A stretch of DNA of 64,000 nucleotides from Thermodesulfobacteriaceae bacterium. GTDB lineage: Bacteria > Desulfobacterota > Thermodesulfobacteria > Thermodesulfobacteriales > Thermodesulfatatoraceae. The stretch lies in contig WGCA01000004.1 of NCBI GenBank assembly GCA_015494065.1, positions 1-64,000 on the forward strand, written 5' to 3'. Position numbers and translations under genes: made by a program. The stretch's first letter is position 1, and each line of letters begins with the position of its first letter. The notes below the pieces were generated by a model that ran no database searches, had not been told where the DNA came from, and was given only the letters and a program-made list of their open reading frames with translations. This document shows positions 1 through 64,000 of this stretch, piece by piece.

Positions 1-190
1 AAACTTTTGCATAAAAAAGCGAAAAATCTTTCTTCTTCATGACACTTTTAAAAATTTCTTTAGAAATATAAGGAAAAAACTTGTCCAAGATGAAAAATTT
101 TTCCGTTTTGATCCAAAATTTTTCACAAGATTCAAATTGTTAAAAGGAACCTTTACACTTTGAGAAGAGGAGGACGAAGCAATTTCTTGA

Positions 191-445
191 GATCGTCACC
201 CCTTGTATTATGTGCGAGATTTTCTTGAACTTTTGCCTGTCTATCCCTTTGACCTAAAAGCAGCCGAAGTTTACGGTGAAATAAGGGCTATACTCGAAAA
301 GAAAGGATGCCCTATAGGTCCATACGATCTCTAGACCGCAGCCCATGCCATTTCTAAGAGGGCCGTTCTGGTGACCAACAACGAGAGGGAATTCAGAAGG
401 GTCCCCGGGCTCAGACTAGAAAATTGGACCAACCCTGCTGTTTAG
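191..445 (+). pseudogene. decayed VapC/PIN-domain toxin relic
   Basis: Frame through 218..445 reads DFLELLPVYPFDLKAAEVYGEIRAILEKKGCPIGPYDL*TAAHAISKRAVLVTNNEREFRRVPGLRLENWT, typical of a VapC C-terminal half, with an in-frame TAG at 332-334 and a TGA upstream at 188-190. Confidence 0.8.
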
Positions 446-596
446 GGTTGGCCTCTAAAGGTCCGGTTTGATTCTAATTTTTTGACGTGCATCACTTCTG
501 GCTTCCATCACAAAGAGGCGGCAGCCCGTGCAATTCCTAAAAGCGCAATCCCGGAAACAACCAACGAAAAGAAAATTTAAAAATCTGATGTATGCC

Positions 597-622
597 TTTA
601 AGCATTGATTTATATGCTTAAA
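597..622. promoter_or_regulatory. inverted repeat TTTAAGCAT-N8-ATGCTTAAA upstream of vapB (putative operator)
   Basis: 9-bp perfect inverted repeat 30 bp before the antitoxin start; TA antitoxins commonly autorepress at such repeats. Confidence 0.5.
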
Positions 623-651
623 ACATGTATCCTCCTTTTAGGAGGTAAGCG

Positions 652-885
652 ATGCCAAAGACCAAAAGGGTAACTTTGACTCTTCCAGAGGTATTAATCG
701 AACACTTAAAAAGGGAGGCCTCAGAATTAGGTATAGGATATCAGACCCTTATCAGGATTAAACTTATGGAAGATTACAAACGAAAAGCACCGATCAGGTG
801 GGGAAAAGGGAAACCCAAGGGAGCCAAAATAAAAATCAGGTCTGATAAACCCCTTTCCGAAATCGTCCTTGAGGACCGGAGATGA
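652..885 (+). CDS. VapB-like antitoxin
   Basis: 77 aa, N-terminal RHH-like segment (VTLTLPEVLIEHLKREASELGIGYQTLIRIKL); SD AGGAGG at 640-645; 4-bp overlap with PIN gene. Confidence 0.75.
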   Translation: MPKTKRVTLTLPEVLIEHLKREASELGIGYQTLIRIKLMEDYKRKAPIRWGKGKPKGAKIKIRSDKPLSEIVLEDRR

Positions 886-1304
886 TCCTTTATCTGGATA
901 CCTCGGCGTTGGTTAAGCTTTACGTGGAAGAGAGGCATAGCGATCTGGTGAGGAGGTGGGCTGAACGGGTAAATGTGGTCGCCACCAATGAGGTAGCGTA
1001 TGCGGAAATGGCTTCGGCTTTGAACAGGGCCTTTAGAGAGGGAAGGATATCCCAAAAAGGATTCCAATCTGTGTGGCATATTTTTGATGAAGATTGGGAA
1101 TGTTATACCGTGGTAGAAGTAGGGGGCGAGGTATTGAATCTGGCAAAAGAACTGATATTCAGGCACGGGTTGCGGGGATTTGACGGAATACATCTGGCCT
1201 CGGCGTTAATCTTGGGAGTTGAAGGTGAGGTAGTCTTTGGGGCGTTCGACCAAAAGTTGCTCAAGGCAGCAGAAAGAGAAGGTTTACGATGGATTAATTA
1301 TTGA
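882..1304 (+). CDS. VapC-like PIN-domain ribonuclease toxin
   Basis: 140 aa, MILYLDTSALVKLYVEE...TNEVAYAE...FDGIHLASA...FDQKLLKAA matches PIN acidic motifs. Confidence 0.85.
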   Translation: MILYLDTSALVKLYVEERHSDLVRRWAERVNVVATNEVAYAEMASALNRAFREGRISQKGFQSVWHIFDEDWECYTVVEVGGEVLNLAKELIFRHGLRGFDGIHLASALILGVEGEVVFGAFDQKLLKAAEREGLRWINY

Positions 1305-1326
1305 AACGCTTTCCAATAGTCGGTCT

Positions 1327-1641
1327 TTATTTTTTTATTATCTTGGTGATCGGGGAGACGGTAATTAAGCCCTTGGGCAAAAGCCTTTCAAGCTCGGACA
1401 GGAGGCTATTTATGGTCTCTTCCTCCTCGATGACCTCAATTTTAAGGGGAAGATTGCCGGTGGCGCGCAAAATTCTCACGGTATGGACCACGCCGTCTGG
1501 TCCCCAGCCAAAGACCCCTTTAAAGACCGTGGCCCCTTTCACTCCCTTTTCCCTTAAGAAACGGAGTATTTCTTCGTAAAGGGGACGTTTGCCGAGCTTG
1601 TCGTCTTCGTCTACGTAAATGCAGAGTTTTTGGTAGCTCAT
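1327..1641 (-). CDS. DUF190 family protein
   Basis: YVDEDDKLGKRPLYEEILRFLREKGVKGATVFKGVFGWG motif; adjacent to crcB. Confidence 0.8.
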   Translation of the reverse strand: MSYQKLCIYVDEDDKLGKRPLYEEILRFLREKGVKGATVFKGVFGWGPDGVVHTVRILRATGNLPLKIEVIEEEETINSLLSELERLLPKGLITVSPITKIIKK

Positions 1642-1648
1642 CTTATAC

Positions 1649-2026
1649 TCAGAGAAAGAGTATTCGGGCCAGCCATATCCCTAATCTTAACCCCAAAAGG
1701 CCAAAAAGGAGACTTAAAAAGAGGTTAATCCCGGCTAGAAAAAATTCCCCTTCCTCAAGCAGGGAATTGGTCTCGTAAATGAAAGTGGAGAAAGTGGTAA
1801 AGGAGCCTAGGAATCCGATGGCAAGAAAAAGCCGCTCGTTGGGGGAAATAGCCAGGGTCTCTGTGGCCAGGGCCATCAAGAAGCCAAGCAAAAATGAGCC
1901 CGAGACATTCACCACTAACGTTCCCAGGGGAAAGAGGGTCGAGACCTTGAGCAGAAACCCCGAAACGAGATAGCGGGCCACCGCCCCGCAAAAACCCCCG
2001 AGTCCCACCAGCAATAACTTAAACAT
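1649..2026 (-). CDS. crcB: fluoride channel CrcB/Fluc
   Basis: GGFCGAVARYLVSG...PLGTLVVNVSGSFLLGF...GFLGSFTTFSTF signature. Confidence 0.9.
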   Translation of the reverse strand: MFKLLLVGLGGFCGAVARYLVSGFLLKVSTLFPLGTLVVNVSGSFLLGFLMALATETLAISPNERLFLAIGFLGSFTTFSTFIYETNSLLEEGEFFLAGINLFLSLLFGLLGLRLGIWLARILFL

Positions 2027-2028
2027 GA

Positions 2029-2070
2029 CCCCAAAAAATAAAGGGCTTTCCCAGAAAGGAAAGCCCTTTT
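2029..2070 (-). terminator. rho-independent terminator of the NADH oxidase gene
   Basis: AAAGGGCTTTCC/GGAAAGCCCTTT stem followed by T-rich tract on minus strand. Confidence 0.7.
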
Positions 2071-2090
2071 AAAAAGTGGACACAAAAAAT

Positions 2091-3809
2091 CTAGAGGCTC
2101 AGTTCCTGCCAGCCCCAGCGGCGGGGGAAGTTAAGCCCGCCCAGAGGGACAAAGACCCTCTCAAAGCCTGCGGCGTAAAGGACCCGGGCTGCTTCGTAAG
2201 AGCGCATGGAAGAATTGCAGATCAGGATCACGTCCTTGTCCCTGGGGATTTTATCGAGGTTATGGCGGACTTGATCGTAGACCACGTGTATCCAGCGGCC
2301 GGGATATTTTTCCATAAAAGGAGCCGCTTCCTTGGGGTGTCTCACGTCTACAAAAACGGTGTCGGGGTCGTTTTCAAGGAGCCTCTTCTTTACTTCGTCC
2401 CAGGTAATGGGTTTAAAGAGCCCGTCGGCCAAGTTCCCCGCCACCATGGACACCACGTTTAAGGGGTCAAGGGCAGTATTAAAGGGCGGGGCGTAGGCCA
2501 GTTCCATGTAGGCGGTGTCTTCTAACCTCGGTTTAAACTCTAAGAGTTTGGCAAGCGAATTGACCCGGGCCATGGCCCCGTCTGTCATGGGACCTACGGC
2601 TTGAAAACCAAGGACCCGACGGTCACGGCGGTCCGCCACGATTTCAACGAAGATAAATTCTGCCCCTGGGTAATAGTGGGCCCGTTCCGTCTGGTTGTGC
2701 AGGGCGTAAAAGGCGTCAAAACCCTCGGCCTGGGCCACGCTATAAGAAATCCCGCAGGCCGCGATGGCCAGGTCAAAACATTTCATTACAAAGGCCCCTA
2801 CCGCGCCCCGGAAAGTTTCTGTTCCTCCGGCCAAATTGGTGCCGATAATTCGGCCGTGGCGGTTGGCCAGAGACCCTAGAGGCAAAACCAATTTTTTGCC
2901 CGTAACCAGGTGGGTTACTTCTATACAGTCTCCCCCGGCGTAAATGTTGGGGTCAGAGGTCTGTAACCGCTCGTTGACCACGATGCCCCCGGTGAGGGGG
3001 GAGACCAGGAGCCCGGCCTCTCTCGCCAGCTGGCTGTTGGGCCTTACACCGGTGGCCATGAGTACCAAGTCACATTCGTAGCGCCCGTCTTCGGTGATCA
3101 CCGCGTAAACCCGCCCGTCTTTACCTTCGATTTCTTTGGTGCGGGCGTTGAGTACCAGTTTCACCCCTTTTTCTTCCAGATGGTGGGCCACGATGCGCGC
3201 CAGGGGTTTGTCAATGATACGGGGGAGAGGTTGGTCAAAATATTCCAACACCGTTACTTCAAGGCCCCAGAGATCACGGAAGGCCTCAGCCATCTCAAGA
3301 CCGATGGGCCCGGCCCCGATGATGACTACCTTTTCCACCTCTCCCTTGGCGATGCGTTCTTTGATGGCCACAGCGGAATGGAGGTTTGAGATGGCAAAAA
3401 CGCCGTCCAAGTCCCTTCCCGGCAGAGGGAGAATAAAGGGCGAGGCCCCGGTGGTGATAACCAGTTTGTCGTAGGGGATGGTATCTTCCTGACCGGTTTC
3501 CAGATATTTGACGTGGACAACCTTCTTTTCCCGGTCTATCCTGGTGGCAAGGGTCTTGGTAAGGGTGTGGACCCCTTTGGCGTTTTCAAAAAAGGCTTCG
3601 TTGCGGACCATGTGGAAGGCGGTCTTACGGAGTTCAGTTTCGTCGGGGATATCACCGGAAATGTAATAGGGGATTCCGCAACCGCCGTAGGAGATCAAAT
3701 CGTCTTTGTCGATCATGATGACCTCGGTTTCAGGCTTTAGCCTCTTGAGACGCGAGGCGGCCCTTGGTCCAGCGGCTACGGCCCCGATAACCACTACTCT
3801 TTCGCCCAT
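2091..3809 (-). CDS. FAD/NAD(P)-dependent CoA-disulfide reductase / NADH oxidase with C-terminal rhodanese domain
   Basis: GGCGIPYYISGDI, second Rossmann VVIIGAGPIGLEMAEA, C-terminal FVDVRHPKEA...ICNSSMRSYEAARVL rhodanese. Confidence 0.88.
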   Translation of the reverse strand: MGERVVVIGAVAAGPRAASRLKRLKPETEVIMIDKDDLISYGGCGIPYYISGDIPDETELRKTAFHMVRNEAFFENAKGVHTLTKTLATRIDREKKVVHVKYLETGQEDTIPYDKLVITTGASPFILPLPGRDLDGVFAISNLHSAVAIKERIAKGEVEKVVIIGAGPIGLEMAEAFRDLWGLEVTVLEYFDQPLPRIIDKPLARIVAHHLEEKGVKLVLNARTKEIEGKDGRVYAVITEDGRYECDLVLMATGVRPNSQLAREAGLLVSPLTGGIVVNERLQTSDPNIYAGGDCIEVTHLVTGKKLVLPLGSLANRHGRIIGTNLAGGTETFRGAVGAFVMKCFDLAIAACGISYSVAQAEGFDAFYALHNQTERAHYYPGAEFIFVEIVADRRDRRVLGFQAVGPMTDGAMARVNSLAKLLEFKPRLEDTAYMELAYAPPFNTALDPLNVVSMVAGNLADGLFKPITWDEVKKRLLENDPDTVFVDVRHPKEAAPFMEKYPGRWIHVVYDQVRHNLDKIPRDKDVILICNSSMRSYEAARVLYAAGFERVFVPLGGLNFPRRWGWQELSL

Positions 3810-3956
3810 GATGAAACCTCCTTGGGAGGATTTCTTCCTGGGTAGCAGTTCGTTTTTTAAGAAGCAAGGCCCAAAAGGGCAGAAAAAAGCTTTTTAGTGT
3901 TTATCTTTTGCAATGAGGAGAAAGCTAGCGCTTAAAGCGTAAAGGAGGTTGAGAAC

Positions 3957-4430
3957 ATGAAAAAAGAAAGGATTCTCAAGAAAGACTGGCCGGAATTCTT
4001 GAAAAAGTTTAACGCAGAACAGCAATTTCGACCGGTGTGTGTACTAGTCGGGGGGCACGAAATCTGCCGGGAGCTGCCCTTTTTGGGCCTGGTTTACGAG
4101 GCCAAAAAGAAAGACGTAGAGGTAATCGTGGGTGGGGTAGATTCCGAGCGCACGGCCCATATTATCCATACGCTGCGTTCACCCCGGGCCATTTACGTCT
4201 TGCGTGAAAACGGAGCCGTACGGGGCATTGAGGTCCAATCCGCTAAAGAAGACAACGTGGTGGTCGAATTCATCGGCCCGCCTGAGGAAGCCCAGCGGAT
4301 GAAAAAGGAACTTATCGAAAAGATAGCCTATCAGCTTTATGAAAAGCGGGGTAAGGCTCCTGGTAAGGCCCTGGATGATTGGCTTGAGGCGGAACGGATT
4401 GTAGAAAGAGCAGCCCAAATATACATTTAA
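3957..4430 (+). CDS. hypothetical protein, DUF5335-like with C-terminal DUF2934-like segment
   Basis: IAYQLYEKRGKAPGKALDDWLEAERIV resembles DUF2934. Confidence 0.55.
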   Translation: MKKERILKKDWPEFLKKFNAEQQFRPVCVLVGGHEICRELPFLGLVYEAKKKDVEVIVGGVDSERTAHIIHTLRSPRAIYVLRENGAVRGIEVQSAKEDNVVVEFIGPPEEAQRMKKELIEKIAYQLYEKRGKAPGKALDDWLEAERIVERAAQIYI

Positions 4431-4523
4431 TCCAGTTTCTTTATAATAAAAAAGACGTTGCGGCCCCCCGGAAAGAGGCTAAGTATAGCCTTTGAAGGGC
4501 TAAATTTAAAAGAGGCGGACTGA

Positions 4524-5564
4524 ATGGAAGACCTTAAGGATGTACTTGAGCGGCTTATTGCTGGCAAGGATCTCAGTGCCGAGGAAACAGAAAGAATTTT
4601 CCGCCAGATTATCGCCGGAGGAGTTGACGAACGCCAGCTGGCCGGTTTACTGGTGGCCTTACGGGCCAAAGGCGAGAGCTGGGAGGAGATAGCCGCCGCG
4701 GCCAGGGTGTTGCGGGAGGCTTCCCTGAAAGTGCCCCACCGACTTCCCCCAAATGAACCTCTGGTAGATACCTGTGGGACCGGGGGAGACCGGAAGGGAA
4801 TCTTTAACGTCTCGACAGCGGCGGCTTTCGTGGTCGCGGCGGCCGGGATTAAAGTGGCCAAGCACGGGAACCGTTCGGTCTCCAGTAAATGTGGGAGCGC
4901 GGATGTCCTTGAGGCCTTAAATATCAAGGCGGACATGCCTCCGGAGATGGCGGCTGAATGTCTGGAAGAATTCGGGCTCTGTTTCCTCTTTGCCCCCCTT
5001 TACCACCCCGCCCTTAAACAGGTGGCACCGGTAAGAAAGGCCCTGGGTATCAGGACTATTTTTAACCTGCTGGGGCCCCTGCTTAACCCGGCGGGGGCTA
5101 ATACCCAGGTGCTCGGGGTCTCTGATTTCCGCCTAACGGAAAAGATGGCCTTTGCCCTGGACGCCCTTGGTTGCCGGCGAGCTCTGGTAGTTTTCGGCGA
5201 GGAGGGTTATGACGAATTGGTGGTTACCGGTTCTACCAAGGTTTCAGAGCTGCGGGAGGGCCGGATAACTACTTATTACGTGGATCCCGAAGACGTGGGC
5301 CTTGAATTATGCGAGGAGCCGGAAGAACTCGCGGGGGGTGACGCCCAAACCAATGCGCGCATTATCCGGGAGATCTTGCTGGGTAAAGACGAGGGTCCCA
5401 GGCGGGACATGGTGGCTTTGAACGCCGGGGCGGCTATTTACGCGGCGGAGGCGGTGATTGACCTTAAGGCCGGGGTGAAAAAGGCCCTTGACATACTTGC
5501 TTCAGGAAAGGCCATGGATAAGCTCGAAGAGCTGGTGGCCTTCAGCCAGAAGCACACGCAATAA
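4524..5564 (+). CDS. trpD: anthranilate phosphoribosyltransferase
   Basis: DTCGTGGDRKGIFNVSTAAAFVVAAAGIKVAKHGNRSVSSKCGSADVLEALN. Confidence 0.95.
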   Translation: MEDLKDVLERLIAGKDLSAEETERIFRQIIAGGVDERQLAGLLVALRAKGESWEEIAAAARVLREASLKVPHRLPPNEPLVDTCGTGGDRKGIFNVSTAAAFVVAAAGIKVAKHGNRSVSSKCGSADVLEALNIKADMPPEMAAECLEEFGLCFLFAPLYHPALKQVAPVRKALGIRTIFNLLGPLLNPAGANTQVLGVSDFRLTEKMAFALDALGCRRALVVFGEEGYDELVVTGSTKVSELREGRITTYYVDPEDVGLELCEEPEELAGGDAQTNARIIREILLGKDEGPRRDMVALNAGAAIYAAEAVIDLKAGVKKALDILASGKAMDKLEELVAFSQKHTQ

Positions 5565-5567
5565 ATC

Positions 5568-6602
5568 ATGAAAATCGGTATCATTGGCCTGCCCCAGGCC
5601 GGGAAAACTACCATTTTTCGGGCTGCTGCCGGAAAATACGCCGGTCACCAAGAAGAAAAAGGCGGTGTAGCCCGGGCTGTGGTCAAGGTACCCGAGGAGA
5701 GGCTTGAGGTCCTCCAGCAAATTTTCGCTTCGGCCCGTAAGACTCCGGCCACGGTCCAGTACCTGGATCTTTCTTTTGACCTCCGGGAAAGGGAAGGGCG
5801 CAGCAAGGAGGTGGAACGCCTTTTAAATGAGCTTAAACCAGCTGACGCCCTTATCATGGTAATCCGTAATTTCGAACTGGCTGGTCTTCCCCCTTCTCCT
5901 CAGGAGGACCTAGAGCAACTTCACCAGGAGATGATTTTGGCGGATCTGGCCATCGTGGAAAGGCGTCTTGAACGTCTGGAAAAAGAGGCCCGCAAAGGTG
6001 GCCAGGTCGATCCCAAAGAGCTGGAGGAATTAAGGGAGGCCAAAAGATTGCTTGAGGAGGGGCGACCCTTAAGGGTCAATCCTTCTTTGCGTAAAAGTCC
6101 CCGCCTTAAGGGTTATGCTTTCCTGAGCATAAAACCCCTTCTGGTGGTCTTAAACTTGGGGGAGGAGGATGAACCACAATCTTTAAAACTTCCGGAGCAG
6201 GCAGAGATGGTGGCCATCAAAGGGCGTCTTGAGGCGGATCTCGCGGAACTTCCAGAGGAAGAGGCCCTGGTCTTTAGGGAAGAATACGGTTTGAGCCAGC
6301 CCGCTTTGCCCCTGCTGATCAAGAAAAGTTTCGCCATCCTGGACCTGATCTGTTTTTTTACGGGTGGGCCGAAGGAGGTAAGGGCTTGGCCGGTACCCCG
6401 GGGGACCACCGCCCAGAAGGCCGCCGGGGCGATCCATTCCGACATGGAAAGGGGTTTTATCCGGGCGGAGGTGATTTCTTTTGAGGAACTAGCAGCCCTG
6501 GGTTCCTATCAAGCGGCCCAAAAAGCCGGTAAGGTCCGGCTGGAAGGGAAGGACTACGTGGTCCAGGACGGCGACGTTATCATCTTTCGCTTCAGTGTTT
6601 AG
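5568..6602 (+). CDS. YchF/Obg-family GTPase (DUF933/TGS C-terminus)
   Basis: N-terminal MKIGIIGLPQAGKTTIF P-loop; C-terminal GAIHSDMERGFIRAEVISFEEL. Confidence 0.85.
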   Translation: MKIGIIGLPQAGKTTIFRAAAGKYAGHQEEKGGVARAVVKVPEERLEVLQQIFASARKTPATVQYLDLSFDLREREGRSKEVERLLNELKPADALIMVIRNFELAGLPPSPQEDLEQLHQEMILADLAIVERRLERLEKEARKGGQVDPKELEELREAKRLLEEGRPLRVNPSLRKSPRLKGYAFLSIKPLLVVLNLGEEDEPQSLKLPEQAEMVAIKGRLEADLAELPEEEALVFREEYGLSQPALPLLIKKSFAILDLICFFTGGPKEVRAWPVPRGTTAQKAAGAIHSDMERGFIRAEVISFEELAALGSYQAAQKAGKVRLEGKDYVVQDGDVIIFRFSV

Positions 6603-7928
6603 ATGAGAAAGTTAGCCGCTGCTACCCTGGGTTGCAAAGTCAATCAGGTAGAGACGGCCTCTTTAATGGAGGCCTTTCGGGCCAAAGGGTACGAAATCGT
6701 TTCCTTTAAAGATCAAGCAGACGTATATTTGGTAAACACCTGTGCGGTTACGGCCAAAGCGGCTTACGAAAGCCGGCAACTCCTGCGCCGGGCCCTTAAA
6801 AAGAAGCCTCTCTTAGTGGTGGCCACGGGCTGTTACGCTCAAATCGCACCGGAAGAGATCAAAGAAAAGGTTGAAGCCCCGGTCCTTATCGTGGGGCAGG
6901 CATACAAGGCGAGAATCCCGGAAATTATAGAGTCTCTTTCCCTCCCATTAGAAGAGACCCGGGTTGTTCTTTCAGAAGTTCGGGAACTCAAAGTTTGTGA
7001 GCCTTTCCCCCTTTCCCGGTTTCCTGAACATAAAAGGGCCTTTTTGCGGGTTCAGGATGGTTGCAGTCTCTTCTGTACCTACTGCGTGGTGCCCCACGCC
7101 CGGGGACCCTCAAGGAGCCTACCCCTCGCCACCATAAAAGCCCAAGTTGAGCGTTTCTTGGCCGCCGGTCACCTTGAGATAGTGGTTACCGGTATCCACC
7201 TGGGTAGCTGGGGAAAAGACCTAACACCCCCCAGGGATCTGTTGGCCTTGGTAAAACTCCTTGAGGAACTTAAGGTCTACCGTTACCGGCTGAGTTCACT
7301 TGCCCCTAATGAGATAAAAAAGGAACTGCTTGATTTTCTGGAAAGGGCCCCGGGCTTTTGCCCCCATTTTCACCTCTCCCTTCAAAGTGCCTCTGACGAG
7401 GTCTTGAGAAAGATGGGCCGGCGTTACCGCCCGAAAGATTTCGTGCGGGTAGTCGAAGACATAAAGAAGAGGTTCGCGGAGGCCGCTATAGGGGTGGATG
7501 TGATCGCGGGTTTTCCCGGAGAGAGAGAAGAAGACTTTGAAGCCACTTACCGGACGCTTGAAGAGTTACCGCTGGCCTATTTTCACGTTTTTCCCTTTTC
7601 CCCTCGCCCCAGGACCAGGGCCGCACAGTGGCCCCAGCTTCCTCCCCACGTGGTGGCTGAGAGGGCAAGAAGACTTCAGACCTTGGCCCAGGCCAAAAAG
7701 AAGGCCTTTTATGCCGGTCAGATAGGAAAGACTCTGGAGCTCTTGGTCCTGCGCCGGGACCCGGCCCGGGGCCTCCTGGAAGGGCTTTCCCGCAATTACG
7801 TAACGGTCTTCTTCCAGGGGGGAGACGAACTGGTCGGGCAAGTGGTATCGGCAAAGGTGGAAAGGATGGTCGATACCACCCTTTATGGAATCCTTAAAAC
7901 CGACCGAATTACTAACAAAGCCCGTTAG
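6603..7928 (+). CDS. mtaB: tRNA t6A37 methylthiotransferase MtaB
   Basis: MiaB-like N-domain LGCKVNQVE, radical SAM QDGCSLFCTYCVVPHARG, TRAM-like C-terminus. Confidence 0.92.
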   Translation: MRKLAAATLGCKVNQVETASLMEAFRAKGYEIVSFKDQADVYLVNTCAVTAKAAYESRQLLRRALKKKPLLVVATGCYAQIAPEEIKEKVEAPVLIVGQAYKARIPEIIESLSLPLEETRVVLSEVRELKVCEPFPLSRFPEHKRAFLRVQDGCSLFCTYCVVPHARGPSRSLPLATIKAQVERFLAAGHLEIVVTGIHLGSWGKDLTPPRDLLALVKLLEELKVYRYRLSSLAPNEIKKELLDFLERAPGFCPHFHLSLQSASDEVLRKMGRRYRPKDFVRVVEDIKKRFAEAAIGVDVIAGFPGEREEDFEATYRTLEELPLAYFHVFPFSPRPRTRAAQWPQLPPHVVAERARRLQTLAQAKKKAFYAGQIGKTLELLVLRRDPARGLLEGLSRNYVTVFFQGGDELVGQVVSAKVERMVDTTLYGILKTDRITNKAR

Positions 7929-7961
7929 GATCTTGCTTTTTTTTACGCGGGGTGGACGTTT

Positions 7962-7975
7962 TTGATCCAGATCAA
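7962..7975. promoter_or_regulatory. putative FNR/CRP-family box TTGATCCAGATCAA
   Basis: Exact match to the FNR consensus TTGAT-N4-ATCAA, 84 bp upstream of the mlaE start. Confidence 0.55.
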
Positions 7976-8058
7976 AGCGTAGTTTTAATTGCAGTTTAAT
8001 AAATTTTAGCCTAAAAGTTTAGTTACGTTTAAATGTACAAAGCTAGCCGGAGGCATCC

Positions 8059-8832
8059 GTGTACAATCCTGTAGCCGCGGTCGGGGCCTTTAGTATCAGG
8101 TTAGTGGAAGAGATGGGGGGTATGGCGCTTATGTTTTTAAAAACGCTAGCGCTTACCTTCAAACCCCCCTACCGTATACGCCTGCTCATCAAACAGATGG
8201 AATTCGTGGGGGTGAAATCCACCCTGGTGGTGGTTCTTACCGGGCTTTTTTCCGGGATGGTCCTGGCCCTGGAAGGCTATTATGGCTTCCGTAAATTCGG
8301 AGGGGAGTCGCTCCTAGGGGCCACGGTGGCGCTCTCCCTGGTACGGGAACTTGGCCCGGTACTTACCAGTCTCATGGTGACGGCCCGGGCAGGTTCTGCC
8401 ATGGCTGCCGAGATTGGTACCATGCGTGTTACCGAACAAATAGACGCCCTTTCCGCCATGGCGGTAAACCCGGTTCATTATCTGGTAGTTCCCCGTTTTT
8501 GGGCCGCGGTCTTAATGGTGCCTCTACTGACGGTCCTGGCAGACGTGGTGGGTATAGCCGGCGGGTATTTCGTGGGGGTCATCTTGTTACACATTGACGC
8601 CGGGATTTTCGTGGCCAAGATGCGCGAGCTGGTAGAGCTGGTCGATATAACCAACGGCCTTTATAAGGCCTTTGTTTTTGGGGCCATTTTGGCCATAGTG
8701 GGTTGTTTTAAAGGTTATAACGCCCGGGGTGGGGCCGAAGGGGTTGGTAAGGCGACGACCGAGGCGGTGGTCATTGCTTCTATTAGCATTTTGATCGGCG
8801 ATTACATCCTTACCTCTCTTTTATTTGATTAG
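8059..8832 (+). CDS. mlaE: MlaE/YrbE-type ABC lipid transport permease
   Basis: Family motifs ELGPVLTSLMVTARAGSAMAAEIGTMRVTEQIDAL; GTG start. Confidence 0.92.
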   Translation: MYNPVAAVGAFSIRLVEEMGGMALMFLKTLALTFKPPYRIRLLIKQMEFVGVKSTLVVVLTGLFSGMVLALEGYYGFRKFGGESLLGATVALSLVRELGPVLTSLMVTARAGSAMAAEIGTMRVTEQIDALSAMAVNPVHYLVVPRFWAAVLMVPLLTVLADVVGIAGGYFVGVILLHIDAGIFVAKMRELVELVDITNGLYKAFVFGAILAIVGCFKGYNARGGAEGVGKATTEAVVIASISILIGDYILTSLLFD

Positions 8833-8840
8833 AGGCGGCG

Positions 8841-9584
8841 ATGATAAAAATTGTCAATTTACATAAAGCCTTTGGGGCACAAGAGGTTTTGCGCGGGGTC
8901 AACCTTGAAATTCCTAAAGGGAAAATCACCTTCATAATGGGAAGGAGCGGGACGGGGAAAAGTGTCCTTTTAAAGCACATTATCGGTTTGCTCACCCCGG
9001 ACCGGGGGCACATCTTTGTGGACGGAGAAGACATCACCCGTCTTAGCGAGCGGGAACTTATGCGTTTGCGTAAAAGATTCGGCATGCTCTTCCAGGAGGG
9101 TGCCCTTTTTGATTCGTTAACGGTTGGGGAAAACGTGGCCTTTCCTTTAAGGGAACACACCAAACTTTCTGAAAAGGAGATCCAGGCCCGGGTCGAAGCC
9201 AAGCTGGCCCAGGTAGGCCTTCTTGAGGCCATCGATAAGATGCCGGCTGAACTCTCAGGGGGGATGAAAAAGAGGGCAGCCCTGGCCCGAGCCCTGGCCC
9301 TGGATCCGGAAATCGTCTTGTTTGACGAACCCACCACCGGACTTGATCCTTTGATGCAGGAAAGTATCGCCAGATTGATAAAAGAAACGCAAAAGGCTCA
9401 CGACCTGACCTGCGTGGTGATAAGCCATGATGTCCCGGTAGCCTTTGCCATCGCGGATAAAATCGCCTTCTTACACGAAGGTGTGGTGATCGAAGAAGGC
9501 AGTCCAGAGGAGATCAAAAATTCGCAACACCCCTTTGTAAAAAGTTTTATCCGGGCCTTACCCACCGGGTTTAAGGAGGCATGA
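8841..9584 (+). CDS. mlaF: MlaF-type ABC ATPase
   Basis: Walker A GRSGTGKS, signature LSGGMKKRAALARAL, Walker B IVLFDEPTTGLDP. Confidence 0.93.
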   Translation: MIKIVNLHKAFGAQEVLRGVNLEIPKGKITFIMGRSGTGKSVLLKHIIGLLTPDRGHIFVDGEDITRLSERELMRLRKRFGMLFQEGALFDSLTVGENVAFPLREHTKLSEKEIQARVEAKLAQVGLLEAIDKMPAELSGGMKKRAALARALALDPEIVLFDEPTTGLDPLMQESIARLIKETQKAHDLTCVVISHDVPVAFAIADKIAFLHEGVVIEEGSPEEIKNSQHPFVKSFIRALPTGFKEA

Positions 9585-9585
9585 G

Positions 9586-10644
9586 ATGAAAAGGAACGAC
9601 AGAGGCCTTGAAATCAAAGTCGGGATCTTTGTTTTGATTGCCTTGGCCGCCCTGGGGTATCTAAGCCTGCAATTAGGGGAGGAAAAGATTTCCACTAAGA
9701 AAGGTTACCCCGTCAAAGCGGTCTTTGATAACGTATCCGGGCTAGTAGTAGGGGCTCGGGTAGAGATGGCAGGGGTCGAAATCGGCCGGGTGGCCAATAT
9801 CGGTCTTACGGATGGCAAGGCCTTGGTGGAGATGCGCATTTACGAAGGGGTCAAAATTGCCAAAGACGCCGTGGCCATGGTGCGGACCAAAGGGGTCCTG
9901 GGGGACCGCTACGTGGAGATCAAACAGGGCAAAAGCCACGAAACCTTACCCCCTGGAGGAATGATCGCCCGCACCGTCTCTCCCGTTGACCTGGACCAGG
10001 TGCTGGCGGAGGTTGGCCCTGCGATAGAAGACATCAGGGATATTACGGCGGGTTTGAAAGAGCTTCTCGGTTCTGAAGAAGGGAAGAATAATTTTAAGCA
10101 GATGGTGCTCAATATCCGGGACGCCGCGGCGGCCTTTAAGGAGGTTGGAGAAAAGCTGGCCAAGGGTGAGGGGACCCTGGGCAAACTCCTTACTGATGAG
10201 GACCTCTACGTGAAGATAGAAAACCTGGCCGATAATTTGGATCAAGTAGCGGTAAAGCTTAATAAAGGACAAGGGACCCTCGGCAAACTGATTAACGACG
10301 AGGCCCTCTATAAAGATTTGCGGCAAACTATCACCACCATTAACGAGGCCTCGGCTACGCTCAACGATATCGCACAAAAGATCAAAAATGGCCAGGGCAC
10401 CCTGGGCAAACTTATCTCCGACGAGGAACTCTACACCAGACTTAACGAGACCTTTGCTTCTCTGGACAGGATTGCCAAAAAGATCGAACGCGGGGAAGGT
10501 ACCCTGGGCAAACTGGTTAATGACGACAGCCTCTACCTAGAAGCCAAAAAGACTTTGCGCAACGTGAACCAGGCCGCCACCGGGCTGCAGGAGCAGGTCC
10601 CGGTCACCATTTTGGGAACCGTGGGCACCATGGTACTCCAGTAG
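9586..10644 (+). CDS. mlaD: MlaD/MCE-domain lipid transport protein with repeated C-terminal region
   Basis: N-terminal TM plus MCE core (VSGLVVGARVEMAGVEIGRV); four GQGTLGKLxxDExLY repeats. Confidence 0.9.
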   Translation: MKRNDRGLEIKVGIFVLIALAALGYLSLQLGEEKISTKKGYPVKAVFDNVSGLVVGARVEMAGVEIGRVANIGLTDGKALVEMRIYEGVKIAKDAVAMVRTKGVLGDRYVEIKQGKSHETLPPGGMIARTVSPVDLDQVLAEVGPAIEDIRDITAGLKELLGSEEGKNNFKQMVLNIRDAAAAFKEVGEKLAKGEGTLGKLLTDEDLYVKIENLADNLDQVAVKLNKGQGTLGKLINDEALYKDLRQTITTINEASATLNDIAQKIKNGQGTLGKLISDEELYTRLNETFASLDRIAKKIERGEGTLGKLVNDDSLYLEAKKTLRNVNQAATGLQEQVPVTILGTVGTMVLQ

Positions 10645-10655
10645 CGGAGGCGTAG

Positions 10656-12062
10656 GTGTTCCGTCTGGTATTGGCCTTAGTGCTGGTTTTAGCCGGGCCT
10701 TCGTTGCTCTGGGCCCAAGCAGAGCGGGTGCGTCATAATTGGTGGCCTTTTTTCTTTTTCCAGGAATCCCGCGACGGGAAGGTACGGGAGCTGGAGCTAT
10801 TTGGCCCCTTTTATTACTCGTATCAATCTCCGGCTGAAAGTGGGGCGGCCCTGCGTCCCCTCTTGGCGGTGGTGGACCGCAAGAGCCGTCACGACGTCTA
10901 TTTTTTAAGCCCCCTTGGCCATTATCAACGGGAACCAGAGACTAGTAGATTACGCCTGATCCCCCTTTGGGCCCTCAATAGCGACCGGACGGAACACAAA
11001 AGACACCACAATTTTGGTCTGACTTTTTGGGGAGAGTCTGAAGAGGGTGAAAAGTACTGGGGTATCTTTCCCCTTTACGGGCGTCTGCTCGATTGGAACG
11101 ACAAAGAAGAGGTGCGTTTTTACCTCTGGCCGGTCCGGGTAAAGTCCCGTTTTGAAGGAAACGTTTCCAGTACCTGGTTTTGGCCCATATACAACCGGAC
11201 AGACGGCCCTACTTTTTATGAACGCAAGTTTTGGCCTTTTTACAGCCATAAGATAAAAAAAGACGTCTATGACCGGACTTTTTTCCTCTGGCCCTTTTTC
11301 TGGCGGGAAAAGTTTTTTATGGCCGAAGGTCCGGTTACCCGGGACATGTTTCTTCCCTTCTGGGTGGAGGAGAGGGGACCTGCCCACCAGCGTTTTATCT
11401 TCCTCTGGCCCTTTTTCCGTTTTTATAACCATGAAGACCAGGAGACCACGATTTGGGATCTCCCTTGGCCTATTTTCAGATACGGAGAAAGTAAAAACTC
11501 TGCCTACCGGGAAAGGAGGCTCTGGCCCTTAATCGGGTACCGTAAGACCGCGGAAGGATACAAACACTTTGTCTTCTGGCCCCTTTATACCTACCAGCGC
11601 GATGTCCTCAAACACAAGAAACTTGAGTACCACCGGGAGGTGAGAACGTTTTTACTCTTTACCAAATTTGAACGGGTGCGTAACCGCGAAGGGGAACTTA
11701 CCTACCAATTTTCACGGGTCTGGCCCCTTGGAGAACAGGTAAAGAGAAAAGACGGGTTTGAGGTCTTTTTCTTTCCCGCCATCTTACCCTTTCATTCACC
11801 GGGAGTAGACCGAACCCTCGCACCCCTCCTAAGGCTTTACGAATACGTTCAGGACCCCCAAGGCTTTACCCGTTCCAAGGCCTTGTGGGGTTTTTACCGG
11901 CACGACCATACCGATGACGAAGACATGGTGGACCTGGCCTTTATTCTTTCTATCCACCGGAAAAAAACCGGGTGGCGTTTGACCCTTTTTAAGGGACTTT
12001 TCGGGATCGGGAAAGAAAACGGGAAATTTAAGTTAAAGCTCTTCTTTCTTTCTCTCCTCTAA
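10656..12062 (+). CDS. secreted WPF-repeat protein of unknown function
   Basis: Signal peptide; many degenerate repeats with (F/L)WPFF, LWPVR, FWPIY, RLWPLIGY, FWPLY; follows mlaD closely. Confidence 0.75.
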   Translation: MFRLVLALVLVLAGPSLLWAQAERVRHNWWPFFFFQESRDGKVRELELFGPFYYSYQSPAESGAALRPLLAVVDRKSRHDVYFLSPLGHYQREPETSRLRLIPLWALNSDRTEHKRHHNFGLTFWGESEEGEKYWGIFPLYGRLLDWNDKEEVRFYLWPVRVKSRFEGNVSSTWFWPIYNRTDGPTFYERKFWPFYSHKIKKDVYDRTFFLWPFFWREKFFMAEGPVTRDMFLPFWVEERGPAHQRFIFLWPFFRFYNHEDQETTIWDLPWPIFRYGESKNSAYRERRLWPLIGYRKTAEGYKHFVFWPLYTYQRDVLKHKKLEYHREVRTFLLFTKFERVRNREGELTYQFSRVWPLGEQVKRKDGFEVFFFPAILPFHSPGVDRTLAPLLRLYEYVQDPQGFTRSKALWGFYRHDHTDDEDMVDLAFILSIHRKKTGWRLTLFKGLFGIGKENGKFKLKLFFLSLL

Positions 12063-12064
12063 AA

Positions 12065-13411
12065 TCATTCCAGGTGCCAGCGGCGAAGTTTTTCTCTCAA
12101 AGTTTTGCGGTCGATCCCGAGTATCTTGGCGGCTTTGCTCTTGTTTCCGGCACATTTTTTTAACACGCGCAAAATATAACGCTTTTCGATCTCTTCCAGG
12201 GGTAAATCGTCGGCCCAAAGTTCTTCCTCTTCTTCGGTCTTGAAGCCAACCAGCCTCAAATCAGCCAGGGTGATGACTTCTCCTTTGGTAAAGATTACCA
12301 GGCGTTCTATGGTATTTTCGAGTTCGCGCACGTTGCCCGGCCAGGGGTAGCTCTTAAGTCTGTCCAGGACCTCTTTTTCGAAACCCAAGATTTTTTTGTG
12401 GTGTTTGCGGGCAAAATTTTGCAGGAAATACCGGGCCAGGAGGGGAATATCTTCTTTCCTTTCCCTCAAGGGCGGAATGTGGATGGAGACCACGTTTAGG
12501 CGGTAAAAGAGGTCGTTGCGAAAAGTGCCTTTTTTGATCTCTTCTTCCAGGTTTTTATTGGTGGCGGCGATAATCCTTACGTCCACTTTGGTAACCCGGT
12601 GGCTTCCTACCGGTGAGATTTCCTTTTCCTCTACGGCTTTGAGGAGTTTGGCCTGAATATCCACGGAGATATTGCCGATCTCGTCAAAGAAAAGGGTGCC
12701 ACCGTTGGCCAGCTCAAATTTGCCTATCTTGTGGGTGCTAGCCCCGGTAAAGGCCCCCTTCACGTGACCAAAAAGTTCAGACTCAAAGAGGGTGGGCACC
12801 AGGGTGCCGCAGTCAACCGCCACGAAAGGGCCGTTGGCCCTGGGGCTTAATTCGTGGATTTTACGGGCCAAAAGCCCCTTGCCGGTGCCCGATTCTCCGG
12901 TGATGAGGACGGTAGAATCTGTGGGGGCGACCATCCTGGCCATTTCCAGAACCTGTCTGATGACAGGGCTTTCCCCGATAATATTGATTCCGCCTTCTTT
13001 TTCCGCCAGAGTCCGTTTAAGATAGATGTTTTCAAGGGTAAGTTTGCGCCGGCCCAGGGCCTTTTCCACCGCCAGTTTTAGCTCCTCCGGCCCAAAAGGT
13101 TTTTGCAAAAAGTCGCTGGCCCCGCTTTTCATCGCTTCTACCGCGTTGGTAACCGTGCCGTAAGCGGTGATGATCACCACTTCGGTGTGCGGGTCGATTT
13201 CCTTGATGTGTTTTAAGAGTTCAAGGCCGCCCATCCCTGGCATCTTAAGGTCGAGCAAGACCGCGTCAAATTCAAAACGCGAAAACAGTTCCAGGGCCTC
13301 TTCGGGAAAAGCGGCCAGTTCTACTTCGTAGCCCTGCCTGGTAAGGACTTGAAAGCAGGCGTCACGGATGGCAGGGTCGTCGTCCACGATGAGGATTTTC
13401 CCTTTATTCAT
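12065..13411 (-). CDS. NtrC-family sigma54-dependent response regulator
   Basis: Receiver ILIVDDD...DAVLLDLKMPGMGG, AAA+ GESGTGKGLLA and ELFGHVKGAFTGA, Fis-type HTH; start trimmed to [12 protein letters not shown]. Confidence 0.92.
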   Translation of the reverse strand: MNKGKILIVDDDPAIRDACFQVLTRQGYEVELAAFPEEALELFSRFEFDAVLLDLKMPGMGGLELLKHIKEIDPHTEVVIITAYGTVTNAVEAMKSGASDFLQKPFGPEELKLAVEKALGRRKLTLENIYLKRTLAEKEGGINIIGESPVIRQVLEMARMVAPTDSTVLITGESGTGKGLLARKIHELSPRANGPFVAVDCGTLVPTLFESELFGHVKGAFTGASTHKIGKFELANGGTLFFDEIGNISVDIQAKLLKAVEEKEISPVGSHRVTKVDVRIIAATNKNLEEEIKKGTFRNDLFYRLNVVSIHIPPLRERKEDIPLLARYFLQNFARKHHKKILGFEKEVLDRLKSYPWPGNVRELENTIERLVIFTKGEVITLADLRLVGFKTEEEEELWADDLPLEEIEKRYILRVLKKCAGNKSKAAKILGIDRKTLREKLRRWHLE

Positions 13412-14381
13412 AGTGAATTTTGGGAAGTTTGACCCGAAAAAGCGTTCGTCCGGGTTGGCTTTCAACCTCGATCGTCCCTCCGTGTCTTTTAACTATACCA
13501 TGACAGATGGCCAAACCTAAGCCCGTCCCTTTGCCTCCCTTTTTGGTGGTAAAAAACGGCTCAAATATCTTTTCTCTGATTTCAGGAGGGATACCCGGGC
13601 CGTCATCTTCCACCTCCAGAACCACCATTTCTTCTCTATTCTGGTAATAAGTGCGTAACACCAGGTGCCCTTGGCCGGCCAGGGCCTCGCCGGCGTTGAT
13701 AATAAGGTTTAGGGTAAGTTGTTCTAACTGGCTGCGGTTACCCTGTACAAAGGGAAGATTCTCGGCCAGTTCCCATCTTACAGTTACGGCCTTAAAGAGT
13801 CGGTGGTCTTCGATCAAAGAGAACATATCTCTTACCACCTGGTTTAAATCCACCCATTCTTCCAGGGTATCTTCCGGGCGCCCGAAGTTTAAGAGGGCCT
13901 TGGCGATGATGCGACAACGGGTGGCCAGCTTGATAATTTTGTCTACGTGGAGGAGGAGGGGGCTGGCCTCGGGGAGATCCTCTCTCAGTAGGTTGGCGTA
14001 AAGGAGAATTCCCCCCAAAGGGTTATTTATTTCGTGCGCGATCTCACCCGCCAATTTGCCCATGGCCGTTAGACGTTCGGCCTGAAGCCACATCTTTTCC
14101 GTAGCCCGGCGCTGGCTTACGTCCCTTACCAGCAGCTGTTTTTGCCCGTCCTGGAAGGGCAGGAGGACCGCTTCCGCCTCAAAAAGAGACCCGTCCAGAC
14201 GTTTGCCCCGGGTTTCAAAAAGCCCGTAATCGGCGGGATAATGTTCGAAAAGATGGCGAAGCGCTACCGGCAGACCTTCCAGATGGAAGAGGAGCCGGAA
14301 GGCCTCATTGGCGGCTATCACCTGCTCCTCCCTAACCAGGGCCAAAGGATCTTTGATCTCCTCTAAAAAATCTTTTTTCAT
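13404..14381 (-). CDS. PAS-containing sensor histidine kinase
   Basis: His[23 protein letters not shown]; HATPase N-box [12 protein letters not shown]-boxes; start trimmed to [10 protein letters not shown]. Confidence 0.9.
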
Positions 14382-14459
14382 GACTAAAAACAGTTTATTA
14401 GAAAACCGGGATTTTCCCACCCTGCCGGGTCTTCTCTTTTGGGCTATAATGCAACGGCG

Positions 14460-15701
14460 ATGGAGGCCTGGAACCAGCTCTACCACGAAATAATAAACAA
14501 CGAATTATTGAGGGCGGCCCTTCTCTTTGGTTGTTCCTTTTTGGCCTATTTTCTGGCCAAAAAATTCATCGTGGAGACGGCCCACCGCCTCTCCCGGCGC
14601 TCCGCCAACCCCTGGGATGATCTCCTCTCACAACACAAAGTCTACAATATCGCCGCTTACGCGGTAGTCCTCTTGGTCGTCCATTTTGGGGCCCATTTTC
14701 TGCCCCGTTTTCAGCCGGTCCTTCAGCGCCTGGTGGAAGTAGGTTGGACGGTGCTCGTGGTCCTTTTACTTGACCGGCTTCTCTCGGTGGGGGTTTCCGC
14801 CTACGAACGTCACCCGATCTCTAAAGAACATCCCATCAAGGGCTACGTACAAATAGCCAAACTTTTCGTTTACGCGGCGGGGACCATCATCGCCCTGGCC
14901 ACCCTTTTTAACCGTTCCCCCTGGGTTTTCCTAAGCGGGCTTGGTGCCTTAAGCGCCGTCCTCCTCCTTATTTTCAGACACACCCTGCTCTCCTTTGTGG
15001 CCAGTTTTCAGATCGTTTCCCAGGACCTCTTCCGCATCGGGGATTGGATTGAAATGCCCAAATTTGGGGCAGACGGGGAAGTGATAGACATCGCCCTCCA
15101 CACGGTAAAGGTCCAGAACTGGGACAAGACCATCGTGGTCATCCCTACTTACAAGTTCTTGGAGGAATCCTTTAAAAACTGGCGCGGAATGGAGCTTTCC
15201 GGCGGACGCCGCATCAAAAGGGCCATCCTGGTGGACCAGAGTTCGGTGAAGCTGCTGGATGACGAACTCCTGGCCCGCCTGAAGAAGGTTCACCTCTTGA
15301 AGGATTATCTTGATAGAAAGTTGCGAGAAATCGAAGAATATAACCGGAGCCAGGGGATAGACACGGCGGCTTCCCCCCTTAATGGGCGCCGGCTGACCAA
15401 TTTGGGGACCTTTCGCATTTATATCGAAGAATACCTGAAACACCACCCCAAGATCAGGAAAGACATGACCCTGATGGTGCGCCAGTTAGCCCCTACTCCC
15501 CAGGGTCTTCCCCTGGAGGTCTATTGTTTCGTGGCTGATACCCGCTGGATCCCTTACGAAAAGGTGCAGGCGGATATCTTTGATCACATTCTGTCAACCG
15601 CAGGGGAGTTTGATCTGCGGGTTTACCAGATGCCCACTGGAAACGACCTGAAGGAAGGGCTTAAAGCCCTCTGGAACCAGAGGTCCCGGCCAGAGGCCTA
15701 A
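14460..15701 (+). CDS. MscS-family mechanosensitive channel
   Basis: TM segments then SQDLFRIGDWIEMPKFGADGEVIDIALHTVKVQNWDKTIVVIPTYKFL. Confidence 0.88.
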   Translation: MEAWNQLYHEIINNELLRAALLFGCSFLAYFLAKKFIVETAHRLSRRSANPWDDLLSQHKVYNIAAYAVVLLVVHFGAHFLPRFQPVLQRLVEVGWTVLVVLLLDRLLSVGVSAYERHPISKEHPIKGYVQIAKLFVYAAGTIIALATLFNRSPWVFLSGLGALSAVLLLIFRHTLLSFVASFQIVSQDLFRIGDWIEMPKFGADGEVIDIALHTVKVQNWDKTIVVIPTYKFLEESFKNWRGMELSGGRRIKRAILVDQSSVKLLDDELLARLKKVHLLKDYLDRKLREIEEYNRSQGIDTAASPLNGRRLTNLGTFRIYIEEYLKHHPKIRKDMTLMVRQLAPTPQGLPLEVYCFVADTRWIPYEKVQADIFDHILSTAGEFDLRVYQMPTGNDLKEGLKALWNQRSRPEA

Positions 15702-16351
15702 AATTCTTTTTCCACGTCCTTTAAGGGGCATTTCTCACAGCTTGGTCTCCTGGGACGACAATAGGTTTTGCCACAGGCTACCAGGAGGGCGTGATATTCG
15801 TTAAAGAGCTCAGTCTTGGCGGGGAGATTTTTTTCAAACAATTCTTTGAGTTCCTCATACCCCATCTCTTCGGTGGCCAGGCCGTGGCGCAGCAAGATCC
15901 GTTTGGTGTAAGCGTCTACCACAAAGACCGGGAAGCCTCCGGCGTAAAGGAGGATGGAATCAGCGGTCTCTGGACCTATCCCGGAAACTGAAAGGAGTTT
16001 TTGGCGTGCCAACTCAGGGCCTGCGGCAAAGAGCCTCTCGAGGCTTCCCTGGTATTCCTCTACCAGGAGTTTCAGGAAATTTCTGAGCCTTTTGGCCTTA
16101 ACACGAAAATAACCCGCGGGCCGGATAAGTTGGGCCAGCTCTTCCAGAGGAAGAGAAAAGAGTTTATGAGGCTCAAGGAGCCCCCTTTCTTTTAGGTTTT
16201 TTATGGCCCGCTCCACGTTTTGCCAGTTGGTGTTCTGGGTGAGGATGGCCCCCACGCAGACCTCAAAGGGCGTTTCTCCCGGCCACCACCCCTGAGGCCC
16301 GAAATGACGAAAAAGTTTATGGTAGATTTGGTTCAGTATTTCCGCCGTCAT
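15698..16351 (-). CDS. endonuclease III-like HhH-GPD DNA glycosylase with FeS loop
   Basis: LLSVSGIGPETADSILLYAGGFPVFVVDAYTKRI and C-terminal CX6CX2CX5C. Confidence 0.88.
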   Translation of the reverse strand: MTAEILNQIYHKLFRHFGPQGWWPGETPFEVCVGAILTQNTNWQNVERAIKNLKERGLLEPHKLFSLPLEELAQLIRPAGYFRVKAKRLRNFLKLLVEEYQGSLERLFAAGPELARQKLLSVSGIGPETADSILLYAGGFPVFVVDAYTKRILLRHGLATEEMGYEELKELFEKNLPAKTELFNEYHALLVACGKTYCRPRRPSCEKCPLKDVEKEF

Positions 16352-16361
16352 CGGTTTCGGT

Positions 16362-17240
16362 TTATCGGGCCAGGGCTATCAGAAAGACCCCGGCCACCAT
16401 CAAACTTGCCCCCACCAGGCGCGCCCCAAAGGCCCTTTCCTTGAAGAAGAGCCCCCCTACGATGACACCAAAAAGGACGCTTAGCCTTTTGATGGCGATC
16501 ATATAAGCGGTGGGGGCCAGGCTTAAAGCCCATACGTGACAGACCACCGCGGCACTCTGACTCAAGGCCACCGCCAAAAAACCTTTCGGGCAGCCCCTGG
16601 CCACCTTTATCGGGTTAGCCCTGAAAAAGATTACAAGGATCGGTGCCATAAAAAGCCCCAAAAAAGTATAATAAAAAAAGGCAAAAAAGAAGCGCTCGGA
16701 GTGCCTGAGACCCACTTTGAGGAGGACTGAAGTCACCGAATAAATCAGGGCCACCAATAACATCAGCCAGGATCCCCGCTCTTTGAAAGTGGCTTTGAAA
16801 GGGGCCCAAAGCCCGTGTTTAACCTCGCTAAGGTGCAAACAATAACTTCCCGAAACGATTAATAAGATCCCGCAGATGCCTTGTAAACTGAGTTTTTCGC
16901 CCAAAATAAGGTAGCCGGTAATGATGATAAAGGCCGGGGTAAAGGCAAGATAAGGCACGGTGACTGATAGGGGCGAGACGCGGATGGCCTCCATATAGCA
17001 GAGCATGGCGATGGTCTCCAAAGGGTAGAGAATGGCCAGGCTCAGCCAGAATTTTTCTGGAAGGGGCGGCCAGGGCCAGAAGAAGAGAAAGGGAAAGAGA
17101 AAAAGGGTAGGGCCTAGGACGCGGGCCAGGGCCATGTTGGGGCTTCCAAAAGGCCTCAAATAATGTTTAGAAAAGGCATCTGCCGAGGCGGTAAATACGG
17201 CGGTGGCTAGGGCCAGCAAAAGCCATAACATAGTGGGCAT
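16362..17240 (-). CDS. EamA/DMT-family transporter
   Basis: about 10 TM, two EamA repeats (YLILGEKLSLQGICGILLIVSG; GGLFFKERAFGARLVGASLMVAGV). Confidence 0.85.
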   Translation of the reverse strand: MPTMLWLLLALATAVFTASADAFSKHYLRPFGSPNMALARVLGPTLFLFPFLFFWPWPPLPEKFWLSLAILYPLETIAMLCYMEAIRVSPLSVTVPYLAFTPAFIIITGYLILGEKLSLQGICGILLIVSGSYCLHLSEVKHGLWAPFKATFKERGSWLMLLVALIYSVTSVLLKVGLRHSERFFFAFFYYTFLGLFMAPILVIFFRANPIKVARGCPKGFLAVALSQSAAVVCHVWALSLAPTAYMIAIKRLSVLFGVIVGGLFFKERAFGARLVGASLMVAGVFLIALAR

Positions 17241-17276
17241 CTAAATTTTTTTAGTCCAGGCGTCAAGGAGTAAGGG

Positions 17277-18599
17277 ATGAAAAAAAAACTTTTTCAGGCT
17301 GAAATTATCATTCCTTCGGCGGACGAGGCTCCCCTCAAAGACGGGGGGCTTTTGGTCCAGGGAGGAGAGGTTTTGGCCTTGGGGCAGGGAGAAGAACTTG
17401 AGGCCCGTTACCCGGAGGCCGAAATAATTGATTTTGGTAAGGCCTTATTGGCCCCTGGTTTCGTTAACCTGCATACCCACGCCTCCATGACCATCTTTCG
17501 AGGGCTAGCGGATGACCTGCCCCTTATGACCTGGCTTGAAGACTATATCTTTCCGGTTGAAAGACACCTTGATCCCCGCTGGGTCTACTGGGGGGCCAAG
17601 CTGGCGGTGGCCGAAATGCTGCGCTCCGGCGTTACCACCTTCGTGGACATGTACCTCTTTGAGCCGGAAGTGATCAAAGTGGTGGAAGAGACCGGAGTCA
17701 GGGCCGCTCTGGGAGAGGGGCTCTTTGACTTTCCCTCTCCCGGCTATGGTCCGCTGGAGAAGGGGCTTAGCCTTACCGAAGAGCTCCTGAAGAATTTTTC
17801 TTCACACCCCCGGATCAAAATAATGGTTTGTCCCCACGCTACTTACACCTGCAGCCCACCGACTTTGAAAGCCGCTTGGGCACTGGCCGAAAAATACGGG
17901 GCCTTGGTGCACCTTCACCTCTCTGAAACCAAGGACGAAGTGGCCCTGATAAAGGCCCGTTACGGCAAGCGCCCTCCGGAACATTTGGAAGCCCTGGGTT
18001 TACTTAACGAGCAATTGCTGGTGGCTCACGCGGTCCAGCTGGATGACCACGAGATTGAACTTTTCGCCCGCAGAGGGGTTAAAGTAGCCCATTGTCCGGA
18101 AAGCAATCTAAAGCTCGGTTCAGGGGTGGCCCCGGTTTCCGCCCTGCTTGAGGCAGGGGTCACGGTGGGGCTGGGGACAGATGGTCCGGCGAGTAACAAC
18201 GATCTAGACATGTTTGGCGAGATGCGTACCGCGGCCTTTTTACAAAAGGGGCTTACCTTTGATCCTACCAAATTGCCCGCCCGCACGGTCTTTAAGATGG
18301 CGACGGAATTGGGGGCCAAAGCTTTGGGCTGGGAAGGCCTGGGGACCCTAAGACCTGGGGCCCGGGCCGATTTTATTGTCCTGGACCTTGCAGCCCCTCA
18401 CCTTACCCCTTATTACGATCCTTTTTCTCTCCTGGTTTACAGTGCCAAAGCGGGTGACGTAAAACACGCGGTGGTCGAGGGAGAATTTGTCCTAAAAGAA
18501 GGCCGTATAATCACTTTTGACGAAGAGGAAGCCCGGGGTGAGGTGGGCCAAATAGCTGAGGAAATACGCCGTTTATTACGCGAGACGTTGCCAAATTAG
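17277..18599 (+). CDS. mtaD: amidohydrolase, MTA/SAH deaminase family
   Basis: GFVNLHTHASMTIFRGLADDLPLMTWLEDYIFP and GLGTDGPASNNDLDMF. Confidence 0.88.
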   Translation: MKKKLFQAEIIIPSADEAPLKDGGLLVQGGEVLALGQGEELEARYPEAEIIDFGKALLAPGFVNLHTHASMTIFRGLADDLPLMTWLEDYIFPVERHLDPRWVYWGAKLAVAEMLRSGVTTFVDMYLFEPEVIKVVEETGVRAALGEGLFDFPSPGYGPLEKGLSLTEELLKNFSSHPRIKIMVCPHATYTCSPPTLKAAWALAEKYGALVHLHLSETKDEVALIKARYGKRPPEHLEALGLLNEQLLVAHAVQLDDHEIELFARRGVKVAHCPESNLKLGSGVAPVSALLEAGVTVGLGTDGPASNNDLDMFGEMRTAAFLQKGLTFDPTKLPARTVFKMATELGAKALGWEGLGTLRPGARADFIVLDLAAPHLTPYYDPFSLLVYSAKAGDVKHAVVEGEFVLKEGRIITFDEEEARGEVGQIAEEIRRLLRETLPN

Positions 18600-19075
18600 A
18601 TTTCTTCCCGGGTTACCTGGAGGGCTTCTAATGCCTTTTGTACCGCTTCTTCGGGGGTCTCAACGTAAATTACACCTTCAACATTGGGCCAGGTACGCAG
18701 CCCTATCACCGGCTTCCAAGTTTTGAGGGCCAGGGCGATCTCGGAAAGCGTGCCGTAACCGCCGGAAATAGCAATGGCCGCCTCAGCGGTGCGCACCAAG
18801 ATCATGTTGCGGGCGTGGCCCATGTCCGTAACCACCGGGACGGCGATGTAAGGATTGGCGTCTTCAGCCCGCTTGCCTGGGAGAATCCCCACGGTAAGGC
18901 CGCCAGCTTCTAAGGCTCCTCTAGCCGCGGCTTCCATGACTCCACCAAGCCCTCCGGTGTACACGATGGCGTGGGGGGCCAAAAGACGCCCCACTTCGTA
19001 AGCCAGCTGGTATATTTCCTCGTCACAAATGCCGGCCCCGAAAACGGCTATCCGGCGTTTATTCTTTGAAACCAT
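18596..19075 (-). CDS. TIGR00725/LOG-like family protein
   Basis: [12 protein letters not shown]...[21 protein letters not shown]...[13 protein letters not shown]. Confidence 0.8.
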
Positions 19076-19718
19076 ATTCTCCTACCAATTTGACGAAACG
19101 GACCGCTCCCAGGTTTTCCTTAATCAGTTCATCACCCTTCTTGGTCACCTTGATGAGATACTGGGACCACTCGTCTCCCACGGGCATGACCAAACGCCCC
19201 CCGTCTTTCAATTGGGCAAGCAGAGGTTCCGGGATTTTGGGTCCGGCAGCGGTGACGATGATCGCGTCAAAAGGGGCGGCTTCCGGCCAGCCTTTGGTCC
19301 CGTCGCCCACTTTGATGATCACGTTATGGTAACCGAGTTTTTCCAGGATACGTTTGGCCCGTTGCGCCAGCGAAGGGTAGCGTTCAATGGAATAGACCCA
19401 GCGGGCCAGTTCAGCCAGGATGGCCGCCTGGTATCCGGAACCCGTCCCAACCTCCAGGACCTTCTCCGGCCCTTTTAATTCCAGCGCTTCGGTCATTAAG
19501 GCCACGATATAAGGCTGAGAAATGGTCTGCCCCTCACCTATGGGGAGGGGATAATCACCGTAAGCCTGGTCTTTCAGGGCTTCGTCTACGAAGAGATGGC
19601 GAGGGACCTTACGCATGGCTGCGAGCACCCGCGGATCTCTGATCCCCCGGGCCGCGATCTGGGTATTTACCATGCGTTCGCGGGCCTTCTGGTATATATC
19701 CGGTTCCTGGTAGGCCAT
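19059..19718 (-). CDS. pcm: protein-L-isoaspartate O-methyltransferase
   Basis: [55 protein letters not shown]; start trimmed to MAYQEPD. Confidence 0.93.
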
Positions 19719-20056
19719 TATTTCCTCTTCCTCACGAAATAAAGGCAATCTACTACCTTTTCCCCTCTAAAGCTTACTTTTAGGACTTCTATTTCTTCTT
19801 CTCCCACCTTTTCTCCTAAAAGCGGAATCTTTTTAAGGGTATCTCTGTTAATATGATAATAATACCAATCCTCTGTGCCAGTGGGACCGCGGGTGATCTG
19901 GTCAGGCTGGCCGAGGAGGTGGTAGACCTCAGTGCGGGTGGTGAGCCCTTTATGGATGAGGCAGGCCTCAGAGGCCAGGTTCCGCTCAGGGGCGCCTGAG
20001 CAATTTATCAAGCCCGAGAATAAAATTACGATAAGAAGATAAAAGAGCCTTTTCAT
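19718..20056 (-). CDS. small lipoprotein, SmpA/BamE-like
   Basis: Lipobox [34 protein letters not shown]. Confidence 0.55.
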
Positions 20057-20103
20057 AGCAGGGCTATTATAATTTTTTTTGGATCCACGTGCCAGGAGGA
20101 ATT

Positions 20104-20634
20104 ATGCGTTGTCCCAAGTGTAAATACATCGTAGCGGAATATTTCCAGACCTGTCCCGAGTGTCAGGAAGACCTTTCGGAGCTGGCACGCTATTTTGGGC
20201 CCTTTGAGCCCCCTGCCCCGGAGTTCTGGCAGGAACTCTGGGAGGAAATCCTGGCGGAAACGGCCCCTGAAGGGCCAGAGGCCCCTGAGGAGATGCTTGA
20301 CGACCGCCTGTTAGAAGAAAAAGAGAGTCTGCTGGCTGCGGCGGAGGCCGATGAAGAGATCCTGGGCTCCGCGGAAGTTTCTGAGGATTTGATGTTCGAG
20401 GCCTTAGAAGAAGAGCCGGCTGAGGCCGAAGAGGTTTCCTTTGCCGAGGAGGAGCTTGAAGCGGTGGAAGAGCTGCCGGACATTGAACTCTCCGCCGAGG
20501 ATCTTGAAGATTCCCTGGTAGAAGAGGTGGGACCGGCGGAAGAGGCTGAAGAAGAGCTTGATATTTTTGAGGAAATAGAAGGGCTTGAAGAAATTCTGCC
20601 AGAAGAGATGACTGAAAAAGAAAAAGAGACCTAG
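20104..20634 (+). CDS. zinc-ribbon protein with a very acidic low-complexity tail
   Basis: MRCPKCKYIVAEYFQTCPECQEDLSELARYFGP then Glu-rich region. Confidence 0.65.
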   Translation: MRCPKCKYIVAEYFQTCPECQEDLSELARYFGPFEPPAPEFWQELWEEILAETAPEGPEAPEEMLDDRLLEEKESLLAAAEADEEILGSAEVSEDLMFEALEEEPAEAEEVSFAEEELEAVEELPDIELSAEDLEDSLVEEVGPAEEAEEELDIFEEIEGLEEILPEEMTEKEKET

Positions 20635-21374
20635 CGGTAAGGTTGCCCCCAGAAGTCCTTCAAAGTGCCCTGGGCCAAGGCCCTGGTTTCTTCCTGGGCT
20701 TTGGCGTAGTACTTCTGGGTTAAAGGGCGTGCCTTAGCCGCAGCCCTGGTATCAGGGTAGGTCTGGAGGAGATAGAGGAGGCGCCAGTAAGCGGCCCGGT
20801 AACGTTTGGTCCGAAAATAGAATTTGGCCACGTAAAGTTCATGCTCTCCCAGTCTTTCGCGGCATTCCTTGATTCTCTTGCGCGCTTCAAGGGTATACGG
20901 CGAGTCGGGAAAACGCTGCAATAACCTTTCGTAGTTTTCGATCGCCTTTTTGGTAAAGCTTTGGTCCCGGTCCGGGGAGAGCATCAATTTGTAATAACAA
21001 GTCCCGATTTGGAAAATGACGTAAGGGATGGCCTCGTTGGTGGGGTGAAGTTTTTCAAACTCTTCGTACAGTACGATGGCCTCTAAATATTTTCGGGCGT
21101 AAAATTTGCAATCCGCCAGTTTCAGTTCGGCCCAGAGGGCGTAAGGGGTATCAGGGTAACGGTCCCGGATGGCCCGGAAGGCCTCTTCTGCCATCTCCCA
21201 GTAACCCTTTCGGTAATATTTGAGCGCCCGGTTAATGAGTTCGGAAAGCTGTGGGTCAGGGGCTTCCGCCTTCTGGCCCCCTTTAAACCAGGAAAGCAGT
21301 CCTCCCTCCTTGGGCCCTCCACAAGCCGTAAGGAGTAAAAATAGGCTCAATAAAAGGGCAATTTTGGCCTTCAT
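20631..21374 (-). CDS. bamD: outer-membrane assembly lipoprotein BamD
   Basis: Lipobox LTAC; YYRKGYWEMAEEAFRAIRDRYPDTPYALWAELKLADCKF TPR. Confidence 0.85.
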   Translation of the reverse strand: MKAKIALLLSLFLLLTACGGPKEGGLLSWFKGGQKAEAPDPQLSELINRALKYYRKGYWEMAEEAFRAIRDRYPDTPYALWAELKLADCKFYARKYLEAIVLYEEFEKLHPTNEAIPYVIFQIGTCYYKLMLSPDRDQSFTKKAIENYERLLQRFPDSPYTLEARKRIKECRERLGEHELYVAKFYFRTKRYRAAYWRLLYLLQTYPDTRAAAKARPLTQKYYAKAQEETRALAQGTLKDFWGQPYR

Positions 21375-22294
21375 TTTTGGGATAGGTAATGTTCGGCCAT
21401 ATAAGCCGCGGTGGCCCCGTCTCCGGCGGCGGTTATAATCTGGCGACAGGCCTTGGCGCGGACGTCTCCGGCGGCAAAAAGACCGGGGATCTCGGTGCGC
21501 ATTTCACAATCCGTAATGATAAAGCCTTTTTCATCCAGCTTAAGGAGACCCTTTACGAAATCCGACTGGGGTCTGATGCCGATGAAAATAAAGACCCCAT
21601 CAACGGGGAGCTTTGTTTCTTCCCCGGTCTTACGGTTTTTGAGCCTTACCCCCTCCACCTTTTCCTGGCCCAAGATTTCGGTGACTACCGTGTTCCAGAT
21701 AAATTCTATTTTGGGGTTGGCAAAGGCCCTTTCCTGAAGGATCTTTTGGGCCCTCAACTGGTCCCGCCGGTGGATGAGGTAAACCTTTTGGGCAAACTTG
21801 GTAAGAAAAATGGCCTCCTGCACGGCAGTGTTTCCCCCGCCCACGACCGCGACTACCTGGTCCCGGAAGAAGGGGCCGTCACAGGTGGCGCAATAGGAGA
21901 CCCCCTTACCGGTTAATTCTTCCTCCCCCGGCACCCCGAGTTTATTGGGGCTGGCTCCGGTGGCGATGATAACCGCCCGGGCCGCAAGTTCTTCTCCGTC
22001 GGCAAGTTTTATTTTTTTGGTCTCCTCCTCCAGAGTAAGGGCGACCACTTCTCCTGTCTTCTGGTTAAAGCCAAGCTTTTTGACGTGGGTGGTAAACTTT
22101 TCCATGAGTTCCCAGCCCGGAAGGCCATCCGGGAACCCGGGATAGTTTTCCACAAAGTCTGTGACTAGGACCTGTCCCCCTGGGGCGAGTTTTTCTATCA
22201 GGAGGGTGTTTAAACGGGCCCGGGCCGCGTACAGATAGGCCGTAAGGCCTGCGGGCCCGCCGCCAATTATTACCAGGTCGTAAATCTCGGCCAT
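21371..22294 (-). CDS. trxB: thioredoxin-disulfide reductase
   Basis: GKGVSYCATCDGPFFRDQVVAVVGGGNTAVQEA. Confidence 0.94.
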   Translation of the reverse strand: MAEIYDLVIIGGGPAGLTAYLYAARARLNTLLIEKLAPGGQVLVTDFVENYPGFPDGLPGWELMEKFTTHVKKLGFNQKTGEVVALTLEEETKKIKLADGEELAARAVIIATGASPNKLGVPGEEELTGKGVSYCATCDGPFFRDQVVAVVGGGNTAVQEAIFLTKFAQKVYLIHRRDQLRAQKILQERAFANPKIEFIWNTVVTEILGQEKVEGVRLKNRKTGEETKLPVDGVFIFIGIRPQSDFVKGLLKLDEKGFIITDCEMRTEIPGLFAAGDVRAKACRQIITAAGDGATAAYMAEHYLSQK

Positions 22295-22295
22295 C

Positions 22296-22619
22296 TTAAC
22301 CGAGTAAACGTTTAATTACACTTTCGATGGTGGATTTGGCCACCGCCCCGGTGATCTGATCCACCGGCTGGCCATTTTTAAAAAAGATTAGCGTAGGAAT
22401 GGCCCTTATGCCAAATTTGCCAGGGGTGATGGGGTTTTCATCCACGTTCATTTTGCACACCTTGAGTCGGCCGGCGTATTCTTCGGCCAGTTCTTCTATA
22501 ACCGGAGCGATGGCGCGACACGGACCACACCAGGCTGCCCAAAAATCTACCAGTACCGGGATATCAGATTTTAATACCTCTTCTTCAAAGGTTTGGTCGG
22601 TCACATGACAGACACCCAT
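22296..22619 (-). CDS. trxA: thioredoxin
   Basis: VDFWAAWCGPCRAIAPVIEELA. Confidence 0.94.
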   Translation of the reverse strand: MGVCHVTDQTFEEEVLKSDIPVLVDFWAAWCGPCRAIAPVIEELAEEYAGRLKVCKMNVDENPITPGKFGIRAIPTLIFFKNGQPVDQITGAVAKSTIESVIKRLLG

Positions 22620-22699
22620 AACAGGCCTCCTGATCGAAATTTTTAGAAATTTTGAGGCATCATAATGCGAGGCCCAATTTACCGCAAGGACGATTACCT

Positions 22700-24037
22700 T
22701 TATAAAATGAACTCTTCCAGCGCTTCTTGCAGATTATGAACTCCTACCAATTTATTAGGACTTTTGTTCGGTAAGTTTTGCCGGTTTCCTTCAGGAAGGC
22801 AAGCCTTATGAAAACCTAAACGAAAGGCCTCTCTTAAGCGGTTTTCAGCCATAGCCACCGGTCTAACCTCCCCGGTGAGGCCAACTTCCCCGAATACCAC
22901 GGTTTTTGGCGGAAGACCCCGCTCCAACCGGCTGGAGGCCAGCGCTAGCACCACGGCCAGGTCTGCCCCCGGTTCGTTGAGTTTAAGCCCCCCTACCACG
23001 TTCAAGTAGATGTCCTGATCATAGAAGCTCAAGCCTGCTTTCTTTTCCAGGATGGCGGCCAGCATGGCCAGACGCTGCGGGTCAAAGCCCACACTGGTGC
23101 GGCGGGGAGTCGCCAGAGGGGTCCTAGTTACCAGGGCCTGCACTTCCACCAAGATGGGGCGGGTCCCCTCTATAGTGGCACAGACTACGGCCCCGGCCAC
23201 CGTCTCGGTAACCTCGGAGAGGAAAAAGGCCGAAGGGTTTGTGACCGGCCTGAGCCCCCGGCTAGTCATCTCAAACACCCCGATTTCGTTGGTGGAACCA
23301 AAACGATTTTTTACCGCCCTAAGGATCCTGAAACTGGCTCCCCTTTCCCCTTCAAAATAGAGGACGGTGTCCACCAGATGTTCAAGGACCCGGGGGCCAG
23401 CCAGCATGCCTTCTTTGGTTACGTGGCCTATCAGGATCACGCAGACTCCTTCTTTTTTGGCAAACTCCAGGAGTCTTACCGTACATTCGCGTACCTGGGA
23501 CACGCTGCCCGGGGCGGAGGTCAGGTCAGGCCAGAAAATGGTCTGGATAGAATCCACCACTAGGAGGACAGGTCTTTCTTCAGGGAGGACTTCAAGTGCC
23601 GCAGCCAGATTGGTTTCACTTATGAGAAAGATCTCCGGGGTGGAAACGCCCAGACGTTCGGCCCTTAGCTTGATCTGTTGGTTTGATTCTTCGCCTGAAA
23701 GATAATAGACCGGTCCGTAATTTTGGGCCAGGTAATCGGCTACCTGCAACAATAGGGTGGACTTGCCTATACCCGGGTCACCTCCCAGGAGCACCAGGGA
23801 GCCTGGCACCAAGCCGCCCCCGAGGACCTGGTCGAGCTCGGAAAGGCCGGTCTTAAAACGTGTTTCTACGTTTTGTTCTATCTCCTGGAGCGAGACGGGA
23901 CGCTGAGCCGCAGGGCCTTTTTTCTGTTTCGCAGAGCCCTTTTCTTCAACCAGCGTCCCCCACGCCCCACAATTGGGACAGCGTCCGAGCCACTTGAGGT
24001 TCTGGTAGCCGCATTGCTGGCAGACAAACCTGGTCAT
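22700..24037 (-). CDS. radA: DNA repair protein RadA
   Basis: CxxC-CxxC zinc finger, GGDPGIGKSTLLLQ, KNRFGSTNEIGVFEM. Confidence 0.95.
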   Translation of the reverse strand: MTRFVCQQCGYQNLKWLGRCPNCGAWGTLVEEKGSAKQKKGPAAQRPVSLQEIEQNVETRFKTGLSELDQVLGGGLVPGSLVLLGGDPGIGKSTLLLQVADYLAQNYGPVYYLSGEESNQQIKLRAERLGVSTPEIFLISETNLAAALEVLPEERPVLLVVDSIQTIFWPDLTSAPGSVSQVRECTVRLLEFAKKEGVCVILIGHVTKEGMLAGPRVLEHLVDTVLYFEGERGASFRILRAVKNRFGSTNEIGVFEMTSRGLRPVTNPSAFFLSEVTETVAGAVVCATIEGTRPILVEVQALVTRTPLATPRRTSVGFDPQRLAMLAAILEKKAGLSFYDQDIYLNVVGGLKLNEPGADLAVVLALASSRLERGLPPKTVVFGEVGLTGEVRPVAMAENRLREAFRLGFHKACLPEGNRQNLPNKSPNKLVGVHNLQEALEEFIL

Positions 24038-25518
24038 TTCGGTCCCAGATAAGGGCAGTCTTTTAGGCGGTAACCGTAATAAAAATAGGCCCTGCGCCTT
24101 TTGCCGAAAATATTCTTCTCCCAGCTAGCTAAATATTTTACCTCTTCGAAACAGACACGATAACGCCTGATTTCTCCTTCATGTTTGAGAACGAGCAGGG
24201 CGTCCTGGCCGAGGAGGTCAGGGAGCCCGTCCCACAGGTCATACTGACTTTCGATGCTGCCCCGCCAAAAGACGTAAGGCCGTGGTCTTTGGGGCAGATA
24301 AAAGGCCAGTTCCGCCGCGTAATCACGCCTTACCGTGATTACCGGCAGCCCTTTTTTGAGATAAGGGGTGGCTGCAGCTGCCAGTTCCTTCCAGCCGTAA
24401 AATTTGTACAGCAGGCGCTGCATTTTGGGCGGAAATTTCTGGGGCGTCCGGGGCAGCTGATAGGTGGTCACCATCAGGAACATCCCGAAGACCACACCCA
24501 AGAGGAAGATTCTGCGCCAAAAAGCCCCCTTACCCTTTGGCCACCGGCCCCTCAAGATAAGGGCGCTGGTCAGGACAAAGGCGCTGGCGTAAAAGGGATG
24601 AGGCCAATTGGCGTTTACCTTACGCAAAAGGGCCAGGGGGAGTACTAGAGCCAGGGGTATGGCGGAGAAAAAGAAGAGAAAACCCAGTTTTTCGTTCTCC
24701 CTTAATTTGGGCCGTTTTAGGTAGGTATAGAAGACCAAAATTATCAGTCCGAATGTGATAGGAGTAATGACCCCCGCTTGTTCTAAAAGAAACCTTAAGG
24801 GGCCTATTAAATTAAAAGTTTCCTCCTGGAAATGGGTGCTAGTGTGTTTGAAGGTTATCCACCCGTGTTGCATGTTCCAATAAAGGTTAGGGAGGAGGAG
24901 TAAAAGGGCCAGAAAAGGGGCTAGGTAAAGCCTCTTTTCTCTGAGCAGGTCCCGTTTTGAGGGAAAGGCGGCCAGCCAGGCGAAATAAAGGGGAAAGAAG
25001 GCCACCATGGTCTGTTTGGTAAGGAGCCCCAGCCCCACCACCAGTCCGAGCTTCAAAAAGTCCATGCTCTTTCGGCTTTCACTGGCTTGCCAGGCTAGAC
25101 AGAGGGCCGCGGCCCAGAAGGCGAAAAGGGGAGGGTCAATGGTCATCACGAAACTATAAACCGCTGAAATAGGGCTGGCCGCCGCAGCTACCGCGGCCCA
25201 GAGGCCCACCTTGCGGTCAAAGAGACGCTGGCCCAGGTAATAGATAAAAGCCAGATAGAAGGTATGGCAGAGGGCCGCGGGCACCCTTACGGCGTACTCG
25301 CTGTGGCCAAGCTTGAGGGTGGAGAGGTGGATAAGCCAGGCCACGAGAGGAGGTTTGCTGTAATAGCCCCAGGCCAGGCTCCGGGACCAATCCCAGTAAT
25401 AGGCTTCGTCCGGGGTCAGATTAAGCCCGATTTGCTGGATGAAAGTAAGCCTGGCCGCGAGAAGGACGAATAAAAAGAGCCCAGCGGGGGAATAAAGAGA
25501 GGCCAGAAAACCCTTCAT
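24034..25518 (-). CDS. ArnT/GT39-like membrane glycosyltransferase
   Basis: LTPDEAYYWDWSRSLAWGYYSKPPLVAWLI motif, many TMs. Confidence 0.83.
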   Translation of the reverse strand: MKGFLASLYSPAGLFLFVLLAARLTFIQQIGLNLTPDEAYYWDWSRSLAWGYYSKPPLVAWLIHLSTLKLGHSEYAVRVPAALCHTFYLAFIYYLGQRLFDRKVGLWAAVAAAASPISAVYSFVMTIDPPLFAFWAAALCLAWQASESRKSMDFLKLGLVVGLGLLTKQTMVAFFPLYFAWLAAFPSKRDLLREKRLYLAPFLALLLLLPNLYWNMQHGWITFKHTSTHFQEETFNLIGPLRFLLEQAGVITPITFGLIILVFYTYLKRPKLRENEKLGFLFFFSAIPLALVLPLALLRKVNANWPHPFYASAFVLTSALILRGRWPKGKGAFWRRIFLLGVVFGMFLMVTTYQLPRTPQKFPPKMQRLLYKFYGWKELAAAATPYLKKGLPVITVRRDYAAELAFYLPQRPRPYVFWRGSIESQYDLWDGLPDLLGQDALLVLKHEGEIRRYRVCFEEVKYLASWEKNIFGKRRRAYFYYGYRLKDCPYLGPK

Positions 25519-26120
25519 GGCTCACTTTCTGTTTTAAAGCGTGCCAAGATAAACCGCCCCAGATACCCTATGAAGGCGCCCAGCAAAAAACCCGCCAATA
25601 CGTCAAAGGGGTAATGCACGCCCAGGTACACGCGGGAATAGCCTACCGCCAGGGCAAAGGCCCAGAAGAGGAGGTTAAAACGTGGCAAAAGAGAGGCAAA
25701 AAGGGTAGCGGCACAGGCCACGTTGGTGGCGTGACAAGAGGGGAGAGAGAAGCTTTCCCCCTTAAGGGGGCTTTTGATCAGCTGCCATTGGTGGTGTTTG
25801 TAAAGATAAAAATCGTTCAGGACCAAGTAAGGCCTGGGGCGTTTGAAGTAGGGCTTTAAGACCTTGCCGCAGACAAGGTCGCTTCCCATGACCATCAACC
25901 AGACCCCCAAGATGAGAGCCGCCCCGCGTACTTTTAGAGAAGAGATGATGATAACGGCGAAGACGCCAAAGAAGGCATAGATAAAGCGTTCGTCAGAAAG
26001 ATAAGGCATTATCTGGTCGAGTAAGGGGTGTCGCTGGTGGTTGAGCCAGAAAAAGAGCTTTTTATCTACCAGGTCAAGGATGAGTATGGGATCAAATTTG
26101 GTGGTCGGCATGTTTCCCAT
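25515..26120 (-). CDS. PAP2-family phosphatase
   Basis: KPYFKRPRP, FSLPSCHATN, GYSRVYLGVHYPFDVLAG. Confidence 0.85.
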   Translation of the reverse strand: MGNMPTTKFDPILILDLVDKKLFFWLNHQRHPLLDQIMPYLSDERFIYAFFGVFAVIIISSLKVRGAALILGVWLMVMGSDLVCGKVLKPYFKRPRPYLVLNDFYLYKHHQWQLIKSPLKGESFSLPSCHATNVACAATLFASLLPRFNLLFWAFALAVGYSRVYLGVHYPFDVLAGFLLGAFIGYLGRFILARFKTESEP

Positions 26121-26129
26121 GTTAAACCC

Positions 26130-27350
26130 TTAAAAAGTTCGGGAAAAGCCTTTTATGTACATAAAGGCCGCAGAGGCAAGTCCTACCGCGGCTCCTCCTA
26201 AAAGGATCTTTTCTACTCCGAAGTGTTGGGCCAGTATCCCGGAAAGGGTGCTTCCCAAGGGGAAAAGCCCCAAAAAACTGAGACTGAAAATACTCAGTAT
26301 TCGCCCCCTTACTTCGTCGTCGGCCTTCAATTGGAGGTGGGCGTTGGCGGAAGTGAACATGCAGACCATGTGGTATCCCGCCAGCATCAGGAAGACCGCA
26401 GCGTTCTTGAGGCTTTCGGTAAGGACCGAGGCTCCCAACCAGACACAAAGTAATGAGAGATTTAAGAGGATAAAACGATCCCTTTTTATTTGACGGCCGA
26501 AACTGGCCATAAAGACTGCTCCGGCCAAGGCCCCCAGGCCGTTGGCTGCCATGAGGAAGCTAAATTCCTCAGCCCCACCTCCGAAATGTTCTTTGGTGAG
26601 TACCGGGAGCAAGACGGCGTAAGGCAGGAGGAAGATGCTGGTTACGGCGATGAGGGAAAGGGTGGCGCGGATGGGAAGGACCCGCCAGGCCAAGGAAAGG
26701 CCTTCTTTTAGGCCCTCCAGCGGGTTTTTGAGCCTTTCTTTCTTTTCGTTTGGGAGACTTATTAACAAGAGGATCAAAATTAACGGGAGATAAGAAAGGG
26801 CGTTGGTCAGAAAACAGCTAGCCAGCCCCCAGCGAGCCATCAAAAAGCCCGCTATGGCAGGGCCTAAAAAACGGGCCAGGTTAAAGGCGGTGGAGTGTAA
26901 AGAAAGGGCCGTTATCAAAGGGTCTTTACCCACCAACTCGTATATGAAAGAATGGCGTACGGGAAATTCAAGCGCCACGGTGGTACCCAGCACAAAGGCC
27001 AAGCCTAGGACGTGCCAGACCTGGACTAGCCCGGTGTAGACCAGGGCGGCCAATATCCCGGCCTGAAGACAGGCTATGGTTTGGGAAATCACTAGGAGTT
27101 TCCGCTTGGGTAAAGAATCGGCCAGATATCCGGCGGGCAGGGAAAAGAGCAGTACCGGCAAGCTGCTTACGGCCCCCAAAATTCCCAAATAAAAGGCGGA
27201 ATGGGTAAGCTCATAAAGGAGCCATCTTTGCGCGGTGGTGTGGATCCAGGTGCCGATGAGAGAAATGCTCTGCCCGAAGAAAAAGAGCCTGAAGTTCCGT
27301 ATTCTAAGGGGGAGTAAAATGTTGGTGGTGACGGCTTCTAGAAAGGGCAT
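26130..27350 (-). CDS. MFS transporter
   Basis: NFRLFFFGQSISLIGTWIHTTAQRWLLYELT, 12 TM pattern. Confidence 0.87.
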   Translation of the reverse strand: MPFLEAVTTNILLPLRIRNFRLFFFGQSISLIGTWIHTTAQRWLLYELTHSAFYLGILGAVSSLPVLLFSLPAGYLADSLPKRKLLVISQTIACLQAGILAALVYTGLVQVWHVLGLAFVLGTTVALEFPVRHSFIYELVGKDPLITALSLHSTAFNLARFLGPAIAGFLMARWGLASCFLTNALSYLPLILILLLISLPNEKKERLKNPLEGLKEGLSLAWRVLPIRATLSLIAVTSIFLLPYAVLLPVLTKEHFGGGAEEFSFLMAANGLGALAGAVFMASFGRQIKRDRFILLNLSLLCVWLGASVLTESLKNAAVFLMLAGYHMVCMFTSANAHLQLKADDEVRGRILSIFSLSFLGLFPLGSTLSGILAQHFGVEKILLGGAAVGLASAAFMYIKGFSRTF

Positions 27351-27359
27351 GCGCCTTTT

Positions 27360-28475
27360 TTAACGCGAAAACAGCCGCTGGAAAAGAGAAAGGGCCCTTT
27401 CTATGTCTGCCAGACTATTGCCTCGACCCAGCGAAAACCTGATGGTGCCCAGGGCTATTTCAGGGGCCACCCCCATGGCGGTCAATACGTGTGAGACCGC
27501 GGTTTTCTGGTCATGACAAGCGGCCCCGGTGGAAGCGCAGATTTCCGGCAAGGCGGCCAGGAGCTCTTCTCCCCGCCAGCCAGGGAAGGAGACACTTAAC
27601 GTGTTGGGGATGGTATTTTCCGGGGTACCGTGGCGTACTAGGGAAGGGTAGATCTCTTTGAGACCTTCAAAGAGCCTTTCCTTCAAATATCTTTGTCTCT
27701 CTCCTTCTGCCACCAAGTCTTTCTGGGCTAGGGCGCAGGCCTCCCCAAGGCCAACGGCCAAGGCCACGGGTTCTGTCCCAGGCCTCAACCCCCTTTCCTG
27801 CCCGGCCCCGTAAAGGAGTTTTTGCAGTTTGAACCCCTTTCGTACAAAAAGGGCCCCGATCCCCTTGGGCGCGTAAAGCTTGTGGCCAGCGATGGTGAGA
27901 AGGTCACAGTTCAGCTTTTTGACGGAAACTGGGATTTTTCCCACGGCTTGGGCGGCGTCGGTATGGAAGATGATTCCCCTTTCCCGGCAGACCCGCCCTA
28001 TCTCTGCCACCGGCTGGATTACCCCTGTCTCGTTGTTGGCAAGCATGATGGTTACCAAGAAGGTATCGGGCCTGAGGCTCCTTTGAAAAGCAGCCAGATC
28101 CACCTCACCTTTTTCGTCTACCGGCAAAAAGGTGACGTCGTAGCCGAGTTCCAGTAAGCGCACACAGGGGTTGAGTACCGAAGGGTGTTCGATCTGGGAG
28201 GTGACGACGTGTCCTCTTCCTCGGGCCAGGGCGCTGCCCAGGATGGCCAAATTATTGGCCTCTGTGCCCCCGCTCAAAAAGATTATCTCTTCCGGTCTGG
28301 CTTCGATCAGGGCCGCCACCTTGGCACGGGCTTCTTCTAGGGCCTCTTTGGCGGCCTGGCCCAAAGGGTGTCGGCAAGAGGGGTTGCCAAATTTTTCCGT
28401 AAGAAAGACGTTTAGCGCTGCGGCAACCTCCGGCAGGACAGGACAGGTGGCGTTGTAGTCAAGATAAATAGGCAT
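27360..28475 (-). CDS. cysteine desulfurase, NifS/IscS-like
   Basis: MPIYLDYNATCPVLPEV, FLSGGTEANN, HTDAAQAVGKIPV, TIAGHKLYAPKGIGAL. Confidence 0.9.
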   Translation of the reverse strand: MPIYLDYNATCPVLPEVAAALNVFLTEKFGNPSCRHPLGQAAKEALEEARAKVAALIEARPEEIIFLSGGTEANNLAILGSALARGRGHVVTSQIEHPSVLNPCVRLLELGYDVTFLPVDEKGEVDLAAFQRSLRPDTFLVTIMLANNETGVIQPVAEIGRVCRERGIIFHTDAAQAVGKIPVSVKKLNCDLLTIAGHKLYAPKGIGALFVRKGFKLQKLLYGAGQERGLRPGTEPVALAVGLGEACALAQKDLVAEGERQRYLKERLFEGLKEIYPSLVRHGTPENTIPNTLSVSFPGWRGEELLAALPEICASTGAACHDQKTAVSHVLTAMGVAPEIALGTIRFSLGRGNSLADIERALSLFQRLFSR

Positions 28476-28582
28476 CCTTTGGATTATTAACGGAAGGTAC
28501 CCCCAAGGGCAACCCATTTAAAGGGCTACCGGGGGCAAGTCCCCCTAGCCTGTCCTCTAGAGCTGGAGTATTTTAAAAAACC

Positions 28583-30697
28583 ATGCGGTATCGCCTTGAT
28601 TACGCCAAAGAATTGAATCCCGCCCAGTTGGAGGCGGTGCGGACCCTGTGGGGGCCGGTGTTGGTTATCGCGGGGGCCGGCTCGGGGAAGACCCGGACCC
28701 TGGTTTACCGGGTGGCCCGTTTGGTAGAGGAAGGGGTGCCTCCTGAAAGAATTCTCCTCTTGACCTTTACCCGTAAGGCTGCCAGGGAGATGCTGCGCCG
28801 GGCGGCCCTTATCCTGGACGAACAGTGTGAAAGAGTGGCTGGGGGGACTTTTCATTCCCTGGCCCATATTATGCTGCGGCAATACGGCCACCTGGTGGGG
28901 TATAGCCGTAATTTTACCGTGCTTGACCGGGGAGATGCCGAAGACGCCATTAATCTTTTGCGCACCGCTTTAGGACTTGCGGAAAAGAGACGCCGTTTCC
29001 CTCGCAAGGAGACCATTGCCGCCATCTTCAGCAAGGCTATCAACAAACGTCTCTCTTTAGAGGAAGTGGTGCGCGAAGAATACCCTCATTTTCTTGAGGA
29101 ACTGGAAGAACTGGCCAAATTGTTCGAGCATTACGTGCGTTATAAGCAGGAACACCAATTGATGGATTACGACGACTTATTGGTGAACTGGTTCCGGGTC
29201 CTTAAATCCTTCCCGGAAGTGAGGCGGGAGGTCGGCCGCCGCTTTGAATTCATCATGGTCGATGAATATCAGGACACTAACGCCCTCCAGGCGGAAATAG
29301 TCCGCCTCATGGCGGAAGAACACGGTAACGTGATGGTGGTGGGGGATGATTCCCAGTCCATTTACGCCTTCCGGGGGGCCAATTTCAAAAATATCCTGGA
29401 ATTCCCCAAATTATTTCCCCACACCAAGATCATCAAATTAGAAGAAAATTATCGTTCTACCCAGCCCATTTTGGACCTTGCCAACGCGGTCATCGAGCAC
29501 GCCCGGGAGAAATACACCAAATGTCTCTTTACCAGAAGGGAAGGGGGGCGTCTCCCCCTCCTTTATAAGGCCCGGGATGAGGCAGATCAGAGCCGTTTTG
29601 TAGCGGAACGTATCCTTGAATTAAGGGAAGAAGGGGTTCCGCTGCGGGAAATCGCCGTCTTGTTCCGTTCGGCTTACCATTCCTTTGACCTGGAGTTGGA
29701 GTTGGCCAAACGCAACCTCCCCTTTGTTAAACACGGAGGTCTCAAACTTATAGAGACCGCCCACATCAAAGACGTGGTGGCCCATTTACGTCTTTTGTTA
29801 AACCCCTTCGATATGCTGGCCTGGAACCGGGTCCTCCTCCTCATCGAAGGGGTGGGGCCCAAGACTTCGGGCAAAATTATGGATTATCTCCGCCAATCAC
29901 CAGACCCCTTGGCGGCCCTTACCGGCTTTCCAGCCAGGGCTTCCTACGCCGAAGGGCTCAGGCAATTGTCAGACCTTTTGGTTTCTTTGCGTAAGGAAGC
30001 TTCGCCTGAAGAAAAATTAAACCAACTTTACCGGTATTATGAACCCATCTTTACCCGGATTTATTACGATGATTATCCCAAACGGGCCAAGGATCTGGAG
30101 CAGCTTCTGGCCATCGCCAACAAATATGAGACCTTGGAGGATTTCCTGGCGGACCTAGCCCTTGAACCCCCGGAGGCCAGTGTGGCCGAAGTAGAGGGCT
30201 TAGAAAATGAAGACGAAAAACTGGTCCTCTCCACGGTGCATTCGGCCAAGGGCCTTGAATGGCACAGCGTTTTTGTTATCTCGTTGGCCGAAGGACGTTT
30301 CCCCTCCAGTTACGCCCTGGGGCGAGAAGAGGAAATCGAAGAAGAAAGGCGCTTATTTTACGTGGCTGTAACCAGGGCCAAAGAAAATCTCTTCTTGACT
30401 TACCCGGCCACTTATTATGCTCCGGCGGAGGGTCGCATCTTCAGCAAGCCTTCACGGTTTCTTGAAGAGGTCAAGGAAAAGATAGAAGAATGGCGGCCCC
30501 AAGACCTATCTTTTTGGGAAGAAGAGGCAGTAGAAGAACCTTCGTCCGGTTTTCGGCCCGGAGAGCTGGTGTGGCATCCGGTCTTCGGTGAAGGGAAGGT
30601 CAAGCGCATGGCCGATATTGATAAAGTCGTGGTGCAATTCGCTTCAGCCGGTGAAAAGACTCTCCATCTCAAATTTGCCCGCCTAGAACGGCTCTAA
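28583..30697 (+). CDS. UvrD/Rep/PcrA-type superfamily 1 helicase
   Basis: AGAGSGKTRTL, VDEYQDTN, GDDSQSIYAFRGA, ENYRS, STVHSAKGLEW. Confidence 0.94.
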   Translation: MRYRLDYAKELNPAQLEAVRTLWGPVLVIAGAGSGKTRTLVYRVARLVEEGVPPERILLLTFTRKAAREMLRRAALILDEQCERVAGGTFHSLAHIMLRQYGHLVGYSRNFTVLDRGDAEDAINLLRTALGLAEKRRRFPRKETIAAIFSKAINKRLSLEEVVREEYPHFLEELEELAKLFEHYVRYKQEHQLMDYDDLLVNWFRVLKSFPEVRREVGRRFEFIMVDEYQDTNALQAEIVRLMAEEHGNVMVVGDDSQSIYAFRGANFKNILEFPKLFPHTKIIKLEENYRSTQPILDLANAVIEHAREKYTKCLFTRREGGRLPLLYKARDEADQSRFVAERILELREEGVPLREIAVLFRSAYHSFDLELELAKRNLPFVKHGGLKLIETAHIKDVVAHLRLLLNPFDMLAWNRVLLLIEGVGPKTSGKIMDYLRQSPDPLAALTGFPARASYAEGLRQLSDLLVSLRKEASPEEKLNQLYRYYEPIFTRIYYDDYPKRAKDLEQLLAIANKYETLEDFLADLALEPPEASVAEVEGLENEDEKLVLSTVHSAKGLEWHSVFVISLAEGRFPSSYALGREEEIEEERRLFYVAVTRAKENLFLTYPATYYAPAEGRIFSKPSRFLEEVKEKIEEWRPQDLSFWEEEAVEEPSSGFRPGELVWHPVFGEGKVKRMADIDKVVVQFASAGEKTLHLKFARLERL

Positions 30698-30709
30698 GGC
30701 GGGCTCTCG

Positions 30710-31510
30710 TTAATCCCCTTCTTTTATTTTTTGGCCTAGTTTCTGGACCTGGCGGAAGATTTTGACAAAGCTTTCCAGGTCGCGTCTGGAGGCAATGGCT
30801 ACCAGTTCTTCTAGTTTTTCCAGATAAGCCTTTCTTATTTTTTCCCCTTCAGGGTTATCAAACTGGATCAGGGCGTAGAGAAAAGGGTCCTGATCCGCGA
30901 AACGGGAGACGATATCAAGCTGGCGCACGAAGCTGGGGGTGGCTAAACTCTTGATCTTTTCTACGTCAAAATCCGAATCCGCTATCAATTTCCCGAGGGC
31001 CAGAAGCATAAGGTGGTTTATGACCTGAACCACCGCCATAATGCGGTCATGTTCCGCCGGGGAAACTTCGATAACCTGGGCTCCTTGAGCAAGAAGGAAG
31101 TCCTTGAACCACTGAAACCACCTCTGTCCTCTAGAGGGCCAAAGGGCCACTTTTTGCCCGGAAAGCCCCGCCTCTCCCGGGCCAAATAAGGGGTGGGCAG
31201 CCACCACCTCCGCCCTGGTATGGGAGAGCATGAGCTCGTTTTGTGTTTTTTTTAAGGAACAAAAATCTATAAGGCCCTGGCTGGACGAGAGTAACGGCCC
31301 CACTTCTTTGACTACTTCTTCAAAGACCGACATGGGTACCGAGAGAAAAATTACGTCGCACCGCCGGGCCAGGTCTGGCCCGGAAAGCGGGGTATTACGG
31401 TCAGCGATCAGGACTTCGTATCCCTCCGCCTCAAAGGCCCGTTTAAACCACCGGCCCATCCGGCCGGCCCCGCCGATTATGCCAACTAAGGGGTTAGAGA
31501 CAGGGGACAT
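30710..31510 (-). CDS. tyrA: prephenate dehydrogenase
   Basis: VGIIGGAGRMGRWFKRAFEAEG, VVAAHPLFGPG. Confidence 0.85.
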   Translation of the reverse strand: MSPVSNPLVGIIGGAGRMGRWFKRAFEAEGYEVLIADRNTPLSGPDLARRCDVIFLSVPMSVFEEVVKEVGPLLSSSQGLIDFCSLKKTQNELMLSHTRAEVVAAHPLFGPGEAGLSGQKVALWPSRGQRWFQWFKDFLLAQGAQVIEVSPAEHDRIMAVVQVINHLMLLALGKLIADSDFDVEKIKSLATPSFVRQLDIVSRFADQDPFLYALIQFDNPEGEKIRKAYLEKLEELVAIASRRDLESFVKIFRQVQKLGQKIKEGD

Positions 31511-31796
31511 TCTGTTGGGCCAAACGGGAGGCCAGGTGCCTACAGGCTTCTTTGGTCTCCAAAGGGAGCCAGCGACCGTGGCGGCTTAAAAAATACCAGC
31601 GGCCGTCCCGATAACGGGCCACCTGGGCCCCGTGGTAACGCATAAGCAATATAATCTTGCGGGTGTTAAGCTCCTGGGCGGCTACCGTGGAGACCGTGGC
31701 TTGGCTCTCAAGCTTTAACCAGAAGTTAAAGACCAGCCCGCCCACAAGAAACAAAACCAACAATAACGCCAAGACACACTTCTTACCCATCACCAA
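31494..31796 (-). CDS. hypothetical single-TM protein
   Basis: 100 aa, N-terminal hydrophobic helix; overlaps tyrA start. Confidence 0.5.
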   Translation of the reverse strand: MVMGKKCVLALLLVLFLVGGLVFNFWLKLESQATVSTVAAQELNTRKIILLMRYHGAQVARYRDGRWYFLSRHGRWLPLETKEACRHLASRLAQQNVPCL

Positions 31797-31846
31797 AACC
31801 TTAAAAACTTTTGTGGCCTTTGCAAGCTTAAATTACGCCTCAAGGA

Positions 31847-33661
31847 TCATTCCCCGTTGATATATTTGTGGGCGTAAAGGCGAACGTGGTGCCCTTCCAA
31901 AACGTGAAAGGTCTGGATCTTTTTAAGGAGGGTAGGAGAAAACTGGCCCAGAGGGAGGTAGATGACCTTTTTGCCCTGGTGGGCCGCAAACCTTTTGGCC
32001 AGGGAAGAAGGGGGCTTTTTGGCGATATAAACGATGTATTTTTCCAGGGAATAATCGATGCCTGCCAGGAGCAGGCGTTCTGGTTTGTTGCGCGCAAAAT
32101 CAAACAGAGGGTCCTCCCAGATGTCATAGACCCGCATCGGGGGATAAGTGAGCATAAAGCCGCCGTAATGACAGCGTGATATTCCCGGGCCCACCACTAC
32201 TTCACCGGCCCGGGTGGCGTAAAAGGCCATATCCGATTCCTGGTCGTGTTCTCCGTGCCAGGTAAGTTTCCAGGGGTATCTCTCACGCCCGTAAGCGTCG
32301 GGTTCATCCTCGTCAAAGATCACCACCACCGAGCCCACCTTACCCGCTACCGGCCGTTCTTCTCGGACGTAGATCCGGCCTTCATACCAATGTCTGATGG
32401 TCTCTCTGAGGTCTATGCCGTCTTTTAAAGAGGCGCAGAAGGGTTCCACCCGCCTCAAATCCTCAGCCAGGATACGCAACGCCTTTTTCATCACCTGCCG
32501 GCCAAACCCTTCTACGATGAGGTCTTCCGGCGGAAAGGAGCAGATATTCGTCCCCTTCCAGGCCTTTTTCCATTCACCTGGTCTTTTTTCTACGGGTTTT
32601 TTCTTGATGGGGATCAGTCTTTTACGCCGTAATGGTTTGGCCCTGCGGAAAAATTTTATCTTTTTGTGGGGTTTTAACAGGTCTTCCAGAGAGAGGCTGA
32701 TGGAGGCTAAATCTGGGGTTTCGGTCTGAAAGGGGTAATACGTTCCCTTTTCCCATAATTCCCAGGCAAAATCGTCGTTGGCTACCCCGCGGGCGGCGAC
32801 CAATAACTGGTAAAAGTCCGGGGCCAGCCGACCCTCAATCAGGGCGTAATTACGTACAAATTGTTTCAATATTTTTAAGGCCCTGGGAGAGATTTCGTCC
32901 CGGTTTTTTTGCTCGTAACTCTCGATCGCTTCCCGGAGGAGGAGGTCAAAGAGGGCCAGGCGGTCGAAAGAAAAGGTCGTGCCGCGTTTTTTTTCATAAA
33001 CCCCCTGAAAAAAGCCTATTTCTGACAGCACTTCCCGGCTGGAAAAGATATCGAGGTGGAAGAGGGCTACTCCTTCTCTTTTTTTGCGCGTGAAAGGTTG
33101 GGGCAGTTCCTGAGAAAGGTAGGTATTGATGGCTGAGACGTGGGCCAGGCCCCCCACAAATACCACGCGGCGGTATTTCCGGGCCAGTGCTTTTAGATGG
33201 AAGGCAATGGTCCTCTCCCGGTGTTCATCTAGAGGGTCTTTGGGATAATCGATTTTTAAGGCCTCGTTGATGTAATTTTCGTAACCGATGCGAGAGATGG
33301 CGTAAGTGTCGGGAAATTTTTCTTCCCGGCCTTGATAACCCTCAATATCGAGGTCTACAAAATAGACCTTTATCCCTAGCTCGTGGGCGGTACGGATGGC
33401 CTCAACCAGGGGTTCTACCGGCTCAATCAAGAGATAAACCTGGCTGCCGTCCTTTTCACGGTAACTCACCACAGAAAGGAGGGGCAACCTTCGAACACCG
33501 CGTAAGATCTTCTCCTGCAAGGTGGGAGGATATTCCACCGCTATCGCTTCCGGGGCCAGGGAGATAAGCCTTTCTCTTACGGTAGCCGCAAATTCAAGCC
33601 GGCCGTGGATGACAGGCAGGAAGATTATCTCACTGGTGCCAAGCTTGGCTTTGGGTAGCAT
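31847..33661 (-). CDS. uncharacterised 604-aa protein with a TraB/ChaN-like N-terminal half
   Basis: FLPVIHGRLEFAATVRERLISLAPEAIAVEYPP...VVFVGGLAHVSAIN resembles TraB/Tiki-type folds; C-terminal half unrecognised. Confidence 0.6.
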   Translation of the reverse strand: MLPKAKLGTSEIIFLPVIHGRLEFAATVRERLISLAPEAIAVEYPPTLQEKILRGVRRLPLLSVVSYREKDGSQVYLLIEPVEPLVEAIRTAHELGIKVYFVDLDIEGYQGREEKFPDTYAISRIGYENYINEALKIDYPKDPLDEHRERTIAFHLKALARKYRRVVFVGGLAHVSAINTYLSQELPQPFTRKKREGVALFHLDIFSSREVLSEIGFFQGVYEKKRGTTFSFDRLALFDLLLREAIESYEQKNRDEISPRALKILKQFVRNYALIEGRLAPDFYQLLVAARGVANDDFAWELWEKGTYYPFQTETPDLASISLSLEDLLKPHKKIKFFRRAKPLRRKRLIPIKKKPVEKRPGEWKKAWKGTNICSFPPEDLIVEGFGRQVMKKALRILAEDLRRVEPFCASLKDGIDLRETIRHWYEGRIYVREERPVAGKVGSVVVIFDEDEPDAYGRERYPWKLTWHGEHDQESDMAFYATRAGEVVVGPGISRCHYGGFMLTYPPMRVYDIWEDPLFDFARNKPERLLLAGIDYSLEKYIVYIAKKPPSSLAKRFAAHQGKKVIYLPLGQFSPTLLKKIQTFHVLEGHHVRLYAHKYINGE

Positions 33662-33666
33662 GTTTA

Positions 33667-34530
33667 TTAATTGACTGGTCTCAGGCGCGGGTTATGGTCT
33701 TCCCGTTCGGGCCAGAATATCAGGGCGGTACTTCCCAGCGTTTGGGTTATCGCTTCCTTAAGAACTTCTTTTTTGGGCCGCTTTTTATCAGGCCCTGCCA
33801 GCCTTTTCAGGGCATAACGGGCGATGTTGACCCCGTCTCTTACCGAAAAAGATTCCCCCGCCCGATGGGCCAGCTGCAAGAAGGAGACTACGTAATGGAG
33901 TACCTCTTCGTCCGCGAAAGGAAGATTGGCTTTTAAAATCTCATATTCTTCTTCGGCCTCAGGAAAATCCACGTAAATCTGGGGCTGAAGACGGGAGTGA
34001 ATGTATTCCGGCACCTCAAAAGTGGAGGCGTCTTCGTTCATAGTGACGCAAATACGGAAATCTGGGTGCGCTTTTATTTTGACGCCGGCTACGATGGATT
34101 CTACGTAACGTCGGGAATCAAGCAGCGGGGCCAGGGAGGCCCAGCTCTTTTCACTCATTCTGTTGGCTTCGTCAATAATGGCTACACCCCCTTTAATCAT
34201 GGCGGTTACGATAGGGCTTGCCATATAACGGATTCGGCCTTCGTCTGAAATCACCGGAGTCACCAGGAGGTCTTCCGGGCGGGTATCAACCGTGGCCTGG
34301 AAGATATAGACTTCTCTCCCCAGTCTCTTGGCTGCCGCGTAGGCCAGGGTGGTCTTCCCTACCCCGGGTTTGCCCACCAGGCGCGGATTAAGGGGGAGGT
34401 CGTGTTCGTCTATGATCATCCAGGCGGCCAAAATCTGTTTTATCACGTCTTCCTGGCCGACGCAGATCAGGTTTAATTCGTCAGGATGGGCCAGATAAAG
34501 GGTAACCCCGTCGATAACGGCTTTTTCCAT
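33667..34530 (-). CDS. MoxR-type AAA+ ATPase
   Basis: GKPGVGKTTLAYAAAKRLG, GGVAIIDEANRMSEKSWASLAPLLDSRRYVE. Confidence 0.85.
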   Translation of the reverse strand: MEKAVIDGVTLYLAHPDELNLICVGQEDVIKQILAAWMIIDEHDLPLNPRLVGKPGVGKTTLAYAAAKRLGREVYIFQATVDTRPEDLLVTPVISDEGRIRYMASPIVTAMIKGGVAIIDEANRMSEKSWASLAPLLDSRRYVESIVAGVKIKAHPDFRICVTMNEDASTFEVPEYIHSRLQPQIYVDFPEAEEEYEILKANLPFADEEVLHYVVSFLQLAHRAGESFSVRDGVNIARYALKRLAGPDKKRPKKEVLKEAITQTLGSTALIFWPEREDHNPRLRPVN

Positions 34531-34594
34531 AAGGGCTCCTGTGTTTAAGTTTTTTATAATTGTAACGTATAGTTGGTCCTTTGGGGATACAGAC

Positions 34595-35197
34595 GTGAAA
34601 GCGCCATTTAAAGAGATCAGTCTTCAAAAAAGTATTTTTGCCCCTGAAGAATTGCCTGTGCCTTCCTTGCCCGAAGTGGCCTTTCTGGGGCGTTCTAACG
34701 TAGGGAAATCTTCCCTCATAAATGCCTTTTTGGGACGGAAAAAGATAGCGAGAGTCTCTTCCACCCCGGGATTCACCAAGGCCCTAAATTTTTTTCGGGT
34801 AGATCACCGCTTTTTGGTAGTTGATCTCCCGGGTTACGGTTTTGCCAAGGTGCCGCCCAAACTCCGGCGCAAATGGCGCCATTTAATCGAGACTTATCTT
34901 TCCTCGCCCAGGCCGATCAAGCTTCTGGTCCTCATCTTCGATATTCGTCGGGAACCAGACGAACTAGATCTGGCCCTTATTGAGTACGTAAAAGCCTTAA
35001 AGCGTAACTTTTTAGTAGTTTTAAACAAAATAGATTGTCTGAAAAAGGCCCATTGGCCCAAGGCACAAAAAAGGTGGCAAGAGGTATTAGGGGTGGAAGA
35101 GGAAGCAATATTTCTCACTTCTTGTAAAAAGGGTTTCGGAATTGAAGGATTAAGAAGGAAGATCCTTTCCTTTGTTTTGGCCAAAGATATGACCTAA
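34595..35197 (+). CDS. engB: ribosome biogenesis GTPase EngB/YsxC
   Basis: VAFLGRSNVGKSSLINAFLGRKKIARVSSTPGFTKALNFF; likely GTG start at 34595. Confidence 0.93.
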   Translation: MKAPFKEISLQKSIFAPEELPVPSLPEVAFLGRSNVGKSSLINAFLGRKKIARVSSTPGFTKALNFFRVDHRFLVVDLPGYGFAKVPPKLRRKWRHLIETYLSSPRPIKLLVLIFDIRREPDELDLALIEYVKALKRNFLVVLNKIDCLKKAHWPKAQKRWQEVLGVEEEAIFLTSCKKGFGIEGLRRKILSFVLAKDMT

Positions 35198-35291
35198 GTT
35201 TTATATCCTCAAATTTTAAAAATCCTGCCACAAAACCGTAACAGACTCCTGTTAGTTTACCCCAAAATTTTAAGACGTTTAGGAGGTGTTT

Positions 35292-36674
35292 ATGCGCATT
35301 TTGGTAGTAGCCTTTTTGGTATTTCTTTTCTCGGGGACCGTAGCGTTTTCTTATTCTCCCGATGATCCCCTTCTCAAAGTATTGGTGCGTAAGGGAATTT
35401 TGACCCAAGAAGAGGCCCGAGAGATCGCTGCCGAGGCCAACCGGGAAAAGGCAAAGGAAGTTGAAAGGTTGAAGGAGGAGGTTGCCAGTCAGGTGGAAAG
35501 AAAAATTCCCGAGATTCCCAAAGCCCTTAAAGGGGTGAAACTTGGTACCCTTACCTACGTGGACTTTTCTTGGGGGCGGGAAAGAGACGAGGATAAAAGT
35601 GCTTTTGAAATTACTAGAGGTTATTTGAACTTCAAAAAGAAAATAAACTCCTGGCTTTCTTTCAGACTTACCCCAGATGTTCATCGGGAAAGTGGTGGCG
35701 ACCTAAACGTTCGTATCAAGTATGCCTACGCCCAGGTGAAACTTCCTGAAGTGGCCTTTCTTACTAACCTAAAAACCGAGATTGGTCAGGGCCATTTTCC
35801 CTGGCTTGATTTCCAGGAGCACATAAACCCTTACCGTTGCCAGGGAACTATGCCCCGAGAAAGGGCTGGTACCTTCAACTCTGCCGATGTAGGGATAGGG
35901 GTAATGGGCTATTTCGGGGGTACACTGCCCAAAGAATATGTCCGAGACCTTACTAAACACTATCCTCTCTATAATCATTACGTCGGGAAATATGGTTCTT
36001 TTCATTTTGGGGTCTATAACGGCGCCGGTTACCACGCCAAGGAACATAACAGCAACAAGGCCCTTGAGGGGCGTATCACCTTAAGGCCTTTTGGGGGCTT
36101 TGATTCCTACTTAAGGGGTTTACAGTTAAGTTATTTTTTTATTCGGGGCGAGGGGAATACCGAGGCCGGAGAAGTCCTCGGCTCAAAACTTACCGACCCC
36201 TCAAAAAGTGACGAATACCCTGAATATGATGTTGATCTCTTCATGCTTTCTTTTCAACACCCCTGGTTTGTGGTAACCGCTGAATATAGCACCTCTTCGG
36301 GCAATAATTCAGGTAAATGGGTGCGTCCGGACGGCCGGGCCCTTGATACGGAGCTCTGGTCCGTTTTTGGCGACCTAACCCTTCCCATCTTACAAGAGAG
36401 GCTGCACCTCTTTGCTCGCTATGACTGGTTTGACCCAGATGATGACGATGTATGGACCCGAGGCCAAGGTGATGACGAATATCAGCTCTATATGATCGGT
36501 TTGGCCTATCAGATCTATCATATGAACCTTTTTATCCTCGATGCCGAATGGACAGACTACGAGAAAAACAACGCTGGTGGCAAGTGGGGCAAGGCCGGCG
36601 GGGGACTCCCAAGACTCGGGGCCAAACCTAAAGATGATTTTCGTATCCAAGCCGTTTGGCAGGTTTCTTTTTAA
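35292..36674 (+). CDS. outer-membrane porin-like protein
   Basis: Signal peptide, short coiled coil, LTYVDFSWGRERDEDKSAFEITRGYLNFKKKINSWLSFRLTPDV, terminal aromatic F. Confidence 0.78.
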   Translation: MRILVVAFLVFLFSGTVAFSYSPDDPLLKVLVRKGILTQEEAREIAAEANREKAKEVERLKEEVASQVERKIPEIPKALKGVKLGTLTYVDFSWGRERDEDKSAFEITRGYLNFKKKINSWLSFRLTPDVHRESGGDLNVRIKYAYAQVKLPEVAFLTNLKTEIGQGHFPWLDFQEHINPYRCQGTMPRERAGTFNSADVGIGVMGYFGGTLPKEYVRDLTKHYPLYNHYVGKYGSFHFGVYNGAGYHAKEHNSNKALEGRITLRPFGGFDSYLRGLQLSYFFIRGEGNTEAGEVLGSKLTDPSKSDEYPEYDVDLFMLSFQHPWFVVTAEYSTSSGNNSGKWVRPDGRALDTELWSVFGDLTLPILQERLHLFARYDWFDPDDDDVWTRGQGDDEYQLYMIGLAYQIYHMNLFILDAEWTDYEKNNAGGKWGKAGGGLPRLGAKPKDDFRIQAVWQVSF

Positions 36675-36840
36675 AAGGCTGGGGGCCTTTGGTCCCCCTT
36701 AAACGGTCTCGACAAACCCTGAAACTGTCCAAGCCTCCTTGAACACAATTTGTGAAACGCTGTCCCGGAAAGAGATCGGTAGACTGAGTGGCTGGCTACC
36801 AAGGGGCTGGTATCGACATCCGGACAAGCTAACTAAAAGA

Positions 36841-36873
36841 AAAAGTAGGCGGGCTTTGCCCGCCTACTTTTAA
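36841..36873. terminator. bidirectional terminator
   Basis: AAAAGTAGGCGGG-CTTTG-CCCGCCTACTTTT between porin and nrfD1, which converge. Confidence 0.75.
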
Positions 36874-36890
36874 AGCTTTATGTTTGAATG

Positions 36891-38075
36891 CTAGTGTTCG
36901 TCTACGTGACCCCGAAAGATACGCTCACCCATAAAGAAGAGCATACCGCAAAGGCCGAAGCCTCCCAGCACCACGAGCCATTCATAAAGAGAGGGAGTGT
37001 AGGAATAATAATGGGGCATATCAACGATTCCGAGCCCGTGATAATGCGGCACGATCTGGCCCACTACCACCAGGTCGTATCTCATGACGAAGATCGCCAG
37101 GAGGGCCAGCCCGGAGACGATGGCCATGGCCGGGATGTTGCGGGCCTTAACCGCCAGGATCACGATAAAGGGCAGGATCAAACCGAGCCCGATCTCAAAG
37201 AACCAGAAGTTGAAGGCGTAAGGTCCGGTGAGCAGGGCCATCATGGCTTCATATTTGCCAGGGGGATGTCCCGCAAGCCCGGAGATGACTTTCCAGGTGG
37301 TGAAGAACATGACGACCGCGAGCAAGAGGGCGTAAACCTTACCCGTTACCTGGAGGGCCTTTTCCATTTTGGCGTCCATCTGCCAGCCATTTACCTTGTA
37401 GGCCAGCCAAGTAAAGAAGATGATGGCGGCGCCCCCGCTCATCATGGCAGAAGCGATGAAGTAAATGGGCATATAAGGTCCATGCCAGAACTCGCGGCTA
37501 TTAAGTAGCCCAAAGACGGCACCCAAGTTACTGTGGGCCGCCACACCGGCGATTACTCCAAAGAGCCCGGCCAAACCTGCCTTTTTGTGTTGACCAAGCT
37601 TGAGCAGGGCAAACTCTACCAGCATGAAAAAGAGGTACGCACCGTAGAGGGTCCCCATCCACCAAATGTTAGAAGTGGGGTTTGCGGAGATGAGGTTGTA
37701 GATAGGCATGCGCCAGGGGTTTTCAAGCTCAAAACCGATTACCGCAAAACCAGCAAGAATGGTGGCGATAGCCAAAAACACACTTCTGCTCGCGATGGGC
37801 ATCATGCTCTTGACCCCGAAGACGTGCCCGATGGAGGAGGTGAGACAAAGCCCGGTGGAAGTTACCACAAAGAACACGTAGGTGGAAATGAGAATACCCC
37901 AAGGAACCTCCCTGGTGACCCCGTAAACATGCTCGTGGCCGGCAATAAAGGAATAAATCCCTACCGCTAAACCTACGGCAAAAAGGAGCCCAAACAGCAG
38001 AGCCAACCAGGTGTTCGTTTTACTTGGAGCTATTACTAGCTCCCGACCCAAGACTGCTTCCCTAACCTCTGCCAT
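36891..38075 (-). CDS. NrfD/PsrC-family polytopic membrane subunit (NrfD1)
   Basis: VFFVVTSTGLCLTSSIGHVFGVKSMMPIASRSVFLAIATILAGFAVIGFELENPWRM; about 10 TM. Confidence 0.88.
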   Translation of the reverse strand: MAEVREAVLGRELVIAPSKTNTWLALLFGLLFAVGLAVGIYSFIAGHEHVYGVTREVPWGILISTYVFFVVTSTGLCLTSSIGHVFGVKSMMPIASRSVFLAIATILAGFAVIGFELENPWRMPIYNLISANPTSNIWWMGTLYGAYLFFMLVEFALLKLGQHKKAGLAGLFGVIAGVAAHSNLGAVFGLLNSREFWHGPYMPIYFIASAMMSGGAAIIFFTWLAYKVNGWQMDAKMEKALQVTGKVYALLLAVVMFFTTWKVISGLAGHPPGKYEAMMALLTGPYAFNFWFFEIGLGLILPFIVILAVKARNIPAMAIVSGLALLAIFVMRYDLVVVGQIVPHYHGLGIVDMPHYYSYTPSLYEWLVVLGGFGLCGMLFFMGERIFRGHVDEH

Positions 38076-38309
38076 AACACCCTCCTACAAATTTTTTTGT
38101 AAAAAAAAGTGTTAAACCCATAGCACCCTTTTTGTAACACTGATTGTTTTATACATTGCCTAATTAATGTTGTCAAGATATTTGTAACTATTGGTTAACC
38201 TATTAGTTATCAGTTAGCTTTCTAATGTTAATTATCAATAAATAGAAGAATTTTGTGACAACACGAATTGTAACAAAATAGGAAATATTTATTGTCAACT
38301 AATAACCAA

Positions 38310-38332
38310 AATCCCCCTTAGATAGGGGGATT
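38310..38332 (-). terminator. putative terminator downstream of merR
   Basis: AATCCCCCT-N5-AGGGGGATT hairpin followed by TTTGGTTATT on minus strand. Confidence 0.5.
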
Positions 38333-38390
38333 AAGCGAGGGTGCTATGGCAGAGGCTAGGGCGCAAAATTCGCCCGGGATTAAATTGCGG

Positions 38391-38711
38391 CTATTGTTCT
38401 GTTTCGTCCTTTTTTACCGCGGAAAGATAAGCGGTACACTTAGCCCTTACTTCCGGGGGACAACCCACAATGCTCCAGCAGGGGGCATATTTCAACACTT
38501 CTTTTACCCCCGCGATATTAAGTCCCTTTTCGTGGATCATTTTACGCAGGCAATTAATCCACTGGATATTGTCCATCGAATAGTAACGTCTGGTCCCTCT
38601 TCTTACTGGCTTGATCAACCCCTCTTTTTCGTAAATACGCAAAGTTCTCGGGTGAACTTCCAGCAATTTAGCCGCTGTTCCTATGGAAAAAATGGCTTTG
38701 TCTCTTTTCAT
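38391..38711 (-). CDS. MerR-family regulator with C-terminal Cys motif
   Basis: FSIGTAAKLLEVHPRTLRIYEKEGLIKPVRRGTRRYYS; C-terminal PCWSIVGCPPEVRAKC. Confidence 0.85.
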   Translation of the reverse strand: MKRDKAIFSIGTAAKLLEVHPRTLRIYEKEGLIKPVRRGTRRYYSMDNIQWINCLRKMIHEKGLNIAGVKEVLKYAPCWSIVGCPPEVRAKCTAYLSAVKKDETEQ

Positions 38712-38771
38712 GGTTTGGTCCTCCCGTCATATATTGAGCCGGGCCCGTTCCCGGACCCGGCTTTTAACTCT

Positions 38772-39968
38772 TTAGTGTTCCCTGCTTTCAAAGACTCCGG
38801 CAAAGTAACGTTCTCCGAGCAAGAAGGCCGTTACCATCAAGCTTATCCCGCCGATGATGACGAGGATTTCCGCACCAGAAGGAGTGTAGTGGAGGTACTT
38901 GGGGATGCCTTCAAAAAGCCCGTAGTACGGGTGAACGATCTGTCCAGCCACCACCAGGTCATACCTCTGGAAGAAGGCCCCGATGAGGGTGATCAAGGCC
39001 GCCAGGAAGGCCGCGTGTACGTTTTTAAGCCCACCGGTAGCCAGGATGATGATAGGGATAGCCAGGCCCAGGGCAATTTCAAAGAACCAGAAGTTGAAGG
39101 CCAGGGGACCGTTTAACAGGGCTTTGGCCGCCAGTCGGCCCGCGTCAGAGCCGCTGGTAAAGATGGCCAGGAACCGCCAGATGGTAGCCAGAGAAACCGC
39201 CACCAAGAAGAGCAGAAGGACTTTGCCCGCCGCCGCCGTGGCCCTTTGCATGGCGTCATCCATGGGTTTATTACGCACCTCATAGGCGATGTAGTTGAAG
39301 ATGATGAGGGACGCTGCTCCGCTCATAAGGGCCGAGCAAATGAAATAGATGGGAAGTTGGGCCCCGAACCAGAAAGGCCTGGAAGCGATGAGGGCAAAGA
39401 CCGCCCCAAGATTAGTATTGGCCGCTATCTCCGCCAAGGCCCCAAGCAGACCCAGGGCAAAGGCTAGGGCGTACCGTTTGGTAAGGATCAACACGAATTC
39501 CAGGATCATGAAAGCCACGCAGGCTCCATAAAGGGCACCCATCCACATGATGTTGGAAGTCAGGTTAGGGGTGACCATCATCCAGTACATGCGCCAGGGG
39601 TTCTCAAGCTCAAGACCGATGATGGCAAAGCCGGAGATAATGGCCGCAATAGAAAGGAATAAAGCCCGGTTAGAAAGGGGTAGAAGCGAAGTTCCCCCAA
39701 ATAGGTGCCCCAAAACCGAAAGGATGCAAAGACCGGTGGACATAATGGCAAAATAGATGTAGCCGGCGATCAACAAACCCCACGGCATCTCCCGAAATAC
39801 GTTGTAGGCGTGATGGTGCCCCACTATCATGGCGTAAACGCCGGCCCCAAGGCCTACCACCGTCAGTAGAAAGGCCAGAACCGTTAAGAGAGTAATCTTA
39901 GGGGTGGCAAAACTTAGATCCACCTGGAATGGTTTTAGTGTTTCAACTCTGGTTTCAGCCATGGCCAA
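38772..39968 (-). CDS. NrfD/PsrC-family polytopic membrane subunit (NrfD2)
   Basis: YFAIMSTGLCILSVLGHLFGGTSLLPLSNRALFLSIAAIISGFAIIGLELENPWRM; paralogue of NrfD1. Confidence 0.88.
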   Translation of the reverse strand: MAMAETRVETLKPFQVDLSFATPKITLLTVLAFLLTVVGLGAGVYAMIVGHHHAYNVFREMPWGLLIAGYIYFAIMSTGLCILSVLGHLFGGTSLLPLSNRALFLSIAAIISGFAIIGLELENPWRMYWMMVTPNLTSNIMWMGALYGACVAFMILEFVLILTKRYALAFALGLLGALAEIAANTNLGAVFALIASRPFWFGAQLPIYFICSALMSGAASLIIFNYIAYEVRNKPMDDAMQRATAAAGKVLLLFLVAVSLATIWRFLAIFTSGSDAGRLAAKALLNGPLAFNFWFFEIALGLAIPIIILATGGLKNVHAAFLAALITLIGAFFQRYDLVVAGQIVHPYYGLFEGIPKYLHYTPSGAEILVIIGGISLMVTAFLLGERYFAGVFESREH

Positions 39969-39993
39969 CCTCCTTTAGTGTTTATTTTTGCCC

Positions 39994-40224
39994 TCAATGG
40001 GCTTCTTTTTCTTCCTCAAGCCATTTGGGAATGGAAAAAGTGGCGAAAAAGGCAGGGATCGCCGCAAAAGGCCCCAGCGCCAGGAACATTATGAAGCAAA
40101 ATGCGCCCAGCGTATATTCGGCCACTTTGCCTACGAGGCCTTCCCCGGCCTCGGTCACCGCAACTTTATCTTTCTCCGGCCCGTGAAAGGGAATTAATTG
40201 TTTTAAAGTTTGGATAGCTTTCAT
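39994..40224 (-). CDS. small membrane protein preceding nrfD2
   Basis: 76 aa, one or two hydrophobic segments, good RBS (GGAGGGATT), same strand and close to nrfD2. Confidence 0.6.
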   Translation of the reverse strand: MKAIQTLKQLIPFHGPEKDKVAVTEAGEGLVGKVAEYTLGAFCFIMFLALGPFAAIPAFFATFSIPKWLEEEKEAH

Positions 40225-40346
40225 GATAATCCCTCCTTTCGCTGAAAAAACCCCGTTAGCTAATATTAATACCGATAATTCTCAAAATCCTTCGTCTTAA
40301 TTTTTTAAATTTTTCTTTAAACCATCTCTTTCACTTTTTCTTATAA

Positions 40347-40363
40347 TGCATTTGTCATGCCAA
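40347..40363 (-). promoter_or_regulatory. putative sigma54 (-24/-12) promoter TTGGCATGACAAATGCA
   Basis: Reverse complement of 40347-40363; GG-N10-GC spacing exact; 2 mismatches to TTGGCACGNNNNTTGCA. Confidence 0.65.
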
Positions 40364-40458
40364 CTTGGAGAAAGATTTACACTCTTAGCCGGAAGCCTTG
40401 AGGATCAAAAGAAAAGGGAAGAGTTAAGACAAGAAAACCTGGAAATGCTTTAGGAAGA

Positions 40459-40477
40459 TGGGCTTAAAATGATCCCT
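40459..40477 (+). promoter_or_regulatory. 19-bp repeated element copy 1 (putative enhancer site)
   Basis: TGGGCTTAAAATGATCCCT, 15/19 identical to copy 3. Confidence 0.5.
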
Positions 40478-40491
40478 TTCACCAGAAAGGG

Positions 40492-40510
40492 AGGGCGCAA
40501 ATTAAGCCCA
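40492..40510 (-). promoter_or_regulatory. 19-bp repeated element copy 2 (putative enhancer site)
   Basis: AGGGCGCAAATTAAGCCCA, exact reverse complement of copy 3; internal GGGC-N9-GCCC. Confidence 0.55.
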
Positions 40511-40578
40511 AAGAAATAGTGCTATGGTGGTAGATTTCCAGGAAATTTGGAAATAATTGTTTCCGGTTTAGGTGAAAA

Positions 40579-40597
40579 TGGGCTTAATTTGCGCCCT
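40579..40597 (+). promoter_or_regulatory. 19-bp repeated element copy 3 (putative enhancer site), overlapping the activator stop codon
   Basis: TGGGCTTAATTTGCGCCCT. Confidence 0.55.
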
Positions 40598-42626
40598 GTA
40601 GTTGAATGCCGTATTTACGTAGCTTTCGCCGCAAGGTGTCTTTGGAGATGCCAAGTTCACGGCAGGTAGCCAATTTTTTCCAGTTATTTCTCTTTAAAGC
40701 CTGCAGGATCGCTATTTTTTCGATTTCTTCCAAAGTCATGGGTTTTTCAAAAGAAAGATCCAGGACGTCTTCTCTTCTCGGTTTATACAGGTGTTCGGGT
40801 AGGTGTTCGGGATAGATAAGGCCCTCTTTACAAACAATAAAGCAGTATTCAATAATATTTTCTAATTCTCGTACGTTCCCGGGAAAATCATAATCCATAA
40901 GGATTTTTAAGGCCTCATCTGTAATACCAATGATGTCCTTTCCTTTACTAGCCCTGAACTTTTGAATGAAATGTTCCACCAGAAGGGGAATGTCTTCTTT
41001 TCTTTCCCTTAGAGGAGGAAGATGAATGCGGGCTACGTTTAGGCGGAAAAAAAGATCTTGTCTAAACAGACCTTTTTCAACTAATTCTTCGAGATCTTGA
41101 TTGGTGGCGGCGATAATACGAACATCGGCCTTTTCGGGTTTGGTAGCCCCTAAAGGTTCATATTCATGGGTTTCCAAAACTCGTAAAAGTTTTACTTGAA
41201 GGGACAAAGGTATTTCTCCTATTTCGTCAAGGAAAAGGGTTCCCCCCTTGGCAATAGCAAAGCGGCCAGGTTTATCTTTTTTAGCGTCAGTGAAGGCCCC
41301 CGCTTTGTAGCCGAATAGTTCGCTTTCCAAAAGGGTATCCGGTATGGCGGCGCAATTGACCGCAATAAATGGTCCGTTCCGTCTAGGGGATAAATCATGG
41401 ATGGCCCGGGCAAAAACTTCTTTTCCCGTGCCTGATTCTCCGGTAATCAGAACGGTGCTTTCACTTTCTGCAATATCAGGTAAAACTTCTAAAATACGTT
41501 TTATTTTTGGGCTTTTAGAAATTATATCATTGAGCTGGTAATTTTTGTCTAATTCCTTACGTAAGGTAAGAATTTCGCTTAAATCTCTAACTGTTTCTAC
41601 TGCACCAATCAATCTGCCTTCACTGTCTTTGATGGGGGCCACCGTAATAGAAACAGGTACCTTTCTGCCGGACTTATGAATAAAATAAGTGTGTTTGTTA
41701 GATATTTTTTTCCCTTCTGAGATAGCTTTTACAACTGGACACTCTTCTTTGCAAAGTTCACTTTTAAATATTTCTGAGCATGGCTTGCCTAAAACTTCAT
41801 TAATATTGTAGCCTATTATTCTTTCCATTGCTGGATTATAACATGTTATATGAAAATAGTTATCAACTGCAAAAACTCCATCTCCAATATTTTCTAAAAC
41901 CGTTTTCATTTGAATTTCAAAGCTAATATCTCTAAATATCTCCAATCCACCTACCAATTCTCCTTTAATAAATAAGGGGCTTGCGGTAATTTCAACGGGA
42001 AATTGGGTCCCGTCATATCTAGTTGTAAAGATGCCAGAACGTTTTATTGGTCTTTTTTCTTTGATACTCTTTAATAAGATACAATTTTCTCCACAAATAT
42101 TTGTCTTGAAAACTTCATCACAGTATTTTCCTATAACATCGTTTGCGCTATATCCTGTTAATATTTCTGCTGGTTGATTAAATAAGGAGATCTTAAAATG
42201 GCTGTCCACAATAAATAGTGCATCTCCTAAACTATCAAGTATGTCATTAACAAAGTTAGATGGTATCTGTTCGTTTAATATTACAACTATTGATACAATC
42301 TTATCTTTTTCTGTGTTTTTTATTGGATAGGCGTTTAAGTATATTACCTTTTTATATTCTTTGTCTTTTAAATAGATAGGAAACTGATAAACAGGCTCTC
42401 CCTTGGCTAGTTGCTGTTTTATGAGAATGCAAATTTCTTTTTCTATATGTTTTTCAAATATTTGATAGCAAGATTTATTAATTACATCTTTTTTGTTTTC
42501 TCCTAATATCCTTTCGGCTGTTTTGTTAAAATAAATTATACGGAATTGATCATCTACTACAAAAATGCCTTCAGAAATTTTGTCTAGAGTGTTTTCAAAA
42601 ATTTGATATATTTTTTCGTTAAACAT
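40584..42626 (-). CDS. sigma54-dependent activator with three PAS domains (PAS3-AAA+-Fis)
   Basis: Three PAS repeats, GESGTGKEVFARAIH, ELFGYKAGAFTDA, GTLFLDEIGEIPLSLQVKLLRVL, Fis HTH C-terminus. Confidence 0.92.
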   Translation of the reverse strand: MFNEKIYQIFENTLDKISEGIFVVDDQFRIIYFNKTAERILGENKKDVINKSCYQIFEKHIEKEICILIKQQLAKGEPVYQFPIYLKDKEYKKVIYLNAYPIKNTEKDKIVSIVVILNEQIPSNFVNDILDSLGDALFIVDSHFKISLFNQPAEILTGYSANDVIGKYCDEVFKTNICGENCILLKSIKEKRPIKRSGIFTTRYDGTQFPVEITASPLFIKGELVGGLEIFRDISFEIQMKTVLENIGDGVFAVDNYFHITCYNPAMERIIGYNINEVLGKPCSEIFKSELCKEECPVVKAISEGKKISNKHTYFIHKSGRKVPVSITVAPIKDSEGRLIGAVETVRDLSEILTLRKELDKNYQLNDIISKSPKIKRILEVLPDIAESESTVLITGESGTGKEVFARAIHDLSPRRNGPFIAVNCAAIPDTLLESELFGYKAGAFTDAKKDKPGRFAIAKGGTLFLDEIGEIPLSLQVKLLRVLETHEYEPLGATKPEKADVRIIAATNQDLEELVEKGLFRQDLFFRLNVARIHLPPLRERKEDIPLLVEHFIQKFRASKGKDIIGITDEALKILMDYDFPGNVRELENIIEYCFIVCKEGLIYPEHLPEHLYKPRREDVLDLSFEKPMTLEEIEKIAILQALKRNNWKKLATCRELGISKDTLRRKLRKYGIQLQGAN

Positions 42627-42640
42627 AACTTTAAAATAAC

Positions 42641-42675
42641 AAAAAGAGGGGGCCTTGCAAAGCCCCCTCTTTAAG
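42641..42675 (-). terminator. terminator of the cytochrome/FeS unit
   Basis: AAAGAGGGGGC...GCCCCCTCTTT with T-rich tract on minus strand. Confidence 0.75.
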
Positions 42676-42695
42676 ATTAGCCAAGAGGAAAGTTT

Positions 42696-43088
42696 TTAAT
42701 GGTGGTGTTCTTTTACTTTTGTTTCACCTTGAAGACGTTGCCAACCCAGCACTCCTATATGGCAGGTGGTGCACTTGCGGTTAGAAGCGAAAGCCATGTC
42801 ACCATTATGGCAAGCCCCGCAATATTTGCCCTCATAAAGAGACTTCATATTAAAATCTTCGTTTTCTTCTGCCGTACCAGCTGCCATTTCAAAAAGCTCA
42901 TCATGACAATCATCACAGCTAAGCCCTGCGTCTTCTATGTGTTTTTTGTGGTCAAAAACCACCGCCTTCACCGGTTTGGTAAAAATAATAGGTTCTTCGG
43001 GATATTCTTCTTCCTCTTGTCCCCAAAGGGGTTGATAGAGAGCAAAGGCAAAAACAATTAATAAGATGAGAAAAAGCCAGCGCTTCAT
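42696..43088 (-). CDS. periplasmic c3/c7-type trihaem cytochrome c
   Basis: Signal peptide; CDDCH, CGACH, CTTCH; FDHKKH. Confidence 0.85.
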   Translation of the reverse strand: MKRWLFLILLIVFAFALYQPLWGQEEEEYPEEPIIFTKPVKAVVFDHKKHIEDAGLSCDDCHDELFEMAAGTAEENEDFNMKSLYEGKYCGACHNGDMAFASNRKCTTCHIGVLGWQRLQGETKVKEHHH

Positions 43089-43109
43089 AAAGGCCTCCTT
43101 AAGAGATTA

Positions 43110-43883
43110 TTAACCGAGTCCATCGATGGTATAAAAAACATTGGGTTTGGCTCCGGTTTCGGGTCTTAAAACCCAGATTGCCCGGGAAGGATCGTGAACG
43201 ATTTTATAGACCCTGCTTTCTGGGTCAGCCAAATCACCAAAGATACGTACCCCCGCCGGACAGGCGGCCGCGCAAGCCGTTAAGGTCTCTCCTTTAGAGA
43301 GCCTTGATTCCCAACAAAAATCACATTTGTCAACGGCCCTTTTCTCTTCGTTGAAATAGCGCATGTCATATGGACAAGCGACCATACAGGTCTTACAACC
43401 GATGCATTTTTTGGGATTCATGCGCACAATGCCGGTCTTTTTGTCTTTAAAGGTGGCCTTGGTGGGGCAAACCCGTACACAAGGGGGGATATTACAATGA
43501 TTACAAAGTACAGGCATAAACTGCCGTTCATATTGTTGGGGGCCTACCACCAATCGCCTTTCGAAAATTTTGGTACGCCAGCCGTAGGGAGGTACGTGGT
43601 TGGTGCGTACACAGGCCTCCATGCACAGCTGACAGTCGACACAGCGGTCAGTAATGAGGACCATAGAATAATGCGGTTTGTAAGGAAATTTGTCTACGTA
43701 CTCAGGCGCAGCCCCAAATACCTCCTCAGCCTTAGATACGAGAGACAATATCGTCCCGCCGGCAAATACTCCGGTAACCTTAAGCCCCATTTTTAGGAAG
43801 GCCCGCCTTTCCTCAACGGGAAGGTGTTCTACCCCTTCGTTTTTTAAGCTTTTGAGCCATTTACCAAATTTTTTGAGATCCAT
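43110..43883 (-). CDS. Tat-exported 4x[4Fe-4S] ferredoxin-like subunit (DsrO/PsrB/NrfC family)
   Basis: ERRAFLKMG twin-arginine motif; CVDCQLCMEAC, CNHCNIPPCVRVCP, CIGCKTCMVACP, CDFC...CAAACP. Confidence 0.9.
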   Translation of the reverse strand: MDLKKFGKWLKSLKNEGVEHLPVEERRAFLKMGLKVTGVFAGGTILSLVSKAEEVFGAAPEYVDKFPYKPHYSMVLITDRCVDCQLCMEACVRTNHVPPYGWRTKIFERRLVVGPQQYERQFMPVLCNHCNIPPCVRVCPTKATFKDKKTGIVRMNPKKCIGCKTCMVACPYDMRYFNEEKRAVDKCDFCWESRLSKGETLTACAAACPAGVRIFGDLADPESRVYKIVHDPSRAIWVLRPETGAKPNVFYTIDGLG

Positions 43884-43908
43884 AGACTCACCCCTCTATC
43901 AAATTTGC

Positions 43909-43940
43909 AAAAAAAAGCCCCCCAGCGGGGGGCTCTTTTT
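43909..43940 (-). terminator. terminator downstream of the tetrahaem cytochrome
   Basis: AGCCCCCC-AGC-GGGGGGCT followed by poly-T on minus strand. Confidence 0.8.
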
Positions 43941-43955
43941 CATCTTAAAACCGGC

Positions 43956-44333
43956 TTACTTTTTGTGACAACCGTTACACTTGGTCGGCGCATTGGGATG
44001 TTTGGCGTGCATCTGCTTGTGGCAACCCTTACAATTCTTATGAAAGGCCTTCATAGGCTTATTGAGTTTTTTGTTGGGGAAGTTCTTGTTGTGGCATTCA
44101 TGACAGGGTTTGATTTTCATACCCTCTTTGTAAGGAGAATGACCCGGCCCGTGGTGACATTCACCGCAAGGGATATTCAGTTCAGTCTGGTGTTTCCAGT
44201 GATGGAAGACCACGTCACCTTTTTTGGCTTTTAGCGTAATAGTTTCAGGACCTTTTCCTCCCGCTACCGCAAACCCGTAAAAACTCAAACCTACAGCTAA
44301 TCCCACCACCATTCCTATCAATTTACGCACCAT
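43956..44333 (-). CDS. tetrahaem cytochrome c3-like protein
   Basis: Signal peptide; CGECH, CHECH, CKGCH, CNGCH; FHHWKH. Confidence 0.88.
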   Translation of the reverse strand: MVRKLIGMVVGLAVGLSFYGFAVAGGKGPETITLKAKKGDVVFHHWKHQTELNIPCGECHHGPGHSPYKEGMKIKPCHECHNKNFPNKKLNKPMKAFHKNCKGCHKQMHAKHPNAPTKCNGCHKK

Positions 44334-44645
44334 ACATTACCTCCTTTTGATGATTTGCCTATGGAGCTTAAACCCTCTTTGGTGATCCGTCAAAAGCCGA
44401 CATTCCTTGGAAAAGGAGATTTTTAGGGGAATAAAAAGGAGATTAAAAGCTTTGTTGCCAAATTTTTACATCCTTAACAAGATTTTAAAAAGTTTTGATA
44501 AATCTCTTAATAATGGACGCGTCAAATAGTCGACCTATTTTATAGGATATCTCTTCTTTTTTCGAAAACGATCAACTTTATCCTTGACGTTTTAAAATGT
44601 AGTGTAGGCTGCAATAACTAATGGGCGCAATGACGGAAAGCTTAA

Positions 44646-45359
44646 TCAGAGTAGTTTGGCGACTAAAAAGCCGCTTTGCAAAAGCAAAAAGAAACTAAGG
44701 GCCAAGATGAGCTGGCCGATAGGATCGCCTGGAGAGATAAAGAGCCCCAGGGCGTAAGATATTCCCAGGAGATAAAGATACCTTTTCTTACCCAACCCTT
44801 TGGGAAGCAATTCTAATTTGACCAGTCCTGCCGTTACTACGGGGATTTGGGCCACCAGGGCCGCAACCAGAATACCTTTACCTAGGAAAGAAAGATAACT
44901 TTGAACCCTTAAGAGGGGTTCAAAATGGGTATAACCCAGGCCCAGAAAAAATTTTAAGAGACTGGGGAAGACGAGCCAGTAAGCCAAAAATATTCCTCCG
45001 GCCGTGAACAAACTCGCCAGGGCGAGAAGGCGCCTCATAAGGCGTTTTTCTTCAGGATAAAGGGCCGGGGAAAGAAAACGCCAGGCCTGGAAGATAAGGA
45101 CCGGCAAAGATAAAGCCAGGGCCAAGAAGAAAGTGCTTTTTAAGGCGGCCATAATGGCTTCGGGCAAAGAAGTAAAAACCAGGTTCAAATTTTGGCCAGG
45201 GAAGGCCTGCCGGTAAGGTCTTAGAAAGACGGGGACCAAATGGTTAAATTGAAAGAAAAGTCCGGCCCAGATCACAAAAAGAAAGGCCAGAAAAACCAAA
45301 ATCCGGCGTCTTAACTCCTCAAAATGGGTCAATAACGTAATTTTGGGATGATCTTTCAT
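44646..45359 (-). CDS. tatC: Sec-independent protein translocase TatC
   Basis: HFEELRRRILVFLAFL...FLSPALYPEEKRLM, 6 TM. Confidence 0.93.
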   Translation of the reverse strand: MKDHPKITLLTHFEELRRRILVFLAFLFVIWAGLFFQFNHLVPVFLRPYRQAFPGQNLNLVFTSLPEAIMAALKSTFFLALALSLPVLIFQAWRFLSPALYPEEKRLMRRLLALASLFTAGGIFLAYWLVFPSLLKFFLGLGYTHFEPLLRVQSYLSFLGKGILVAALVAQIPVVTAGLVKLELLPKGLGKKRYLYLLGISYALGLFISPGDPIGQLILALSFFLLLQSGFLVAKLL

Positions 45360-45694
45360 GAAGCCTTGGTCTCTTGAGAAACCTTTTGATTGGACTTTTC
45401 CTGCGTTTTTTCTTTCTGTGCTTGTTTTTCTTCCGGATTTGTTTTTGCAGGGTCGGTTTCTGGCAGCGGGTGATAGACCTTGTTAAGCAATTCTTGCCGG
45501 ACCTTATTGATTTCGTCCTTGCTTTTTTCTATTTCATCGGCTGCCAGTTCCTTTTTGAGTTCATCTGCCGCCTTGCGGAATTCGTTGACCCAGCGGGCCA
45601 GTTGCCGGGCCACCTGAGGCATGCGCTCAGGCCCCAGTACGATAAGGGCTACGATAAAAATGACCACCAATTCCGGGAAACCGATACCCAACAT
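45356..45694 (-). CDS. tatB: Sec-independent protein translocase TatB/TatA
   Basis: MLGIGFPELVVIFIVALIVLGPERMPQVARQLARWVNEFRKA. Confidence 0.9.
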   Translation of the reverse strand: MLGIGFPELVVIFIVALIVLGPERMPQVARQLARWVNEFRKAADELKKELAADEIEKSKDEINKVRQELLNKVYHPLPETDPAKTNPEEKQAQKEKTQEKSNQKVSQETKAS

Positions 45695-45697
45695 GAT

Positions 45698-46813
45698 TCA
45701 TGTCCTCAAAAAGATTTTAAAATTTTCTCGTCCCAAAAGACAGAGGAGCTCGTAGGGGATGAGACCGGTCTTGGCAGCCAGTTCTTCGGCCGGCACTTCG
45801 CGGTTTGGCCCTCCGAGGAGAATGACTTCGTCCCCTATCTTGGCCTCTGGCACTTCGGTGACGTCCAGGGACATCAAACGCATAGAAACCGCCCCTACCA
45901 CCGGTATCTTGCGGCCGCGCAAAAAAGCAAAACCTTGGTTGGAGAGGGCACGCAGATACCCATCGGCATAACCTACCGGGACCAATGCGATTTTCATAGG
46001 TTTTGAAGCAAAATAAAGGGGGCCATAGCCGATGCCCTCCCCGGGCGACACGTCTTTTAAGCTCAAAATGCGGGCCTTCAAGGTCATCACCGGTTTGAGG
46101 CGGATTCTCTTTTGGGCTTCTTGGCAAGGATATACTCCGTAAAGGGCAAGCCCTGGTCTTACCAGGTTATAATGGGTCTTGGGGGCCAAAATGGCAGCCG
46201 CGGAATTGGCCAAATGGGCAAAACGGGGGCGGAAACCAACCTGTTTTAATAAATTCAGGGCCTTTTCAAACCGCCTCAGCTGGTTTTCGGTAAACTGGCA
46301 GGAAGGTTCTTCGCCGCAGGCCAGGTGTGACATCAGCCCTTCAAGCTTTAGTTGTGGATTTTCTCTAATAATTTCTAAGGCCTGTGTCAGATCCTTGCGG
46401 GGTAATCCCAGCCGGTTCATGCCGGTGTCTACCTTCAGGTGAAAGGCACATTTTTTTCCTTCTTTTCTGGTGTAGTCTGCCAAAAGGCGCAATTGATAGA
46501 GGTCCGTGACCACAGGAATGGCTTTGAGACGCAATATTTCTGGCAACCAGGCCGGTTCAAAACCCGAGAGGAGAAAAAGAGGAAGGGCCAACCCCGCCTC
46601 CCTCAACCGCAAGATTTCTTCTAATTCGGAGAGCCCAAAGCCATAAATTCCTTCAGAGGCCAGGGTCTTGGCTACCGGCAAAAGTCCGTGCCCGTAAGCC
46701 TCACTCTTTATCACCGGAAGGATTTGCACCCCTTGAGGGAGTAACCTCTTTAATGATCTGAGGTTTTCAGCCAGGGCCCCCAGGTTAATCTCCAGCCAGA
46801 ATGACCAGCGAAT
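45698..46813 (-). CDS. alr: alanine racemase (apparent ATT start)
   Basis: VIKSEAYGHG PLP lysine; in-frame WLEINLGALAENLRSLKRLLPQGV upstream of the ORF-track start; only ATT fits behind AGGGAGAG before an in-frame TAA. Confidence 0.85.
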   Translation of the reverse strand: MRWSFWLEINLGALAENLRSLKRLLPQGVQILPVIKSEAYGHGLLPVAKTLASEGIYGFGLSELEEILRLREAGLALPLFLLSGFEPAWLPEILRLKAIPVVTDLYQLRLLADYTRKEGKKCAFHLKVDTGMNRLGLPRKDLTQALEIIRENPQLKLEGLMSHLACGEEPSCQFTENQLRRFEKALNLLKQVGFRPRFAHLANSAAAILAPKTHYNLVRPGLALYGVYPCQEAQKRIRLKPVMTLKARILSLKDVSPGEGIGYGPLYFASKPMKIALVPVGYADGYLRALSNQGFAFLRGRKIPVVGAVSMRLMSLDVTEVPEAKIGDEVILLGGPNREVPAEELAAKTGLIPYELLCLLGRENFKIFLRT

Positions 46814-46963
46814 GTTTGCTCTCTCCCTTTAATATTTATTTTTGGTGCGGATAATATTAGTCATATTTATGCATTTGGGGCTTGCGGTAAAGGGCAAATT
46901 GGTTATTCTATCAAAAAGATAGGAAAAGATCCTCTCTAAAAATTCTTTTAAACAGGAGCTTTT

Positions 46964-47728
46964 ATGGCAGAGATACCCATGCTTCAGGTAAAAGACCTCT
47001 GGGTGGAAGTGGAAGGGAAAGAGGTTTTGAAAGGAGTTAACCTTACCATTCCGGTGGGGGAGACTCACGTCCTTTTTGGGCGCAACGGCTCTGGCAAGAC
47101 CTCTCTTCTGATGACCATTATGGGTTTTCCTCAATATCGGGTACGTCACGGCAAGATCCTCTTTAAAGGTGAAGATATTACGGAACTTCCTCCGTACGAA
47201 CGGGCCAAAAAGGGGATAGGGATCATGTTTCAGCGTCCACCCAGCATTAAAGGGGTAAAACTGAAGGAGATGCTGGAGTTGTGTGCCAAGCAAAACGGCT
47301 ACCGGATTCGCGAATTGGCCCAGGAATTCGGTTTTGAACGTTTTCTGGAAAGGGAGGTAAACCTAGGGTTTTCTGGGGGCGAGCTCAAAAAGAGTGAATT
47401 GCTCCAGCTGCTGGCTCAGGATCCGGACCTGGCCTTGATTGACGAGCCCGAGTCCGGAGTAGATATGGAAAATATCGAAGTTATCGGGCGCATGATCCGC
47501 AAACTGCTCCAAAAAGATATTCACCGGCCCCGGCAAAAAAGCGGGCTTATCATTACCCATACGGGTTTTATCCTCAAGTACGTGCCGGCTGACCGGGGTT
47601 ACGTCATGTTGGACGGCAAAATCTATTGTCAAGGGAATCCTCAGGAAATTTTCGAGGGAATCCAAAAACACGGTTATGAGGAGTGTCTAAAATGTCTGAG
47701 AAGAATGGAAACCCCGTTGAACCTTTAA
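46964..47728 (+). CDS. SufC-like ABC ATPase
   Basis: GRNGSGKTSLLMTIMGFPQYRVRHGKILFKGEDIT, FSGGELKKSELLQLLAQDPDLALIDEPESGVD. Confidence 0.88.
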   Translation: MAEIPMLQVKDLWVEVEGKEVLKGVNLTIPVGETHVLFGRNGSGKTSLLMTIMGFPQYRVRHGKILFKGEDITELPPYERAKKGIGIMFQRPPSIKGVKLKEMLELCAKQNGYRIRELAQEFGFERFLEREVNLGFSGGELKKSELLQLLAQDPDLALIDEPESGVDMENIEVIGRMIRKLLQKDIHRPRQKSGLIITHTGFILKYVPADRGYVMLDGKIYCQGNPQEIFEGIQKHGYEECLKCLRRMETPLNL

Positions 47729-48873
47729 AAGTAGAAGAATTTGTTCCGGCCAAAGCGGTAGAACCACCCAAGTCCGTTGATGAACTCACAGAGGAAGAAA
47801 GGGCCCGGCTAAAAGAAGTAGGAATAGACCTTGAGGCGGAAGACAAGCTCGGGCTCTTTATCCAGGCGGACTGCGGGGTGGTCTCCTGTCAATGTGCTCC
47901 GGAGGGATTGGAGCTTTTGCCCATTACCGAGGCCCTAAAAAAGTATGACTGGCTGCGGGAACAATACCTTTGGAAGGCCGTCCCGGCGGAGAAGGACGAA
48001 TTTACCAAGATCACGGCGGAAGATCTGGACGATGGTTATTTTGTTAGGGTCTTTCCCGGAGAGAAGGTCATCTACCCCTTACAGACCTGCCTTTACATCC
48101 GTACGGACCGGGTAGCTCAAAGGGTGCATAATATCGTCATCGTGGAAGAAGGGGCTGAGCTTCATATTATTACTGGCTGTACCACTCATCCTCACGTGAC
48201 TTCCGGCCTCCATATCGGGGTCTCTGAGTTCTACGTCAAAAAAGACGCCAAGTTTACCTACACCATGATTCACGAATGGGGAGAAAACATCCACGTGCGT
48301 CCTCGCACCGGGATCTGGGTAGAAGAAAGAGGAGTGGTAATTTCTAACTACATCTCTTTGGATAAAGTGGGTTCTATCCAGGCCTTTCCCACCTGTCGCC
48401 TCAAAGGGCGAGGGGCCGTGGGGCAGTTTAACTCTATTATTGCGGCCCCGGAAAAGGCTCATCTGGATTTGGGTTCCCGGGTCATTCTTGAGGCCCCGGA
48501 GACCAGGGCCGAGATCATTTCTCGGACGGTCTGTTATGGGGGAGAGGTGATCGCCCGGGGTCACCTCGTGGGTAAGGCCCCGGAAATCAAGGCCCACCTG
48601 GAATGTCAGGGACTTATGCTCACCGACAAGGGCTATATTCTTGCTATTCCGGAGCTTGAGGCCCACGTGGCCAACGTGGACATGTCCCATGAGGCAGCCG
48701 TGGGTAAGATCGCCAGAGAAGAGATCGAATACCTAATGGCCCGGGGCCTGAACGAAGAAGAGGCTACCAGCCTGGTGGTAAGGGGATTTTTGAACGTCCG
48801 TATTGAAGGCCTGCCCCCTGAACTTCAGGAAAAGATCGACCAGGCCATCGAAGAGTCTCGCAAGGGGATGTGA
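47683..48873 (+). CDS. SufB/SufD-like scaffold protein
   Basis: AELHIITGCTTHPH...GLHIGVSEFYV, HLVGKAPEIKAHLECQGLML. Confidence 0.88.
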   Translation: MSKMSEKNGNPVEPLKVEEFVPAKAVEPPKSVDELTEEERARLKEVGIDLEAEDKLGLFIQADCGVVSCQCAPEGLELLPITEALKKYDWLREQYLWKAVPAEKDEFTKITAEDLDDGYFVRVFPGEKVIYPLQTCLYIRTDRVAQRVHNIVIVEEGAELHIITGCTTHPHVTSGLHIGVSEFYVKKDAKFTYTMIHEWGENIHVRPRTGIWVEERGVVISNYISLDKVGSIQAFPTCRLKGRGAVGQFNSIIAAPEKAHLDLGSRVILEAPETRAEIISRTVCYGGEVIARGHLVGKAPEIKAHLECQGLMLTDKGYILAIPELEAHVANVDMSHEAAVGKIAREEIEYLMARGLNEEEATSLVVRGFLNVRIEGLPPELQEKIDQAIEESRKGM

Positions 48874-48881
48874 TTTTTCTT

Positions 48882-48914
48882 AGAGGAGGAGAAGCCCTCT
48901 CTCCTCCTCTTTTA
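48882..48914 (+). terminator. terminator after sufB-like gene
   Basis: AGAGGAGGAGA...TCTCCTCCTCT followed by TTTATAATTTT. Confidence 0.75.
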
Positions 48915-49165
48915 TAATTTTACGGCAGATTTTAACAGTTTTTCCTTTCTTTTGCCCTGAAGCTGCGTCCTCCTCAAAAAGATTTTCGTTTTTTAATGAC
49001 TTGGCAAAAACGCTAGTGTTTGCTAAAAACAGACGCAAATATTTATTTATCGGCATAACTTAATTTTAACTAAACTAAATATTTAAGTGAACTAATAACA
49101 AATGATTAAGGAGGTGAGCATTTTAACTTATTTAAAAAATTATAAAAATCTTAAAGGAGGGCGAG

Positions 49166-51121
49166 ATGGCTTCACACGTTATTTGGCTATTTGTCTTCGT
49201 GGGTCTTTATTGGATTTATTGTATCTTTTGGGGGGTCAAAGGAGCGCGGATCGCTAAGACGGCCTCGGACTATTTTATCGCTGGCCGGCAGATTCCCCTT
49301 TGGGTCTTTGTCTTGGCTGCTACGGCGACCTCTTTTTCCGGTTGGACCTTTATCGGGCACCCGGGTCTTATCTACCGGGATGGTCTTCAGTACGCTTTTG
49401 CCTCTTTTTACGCCATCACCATCCCCTTCACCGGCGTTATCTTCCTTAAGCGCCAGTGGATGCTCGGCAAACGCTTTGGGTACGTGACCCCAGGAGAGAT
49501 GTTTTCTCATTATTACCAGTCAAACATTATTAGGCTTCTCGTCGTCTTGGTGGCCCTTATTTTCTCCATCCCTTATCTTGGCCTTCAGTTCCGGGCCTCA
49601 GGCTTTCTCTTTAACGTCCTTACCGACGGCCTATTAAGCGTCGAGGTTGGGATGTGGCTGCTCTCCATCGTGGTGGTGATTTACGTCATGCTCGGTGGGC
49701 TGCGGGCGGTGGCCTACGTGGATACAGCCCAGTGTATCATGCTTGCCGTGGGTATCGTTATTATCGGTTTAATTACTTTGCACGCGGTAGGGGGCTGGTC
49801 TGCCCTTCAGGAAGGTATTTTTAAGATGAGCCAGGTCGATACCAAGCTTACTCCGGATGGTTATAGCCACTACGTGGCCATCCCCGGGGTGATCCAGTTC
49901 GTAAAATCCGGGCTTCTTGCCAAAGGGGGAGCCTGGACCGGGGTGATGATCCTCACCTATATGTTCGCCCTGATGGGGATCCAGTCTGCTCCGGCCTTCT
50001 CCATGTGGGCCTTCTCCAACAAAAACCCCAAGCCTTTTGCCCCGCAGCAGGTATGGGCCTCTTCGGCGGGCATCGGCTTCATCCTCATCGTCTTTACCGC
50101 CATGCAGGGCCTGGGCGGCCATCTGATCGGAGCAGATTCCAAGCTGCTTGAATTAGGGATAGCCAAAGACGTCCTTAAGCTCGGTAAAGACTTGATGGAA
50201 ATGCCTGGTAAACAGGGAATGCTGGTGCCGGCTCTCATCAGGTTGATGGCAGATTCTGCTCCCTGGCTGGTGGGGATCCTTGCGGTGTGTGCCTTGGCGG
50301 CCATGCAATCCACTGGTTCGGCTTATATGTCCACCGCCAGCGGTATGATCACCCGTGACGTTTATCGTTTCTTTATTAACCCCGACGCCACCCACGCCCA
50401 GCAGAAGCTCGTCGGCCGTATCGCGGTCTTTCTCATCGCCGGGGCGGCACTGCTGGTGGCCACCTACTCCAAAGACGCCCTGGTGCTCTTGGGAGGGCTT
50501 GCGGTGGCTTATGGTTTCCAGATGTGGCCTGCTTTGCTCGGGGTCTGTTATTGGCCCTGGCTTACCAGGCAGGGGGTGATCCTTGGTCTGATCGCCGGTC
50601 TTATCGCCGTTACCTGCACTGAAAGCATCGGCCAGAAGTGGCTGGGCATCAAGGCCTGGGGACGCTGGCCCCTTACCATTCACTCCGCCGGCTGGGGTAT
50701 CATTTTCAATCTCTCTATCGCGATTATCGTCTCGGCCTTCACCCAGGACCGGAAGGCCATGGAACACAAGCTCAAGTTCCACGCCTTCCTTAAGGAACAC
50801 GCCGGTCTTCCGGAAGAAAAGCGGAAACTCATCCCTGTGGCCTGGGCCATTACCCTGGTCTGGTTCTTCTTTGCCATTGGTCCGGGGGCGGTGATCGGTA
50901 ATACCATCTTTGGTAACCCCAAAGATATGAGCACCTGGATCTTCGGGATGCCTTCCATCTGGGCCTGGCAGATTATCTGGTGGGCCTTGGGGGTTTTCAT
51001 GATGTGGTTCCTTGCCTACAAGATGGAGATGTCCACCATGCCGGATAAGGAAATCAAGGCGCTGGTCGAAGATATTGCTGACCTTAAGAAGGCCCGTTTT
51101 GATATCGATATGCCTGATTAA
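49166..51121 (+). CDS. sodium:solute symporter (SSS), acetate-cluster type
   Basis: SDYFIAGRQIPLWVFVLAATATSFSGWTFIGHPGLIYRDG, 13-TM pattern; gene neighbourhood with DUF294 and acs. Confidence 0.88.
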   Translation: MASHVIWLFVFVGLYWIYCIFWGVKGARIAKTASDYFIAGRQIPLWVFVLAATATSFSGWTFIGHPGLIYRDGLQYAFASFYAITIPFTGVIFLKRQWMLGKRFGYVTPGEMFSHYYQSNIIRLLVVLVALIFSIPYLGLQFRASGFLFNVLTDGLLSVEVGMWLLSIVVVIYVMLGGLRAVAYVDTAQCIMLAVGIVIIGLITLHAVGGWSALQEGIFKMSQVDTKLTPDGYSHYVAIPGVIQFVKSGLLAKGGAWTGVMILTYMFALMGIQSAPAFSMWAFSNKNPKPFAPQQVWASSAGIGFILIVFTAMQGLGGHLIGADSKLLELGIAKDVLKLGKDLMEMPGKQGMLVPALIRLMADSAPWLVGILAVCALAAMQSTGSAYMSTASGMITRDVYRFFINPDATHAQQKLVGRIAVFLIAGAALLVATYSKDALVLLGGLAVAYGFQMWPALLGVCYWPWLTRQGVILGLIAGLIAVTCTESIGQKWLGIKAWGRWPLTIHSAGWGIIFNLSIAIIVSAFTQDRKAMEHKLKFHAFLKEHAGLPEEKRKLIPVAWAITLVWFFFAIGPGAVIGNTIFGNPKDMSTWIFGMPSIWAWQIIWWALGVFMMWFLAYKMEMSTMPDKEIKALVEDIADLKKARFDIDMPD

Positions 51122-51123
51122 TA

Positions 51124-51160
51124 AAGAAAAGGGGCGGTTTGCGGCCGCCCCTTCTTTGGT
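51124..51160 (+). terminator. terminator after symporter
   Basis: AAAAGGGGCGG-TTTGCGG-CCGCCCCTT hairpin then TTATTTTT. Confidence 0.7.
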
Positions 51161-51172
51161 TATTTTTATGGT

Positions 51173-51751
51173 ATGCGTCCTGAAGATCTGAAAAATCTCC
51201 TCTTTGGTCTCACGCTGGTAGGTCTCTTAGCTTTAGCCTTTCAATATGTCACCGCCGAACGGGAAGAATTTCCGGGAGAGCTGCTTTATCGTGAAGGTAA
51301 TTATCGTCTGGAACACCAGGAATATGAGCGCGCCCTTGAATGTTTTAAAGAGGTCCAGAAGATAAATCCGAGTTATTATCCTGCTAAACTGGGTGAGGCC
51401 CTGGTTTATCTCCAGACAGAAAAATACCGTCAGGCGCGTTCCATCCTCGATGAACTCATTGAAGAACACCCTGATTTTGCCGAAGCCTGGGCCAACCGCG
51501 GGATTTTAAACGATAGGCAAGGTCGTTATCAGGAGGCTGTTAAAGATTACCGCAAAGCGCTCGAGTTAAAACCCGAGCTGGCCAAGGGGCCCGGTTTTTT
51601 CTACCGACTCCTTTATAACATTAAAGAAAAGCCTCCCACTATAGCCGACCGGCTCAAATACTTGGAAGCTGAGCTGGCCAAACCCCCGGAACAAAGGCTT
51701 TTGCGGGTACCAGAGCTTGACGCCAAACAACCCATCCAGAAGGGGAGCTAA
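51173..51751 (+). CDS. membrane-anchored TPR protein
   Basis: N-terminal TM; GNYRLEHQEYERALECFKEVQKINPSYYPAKLGEALVYLQTEKYRQAR TPRs. Confidence 0.75.
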   Translation: MRPEDLKNLLFGLTLVGLLALAFQYVTAEREEFPGELLYREGNYRLEHQEYERALECFKEVQKINPSYYPAKLGEALVYLQTEKYRQARSILDELIEEHPDFAEAWANRGILNDRQGRYQEAVKDYRKALELKPELAKGPGFFYRLLYNIKEKPPTIADRLKYLEAELAKPPEQRLLRVPELDAKQPIQKGS

Positions 51752-51752
51752 A

Positions 51753-52301
51753 ATGAAAGATTTTTTGCACAATGAAGACCTTTTTCTCATGGTAATCGAC
51801 CCTCAGGAAAAGCTGATGGCAGTTATTGATGAGGCCGACCGGGTGGTCAAAAATATCTCTTTGCTCTTACGTCTGGCCGAGGTCTTCTCCCTTCCCGTCA
51901 TCCCCACCACCCAGTACGTAAAAGGCCTGGGGCCTTACGTAGCGCCGCTTAAAGAGCTTACAGAAAAATGCAAATTTTACGACAAGGTCGAATTTAGCGC
52001 CTTCAAAAACAAGGCCATCGCAGAGGCCTGCGCGGCTTTAGGGCGCAAAACACTTGTCCTCTGCGGGGTTGAGACCCACATTTGCGTTTATCAGACGGCA
52101 CTTTCGGCCAAACTTAACGGCTACGAAGTGGTGGTAGCAGCTGACGCCACCTCCTCCCGCACCAAGGCCAACATGGAATACGGTCTGGCCAGGTTAAGGG
52201 ACCTGGGGGCAGGCCTTTATTCCACGGAAATGATCATTTACGAACTACTGGAGCGGGCTGGCACCCCCGCCTTTAAGGCCCTCTTGCCTTACCTCAAATA
52301 G
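51753..52301 (+). CDS. isochorismatase-family cysteine hydrolase
   Basis: LMVIDPQEKLMAVI; LCGVETHICVYQTALSAK. Confidence 0.87.
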   Translation: MKDFLHNEDLFLMVIDPQEKLMAVIDEADRVVKNISLLLRLAEVFSLPVIPTTQYVKGLGPYVAPLKELTEKCKFYDKVEFSAFKNKAIAEACAALGRKTLVLCGVETHICVYQTALSAKLNGYEVVVAADATSSRTKANMEYGLARLRDLGAGLYSTEMIIYELLERAGTPAFKALLPYLK

Positions 52302-53759
52302 ATGTTACCTGGCCGTTTAAGGTTAAGAACCAGTTTTATAATAGTTTGGTTAGGGGGGGTAATTTTGCCCTTTTTGGCAGGGCTTATCTGGCTCTATTTT
52401 CAGATCCCCTCTAAAGACGCACGTTTTACCTTTTATCTCTTTGTGTACGGGTTTGCCTACGCCTTTTGGTCCCTTTTCCTGATGATGCTTATTTACCGCG
52501 GTCCCCTTACGGAAATCAGGCGTTTGGCCCGCCAGGCCGAAATATTGGTTATGGAACACGCCCGCGATCTGGTAAGGGAAGAAGAGGCCCCAGGGCACTC
52601 TTTGGAGGCCCTGGCCAATTATCTGGAAAAACTCGGGGCCGCGTTTCGCAAACGATCCCTTGAGCTGGAACGCTTGGTCAAAGAAACTACCGCTCGGCTG
52701 AGACTCGAGAAAGACGTCCTTTCCCTTATCTTGCAAAACATTGCCGAAGCCGTCCTGGTAGTAAGTAAAGATTTTCGCATCGTGCTGGTCAACCCCGCAG
52801 CGGTGAGGCTTTTTGGTCCGGAAAAGGCCTTTTTAGGGGGCAGTGCCCTCTCCCTTTTTGAGCGCGATTTTTTGGTCTCCCTCTTTGAGAAATTGCAGAC
52901 CTCGGAGTGCAATTGCTTGCCGGTTCGGGTGAACAGTTTTAAGGGTTCGGCCTGCCTTTTGCGGGACGAAAATGGGACCGTGTTGGGTATGGTCCTTAGT
53001 TTTACTGCCCCGGCCTCGGCTGAGGCCGTACCAGCTAAAACGATAGAGGACCTTTCTAGTCTAAAGATTACCGAACGCCCTGAGGGTTGGCGCCCCATCG
53101 CCTACGATTTTGACCTCTTTGAAAGTATCCACCCAGGGGCTGAGCTGCTCAAAAAACCCCTTCGTGAGCTGGTCTATACGGCTTTTGACACGGAGACCAC
53201 TGGCCTTGAACCCTCTCGGGGCGACAGGATTGTGGCCATCGGGGCGGTAAGGATTGAGAAAGGAAAGATCTTAAAAGACGCCATTTTCCACACCCTGGTA
53301 AATCCCGAGCGTCCCATTCCCCCTTCCGCCACCAAAATCCACGGTATCACCGAGGAGATGGTAAAAGACAAGCCTCCCTTGCGAGAAGTGCTTCCCAAGT
53401 TCCTTGCCTTTTGCAGGGATACCGTACTGGTGGCCCACAACGCCGCCTTTGACCTTAAGTTTTTGGAAATTGAGGCCGAAAAGCTGGGACTTAAGATCGA
53501 TTTTCCCGTGGTGGATACCCTTTTTATTTCTTATGGTTTATTTGAGGAGTTTGAAGACCACAATTTGGACACCATCGCTGAAAAGTTGGGGATCCCGGTG
53601 GCGGGGCTTCACAGTGCCTTGGGAGACGCCTTTTTGACGGCGGAGATTTATCTTCGTTTTATTCCGCACTTGGAGCGGCGGGGTATCAAGACGCTGGAAG
53701 AGCTTTTTGCGTTTTGTCGCAAGATGTATGCCTTAAAGAAACTCCAACAACAATTTTAG
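52302..53759 (+). CDS. membrane protein with PAS domain and C-terminal DEDDh (DnaQ-like) exonuclease
   Basis: TM pair; PAS AVLVVSKDFRIVLVNPAAVRLFG; FDTETTGLEPSRGDRIVAIGAVRI, HNAAFDLKFL. Confidence 0.88.
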   Translation: MLPGRLRLRTSFIIVWLGGVILPFLAGLIWLYFQIPSKDARFTFYLFVYGFAYAFWSLFLMMLIYRGPLTEIRRLARQAEILVMEHARDLVREEEAPGHSLEALANYLEKLGAAFRKRSLELERLVKETTARLRLEKDVLSLILQNIAEAVLVVSKDFRIVLVNPAAVRLFGPEKAFLGGSALSLFERDFLVSLFEKLQTSECNCLPVRVNSFKGSACLLRDENGTVLGMVLSFTAPASAEAVPAKTIEDLSSLKITERPEGWRPIAYDFDLFESIHPGAELLKKPLRELVYTAFDTETTGLEPSRGDRIVAIGAVRIEKGKILKDAIFHTLVNPERPIPPSATKIHGITEEMVKDKPPLREVLPKFLAFCRDTVLVAHNAAFDLKFLEIEAEKLGLKIDFPVVDTLFISYGLFEEFEDHNLDTIAEKLGIPVAGLHSALGDAFLTAEIYLRFIPHLERRGIKTLEELFAFCRKMYALKKLQQQF

Positions 53760-53769
53760 GAGGCCGCCT

Positions 53770-55290
53770 GTGGCCGAAGCCATCCCCAAAGAAGACGATC
53801 TTTCTCTGGCTTTCGTTAAGAAGCGGCTAGAAGTAATGAATCGTTTAAACGTCTTTCCTTATCACGCTTCGGTGCGAGAGATCATGGTCTCCCCCGCTTA
53901 TTCCTGCCGGGTTGATTGTTCCATCCGGGAAGTGGCCAAAGAAATGGCGCGCAGACGTATTTCTTCAGCGGTGGTGGTAGACGGGCAAGGGCGGGTCGTG
54001 GGGATTATTACCGAACGGGACATCCTCGTCAAAGTCGTTTCCCGGGACACGGTGGATCCCGCCCGTACGCCGGCGGCGGCCATCATGAGTGCTCCGGCGA
54101 TCACCATTTCACCCAAAGACAAAGTTTACCGGGCCCTTAGTCTCCTAGCCCGTTACGGGATCAAACACTTACCCGTAGTAGAAGGGGGAAGGCTCGTAGG
54201 CATCGTTACCCTGCGTCATCTCCTTCGCCTGGCCCACCAGGAACCCCTCCTCATTATCGGCAAGATCGAGCTGGCCCAGAGTGCCGAGGAACTTGCCGAA
54301 GTAAAGGCCGAACTCCCGGCCATGGTGGCCAACCGCCTTTCAGCCGGTATTTCTGCCGTGGACACCATGACCATGCTCTCTCTCATTCATCAGGATCTTC
54401 ACCGCCGGGCCTTTGAACTGGCCCTTAAAGAGATGCCAGAGGCCCCCCCTGTTCCCTACTGTCTTTTTGTGACAGGCAGTCACGGACGGGGGGAGGCCTT
54501 ACTTGCGCCGGATCAGGACCATGGCCTGATCATCGCCGATTACCCCGACGCCCATTACGAAAAAATAGACGGCTATTTTCGGGAGCTGGCCACCAAATTT
54601 GGCCAAAACTTAGAAAAGATCGGTTATCCCCGCTGTCCTGGCTATATCATGAGCGAAAACCCCCTGTGGCGCAAACGTTACCAGGAATGGCTCAAGCAAT
54701 TCCTCATCTGGCTTGAGCTGGCCAGTTACCATACGGTGCGTTACTTGACTCTGGTCTTTGACGCCGCCCCGCTGATGGGCGATTTCCCCCTCTTTTTTGG
54801 TCTCAAACGATTTTTTCTGGAAAAGATTCAGGAGTACCACAACGTCATTCGCCAGATGTTCGAAGAAGAGGCAGGCCATAAGGTACCTTTGGGCATGTTC
54901 AATAAATTTATCGTAGAAAAAGAAGGGCCGCATAAGGGTCAGCTCCACCTGAAACGCAGCGGCCTCATTTTTGTGGTGGAGGCCGCCCGGGTGCTCTGCT
55001 TAAAAGAGGGAATTGCCGAAGTCTCGACCCTTGACCGGATAAAGGCCCTCAAAGAGAGGCATTTTATTTCCGCTCAAGACGCCGAATACGCCGAACACGC
55101 CTTCCATATCCTGGTACACTACGCCTTGCAGACCCAGGTCCAGCATTGGCAAAAGGGCGAACCGGTAAGCTACTGGCTGAATCCCCAAGAACTCTCTGCC
55201 CATGACCGCGATATGCTCCGTTACGCCTTTCAGGCCATCAAGCGTCTCAAAGATCTGGTTGAGTCAGCCTTTGGGTATCTAATTCTTTAA
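53770..55290 (+). CDS. CBS-domain/DUF294 nucleotidyltransferase-like signal-transduction protein
   Basis: Two CBS motifs (GIITERDILVKVV; HLPVVEGGRLVGIVTLRHLLRL), FVTGSHGRGEALLAPDQDHGLI; GTG start. Confidence 0.88.
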   Translation: MAEAIPKEDDLSLAFVKKRLEVMNRLNVFPYHASVREIMVSPAYSCRVDCSIREVAKEMARRRISSAVVVDGQGRVVGIITERDILVKVVSRDTVDPARTPAAAIMSAPAITISPKDKVYRALSLLARYGIKHLPVVEGGRLVGIVTLRHLLRLAHQEPLLIIGKIELAQSAEELAEVKAELPAMVANRLSAGISAVDTMTMLSLIHQDLHRRAFELALKEMPEAPPVPYCLFVTGSHGRGEALLAPDQDHGLIIADYPDAHYEKIDGYFRELATKFGQNLEKIGYPRCPGYIMSENPLWRKRYQEWLKQFLIWLELASYHTVRYLTLVFDAAPLMGDFPLFFGLKRFFLEKIQEYHNVIRQMFEEEAGHKVPLGMFNKFIVEKEGPHKGQLHLKRSGLIFVVEAARVLCLKEGIAEVSTLDRIKALKERHFISAQDAEYAEHAFHILVHYALQTQVQHWQKGEPVSYWLNPQELSAHDRDMLRYAFQAIKRLKDLVESAFGYLIL

Positions 55291-55395
55291 AGAAGTTTTT
55301 TAAATTTTCTGAATTTATAGCCTCTCCAAAGGGGGTTCACACGTCGTCCAAAATTTGCTATGCAGTGCAAAACAAGACTTAAGGGGAGGTGTGTG

Positions 55396-56694
55396 ATGAA
55401 ATTTTTAAAATGGTTGGTCTTTTTATTAGTTATCTGGTGTTTGACCACGGTAAAGGTGGTGGCGGCTGAAGATCCGGAGGCTTTAAAAGCCCAGATTGAG
55501 GCCTTAAAGAGGCAGATGGCGGAGATGCAGGCCCAGATGCAGGCCCAGATCGAGGCCTTGCAGAAGAAATTAGAACAAGTTCAGGCCCAGGGAGTGGCCC
55601 CTAAGGTGGTGGCCAAAGAGGCCCGGCCGGTTTTCAGTAAAAAGGACACCGAATGGCTTCTTTACGGCAAAATTAAGACAGATTTTCAATACGACACCGC
55701 CAAATTTAATTATTACAAAGACTTCTTGGGGGCGGTGGCCAATAGGGTAACCAATCCAGATTACAAGAACGATTCCACCAACTTCAACCCCCGAGATACT
55801 CGTTTTGGTTTCTGGGCCGCCCACAAGGAAGGCGACTGGCTGGTGAAGGGCCGCTTTGAAATCGACTTTTACGGGACTAACGCGGGTAATAATTTGATTC
55901 CCCGTATGAGGCTTGCTTACGCCAGTATTACCAACGTTTCTACCAAGACCAGTGTTTTAATCGGGCAGGACTGGATTCCTATCGCCCGTCTGAACCCCAG
56001 CACCATCGACTTTGGTATTTTGTCGGCAGCCGGAAACCTCTGGTGGCGGGTACCTCAGCTCACCGTCCGCCAGAAGGCCTTTGATAATTTTGAATTTTTG
56101 GTCTCGCTCATGAAGCACCGGCGTATAGATACCGGAAGCGAAGATCGGATGCCCTGGCTCCTGGGTCGTGTGGCGTACAGCGGTGGTATCCTTGGAGCGG
56201 GCAACATGGTGGCCATCGGAGCCGGTTACCGGCACGCCAGCTACGGTACTAACAATTCCGACAATTTTGACCGCTATCTCGTAGTGGGTGAATGGAAGTT
56301 TGCCTTTCTGGACAAAAAACTTATCTTCAAAGGTGAAGCCTGGTGGGGTAAAGGAGTCGGGCGGAATTTCCTCCGTTACGAGCTTGACGTAGCCCGGGAT
56401 GGTTCGGCGGCCGAAGCCTATGGTGGTTGGGCTGATATTACCTGGAAGTTTGCCCCGCGCTGGTCGGCTACCATCGGGGCCGGTTTTGATAACCCCAACA
56501 ACAGCGATATGCCGCCGGTAACCGAGATGTCTGACCGGCAGTTTACCAAAAATACCCAGTACTACGCCAACGTCTGGTATCAGCTCACCAGGCCCTTGAA
56601 GCTTGGTTTTGAGGTAATCCACGTTGAGACCGAACGTTATGACTACACTGATACTGGAAACCGCTTCCAGTTTTCCATGCAATATCTCTTCTAA
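55396..56694 (+). CDS. outer-membrane porin-like protein with coiled coil
   Basis: Signal peptide, QAQMQAQIEALQKKLEQVQAQ, beta-rich, C-terminal QYLF. Confidence 0.8.
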   Translation: MKFLKWLVFLLVIWCLTTVKVVAAEDPEALKAQIEALKRQMAEMQAQMQAQIEALQKKLEQVQAQGVAPKVVAKEARPVFSKKDTEWLLYGKIKTDFQYDTAKFNYYKDFLGAVANRVTNPDYKNDSTNFNPRDTRFGFWAAHKEGDWLVKGRFEIDFYGTNAGNNLIPRMRLAYASITNVSTKTSVLIGQDWIPIARLNPSTIDFGILSAAGNLWWRVPQLTVRQKAFDNFEFLVSLMKHRRIDTGSEDRMPWLLGRVAYSGGILGAGNMVAIGAGYRHASYGTNNSDNFDRYLVVGEWKFAFLDKKLIFKGEAWWGKGVGRNFLRYELDVARDGSAAEAYGGWADITWKFAPRWSATIGAGFDNPNNSDMPPVTEMSDRQFTKNTQYYANVWYQLTRPLKLGFEVIHVETERYDYTDTGNRFQFSMQYLF

Positions 56695-56711
56695 GGGCGC
56701 TGAGGGTCAGA

Positions 56712-56745
56712 AAGGGGGTAGCTAAGGCTACCCCCTTAATTTTGA
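56712..56745 (+). terminator. terminator after porin
   Basis: AGGGGGTAGC-TAAG-GCTACCCCCT then TAATTTT. Confidence 0.75.
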
Positions 56746-56767
56746 TATTACTCGAGGAGGTGAAGAG

Positions 56768-58759
56768 ATGCCTGAACCCACCAAAATTGAAAGTGTCTTG
56801 AAAGAAGAGCGTATTTTTTATCCACCACAGGAGGGGCGGGACGAAGCTTACGTCAGTTCCAAGTTCGATTACGAAGAAATTTACCGTTACTCCCTGGAAG
56901 ACCCGGATGGTTTCTGGAGCGAACGGGCTAAAGAGCTCATTACCTGGTTTAAGCTTTGGGACCGTACTTGTTACTGGGATTTCCACAAGCCGGAAATCCG
57001 CTGGTTTGAAGGTGGTAAACTAAACGCCTGTTACAACTGCCTGGACCGTCATCTCACGGAAGCCACCAAAAACAAGGCCGCCATCATCTGGCAGGGTGAG
57101 CCGGACGAAGAGGTGAGGGTCTACACCTACCAGATGCTCCACCGGGAAGTCTGCCGCTTTGCTAACGTGCTCAAAAAGCTCGGTATCAAAAAGGGTGACC
57201 GGGTAGCCATCTACCTTCCCATGATCCCGGAACTTCCTATCGTGATGTTGGCCTGCGCCCGCATCGGGGCGATTCACTCCGTGGTCTTCGGGGGCTTTTC
57301 CGCCGAAAGCCTGAAAACCAGGATTCAGGACTGTGAAGCTAAACTCTTGATTACTGCTGACGGTTACTGGCGGGCAGGGCGTAAGATCGAGGCCAAAAAG
57401 AACGCCGACGCCGCCTTAAAGGATTGTCCCACCGTAGAAAAATGTATCGTGGTCAAGCGTCTGGGTCTTGACATCAATTGGGTGGAAGGGCGCGATATCT
57501 GGTATCACGAAGCCATTAACGCCGAAGACATTGAAGACTGGTGTCCGTGTGAAGAGATGGACGCGGAAGACATCCTTTTTATCCTCTATACCTCCGGTTC
57601 AACCGGAAAACCCAAAGGGGTCTTCCACACCACGGGAGGCTATTTAGTCTACGTGGCCCATACCCTTCAGTGGGTCTTTGACCTCAAGCCTGAAGATATC
57701 TTTTGGTGCACCGCTGATATCGGCTGGATCACCGGTCATTCCTATATCGTTTACGGGCCTCTGTCTCTCGGCGCTACCGAGATCATGTATGAAGGAGTAC
57801 CCACTTATCCGCACCCGGGCCGTTTCTGGGAACTGTGTCAGAAATTTAAAGTGACCCTTTTTTATACGGCCCCCACGGTCATTCGGGCCCTGATGAGGGA
57901 AGGGGACGAGTGGCCCCACAAATATGATCTTTCTTCTTTGAGGATCTTGGGCTCGGTGGGTGAACCGATCAACCCCGAGGCCTGGCTCTGGTATCACAAG
58001 CACGTAGGCCGTAGTCGCTGCCCCATCGTAGATACCTGGTGGCAAACGGAAACTGGGGGCTTTTTGATTTCTCCCTTACCATACGCCATTCCTCAAAAGC
58101 CGGGTTCTGCCACCGTGCCCCTACCAGGGGTGGAACCCATCATTTTGAAAGATGACGGTACCCCGGCAGGGGTAAACGAGGGTGGGCACCTCTGCATGAA
58201 AAGGGCCTGGCCTGGGATGCTTAGAGGGGTATGGGGGGATCCCCAAAGGTTTAAAGACGTTTATTTCAGCCGGTTCCCTGGTTATTACTACACGGGTGAC
58301 GGGGCCAAACGGGACGAAGACGGCTACTACTGGATCATGGGCCGGCTGGATGACGTGATCAATGTCTCCGGTCACCGTCTCGGGACCATGGAGCTTGAGT
58401 CCGCCCTGGTGGCCCACCCGGCGGTAGCCGAGGCGGCGGTGATTGGTATTCCCCACGAAGTAAAAGGAGAGACCATTTACGCCTTTGTCATCCTCAAGGA
58501 AGGCTATGAGCCTTCTGATGAACTCAGGCAGGAACTCAAACAACACATGCGCAAGGTGATCGGTCCCATTGCCACTCCCGAATACATCCAGTTCGTCTCC
58601 GGGCTACCCAAGACCAGGAGCGGAAAGATCATGCGTCGAATCTTGCGGAAAATCGCCACCGGTCAGTACGAAGACCTGGGTGATACCTCAACGCTCGCTG
58701 ATCCGTCCGTAATTGACGAACTCATCAAGGGCCGGGAAGAATTGATGGGCAAGAAATAA
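56768..58759 (+). CDS. acsA: acetyl-CoA synthetase
   Basis: [45 protein letters not shown]. Confidence 0.96.
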
Positions 58760-58779
58760 AAGACCTGGCTGAGATGCTT

Positions 58780-58810
58780 TAAAAGCGGGCCCAATGGGCC
58801 CGCTTTTTTT
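58780..58810. terminator. bidirectional terminator between acsA and rimM
   Basis: AAAAGCGGGCC-CAAT-GGGCCCGCTTTTTTT. Confidence 0.8.
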
Positions 58811-59336
58811 ATTCTTGAACTTCTAGGAGGTCAGGCGAGGGGGTCGTTTCGATAACGCCGGCCTTTAGATCGATTTTTTTAATGATTTCTTCGATCATGG
58901 GGAGGTATACGCTTTTACCCCCTGGTCCTTTGACTTCGAGCAGATCGTAAGGGCCCACCGGCATTACCCCCGCCACTTCTCCCAATATTTTTCCGTCAGG
59001 CAAGACAACCTTGAGTCCCAAAAGTTCATAAACGTAATATTCGTCTTCTTCTGGAGGAGGTAGATCGGAAAGCTCCACGAAAAGGTCAACGTCGTGGAGG
59101 AGTTCCGCCTTTTCACGGTGGTCTATCCCTTCAAATTTGATCAGGAACCCCCCTCCTGGCGCAGGCCTTATCTGCTGGGGTTTTAACGGTTTGAATTCCT
59201 TTTGGCCTACCCGCTGGAAAAAGAGGGGGATCTCGCGGATGATTTCGGGGTTTTTAATGAGAAAGGGGAGGATTTTTACCTCCCCTTTCATGCCGTGGGC
59301 CCGGGTAATCTTCCCTATCCGGACCTTACGAGACAT
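58809..59336 (-). CDS. rimM: ribosome maturation factor RimM
   Basis: VRIGKITRAHGMKGEVKILPF; EDEYYVYELLGLKV. Confidence 0.9.
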   Translation of the reverse strand: MSRKVRIGKITRAHGMKGEVKILPFLIKNPEIIREIPLFFQRVGQKEFKPLKPQQIRPAPGGGFLIKFEGIDHREKAELLHDVDLFVELSDLPPPEEDEYYVYELLGLKVVLPDGKILGEVAGVMPVGPYDLLEVKGPGGKSVYLPMIEEIIKKIDLKAGVIETTPSPDLLEVQE

Positions 59337-59341
59337 CAAGC

Positions 59342-59581
59342 CTATTCGATGATTTCCAGTACAGCCCGTTTACGAAGTTTGGTGGAGGCCGCACTCAAGA
59401 TAGTCCTCATAGCGCGGGCCGTGCGCCCCTGTTTTCCAATAACCTTGCCCAAATCTTCTTTCGCTACCTTGAGTTCAATAACCACGGTTTGTTCTCCTTC
59501 AATTTCCCTCACCTGTACCGCCTCAGGGTTGTCCACCAAGGCCTTGGCGATCTCTTCGATAAGGTCTTTGAGCTTTCCCAT
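59342..59581 (-). CDS. khpA: KH-domain RNA-binding protein KhpA
   Basis: [24 protein letters not shown], between rimM and rpsP. Confidence 0.92.
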
Positions 59582-59646
59582 AATTAACCTCCCTCTAGAG
59601 CTTTCATCAGCACAAATATAGACATCCTACCTGGTCCGTGCCACCC

Positions 59647-59898
59647 CTAGTTATGATTAAGTAAACCACTGCGCTTCAGTAACGCCCGCACCGTTTCGGT
59701 AGGTTCTGCCCCGCGGGCCAACCATTTTTTGACCTTTTCTGGGTCAACCTTGAATTCGTAAGGTTCTTTCAACGGATCATAATAACCCAGAATTTCTAAA
59801 AATTTTCCGTCACGGGGAGCCGAGGCCTCAGCTGCTACTACCCGATAAAAAGGGCGGTTACGTCTTCCCCGGCGCATAAGCCTGATCCTGATTGCCAC
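59647..59898 (-). CDS. rpsP: 30S ribosomal protein S16
   Basis: MAIRIRLMRRGRRNRPFYRVVAAEASAPRDGKFLEILGYYDPL. Confidence 0.97.
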   Translation of the reverse strand: MAIRIRLMRRGRRNRPFYRVVAAEASAPRDGKFLEILGYYDPLKEPYEFKVDPEKVKKWLARGAEPTETVRALLKRSGLLNHN

Positions 59899-59932
59899 CT
59901 TCCTTCACCTCCTTCAAGGGATTGGGCCATAT

Positions 59933-61261
59933 TTACATGCCAAAAAGGTTTCGGGCAAGGGCCTGGAGCCCACCTTTTTTCTTCATGCGTTTAAAAAGGC
60001 GCCGCATCTCTTCGTAACTCTTTAACAGGCGGTTTACGTCCTGCACCGTGGTGCCGCTGCCTTTGGCGATCCTCCTTTTACGACTGGCGTTAATAATTTT
60101 GGGGTTGCGCCTTTCTTGCGGGGTCATGGAGTTAATAATGGCTTCCATGCGCACCAATTCCCGCTCATCAAAGGGGAGATTTTTGAGTTTGTTGCCAAGG
60201 CCGGGAATCAATTTGAGGATATTTTCCAACGACCCCAGCCTTTTCATCTGGCGGATCTGTTCCCTCAGGTCCTCCAGGGTGAAGGCCTCCCTTTTGAGTT
60301 TTTCTTGGAGTTCTTTGGCCTTTTTCAAGTCAAAGGCTTCCTGGGCTTTTTCGATAAGGGAAAGCACGTCCCCCATGCCTAGGATGCGGGAGGCCATCCG
60401 GTCCGGGTGGAAGACTTCAAGAGCGTCCAGCTTCTCCCCGGTACCCAAAAATTTTATGGGACAACCTGTGACCGCCCGAATGGAAAGAGCCGCCCCTCCC
60501 CGGGCGTCTCCTTCAACCTTGGTGAGGATGACTCCGGTCAGGCCCACTTTTTCGTGGAAATTTTTGGCGATATTTACCGCGTCTTGACCGGTCATCGCGT
60601 CTGCCACCAGCAGGACCTCCCGGGGCGCTATCGCCTCTTTAATTTCCTGGACCTCTTGCATCATGGCTTCGTCGATATGCAAGCGCCCGGCGGTGTCGAT
60701 AATGGCGACGTCATAGCCCTTGGCTTTGGCCTCGGCCAGGGCTTTTTTGACGATCTCTACGGGTTTTTCTTGAGGATCAGTTTCAAAGCAGGGTACCCCT
60801 ACCTGACGGGCCAGGGTCTTCAGCTGGTCTATGGCCGCGGGGCGGTAAACGTCAGCCGGGACAAGAAAGGGCTTAAGCCCCTTTTTCTTCAAAAATTTGG
60901 CCAATTTGGCCGCGCTGGTGGTCTTACCGGAGCCCTGAAGCCCTACCAAAAGAATGGGGATGGGTCTGGGCCCGGTAAGGTTAAGGGGAACCGCCTGGTC
61001 GCCTAAGGTGTGTACTAATTCTTCGTGGACGATTTTTATCAGCTGTTGAGCCGGGGTGAGGCTCTCCATGACCTCCGCCCCCAGGGCCCGTTCCTTTACC
61101 CGGTTGATAAAATCTTTGACTACCCGGAAATGGACGTCCGCCTCCAGCAGGGCCAGACGGACTTCCCTGAGCCCCTTTTCCACGTCGCTCTGGGTAAGTT
61201 TTCCCTTACCCCTTAAGCGTTTAAAGGTGCTTTCTAAGCGTTCGCTTAGATTTTCAAACAA
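59933..61261 (-). CDS. ffh: signal recognition particle protein Ffh
   Basis: [23 protein letters not shown]-domain; likely TTG start ([13 protein letters not shown]) rather than the ORF-track start at 61321. Confidence 0.94.
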
Positions 61262-61311
61262 GAAAGACCCCTCTTTTTGTGATTTTGCCAAAACTTTAAC
61301 TTGAAAAGCCT

Positions 61312-62154
61312 TTAGCGGCAATGAGGGGAAGGTAAATTTTCTCCCAGGCCGTACCGGTGGGGATTGTTTTCGTAAACGGGGAGTATTTCGGGCAGAAGCC
61401 TCTTAATGGCTGCTATGCGTGTTTCATCGGTGGGATGGGTGGAAAGGAAGGCCGGGGGACGCGGTTTACCCCGGGCCGCGGCCCTCATCCTCTGCCAAAA
61501 ACGAAGCGCTTCCCGGGGGTCGTACCCGGCGCGGGCCATTAGATAAAGACCGATGTGGTCGGCCTCGAGCTCCTGTTTGCGGCTGTAAGGCAGAATGACC
61601 CCTACCGTGGCCCCTAGCCCGTAGGCGGTAAGGAAGATCTTCCTGGTCTCGGGATCTTTGAGGTCAAGGACCTCGGCCAATAAGACCTCACCGAAGGCAG
61701 CGGCCAGCCCTAAACTCAGCCTTTCTGCTCCGTGGCGGGCGATGGCGTGGCCTATCTCGTGTCCTAACACCGCTGCCAAGCCGGCTTCGTTTTTTGCCAC
61801 GGGGATAATGCCGGTATAAACAAAAACTTTTCCTCCGGGCAGACAAAAGGCGTTGATGACTTTTGGCTTGTCAATTACCCAAAATTCCCAGGGAAGGTTT
61901 TTACCCGTAGCCCGGGCGATGCGCTCTCCCACCCGTTTAACCATGGCGTTGAGCTTGGGATCACGGCAAATTTTTTCCTTCTTTAAAATTTCACGGGAGG
62001 CCTCAAGGCCGAGGCGCAACTCGGTCTGGGGGTCAATAATGATAAATTGTTTGCGCCCGGTAACCGGGGCCGTGGCGCATCCCGCCAGGAAAAGAAAAAA
62101 TAGCGGCAGGAAAAGGAGTCTATACGTTGCGTAATTCAACCTTGGCGGAAACAT
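61312..62154 (-). CDS. M48-family metalloprotease lipoprotein
   Basis: Lipobox [15 protein letters not shown]. Confidence 0.92.
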
Positions 62155-62818
62155 GTTTGCGCAAAAAGGACCTTAATTCTTCCAATTCCTCCGGGCCATA
62201 TAGCCCAAGATCTCTATCCGGTTCAAGGATTTCGGCTTCAGCTATAAAACGCTGAAGCGCTATGTGCGGCACTCCGTCTAAAAAAGGTAACATTTCTTCT
62301 AAATCTCTTTTGGAAACAAAATAAGGTACAGCGGTTATCCTGATTTCAAAAGGGAGGCCTTTTCCTTTGAGGATAGTCAGAGATTCTTTGACGGGTTCAA
62401 AATCACCTCTGAGTTCTACATATCTTGCCGGAGACGTCTTCAGGTCCAAGGCTACGTAATCAAGGAGGTCTTCTTCCATCAAGTTTTTGAGGACTTCTGG
62501 CCGCGAGCCGTTGGTGTCCAGTTTGATAGCCAGGCTGGTTTCTGCCCTTATCCTTTCAAGGAGGGAGCGCAGAAGATTTTTGCTGAGGGTGGGTTCCCCT
62601 CCCGTTACGACTACCCCCTGAATAAACCCTTCCCGTTTGCGGAGTTGAATAAGGATTTCTTCCGGCGCAAGGGTCTCAAGGTTCTTTAACCGTTCCGGCA
62701 GGACAAGGTCTACGTTATAACAGAAGGGACAACGGAAATTGCACCCGGAGAAAAAGACCACCGCGGCTAGTCTGCCCGGGAAATCGACTAAACTCGTCCC
62801 CCGAAAACCTTTGATCAT
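62120..62818 (-). CDS. anaerobic NrdG-like radical SAM activating protein
   Basis: FFSGCNFRCPFCYNVDLV, VVTGGEPTL. Confidence 0.9.
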   Translation of the reverse strand: MIKGFRGTSLVDFPGRLAAVVFFSGCNFRCPFCYNVDLVLPERLKNLETLAPEEILIQLRKREGFIQGVVVTGGEPTLSKNLLRSLLERIRAETSLAIKLDTNGSRPEVLKNLMEEDLLDYVALDLKTSPARYVELRGDFEPVKESLTILKGKGLPFEIRITAVPYFVSKRDLEEMLPFLDGVPHIALQRFIAEAEILEPDRDLGLYGPEELEELRSFLRKHVSAKVELRNV

Positions 62819-62925
62819 GTCCTTTAAATAAAACAGAAATTCTGCAAAAACCTAGCCCAATTTAGCCTCTTTGTGATCCGTTCCCTTTTCGGAAGCAGAC
62901 CAATGGCTCGCGATGAAGGCCCAGG

Positions 62926-64000
62926 CTACCTCTTCTCGGTCTTGAGAGGGACCACTTCTTTTAAAGGGCAGAGAGGTTCAAGGCGCCGGTCCCAATTTTC
63001 GTGGGCTATATCCCACAGGTCATCGACGGCGTTTTTAAGGGAGGGGTATATCCTTTGGGGGTCTAGCTTAAAGCGGGGGTCTCTTTCAAGGACGTCTAAG
63101 ATTTTTTCGTTGAAAGAAGAGAAGGCCACCACAAAACCACCGGCGGCTAGTCTTTCTACCAGCAGTTCGAGAGTTTTGACGCCGGAGGCGTCAAGGTAGT
63201 TGAGGCCGCCGCATTCAAAGATGATGACCCGAAGACGGGGGAATTGGCGAAGGATCTTTAAGGTTTTGTTTTCGATATAACTCAGGTTGGCGAAGAAGAG
63301 AGGACCATTAATCCTGATAACGGCCAGATAGTTACACAGGGCCAGACCATTTTTGCGGGCGTCACGAAAGACTCCGTCTGGTGCTAAGGAAAGTTCCGCC
63401 AGAGAGGGGCGCATCTTATGGTAGAAAAAGACGGCTATGCTAAGAAGGACACCTAAGATGATGCCTTTGTCCAGATGCGGAGCGGTATAAAGAGTAACCA
63501 GAAAAGTGATGATGCAGATCACCCCGTCCGGGAAAAATACTTTCAAGATACGGGCCACTTCTTTTACGTGAAGCAGGCCAAGGACCGCGTTCATGACCAC
63601 GGCGGCCAGGACGGCTTGGGGTAGATAGTAGAGAAGGGGCGTAAAATAAAGGAGGGTAACCACTACGCAAAGACCGGTAAAAACGCTTGACAGTGCTGAA
63701 ACCGCGCCGGCTTGGTAATTGACCGCCGAACGGGAAAAGGAACCAGAGACCGGGTAGCTCTGAAAGAAGGAACCTACGATATTGGCCAGCCCCTGGCCGA
63801 TGAGCTCCTGGTTCGCGTCGAGTTTCTGTCCAGTTCTGGCAGCCAGGGCTTTGGCGATAGAGATGGCCTCCATGTAACCCAAAAGGGAGATGATGAGGGC
63901 GGCGGAAAGGAGCTTTTGGGCCAGCTTAAGATCCATTAAGGGCTTGGAAAAGCCGGGTAGCCCCCGAGGAATGGCCCCAACGATTTCTCCGCCTCCAAAG
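62926..64000 (-). CDS. SulP-family anion transporter with C-terminal STAS domain (5' end beyond window)
   Basis: YPVSGSFSRSAVNYQAGA, STAS VIIFECGGLNYLDASGVKTLELLVERL; frame stays open to the window edge (FGGGEIVGAIPRGLPGFSKPLMDL). Confidence 0.9.
   Translation of the reverse strand, partial: FGGGEIVGAIPRGLPGFSKPLMDLKLAQKLLSAALIISLLGYMEAISIAKALAARTGQKLDANQELIGQGLANIVGSFFQSYPVSGSFSRSAVNYQAGAVSALSSVFTGLCVVVTLLYFTPLLYYLPQAVLAAVVMNAVLGLLHVKEVARILKVFFPDGVICIITFLVTLYTAPHLDKGIILGVLLSIAVFFYHKMRPSLAELSLAPDGVFRDARKNGLALCNYLAVIRINGPLFFANLSYIENKTLKILRQFPRLRVIIFECGGLNYLDASGVKTLELLVERLAAGGFVVAFSSFNEKILDVLERDPRFKLDPQRIYPSLKNAVDDLWDIAHENWDRRLEPLCPLKEVVPLKTEKR

Follow-up and report, generated by a model that had tools for sequence, protein, structure and literature searches.

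The locus described here lies in a window of 64 kb, the whole stretch of DNA that was analysed. It comprises a gene for a one-component enhancer-binding protein, a predicted −24/−12 promoter of the σ54 class, three copies of a palindromic element and genes for a small membrane protein, an NrfD-family membrane subunit (NrfD1) and a MerR/HspR-like regulator (Table 1). The small membrane protein is kept throughout the family, and Desulfogranum has a similar open reading frame between its promoter and NrfD. The MerR gene follows NrfD1 in nearly all loci, and the terminator-like hairpin beyond it probably ends the σ54 unit. NrfD1 scores 43.2 bits against the nitrite-reductase NrfD model (TIGR03148; cut-off 347.6) and 23 bits against DsrP (NF045798; cut-off 350, which the second NrfD, at 40 bits, does not reach either). 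It also misses the HmcC cut-off, so that only the broad NrfD superfamily fits; judging from that family, the protein would take part in quinone-linked electron transfer.

Table 1. Features of the predicted σ54 locus and its surroundings. Scores are in bits, from a matrix built on taxa outside the Thermodesulfatator loci.
Feature	Position	Strand	Basis or remark
One-component enhancer-binding protein: three PAS, AAA+ with GAFTDA loop, Fis-type HTH	40584..42626	minus	Pfam
Predicted activator-binding site 1 (distal)	40579..40597		matrix score 22.4
Predicted activator-binding site 2, AGGGCGCAAATTAAGCCCA	40492..40510		matrix score 22.4
Predicted activator-binding site 3 (proximal), TGGGCTTAAAATGATCCCT	40459..40477		matrix score 17.8
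Predicted σ54 −24/−12 promoter, TTGGCATGACAAATGCA	40347..40363	minus	direct reading, conservation, sense-strand enrichment
Small membrane protein (promoter-proximal gene of the unit)	39994..40224	minus	ORF
NrfD1, NrfD-family membrane subunit, main target gene	38772..39968	minus	Pfam PF03916; 76 related loci
MerR/HspR-like regulator, with which the unit probably ends	38391..38711	minus	Pfam
Fourth site, AGGGCGCAAAATTCGCCCG, before the second NrfD gene	38358..38376		matrix score 23.7, best in the window
Terminator-like hairpin	38310..38332	minus	3' of the MerR gene
Second NrfD gene	36891..38075		own TTGACA-N17/18-TATAAA-type (σ70-like) promoter at 38176-38147

A first-pass annotation, made from the letters of this DNA, had proposed a complete σ54 circuit and aimed its promoter at a unit of small protein and NrfD. 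That part of the assignment stands, but the second NrfD gene has a promoter of its own, and the likely unit is small protein-NrfD1-MerR. A second σ54 unit before the second NrfD gene was rejected (no strong promoter in 14 loci), as was σ54 control of the Fe-S/cytochrome unit (strong promoter in 0/51) and of the activator gene itself (0/49). A strong terminator hairpin (42672-42643) separates the activator gene from the genes upstream of it (42696-44333), which encode cytochrome c7, an Fe-S protein and cytochrome c3; these proteins are likely partners of NrfD, yet their genes lie outside the control of the σ54 promoter.

The PAS-AAA+-Fis activator that had been placed beside the promoter is recognizable by Pfam as a triple-PAS protein with a σ54-interaction AAA+ domain (PF00158, 237 bits) and a Fis-type HTH (PF02954). 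The best NCBIfam model, PrdR (NF041552), gives 451 bits against a cut-off of 795, and identification as PrdR was rejected on this ground. Near-full-length orthologues occur in the host genus and in one other genus of the family, and a shorter one in another family. The recognition helix ISKDTLRRK is almost invariant among orthologues, and the loop reads GAFTDA in 34/34; this sequence is among the tolerated variants of GAFTGA and occurs in the σ54 activator DVU2106 (PMC4641369). A C-x8-C-x3-C motif shows no variation in PAS3 across the 34 orthologues and hardly any in PAS2; in PAS1, a pair of cysteines is partly conserved. The conserved cysteines of PAS2 and PAS3 suggest, as a guess, that the activator might sense a redox or sulfur signal.

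The promoter proposed in the first-pass annotation has exact GG-N10-GC spacing and two mismatches to TGGCACG-N4-TTGCW, both outside the GG/GC core; Desulfobulbales promoters are near-consensus. By itself the match is at chance level: the window contains 18 σ54-like sequences with at most two mismatches, against 25 expected in shuffles. The promoter claim could therefore not stand on this sequence alone, and its significance comes from conservation across genomes, GG-N10-GC being kept in 9/9 genomes whose sequence reaches the promoter. The host genome carries rpoN (PF04552, E = 3.6e-62). No IHF consensus was found between sites and promoter.

All three 19-bp elements of the annotation were recovered, and at the enhancer distance it had given (about 120-260 bp): their centres lie approximately 132, 165 and 252 bp upstream of the predicted transcription start at 40336. 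Site 3 starts about 115 bp from the −24 element and site 2 lies 148 bp from it, the latter distance matching most Desulfobulbales loci. The activator stop codon (40584-40586) falls inside site 1. As had been claimed, site 1 is the exact reverse complement of site 2, and both contain GGGC-N9-GCCC. However, a 17-bp palindrome, GGGCGCA-N3-TGCGCCC, in which one half-site has drifted (to GGGCTTA here), describes the element better, so that calling one copy inverted means little. The genome scan that the annotation had suggested, run with the degenerate 19-mer on the 2.03-Mb genome, returned three exact matches, all within 139 bp at this locus, and no further match with 0 or 1 mismatch; the remaining matches have two.

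The arrangement is conserved. Promoter and three sites lie beside the same activator in eight Thermodesulfatator-family genomes and in one genome of another family, nine in all, at near-fixed spacing. In the eight family genomes the region from the activator stop to the small-protein start is poorly conserved; the exceptions are three blocks resembling the sites, TTGGCAT-N6-TGC and the ribosome-binding region. The distance between sites 1 and 2 is 86-87 bp in 7/8 of these genomes and 99 bp in the other; 22-33 bp separate sites 2 and 3, and from site 3 to the −24 element it is 114-125 bp. In every Thermodesulfatator-family genome examined, site 1 overlaps the stop codon of the activator gene or lies next to it. 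G010, a more distant genome, has three near-perfect palindromes, GGGCGCATTTTGCGCCC, in the corresponding region; its gene order (activator, NrfD, MerR, small protein, Fe-S protein) is rearranged, with sites and promoter still before NrfD.

Relatives of NrfD1 were found in 76 loci, mostly of Desulfobulbales and deltaproteobacterial MAGs, which cluster the same genes: activator, Fe-S protein, cytochrome c7, NrfD and MerR. A strong −24/−12 promoter lies upstream of 58/90 NrfD genes in the sense direction, as opposed to 1/90 antisense and 3-4/90 inside the genes (some of the 90 are cross-hits to the second NrfD type). A de novo search for dyads in 53 NrfD upstream regions, none of them from the Thermodesulfatator loci, yielded CGCA-N3-TGCG in 22/53 regions (0.3 expected), GGCG-N7-CGCC in 18/53 (0.25 expected) and GGGC-N9-GCCC in 10/53 (0.3 expected), with GCGC-N5-GCGC also among the top dyads. 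All of these describe one palindrome, hence the motif GGGCGCA-N3-TGCGCCC, which is that of the window. A matrix seeded with it finds 156 sites, at least one in each of the 53 regions and three or more in 41/53, against about 2 sites in total when the regions are shuffled. The placement is rigid: 39/53 regions have a pair of sites at approximately −149 and −182 relative to the −24 element.

Site and activator DNA-binding domain travel together, as judged from sequence comparison. The promoter is present in 48/48 loci with the activator in the flank and in 7/16 loci where it is absent from the flank. We had predicted that genomes with sites but no flanking activator would encode an orthologue elsewhere, and 10/10 do, each at 608 bits or more, with a GAFTDA loop and ISKDTLRRK or VSKDTLRRK as recognition helix. 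Genomes without sites, predicted to have no orthologue, were without the activator HTH in 8/8 cases, showing either no match or a different HTH such as GIEKTTLWRKM, the weakest secondary match being left outside this classification; the genomes in both counts are related and several, in the 8/8 set too, are incomplete MAGs, so that these are not independent trials. The pairing of activator and sites proposed in the first-pass annotation is thus supported even where the activator gene lies elsewhere. In the host genome, none of the further matches listed (up to 2 or 3 mismatches) combined a good matrix score with a nearby σ54 promoter; a wide regulon was rejected on this basis, although weak sites may exist, and here the activator appears to regulate a single target.

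One could envision that the sites belong to another regulator, for instance the MerR/HspR-like protein, whose gene is so constant a neighbour of NrfD1, and that a different activator serves the σ54 promoter. However, four loci devoid of sites (L106, L107, L112 and L127) keep the MerR gene while their genomes are without the activator HTH. In addition, the placement of the sites 110-250 bp upstream of the −24 element, with the proximal pair about three helical turns apart, is that of enhancer sites. We consider such an arrangement very improbable. Slightly less credit still can be given to the idea that the repeats act in RNA, so that the inverted pair and a small hairpin would terminate the activator mRNA or form a stem that stabilises its 3' end. 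Minus-strand RNA does fold better than shuffles (z = −3.93), and sites 1 and 2 pair at 19/19 positions in this genome. Yet pairing falls to 10/19 in one relative and to 15-16 in several others, no Rfam match exceeds a gathering score, and the better folding arises because single sites are themselves palindromes. Furthermore, Desulfobulbales sites sit upstream of NrfD, with the activator gene 2-3 kb away and often on the other strand. That promoter and repeats are chance similarities is hardly conceivable, since promoter-like matches alone do occur at chance frequency in the window but conservation across families and the co-occurrence tests speak against it.

The locus is thus very probably a self-contained σ54 switch, in which the PAS-AAA+-Fis activator would drive the small protein-NrfD1-MerR unit. 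Its parts, their conservation, the motif, the spacing and the co-occurrence of motif and DNA-binding domain emerge from sequence comparison; for activator binding, looping, start site and signal we infer the following course. The PAS-AAA+-Fis protein would bind as dimers to the three 17-bp palindromes, and its PAS domains would receive a signal, probably a redox or sulfur-compound cue, upon which the active oligomer would assemble. DNA looping and ATP hydrolysis would then open the σ54-RNA polymerase complex at the promoter, and the transcript, starting at about 40336, would span the genes of the small protein, NrfD1 and MerR. Several points count against the switch, namely GAFTDA in place of GAFTGA, a strong fourth site without a σ54 promoter and the two promoter mismatches.

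The working principle of such a circuit is already well known. Its nearest published analogue appears to be the DVU3142-ohcBAC circuit of Desulfovibrio, predicted by comparative genomics, in which a one-component σ54 activator likewise adjoins a membrane complex for electron transfer, whose subunits include Fe-S and multihaem c-type proteins, and is accompanied by conserved binding sites and a σ54 promoter (PMC4641369). The likeness is one of layout and logic: the loop of DVU3142 reads GAFTGA and its target is the octahaem Ohc complex, whereas the protein described here has GAFTDA and would control an NrfD-family complex. The σ54 activator of the DVU2106-orp operons shares GAFTDA (PMC4641369, PMC3897727) but controls cell-division genes, which are unrelated to the targets here. 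PrdR-type PAS σ54 activators (NF041552) have a similar PAS-AAA+-HTH layout. By gene content (small one-helix protein, periplasmic Fe-S protein, NrfD-type subunit and multihaem cytochrome), the present set resembles the TMH1-dsrOhPh-tetrahaem locus of cable bacteria, reported in a 2026 paper as of unknown function and found in Desulfobulbales (PMC13047784). The word "sigma" is absent from that paper's text, and in the literature searched we found no paper linking σ54 or enhancer-binding proteins to this NrfD cluster or describing the activator or its motif.

These results provide an uncharacterised, widely kept membrane electron-transfer module with a predicted dedicated regulator, binding motif and promoter, forming a switch that is kept across many sulfur-metabolising bacteria. 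GGGCGCA-N3-TGCGCCC offers a handle to find the circuit in new genomes. The activator's signal, once found, would tell when sulfate reducers and their sulfur-disproportionating relatives use the NrfD complex. It is tempting, though doubtful, to go further and regard the activator as an undescribed sensor that is phylum-deep and responds to redox state or to sulfur compounds, and whose PAS2 and PAS3 cysteine triads might bind a cluster, a metal or a persulfide and so switch on the NrfD complex. If so, the sensor would govern a quinone-linked complex in sulfate reducers and sulfur disproportionators.

The matrix built from outside taxa places its five best matches in the window at the four sites of Table 1 and at 40091-40109 (20.6); the sixth scores 13.0. 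The fourth site, which has the highest score, lies just past the MerR gene and has weaker counterparts in two relatives; no σ54 promoter follows it, and it may act from a distance or as a repressing site. The match at 40091-40109 lies inside the small-protein gene and may be due to chance, since the site-like match of one relative (G001) sits at a different place in that gene. Finally, six genomes keep a pair TTGACAAT ... (A/G)TTGTCA upstream of the second NrfD gene (38248-38298), and most relatives have a further TTGACAAT, or its complement, between sites 1 and 2; these elements are possible candidates for binding sites of the MerR/HspR-like protein.
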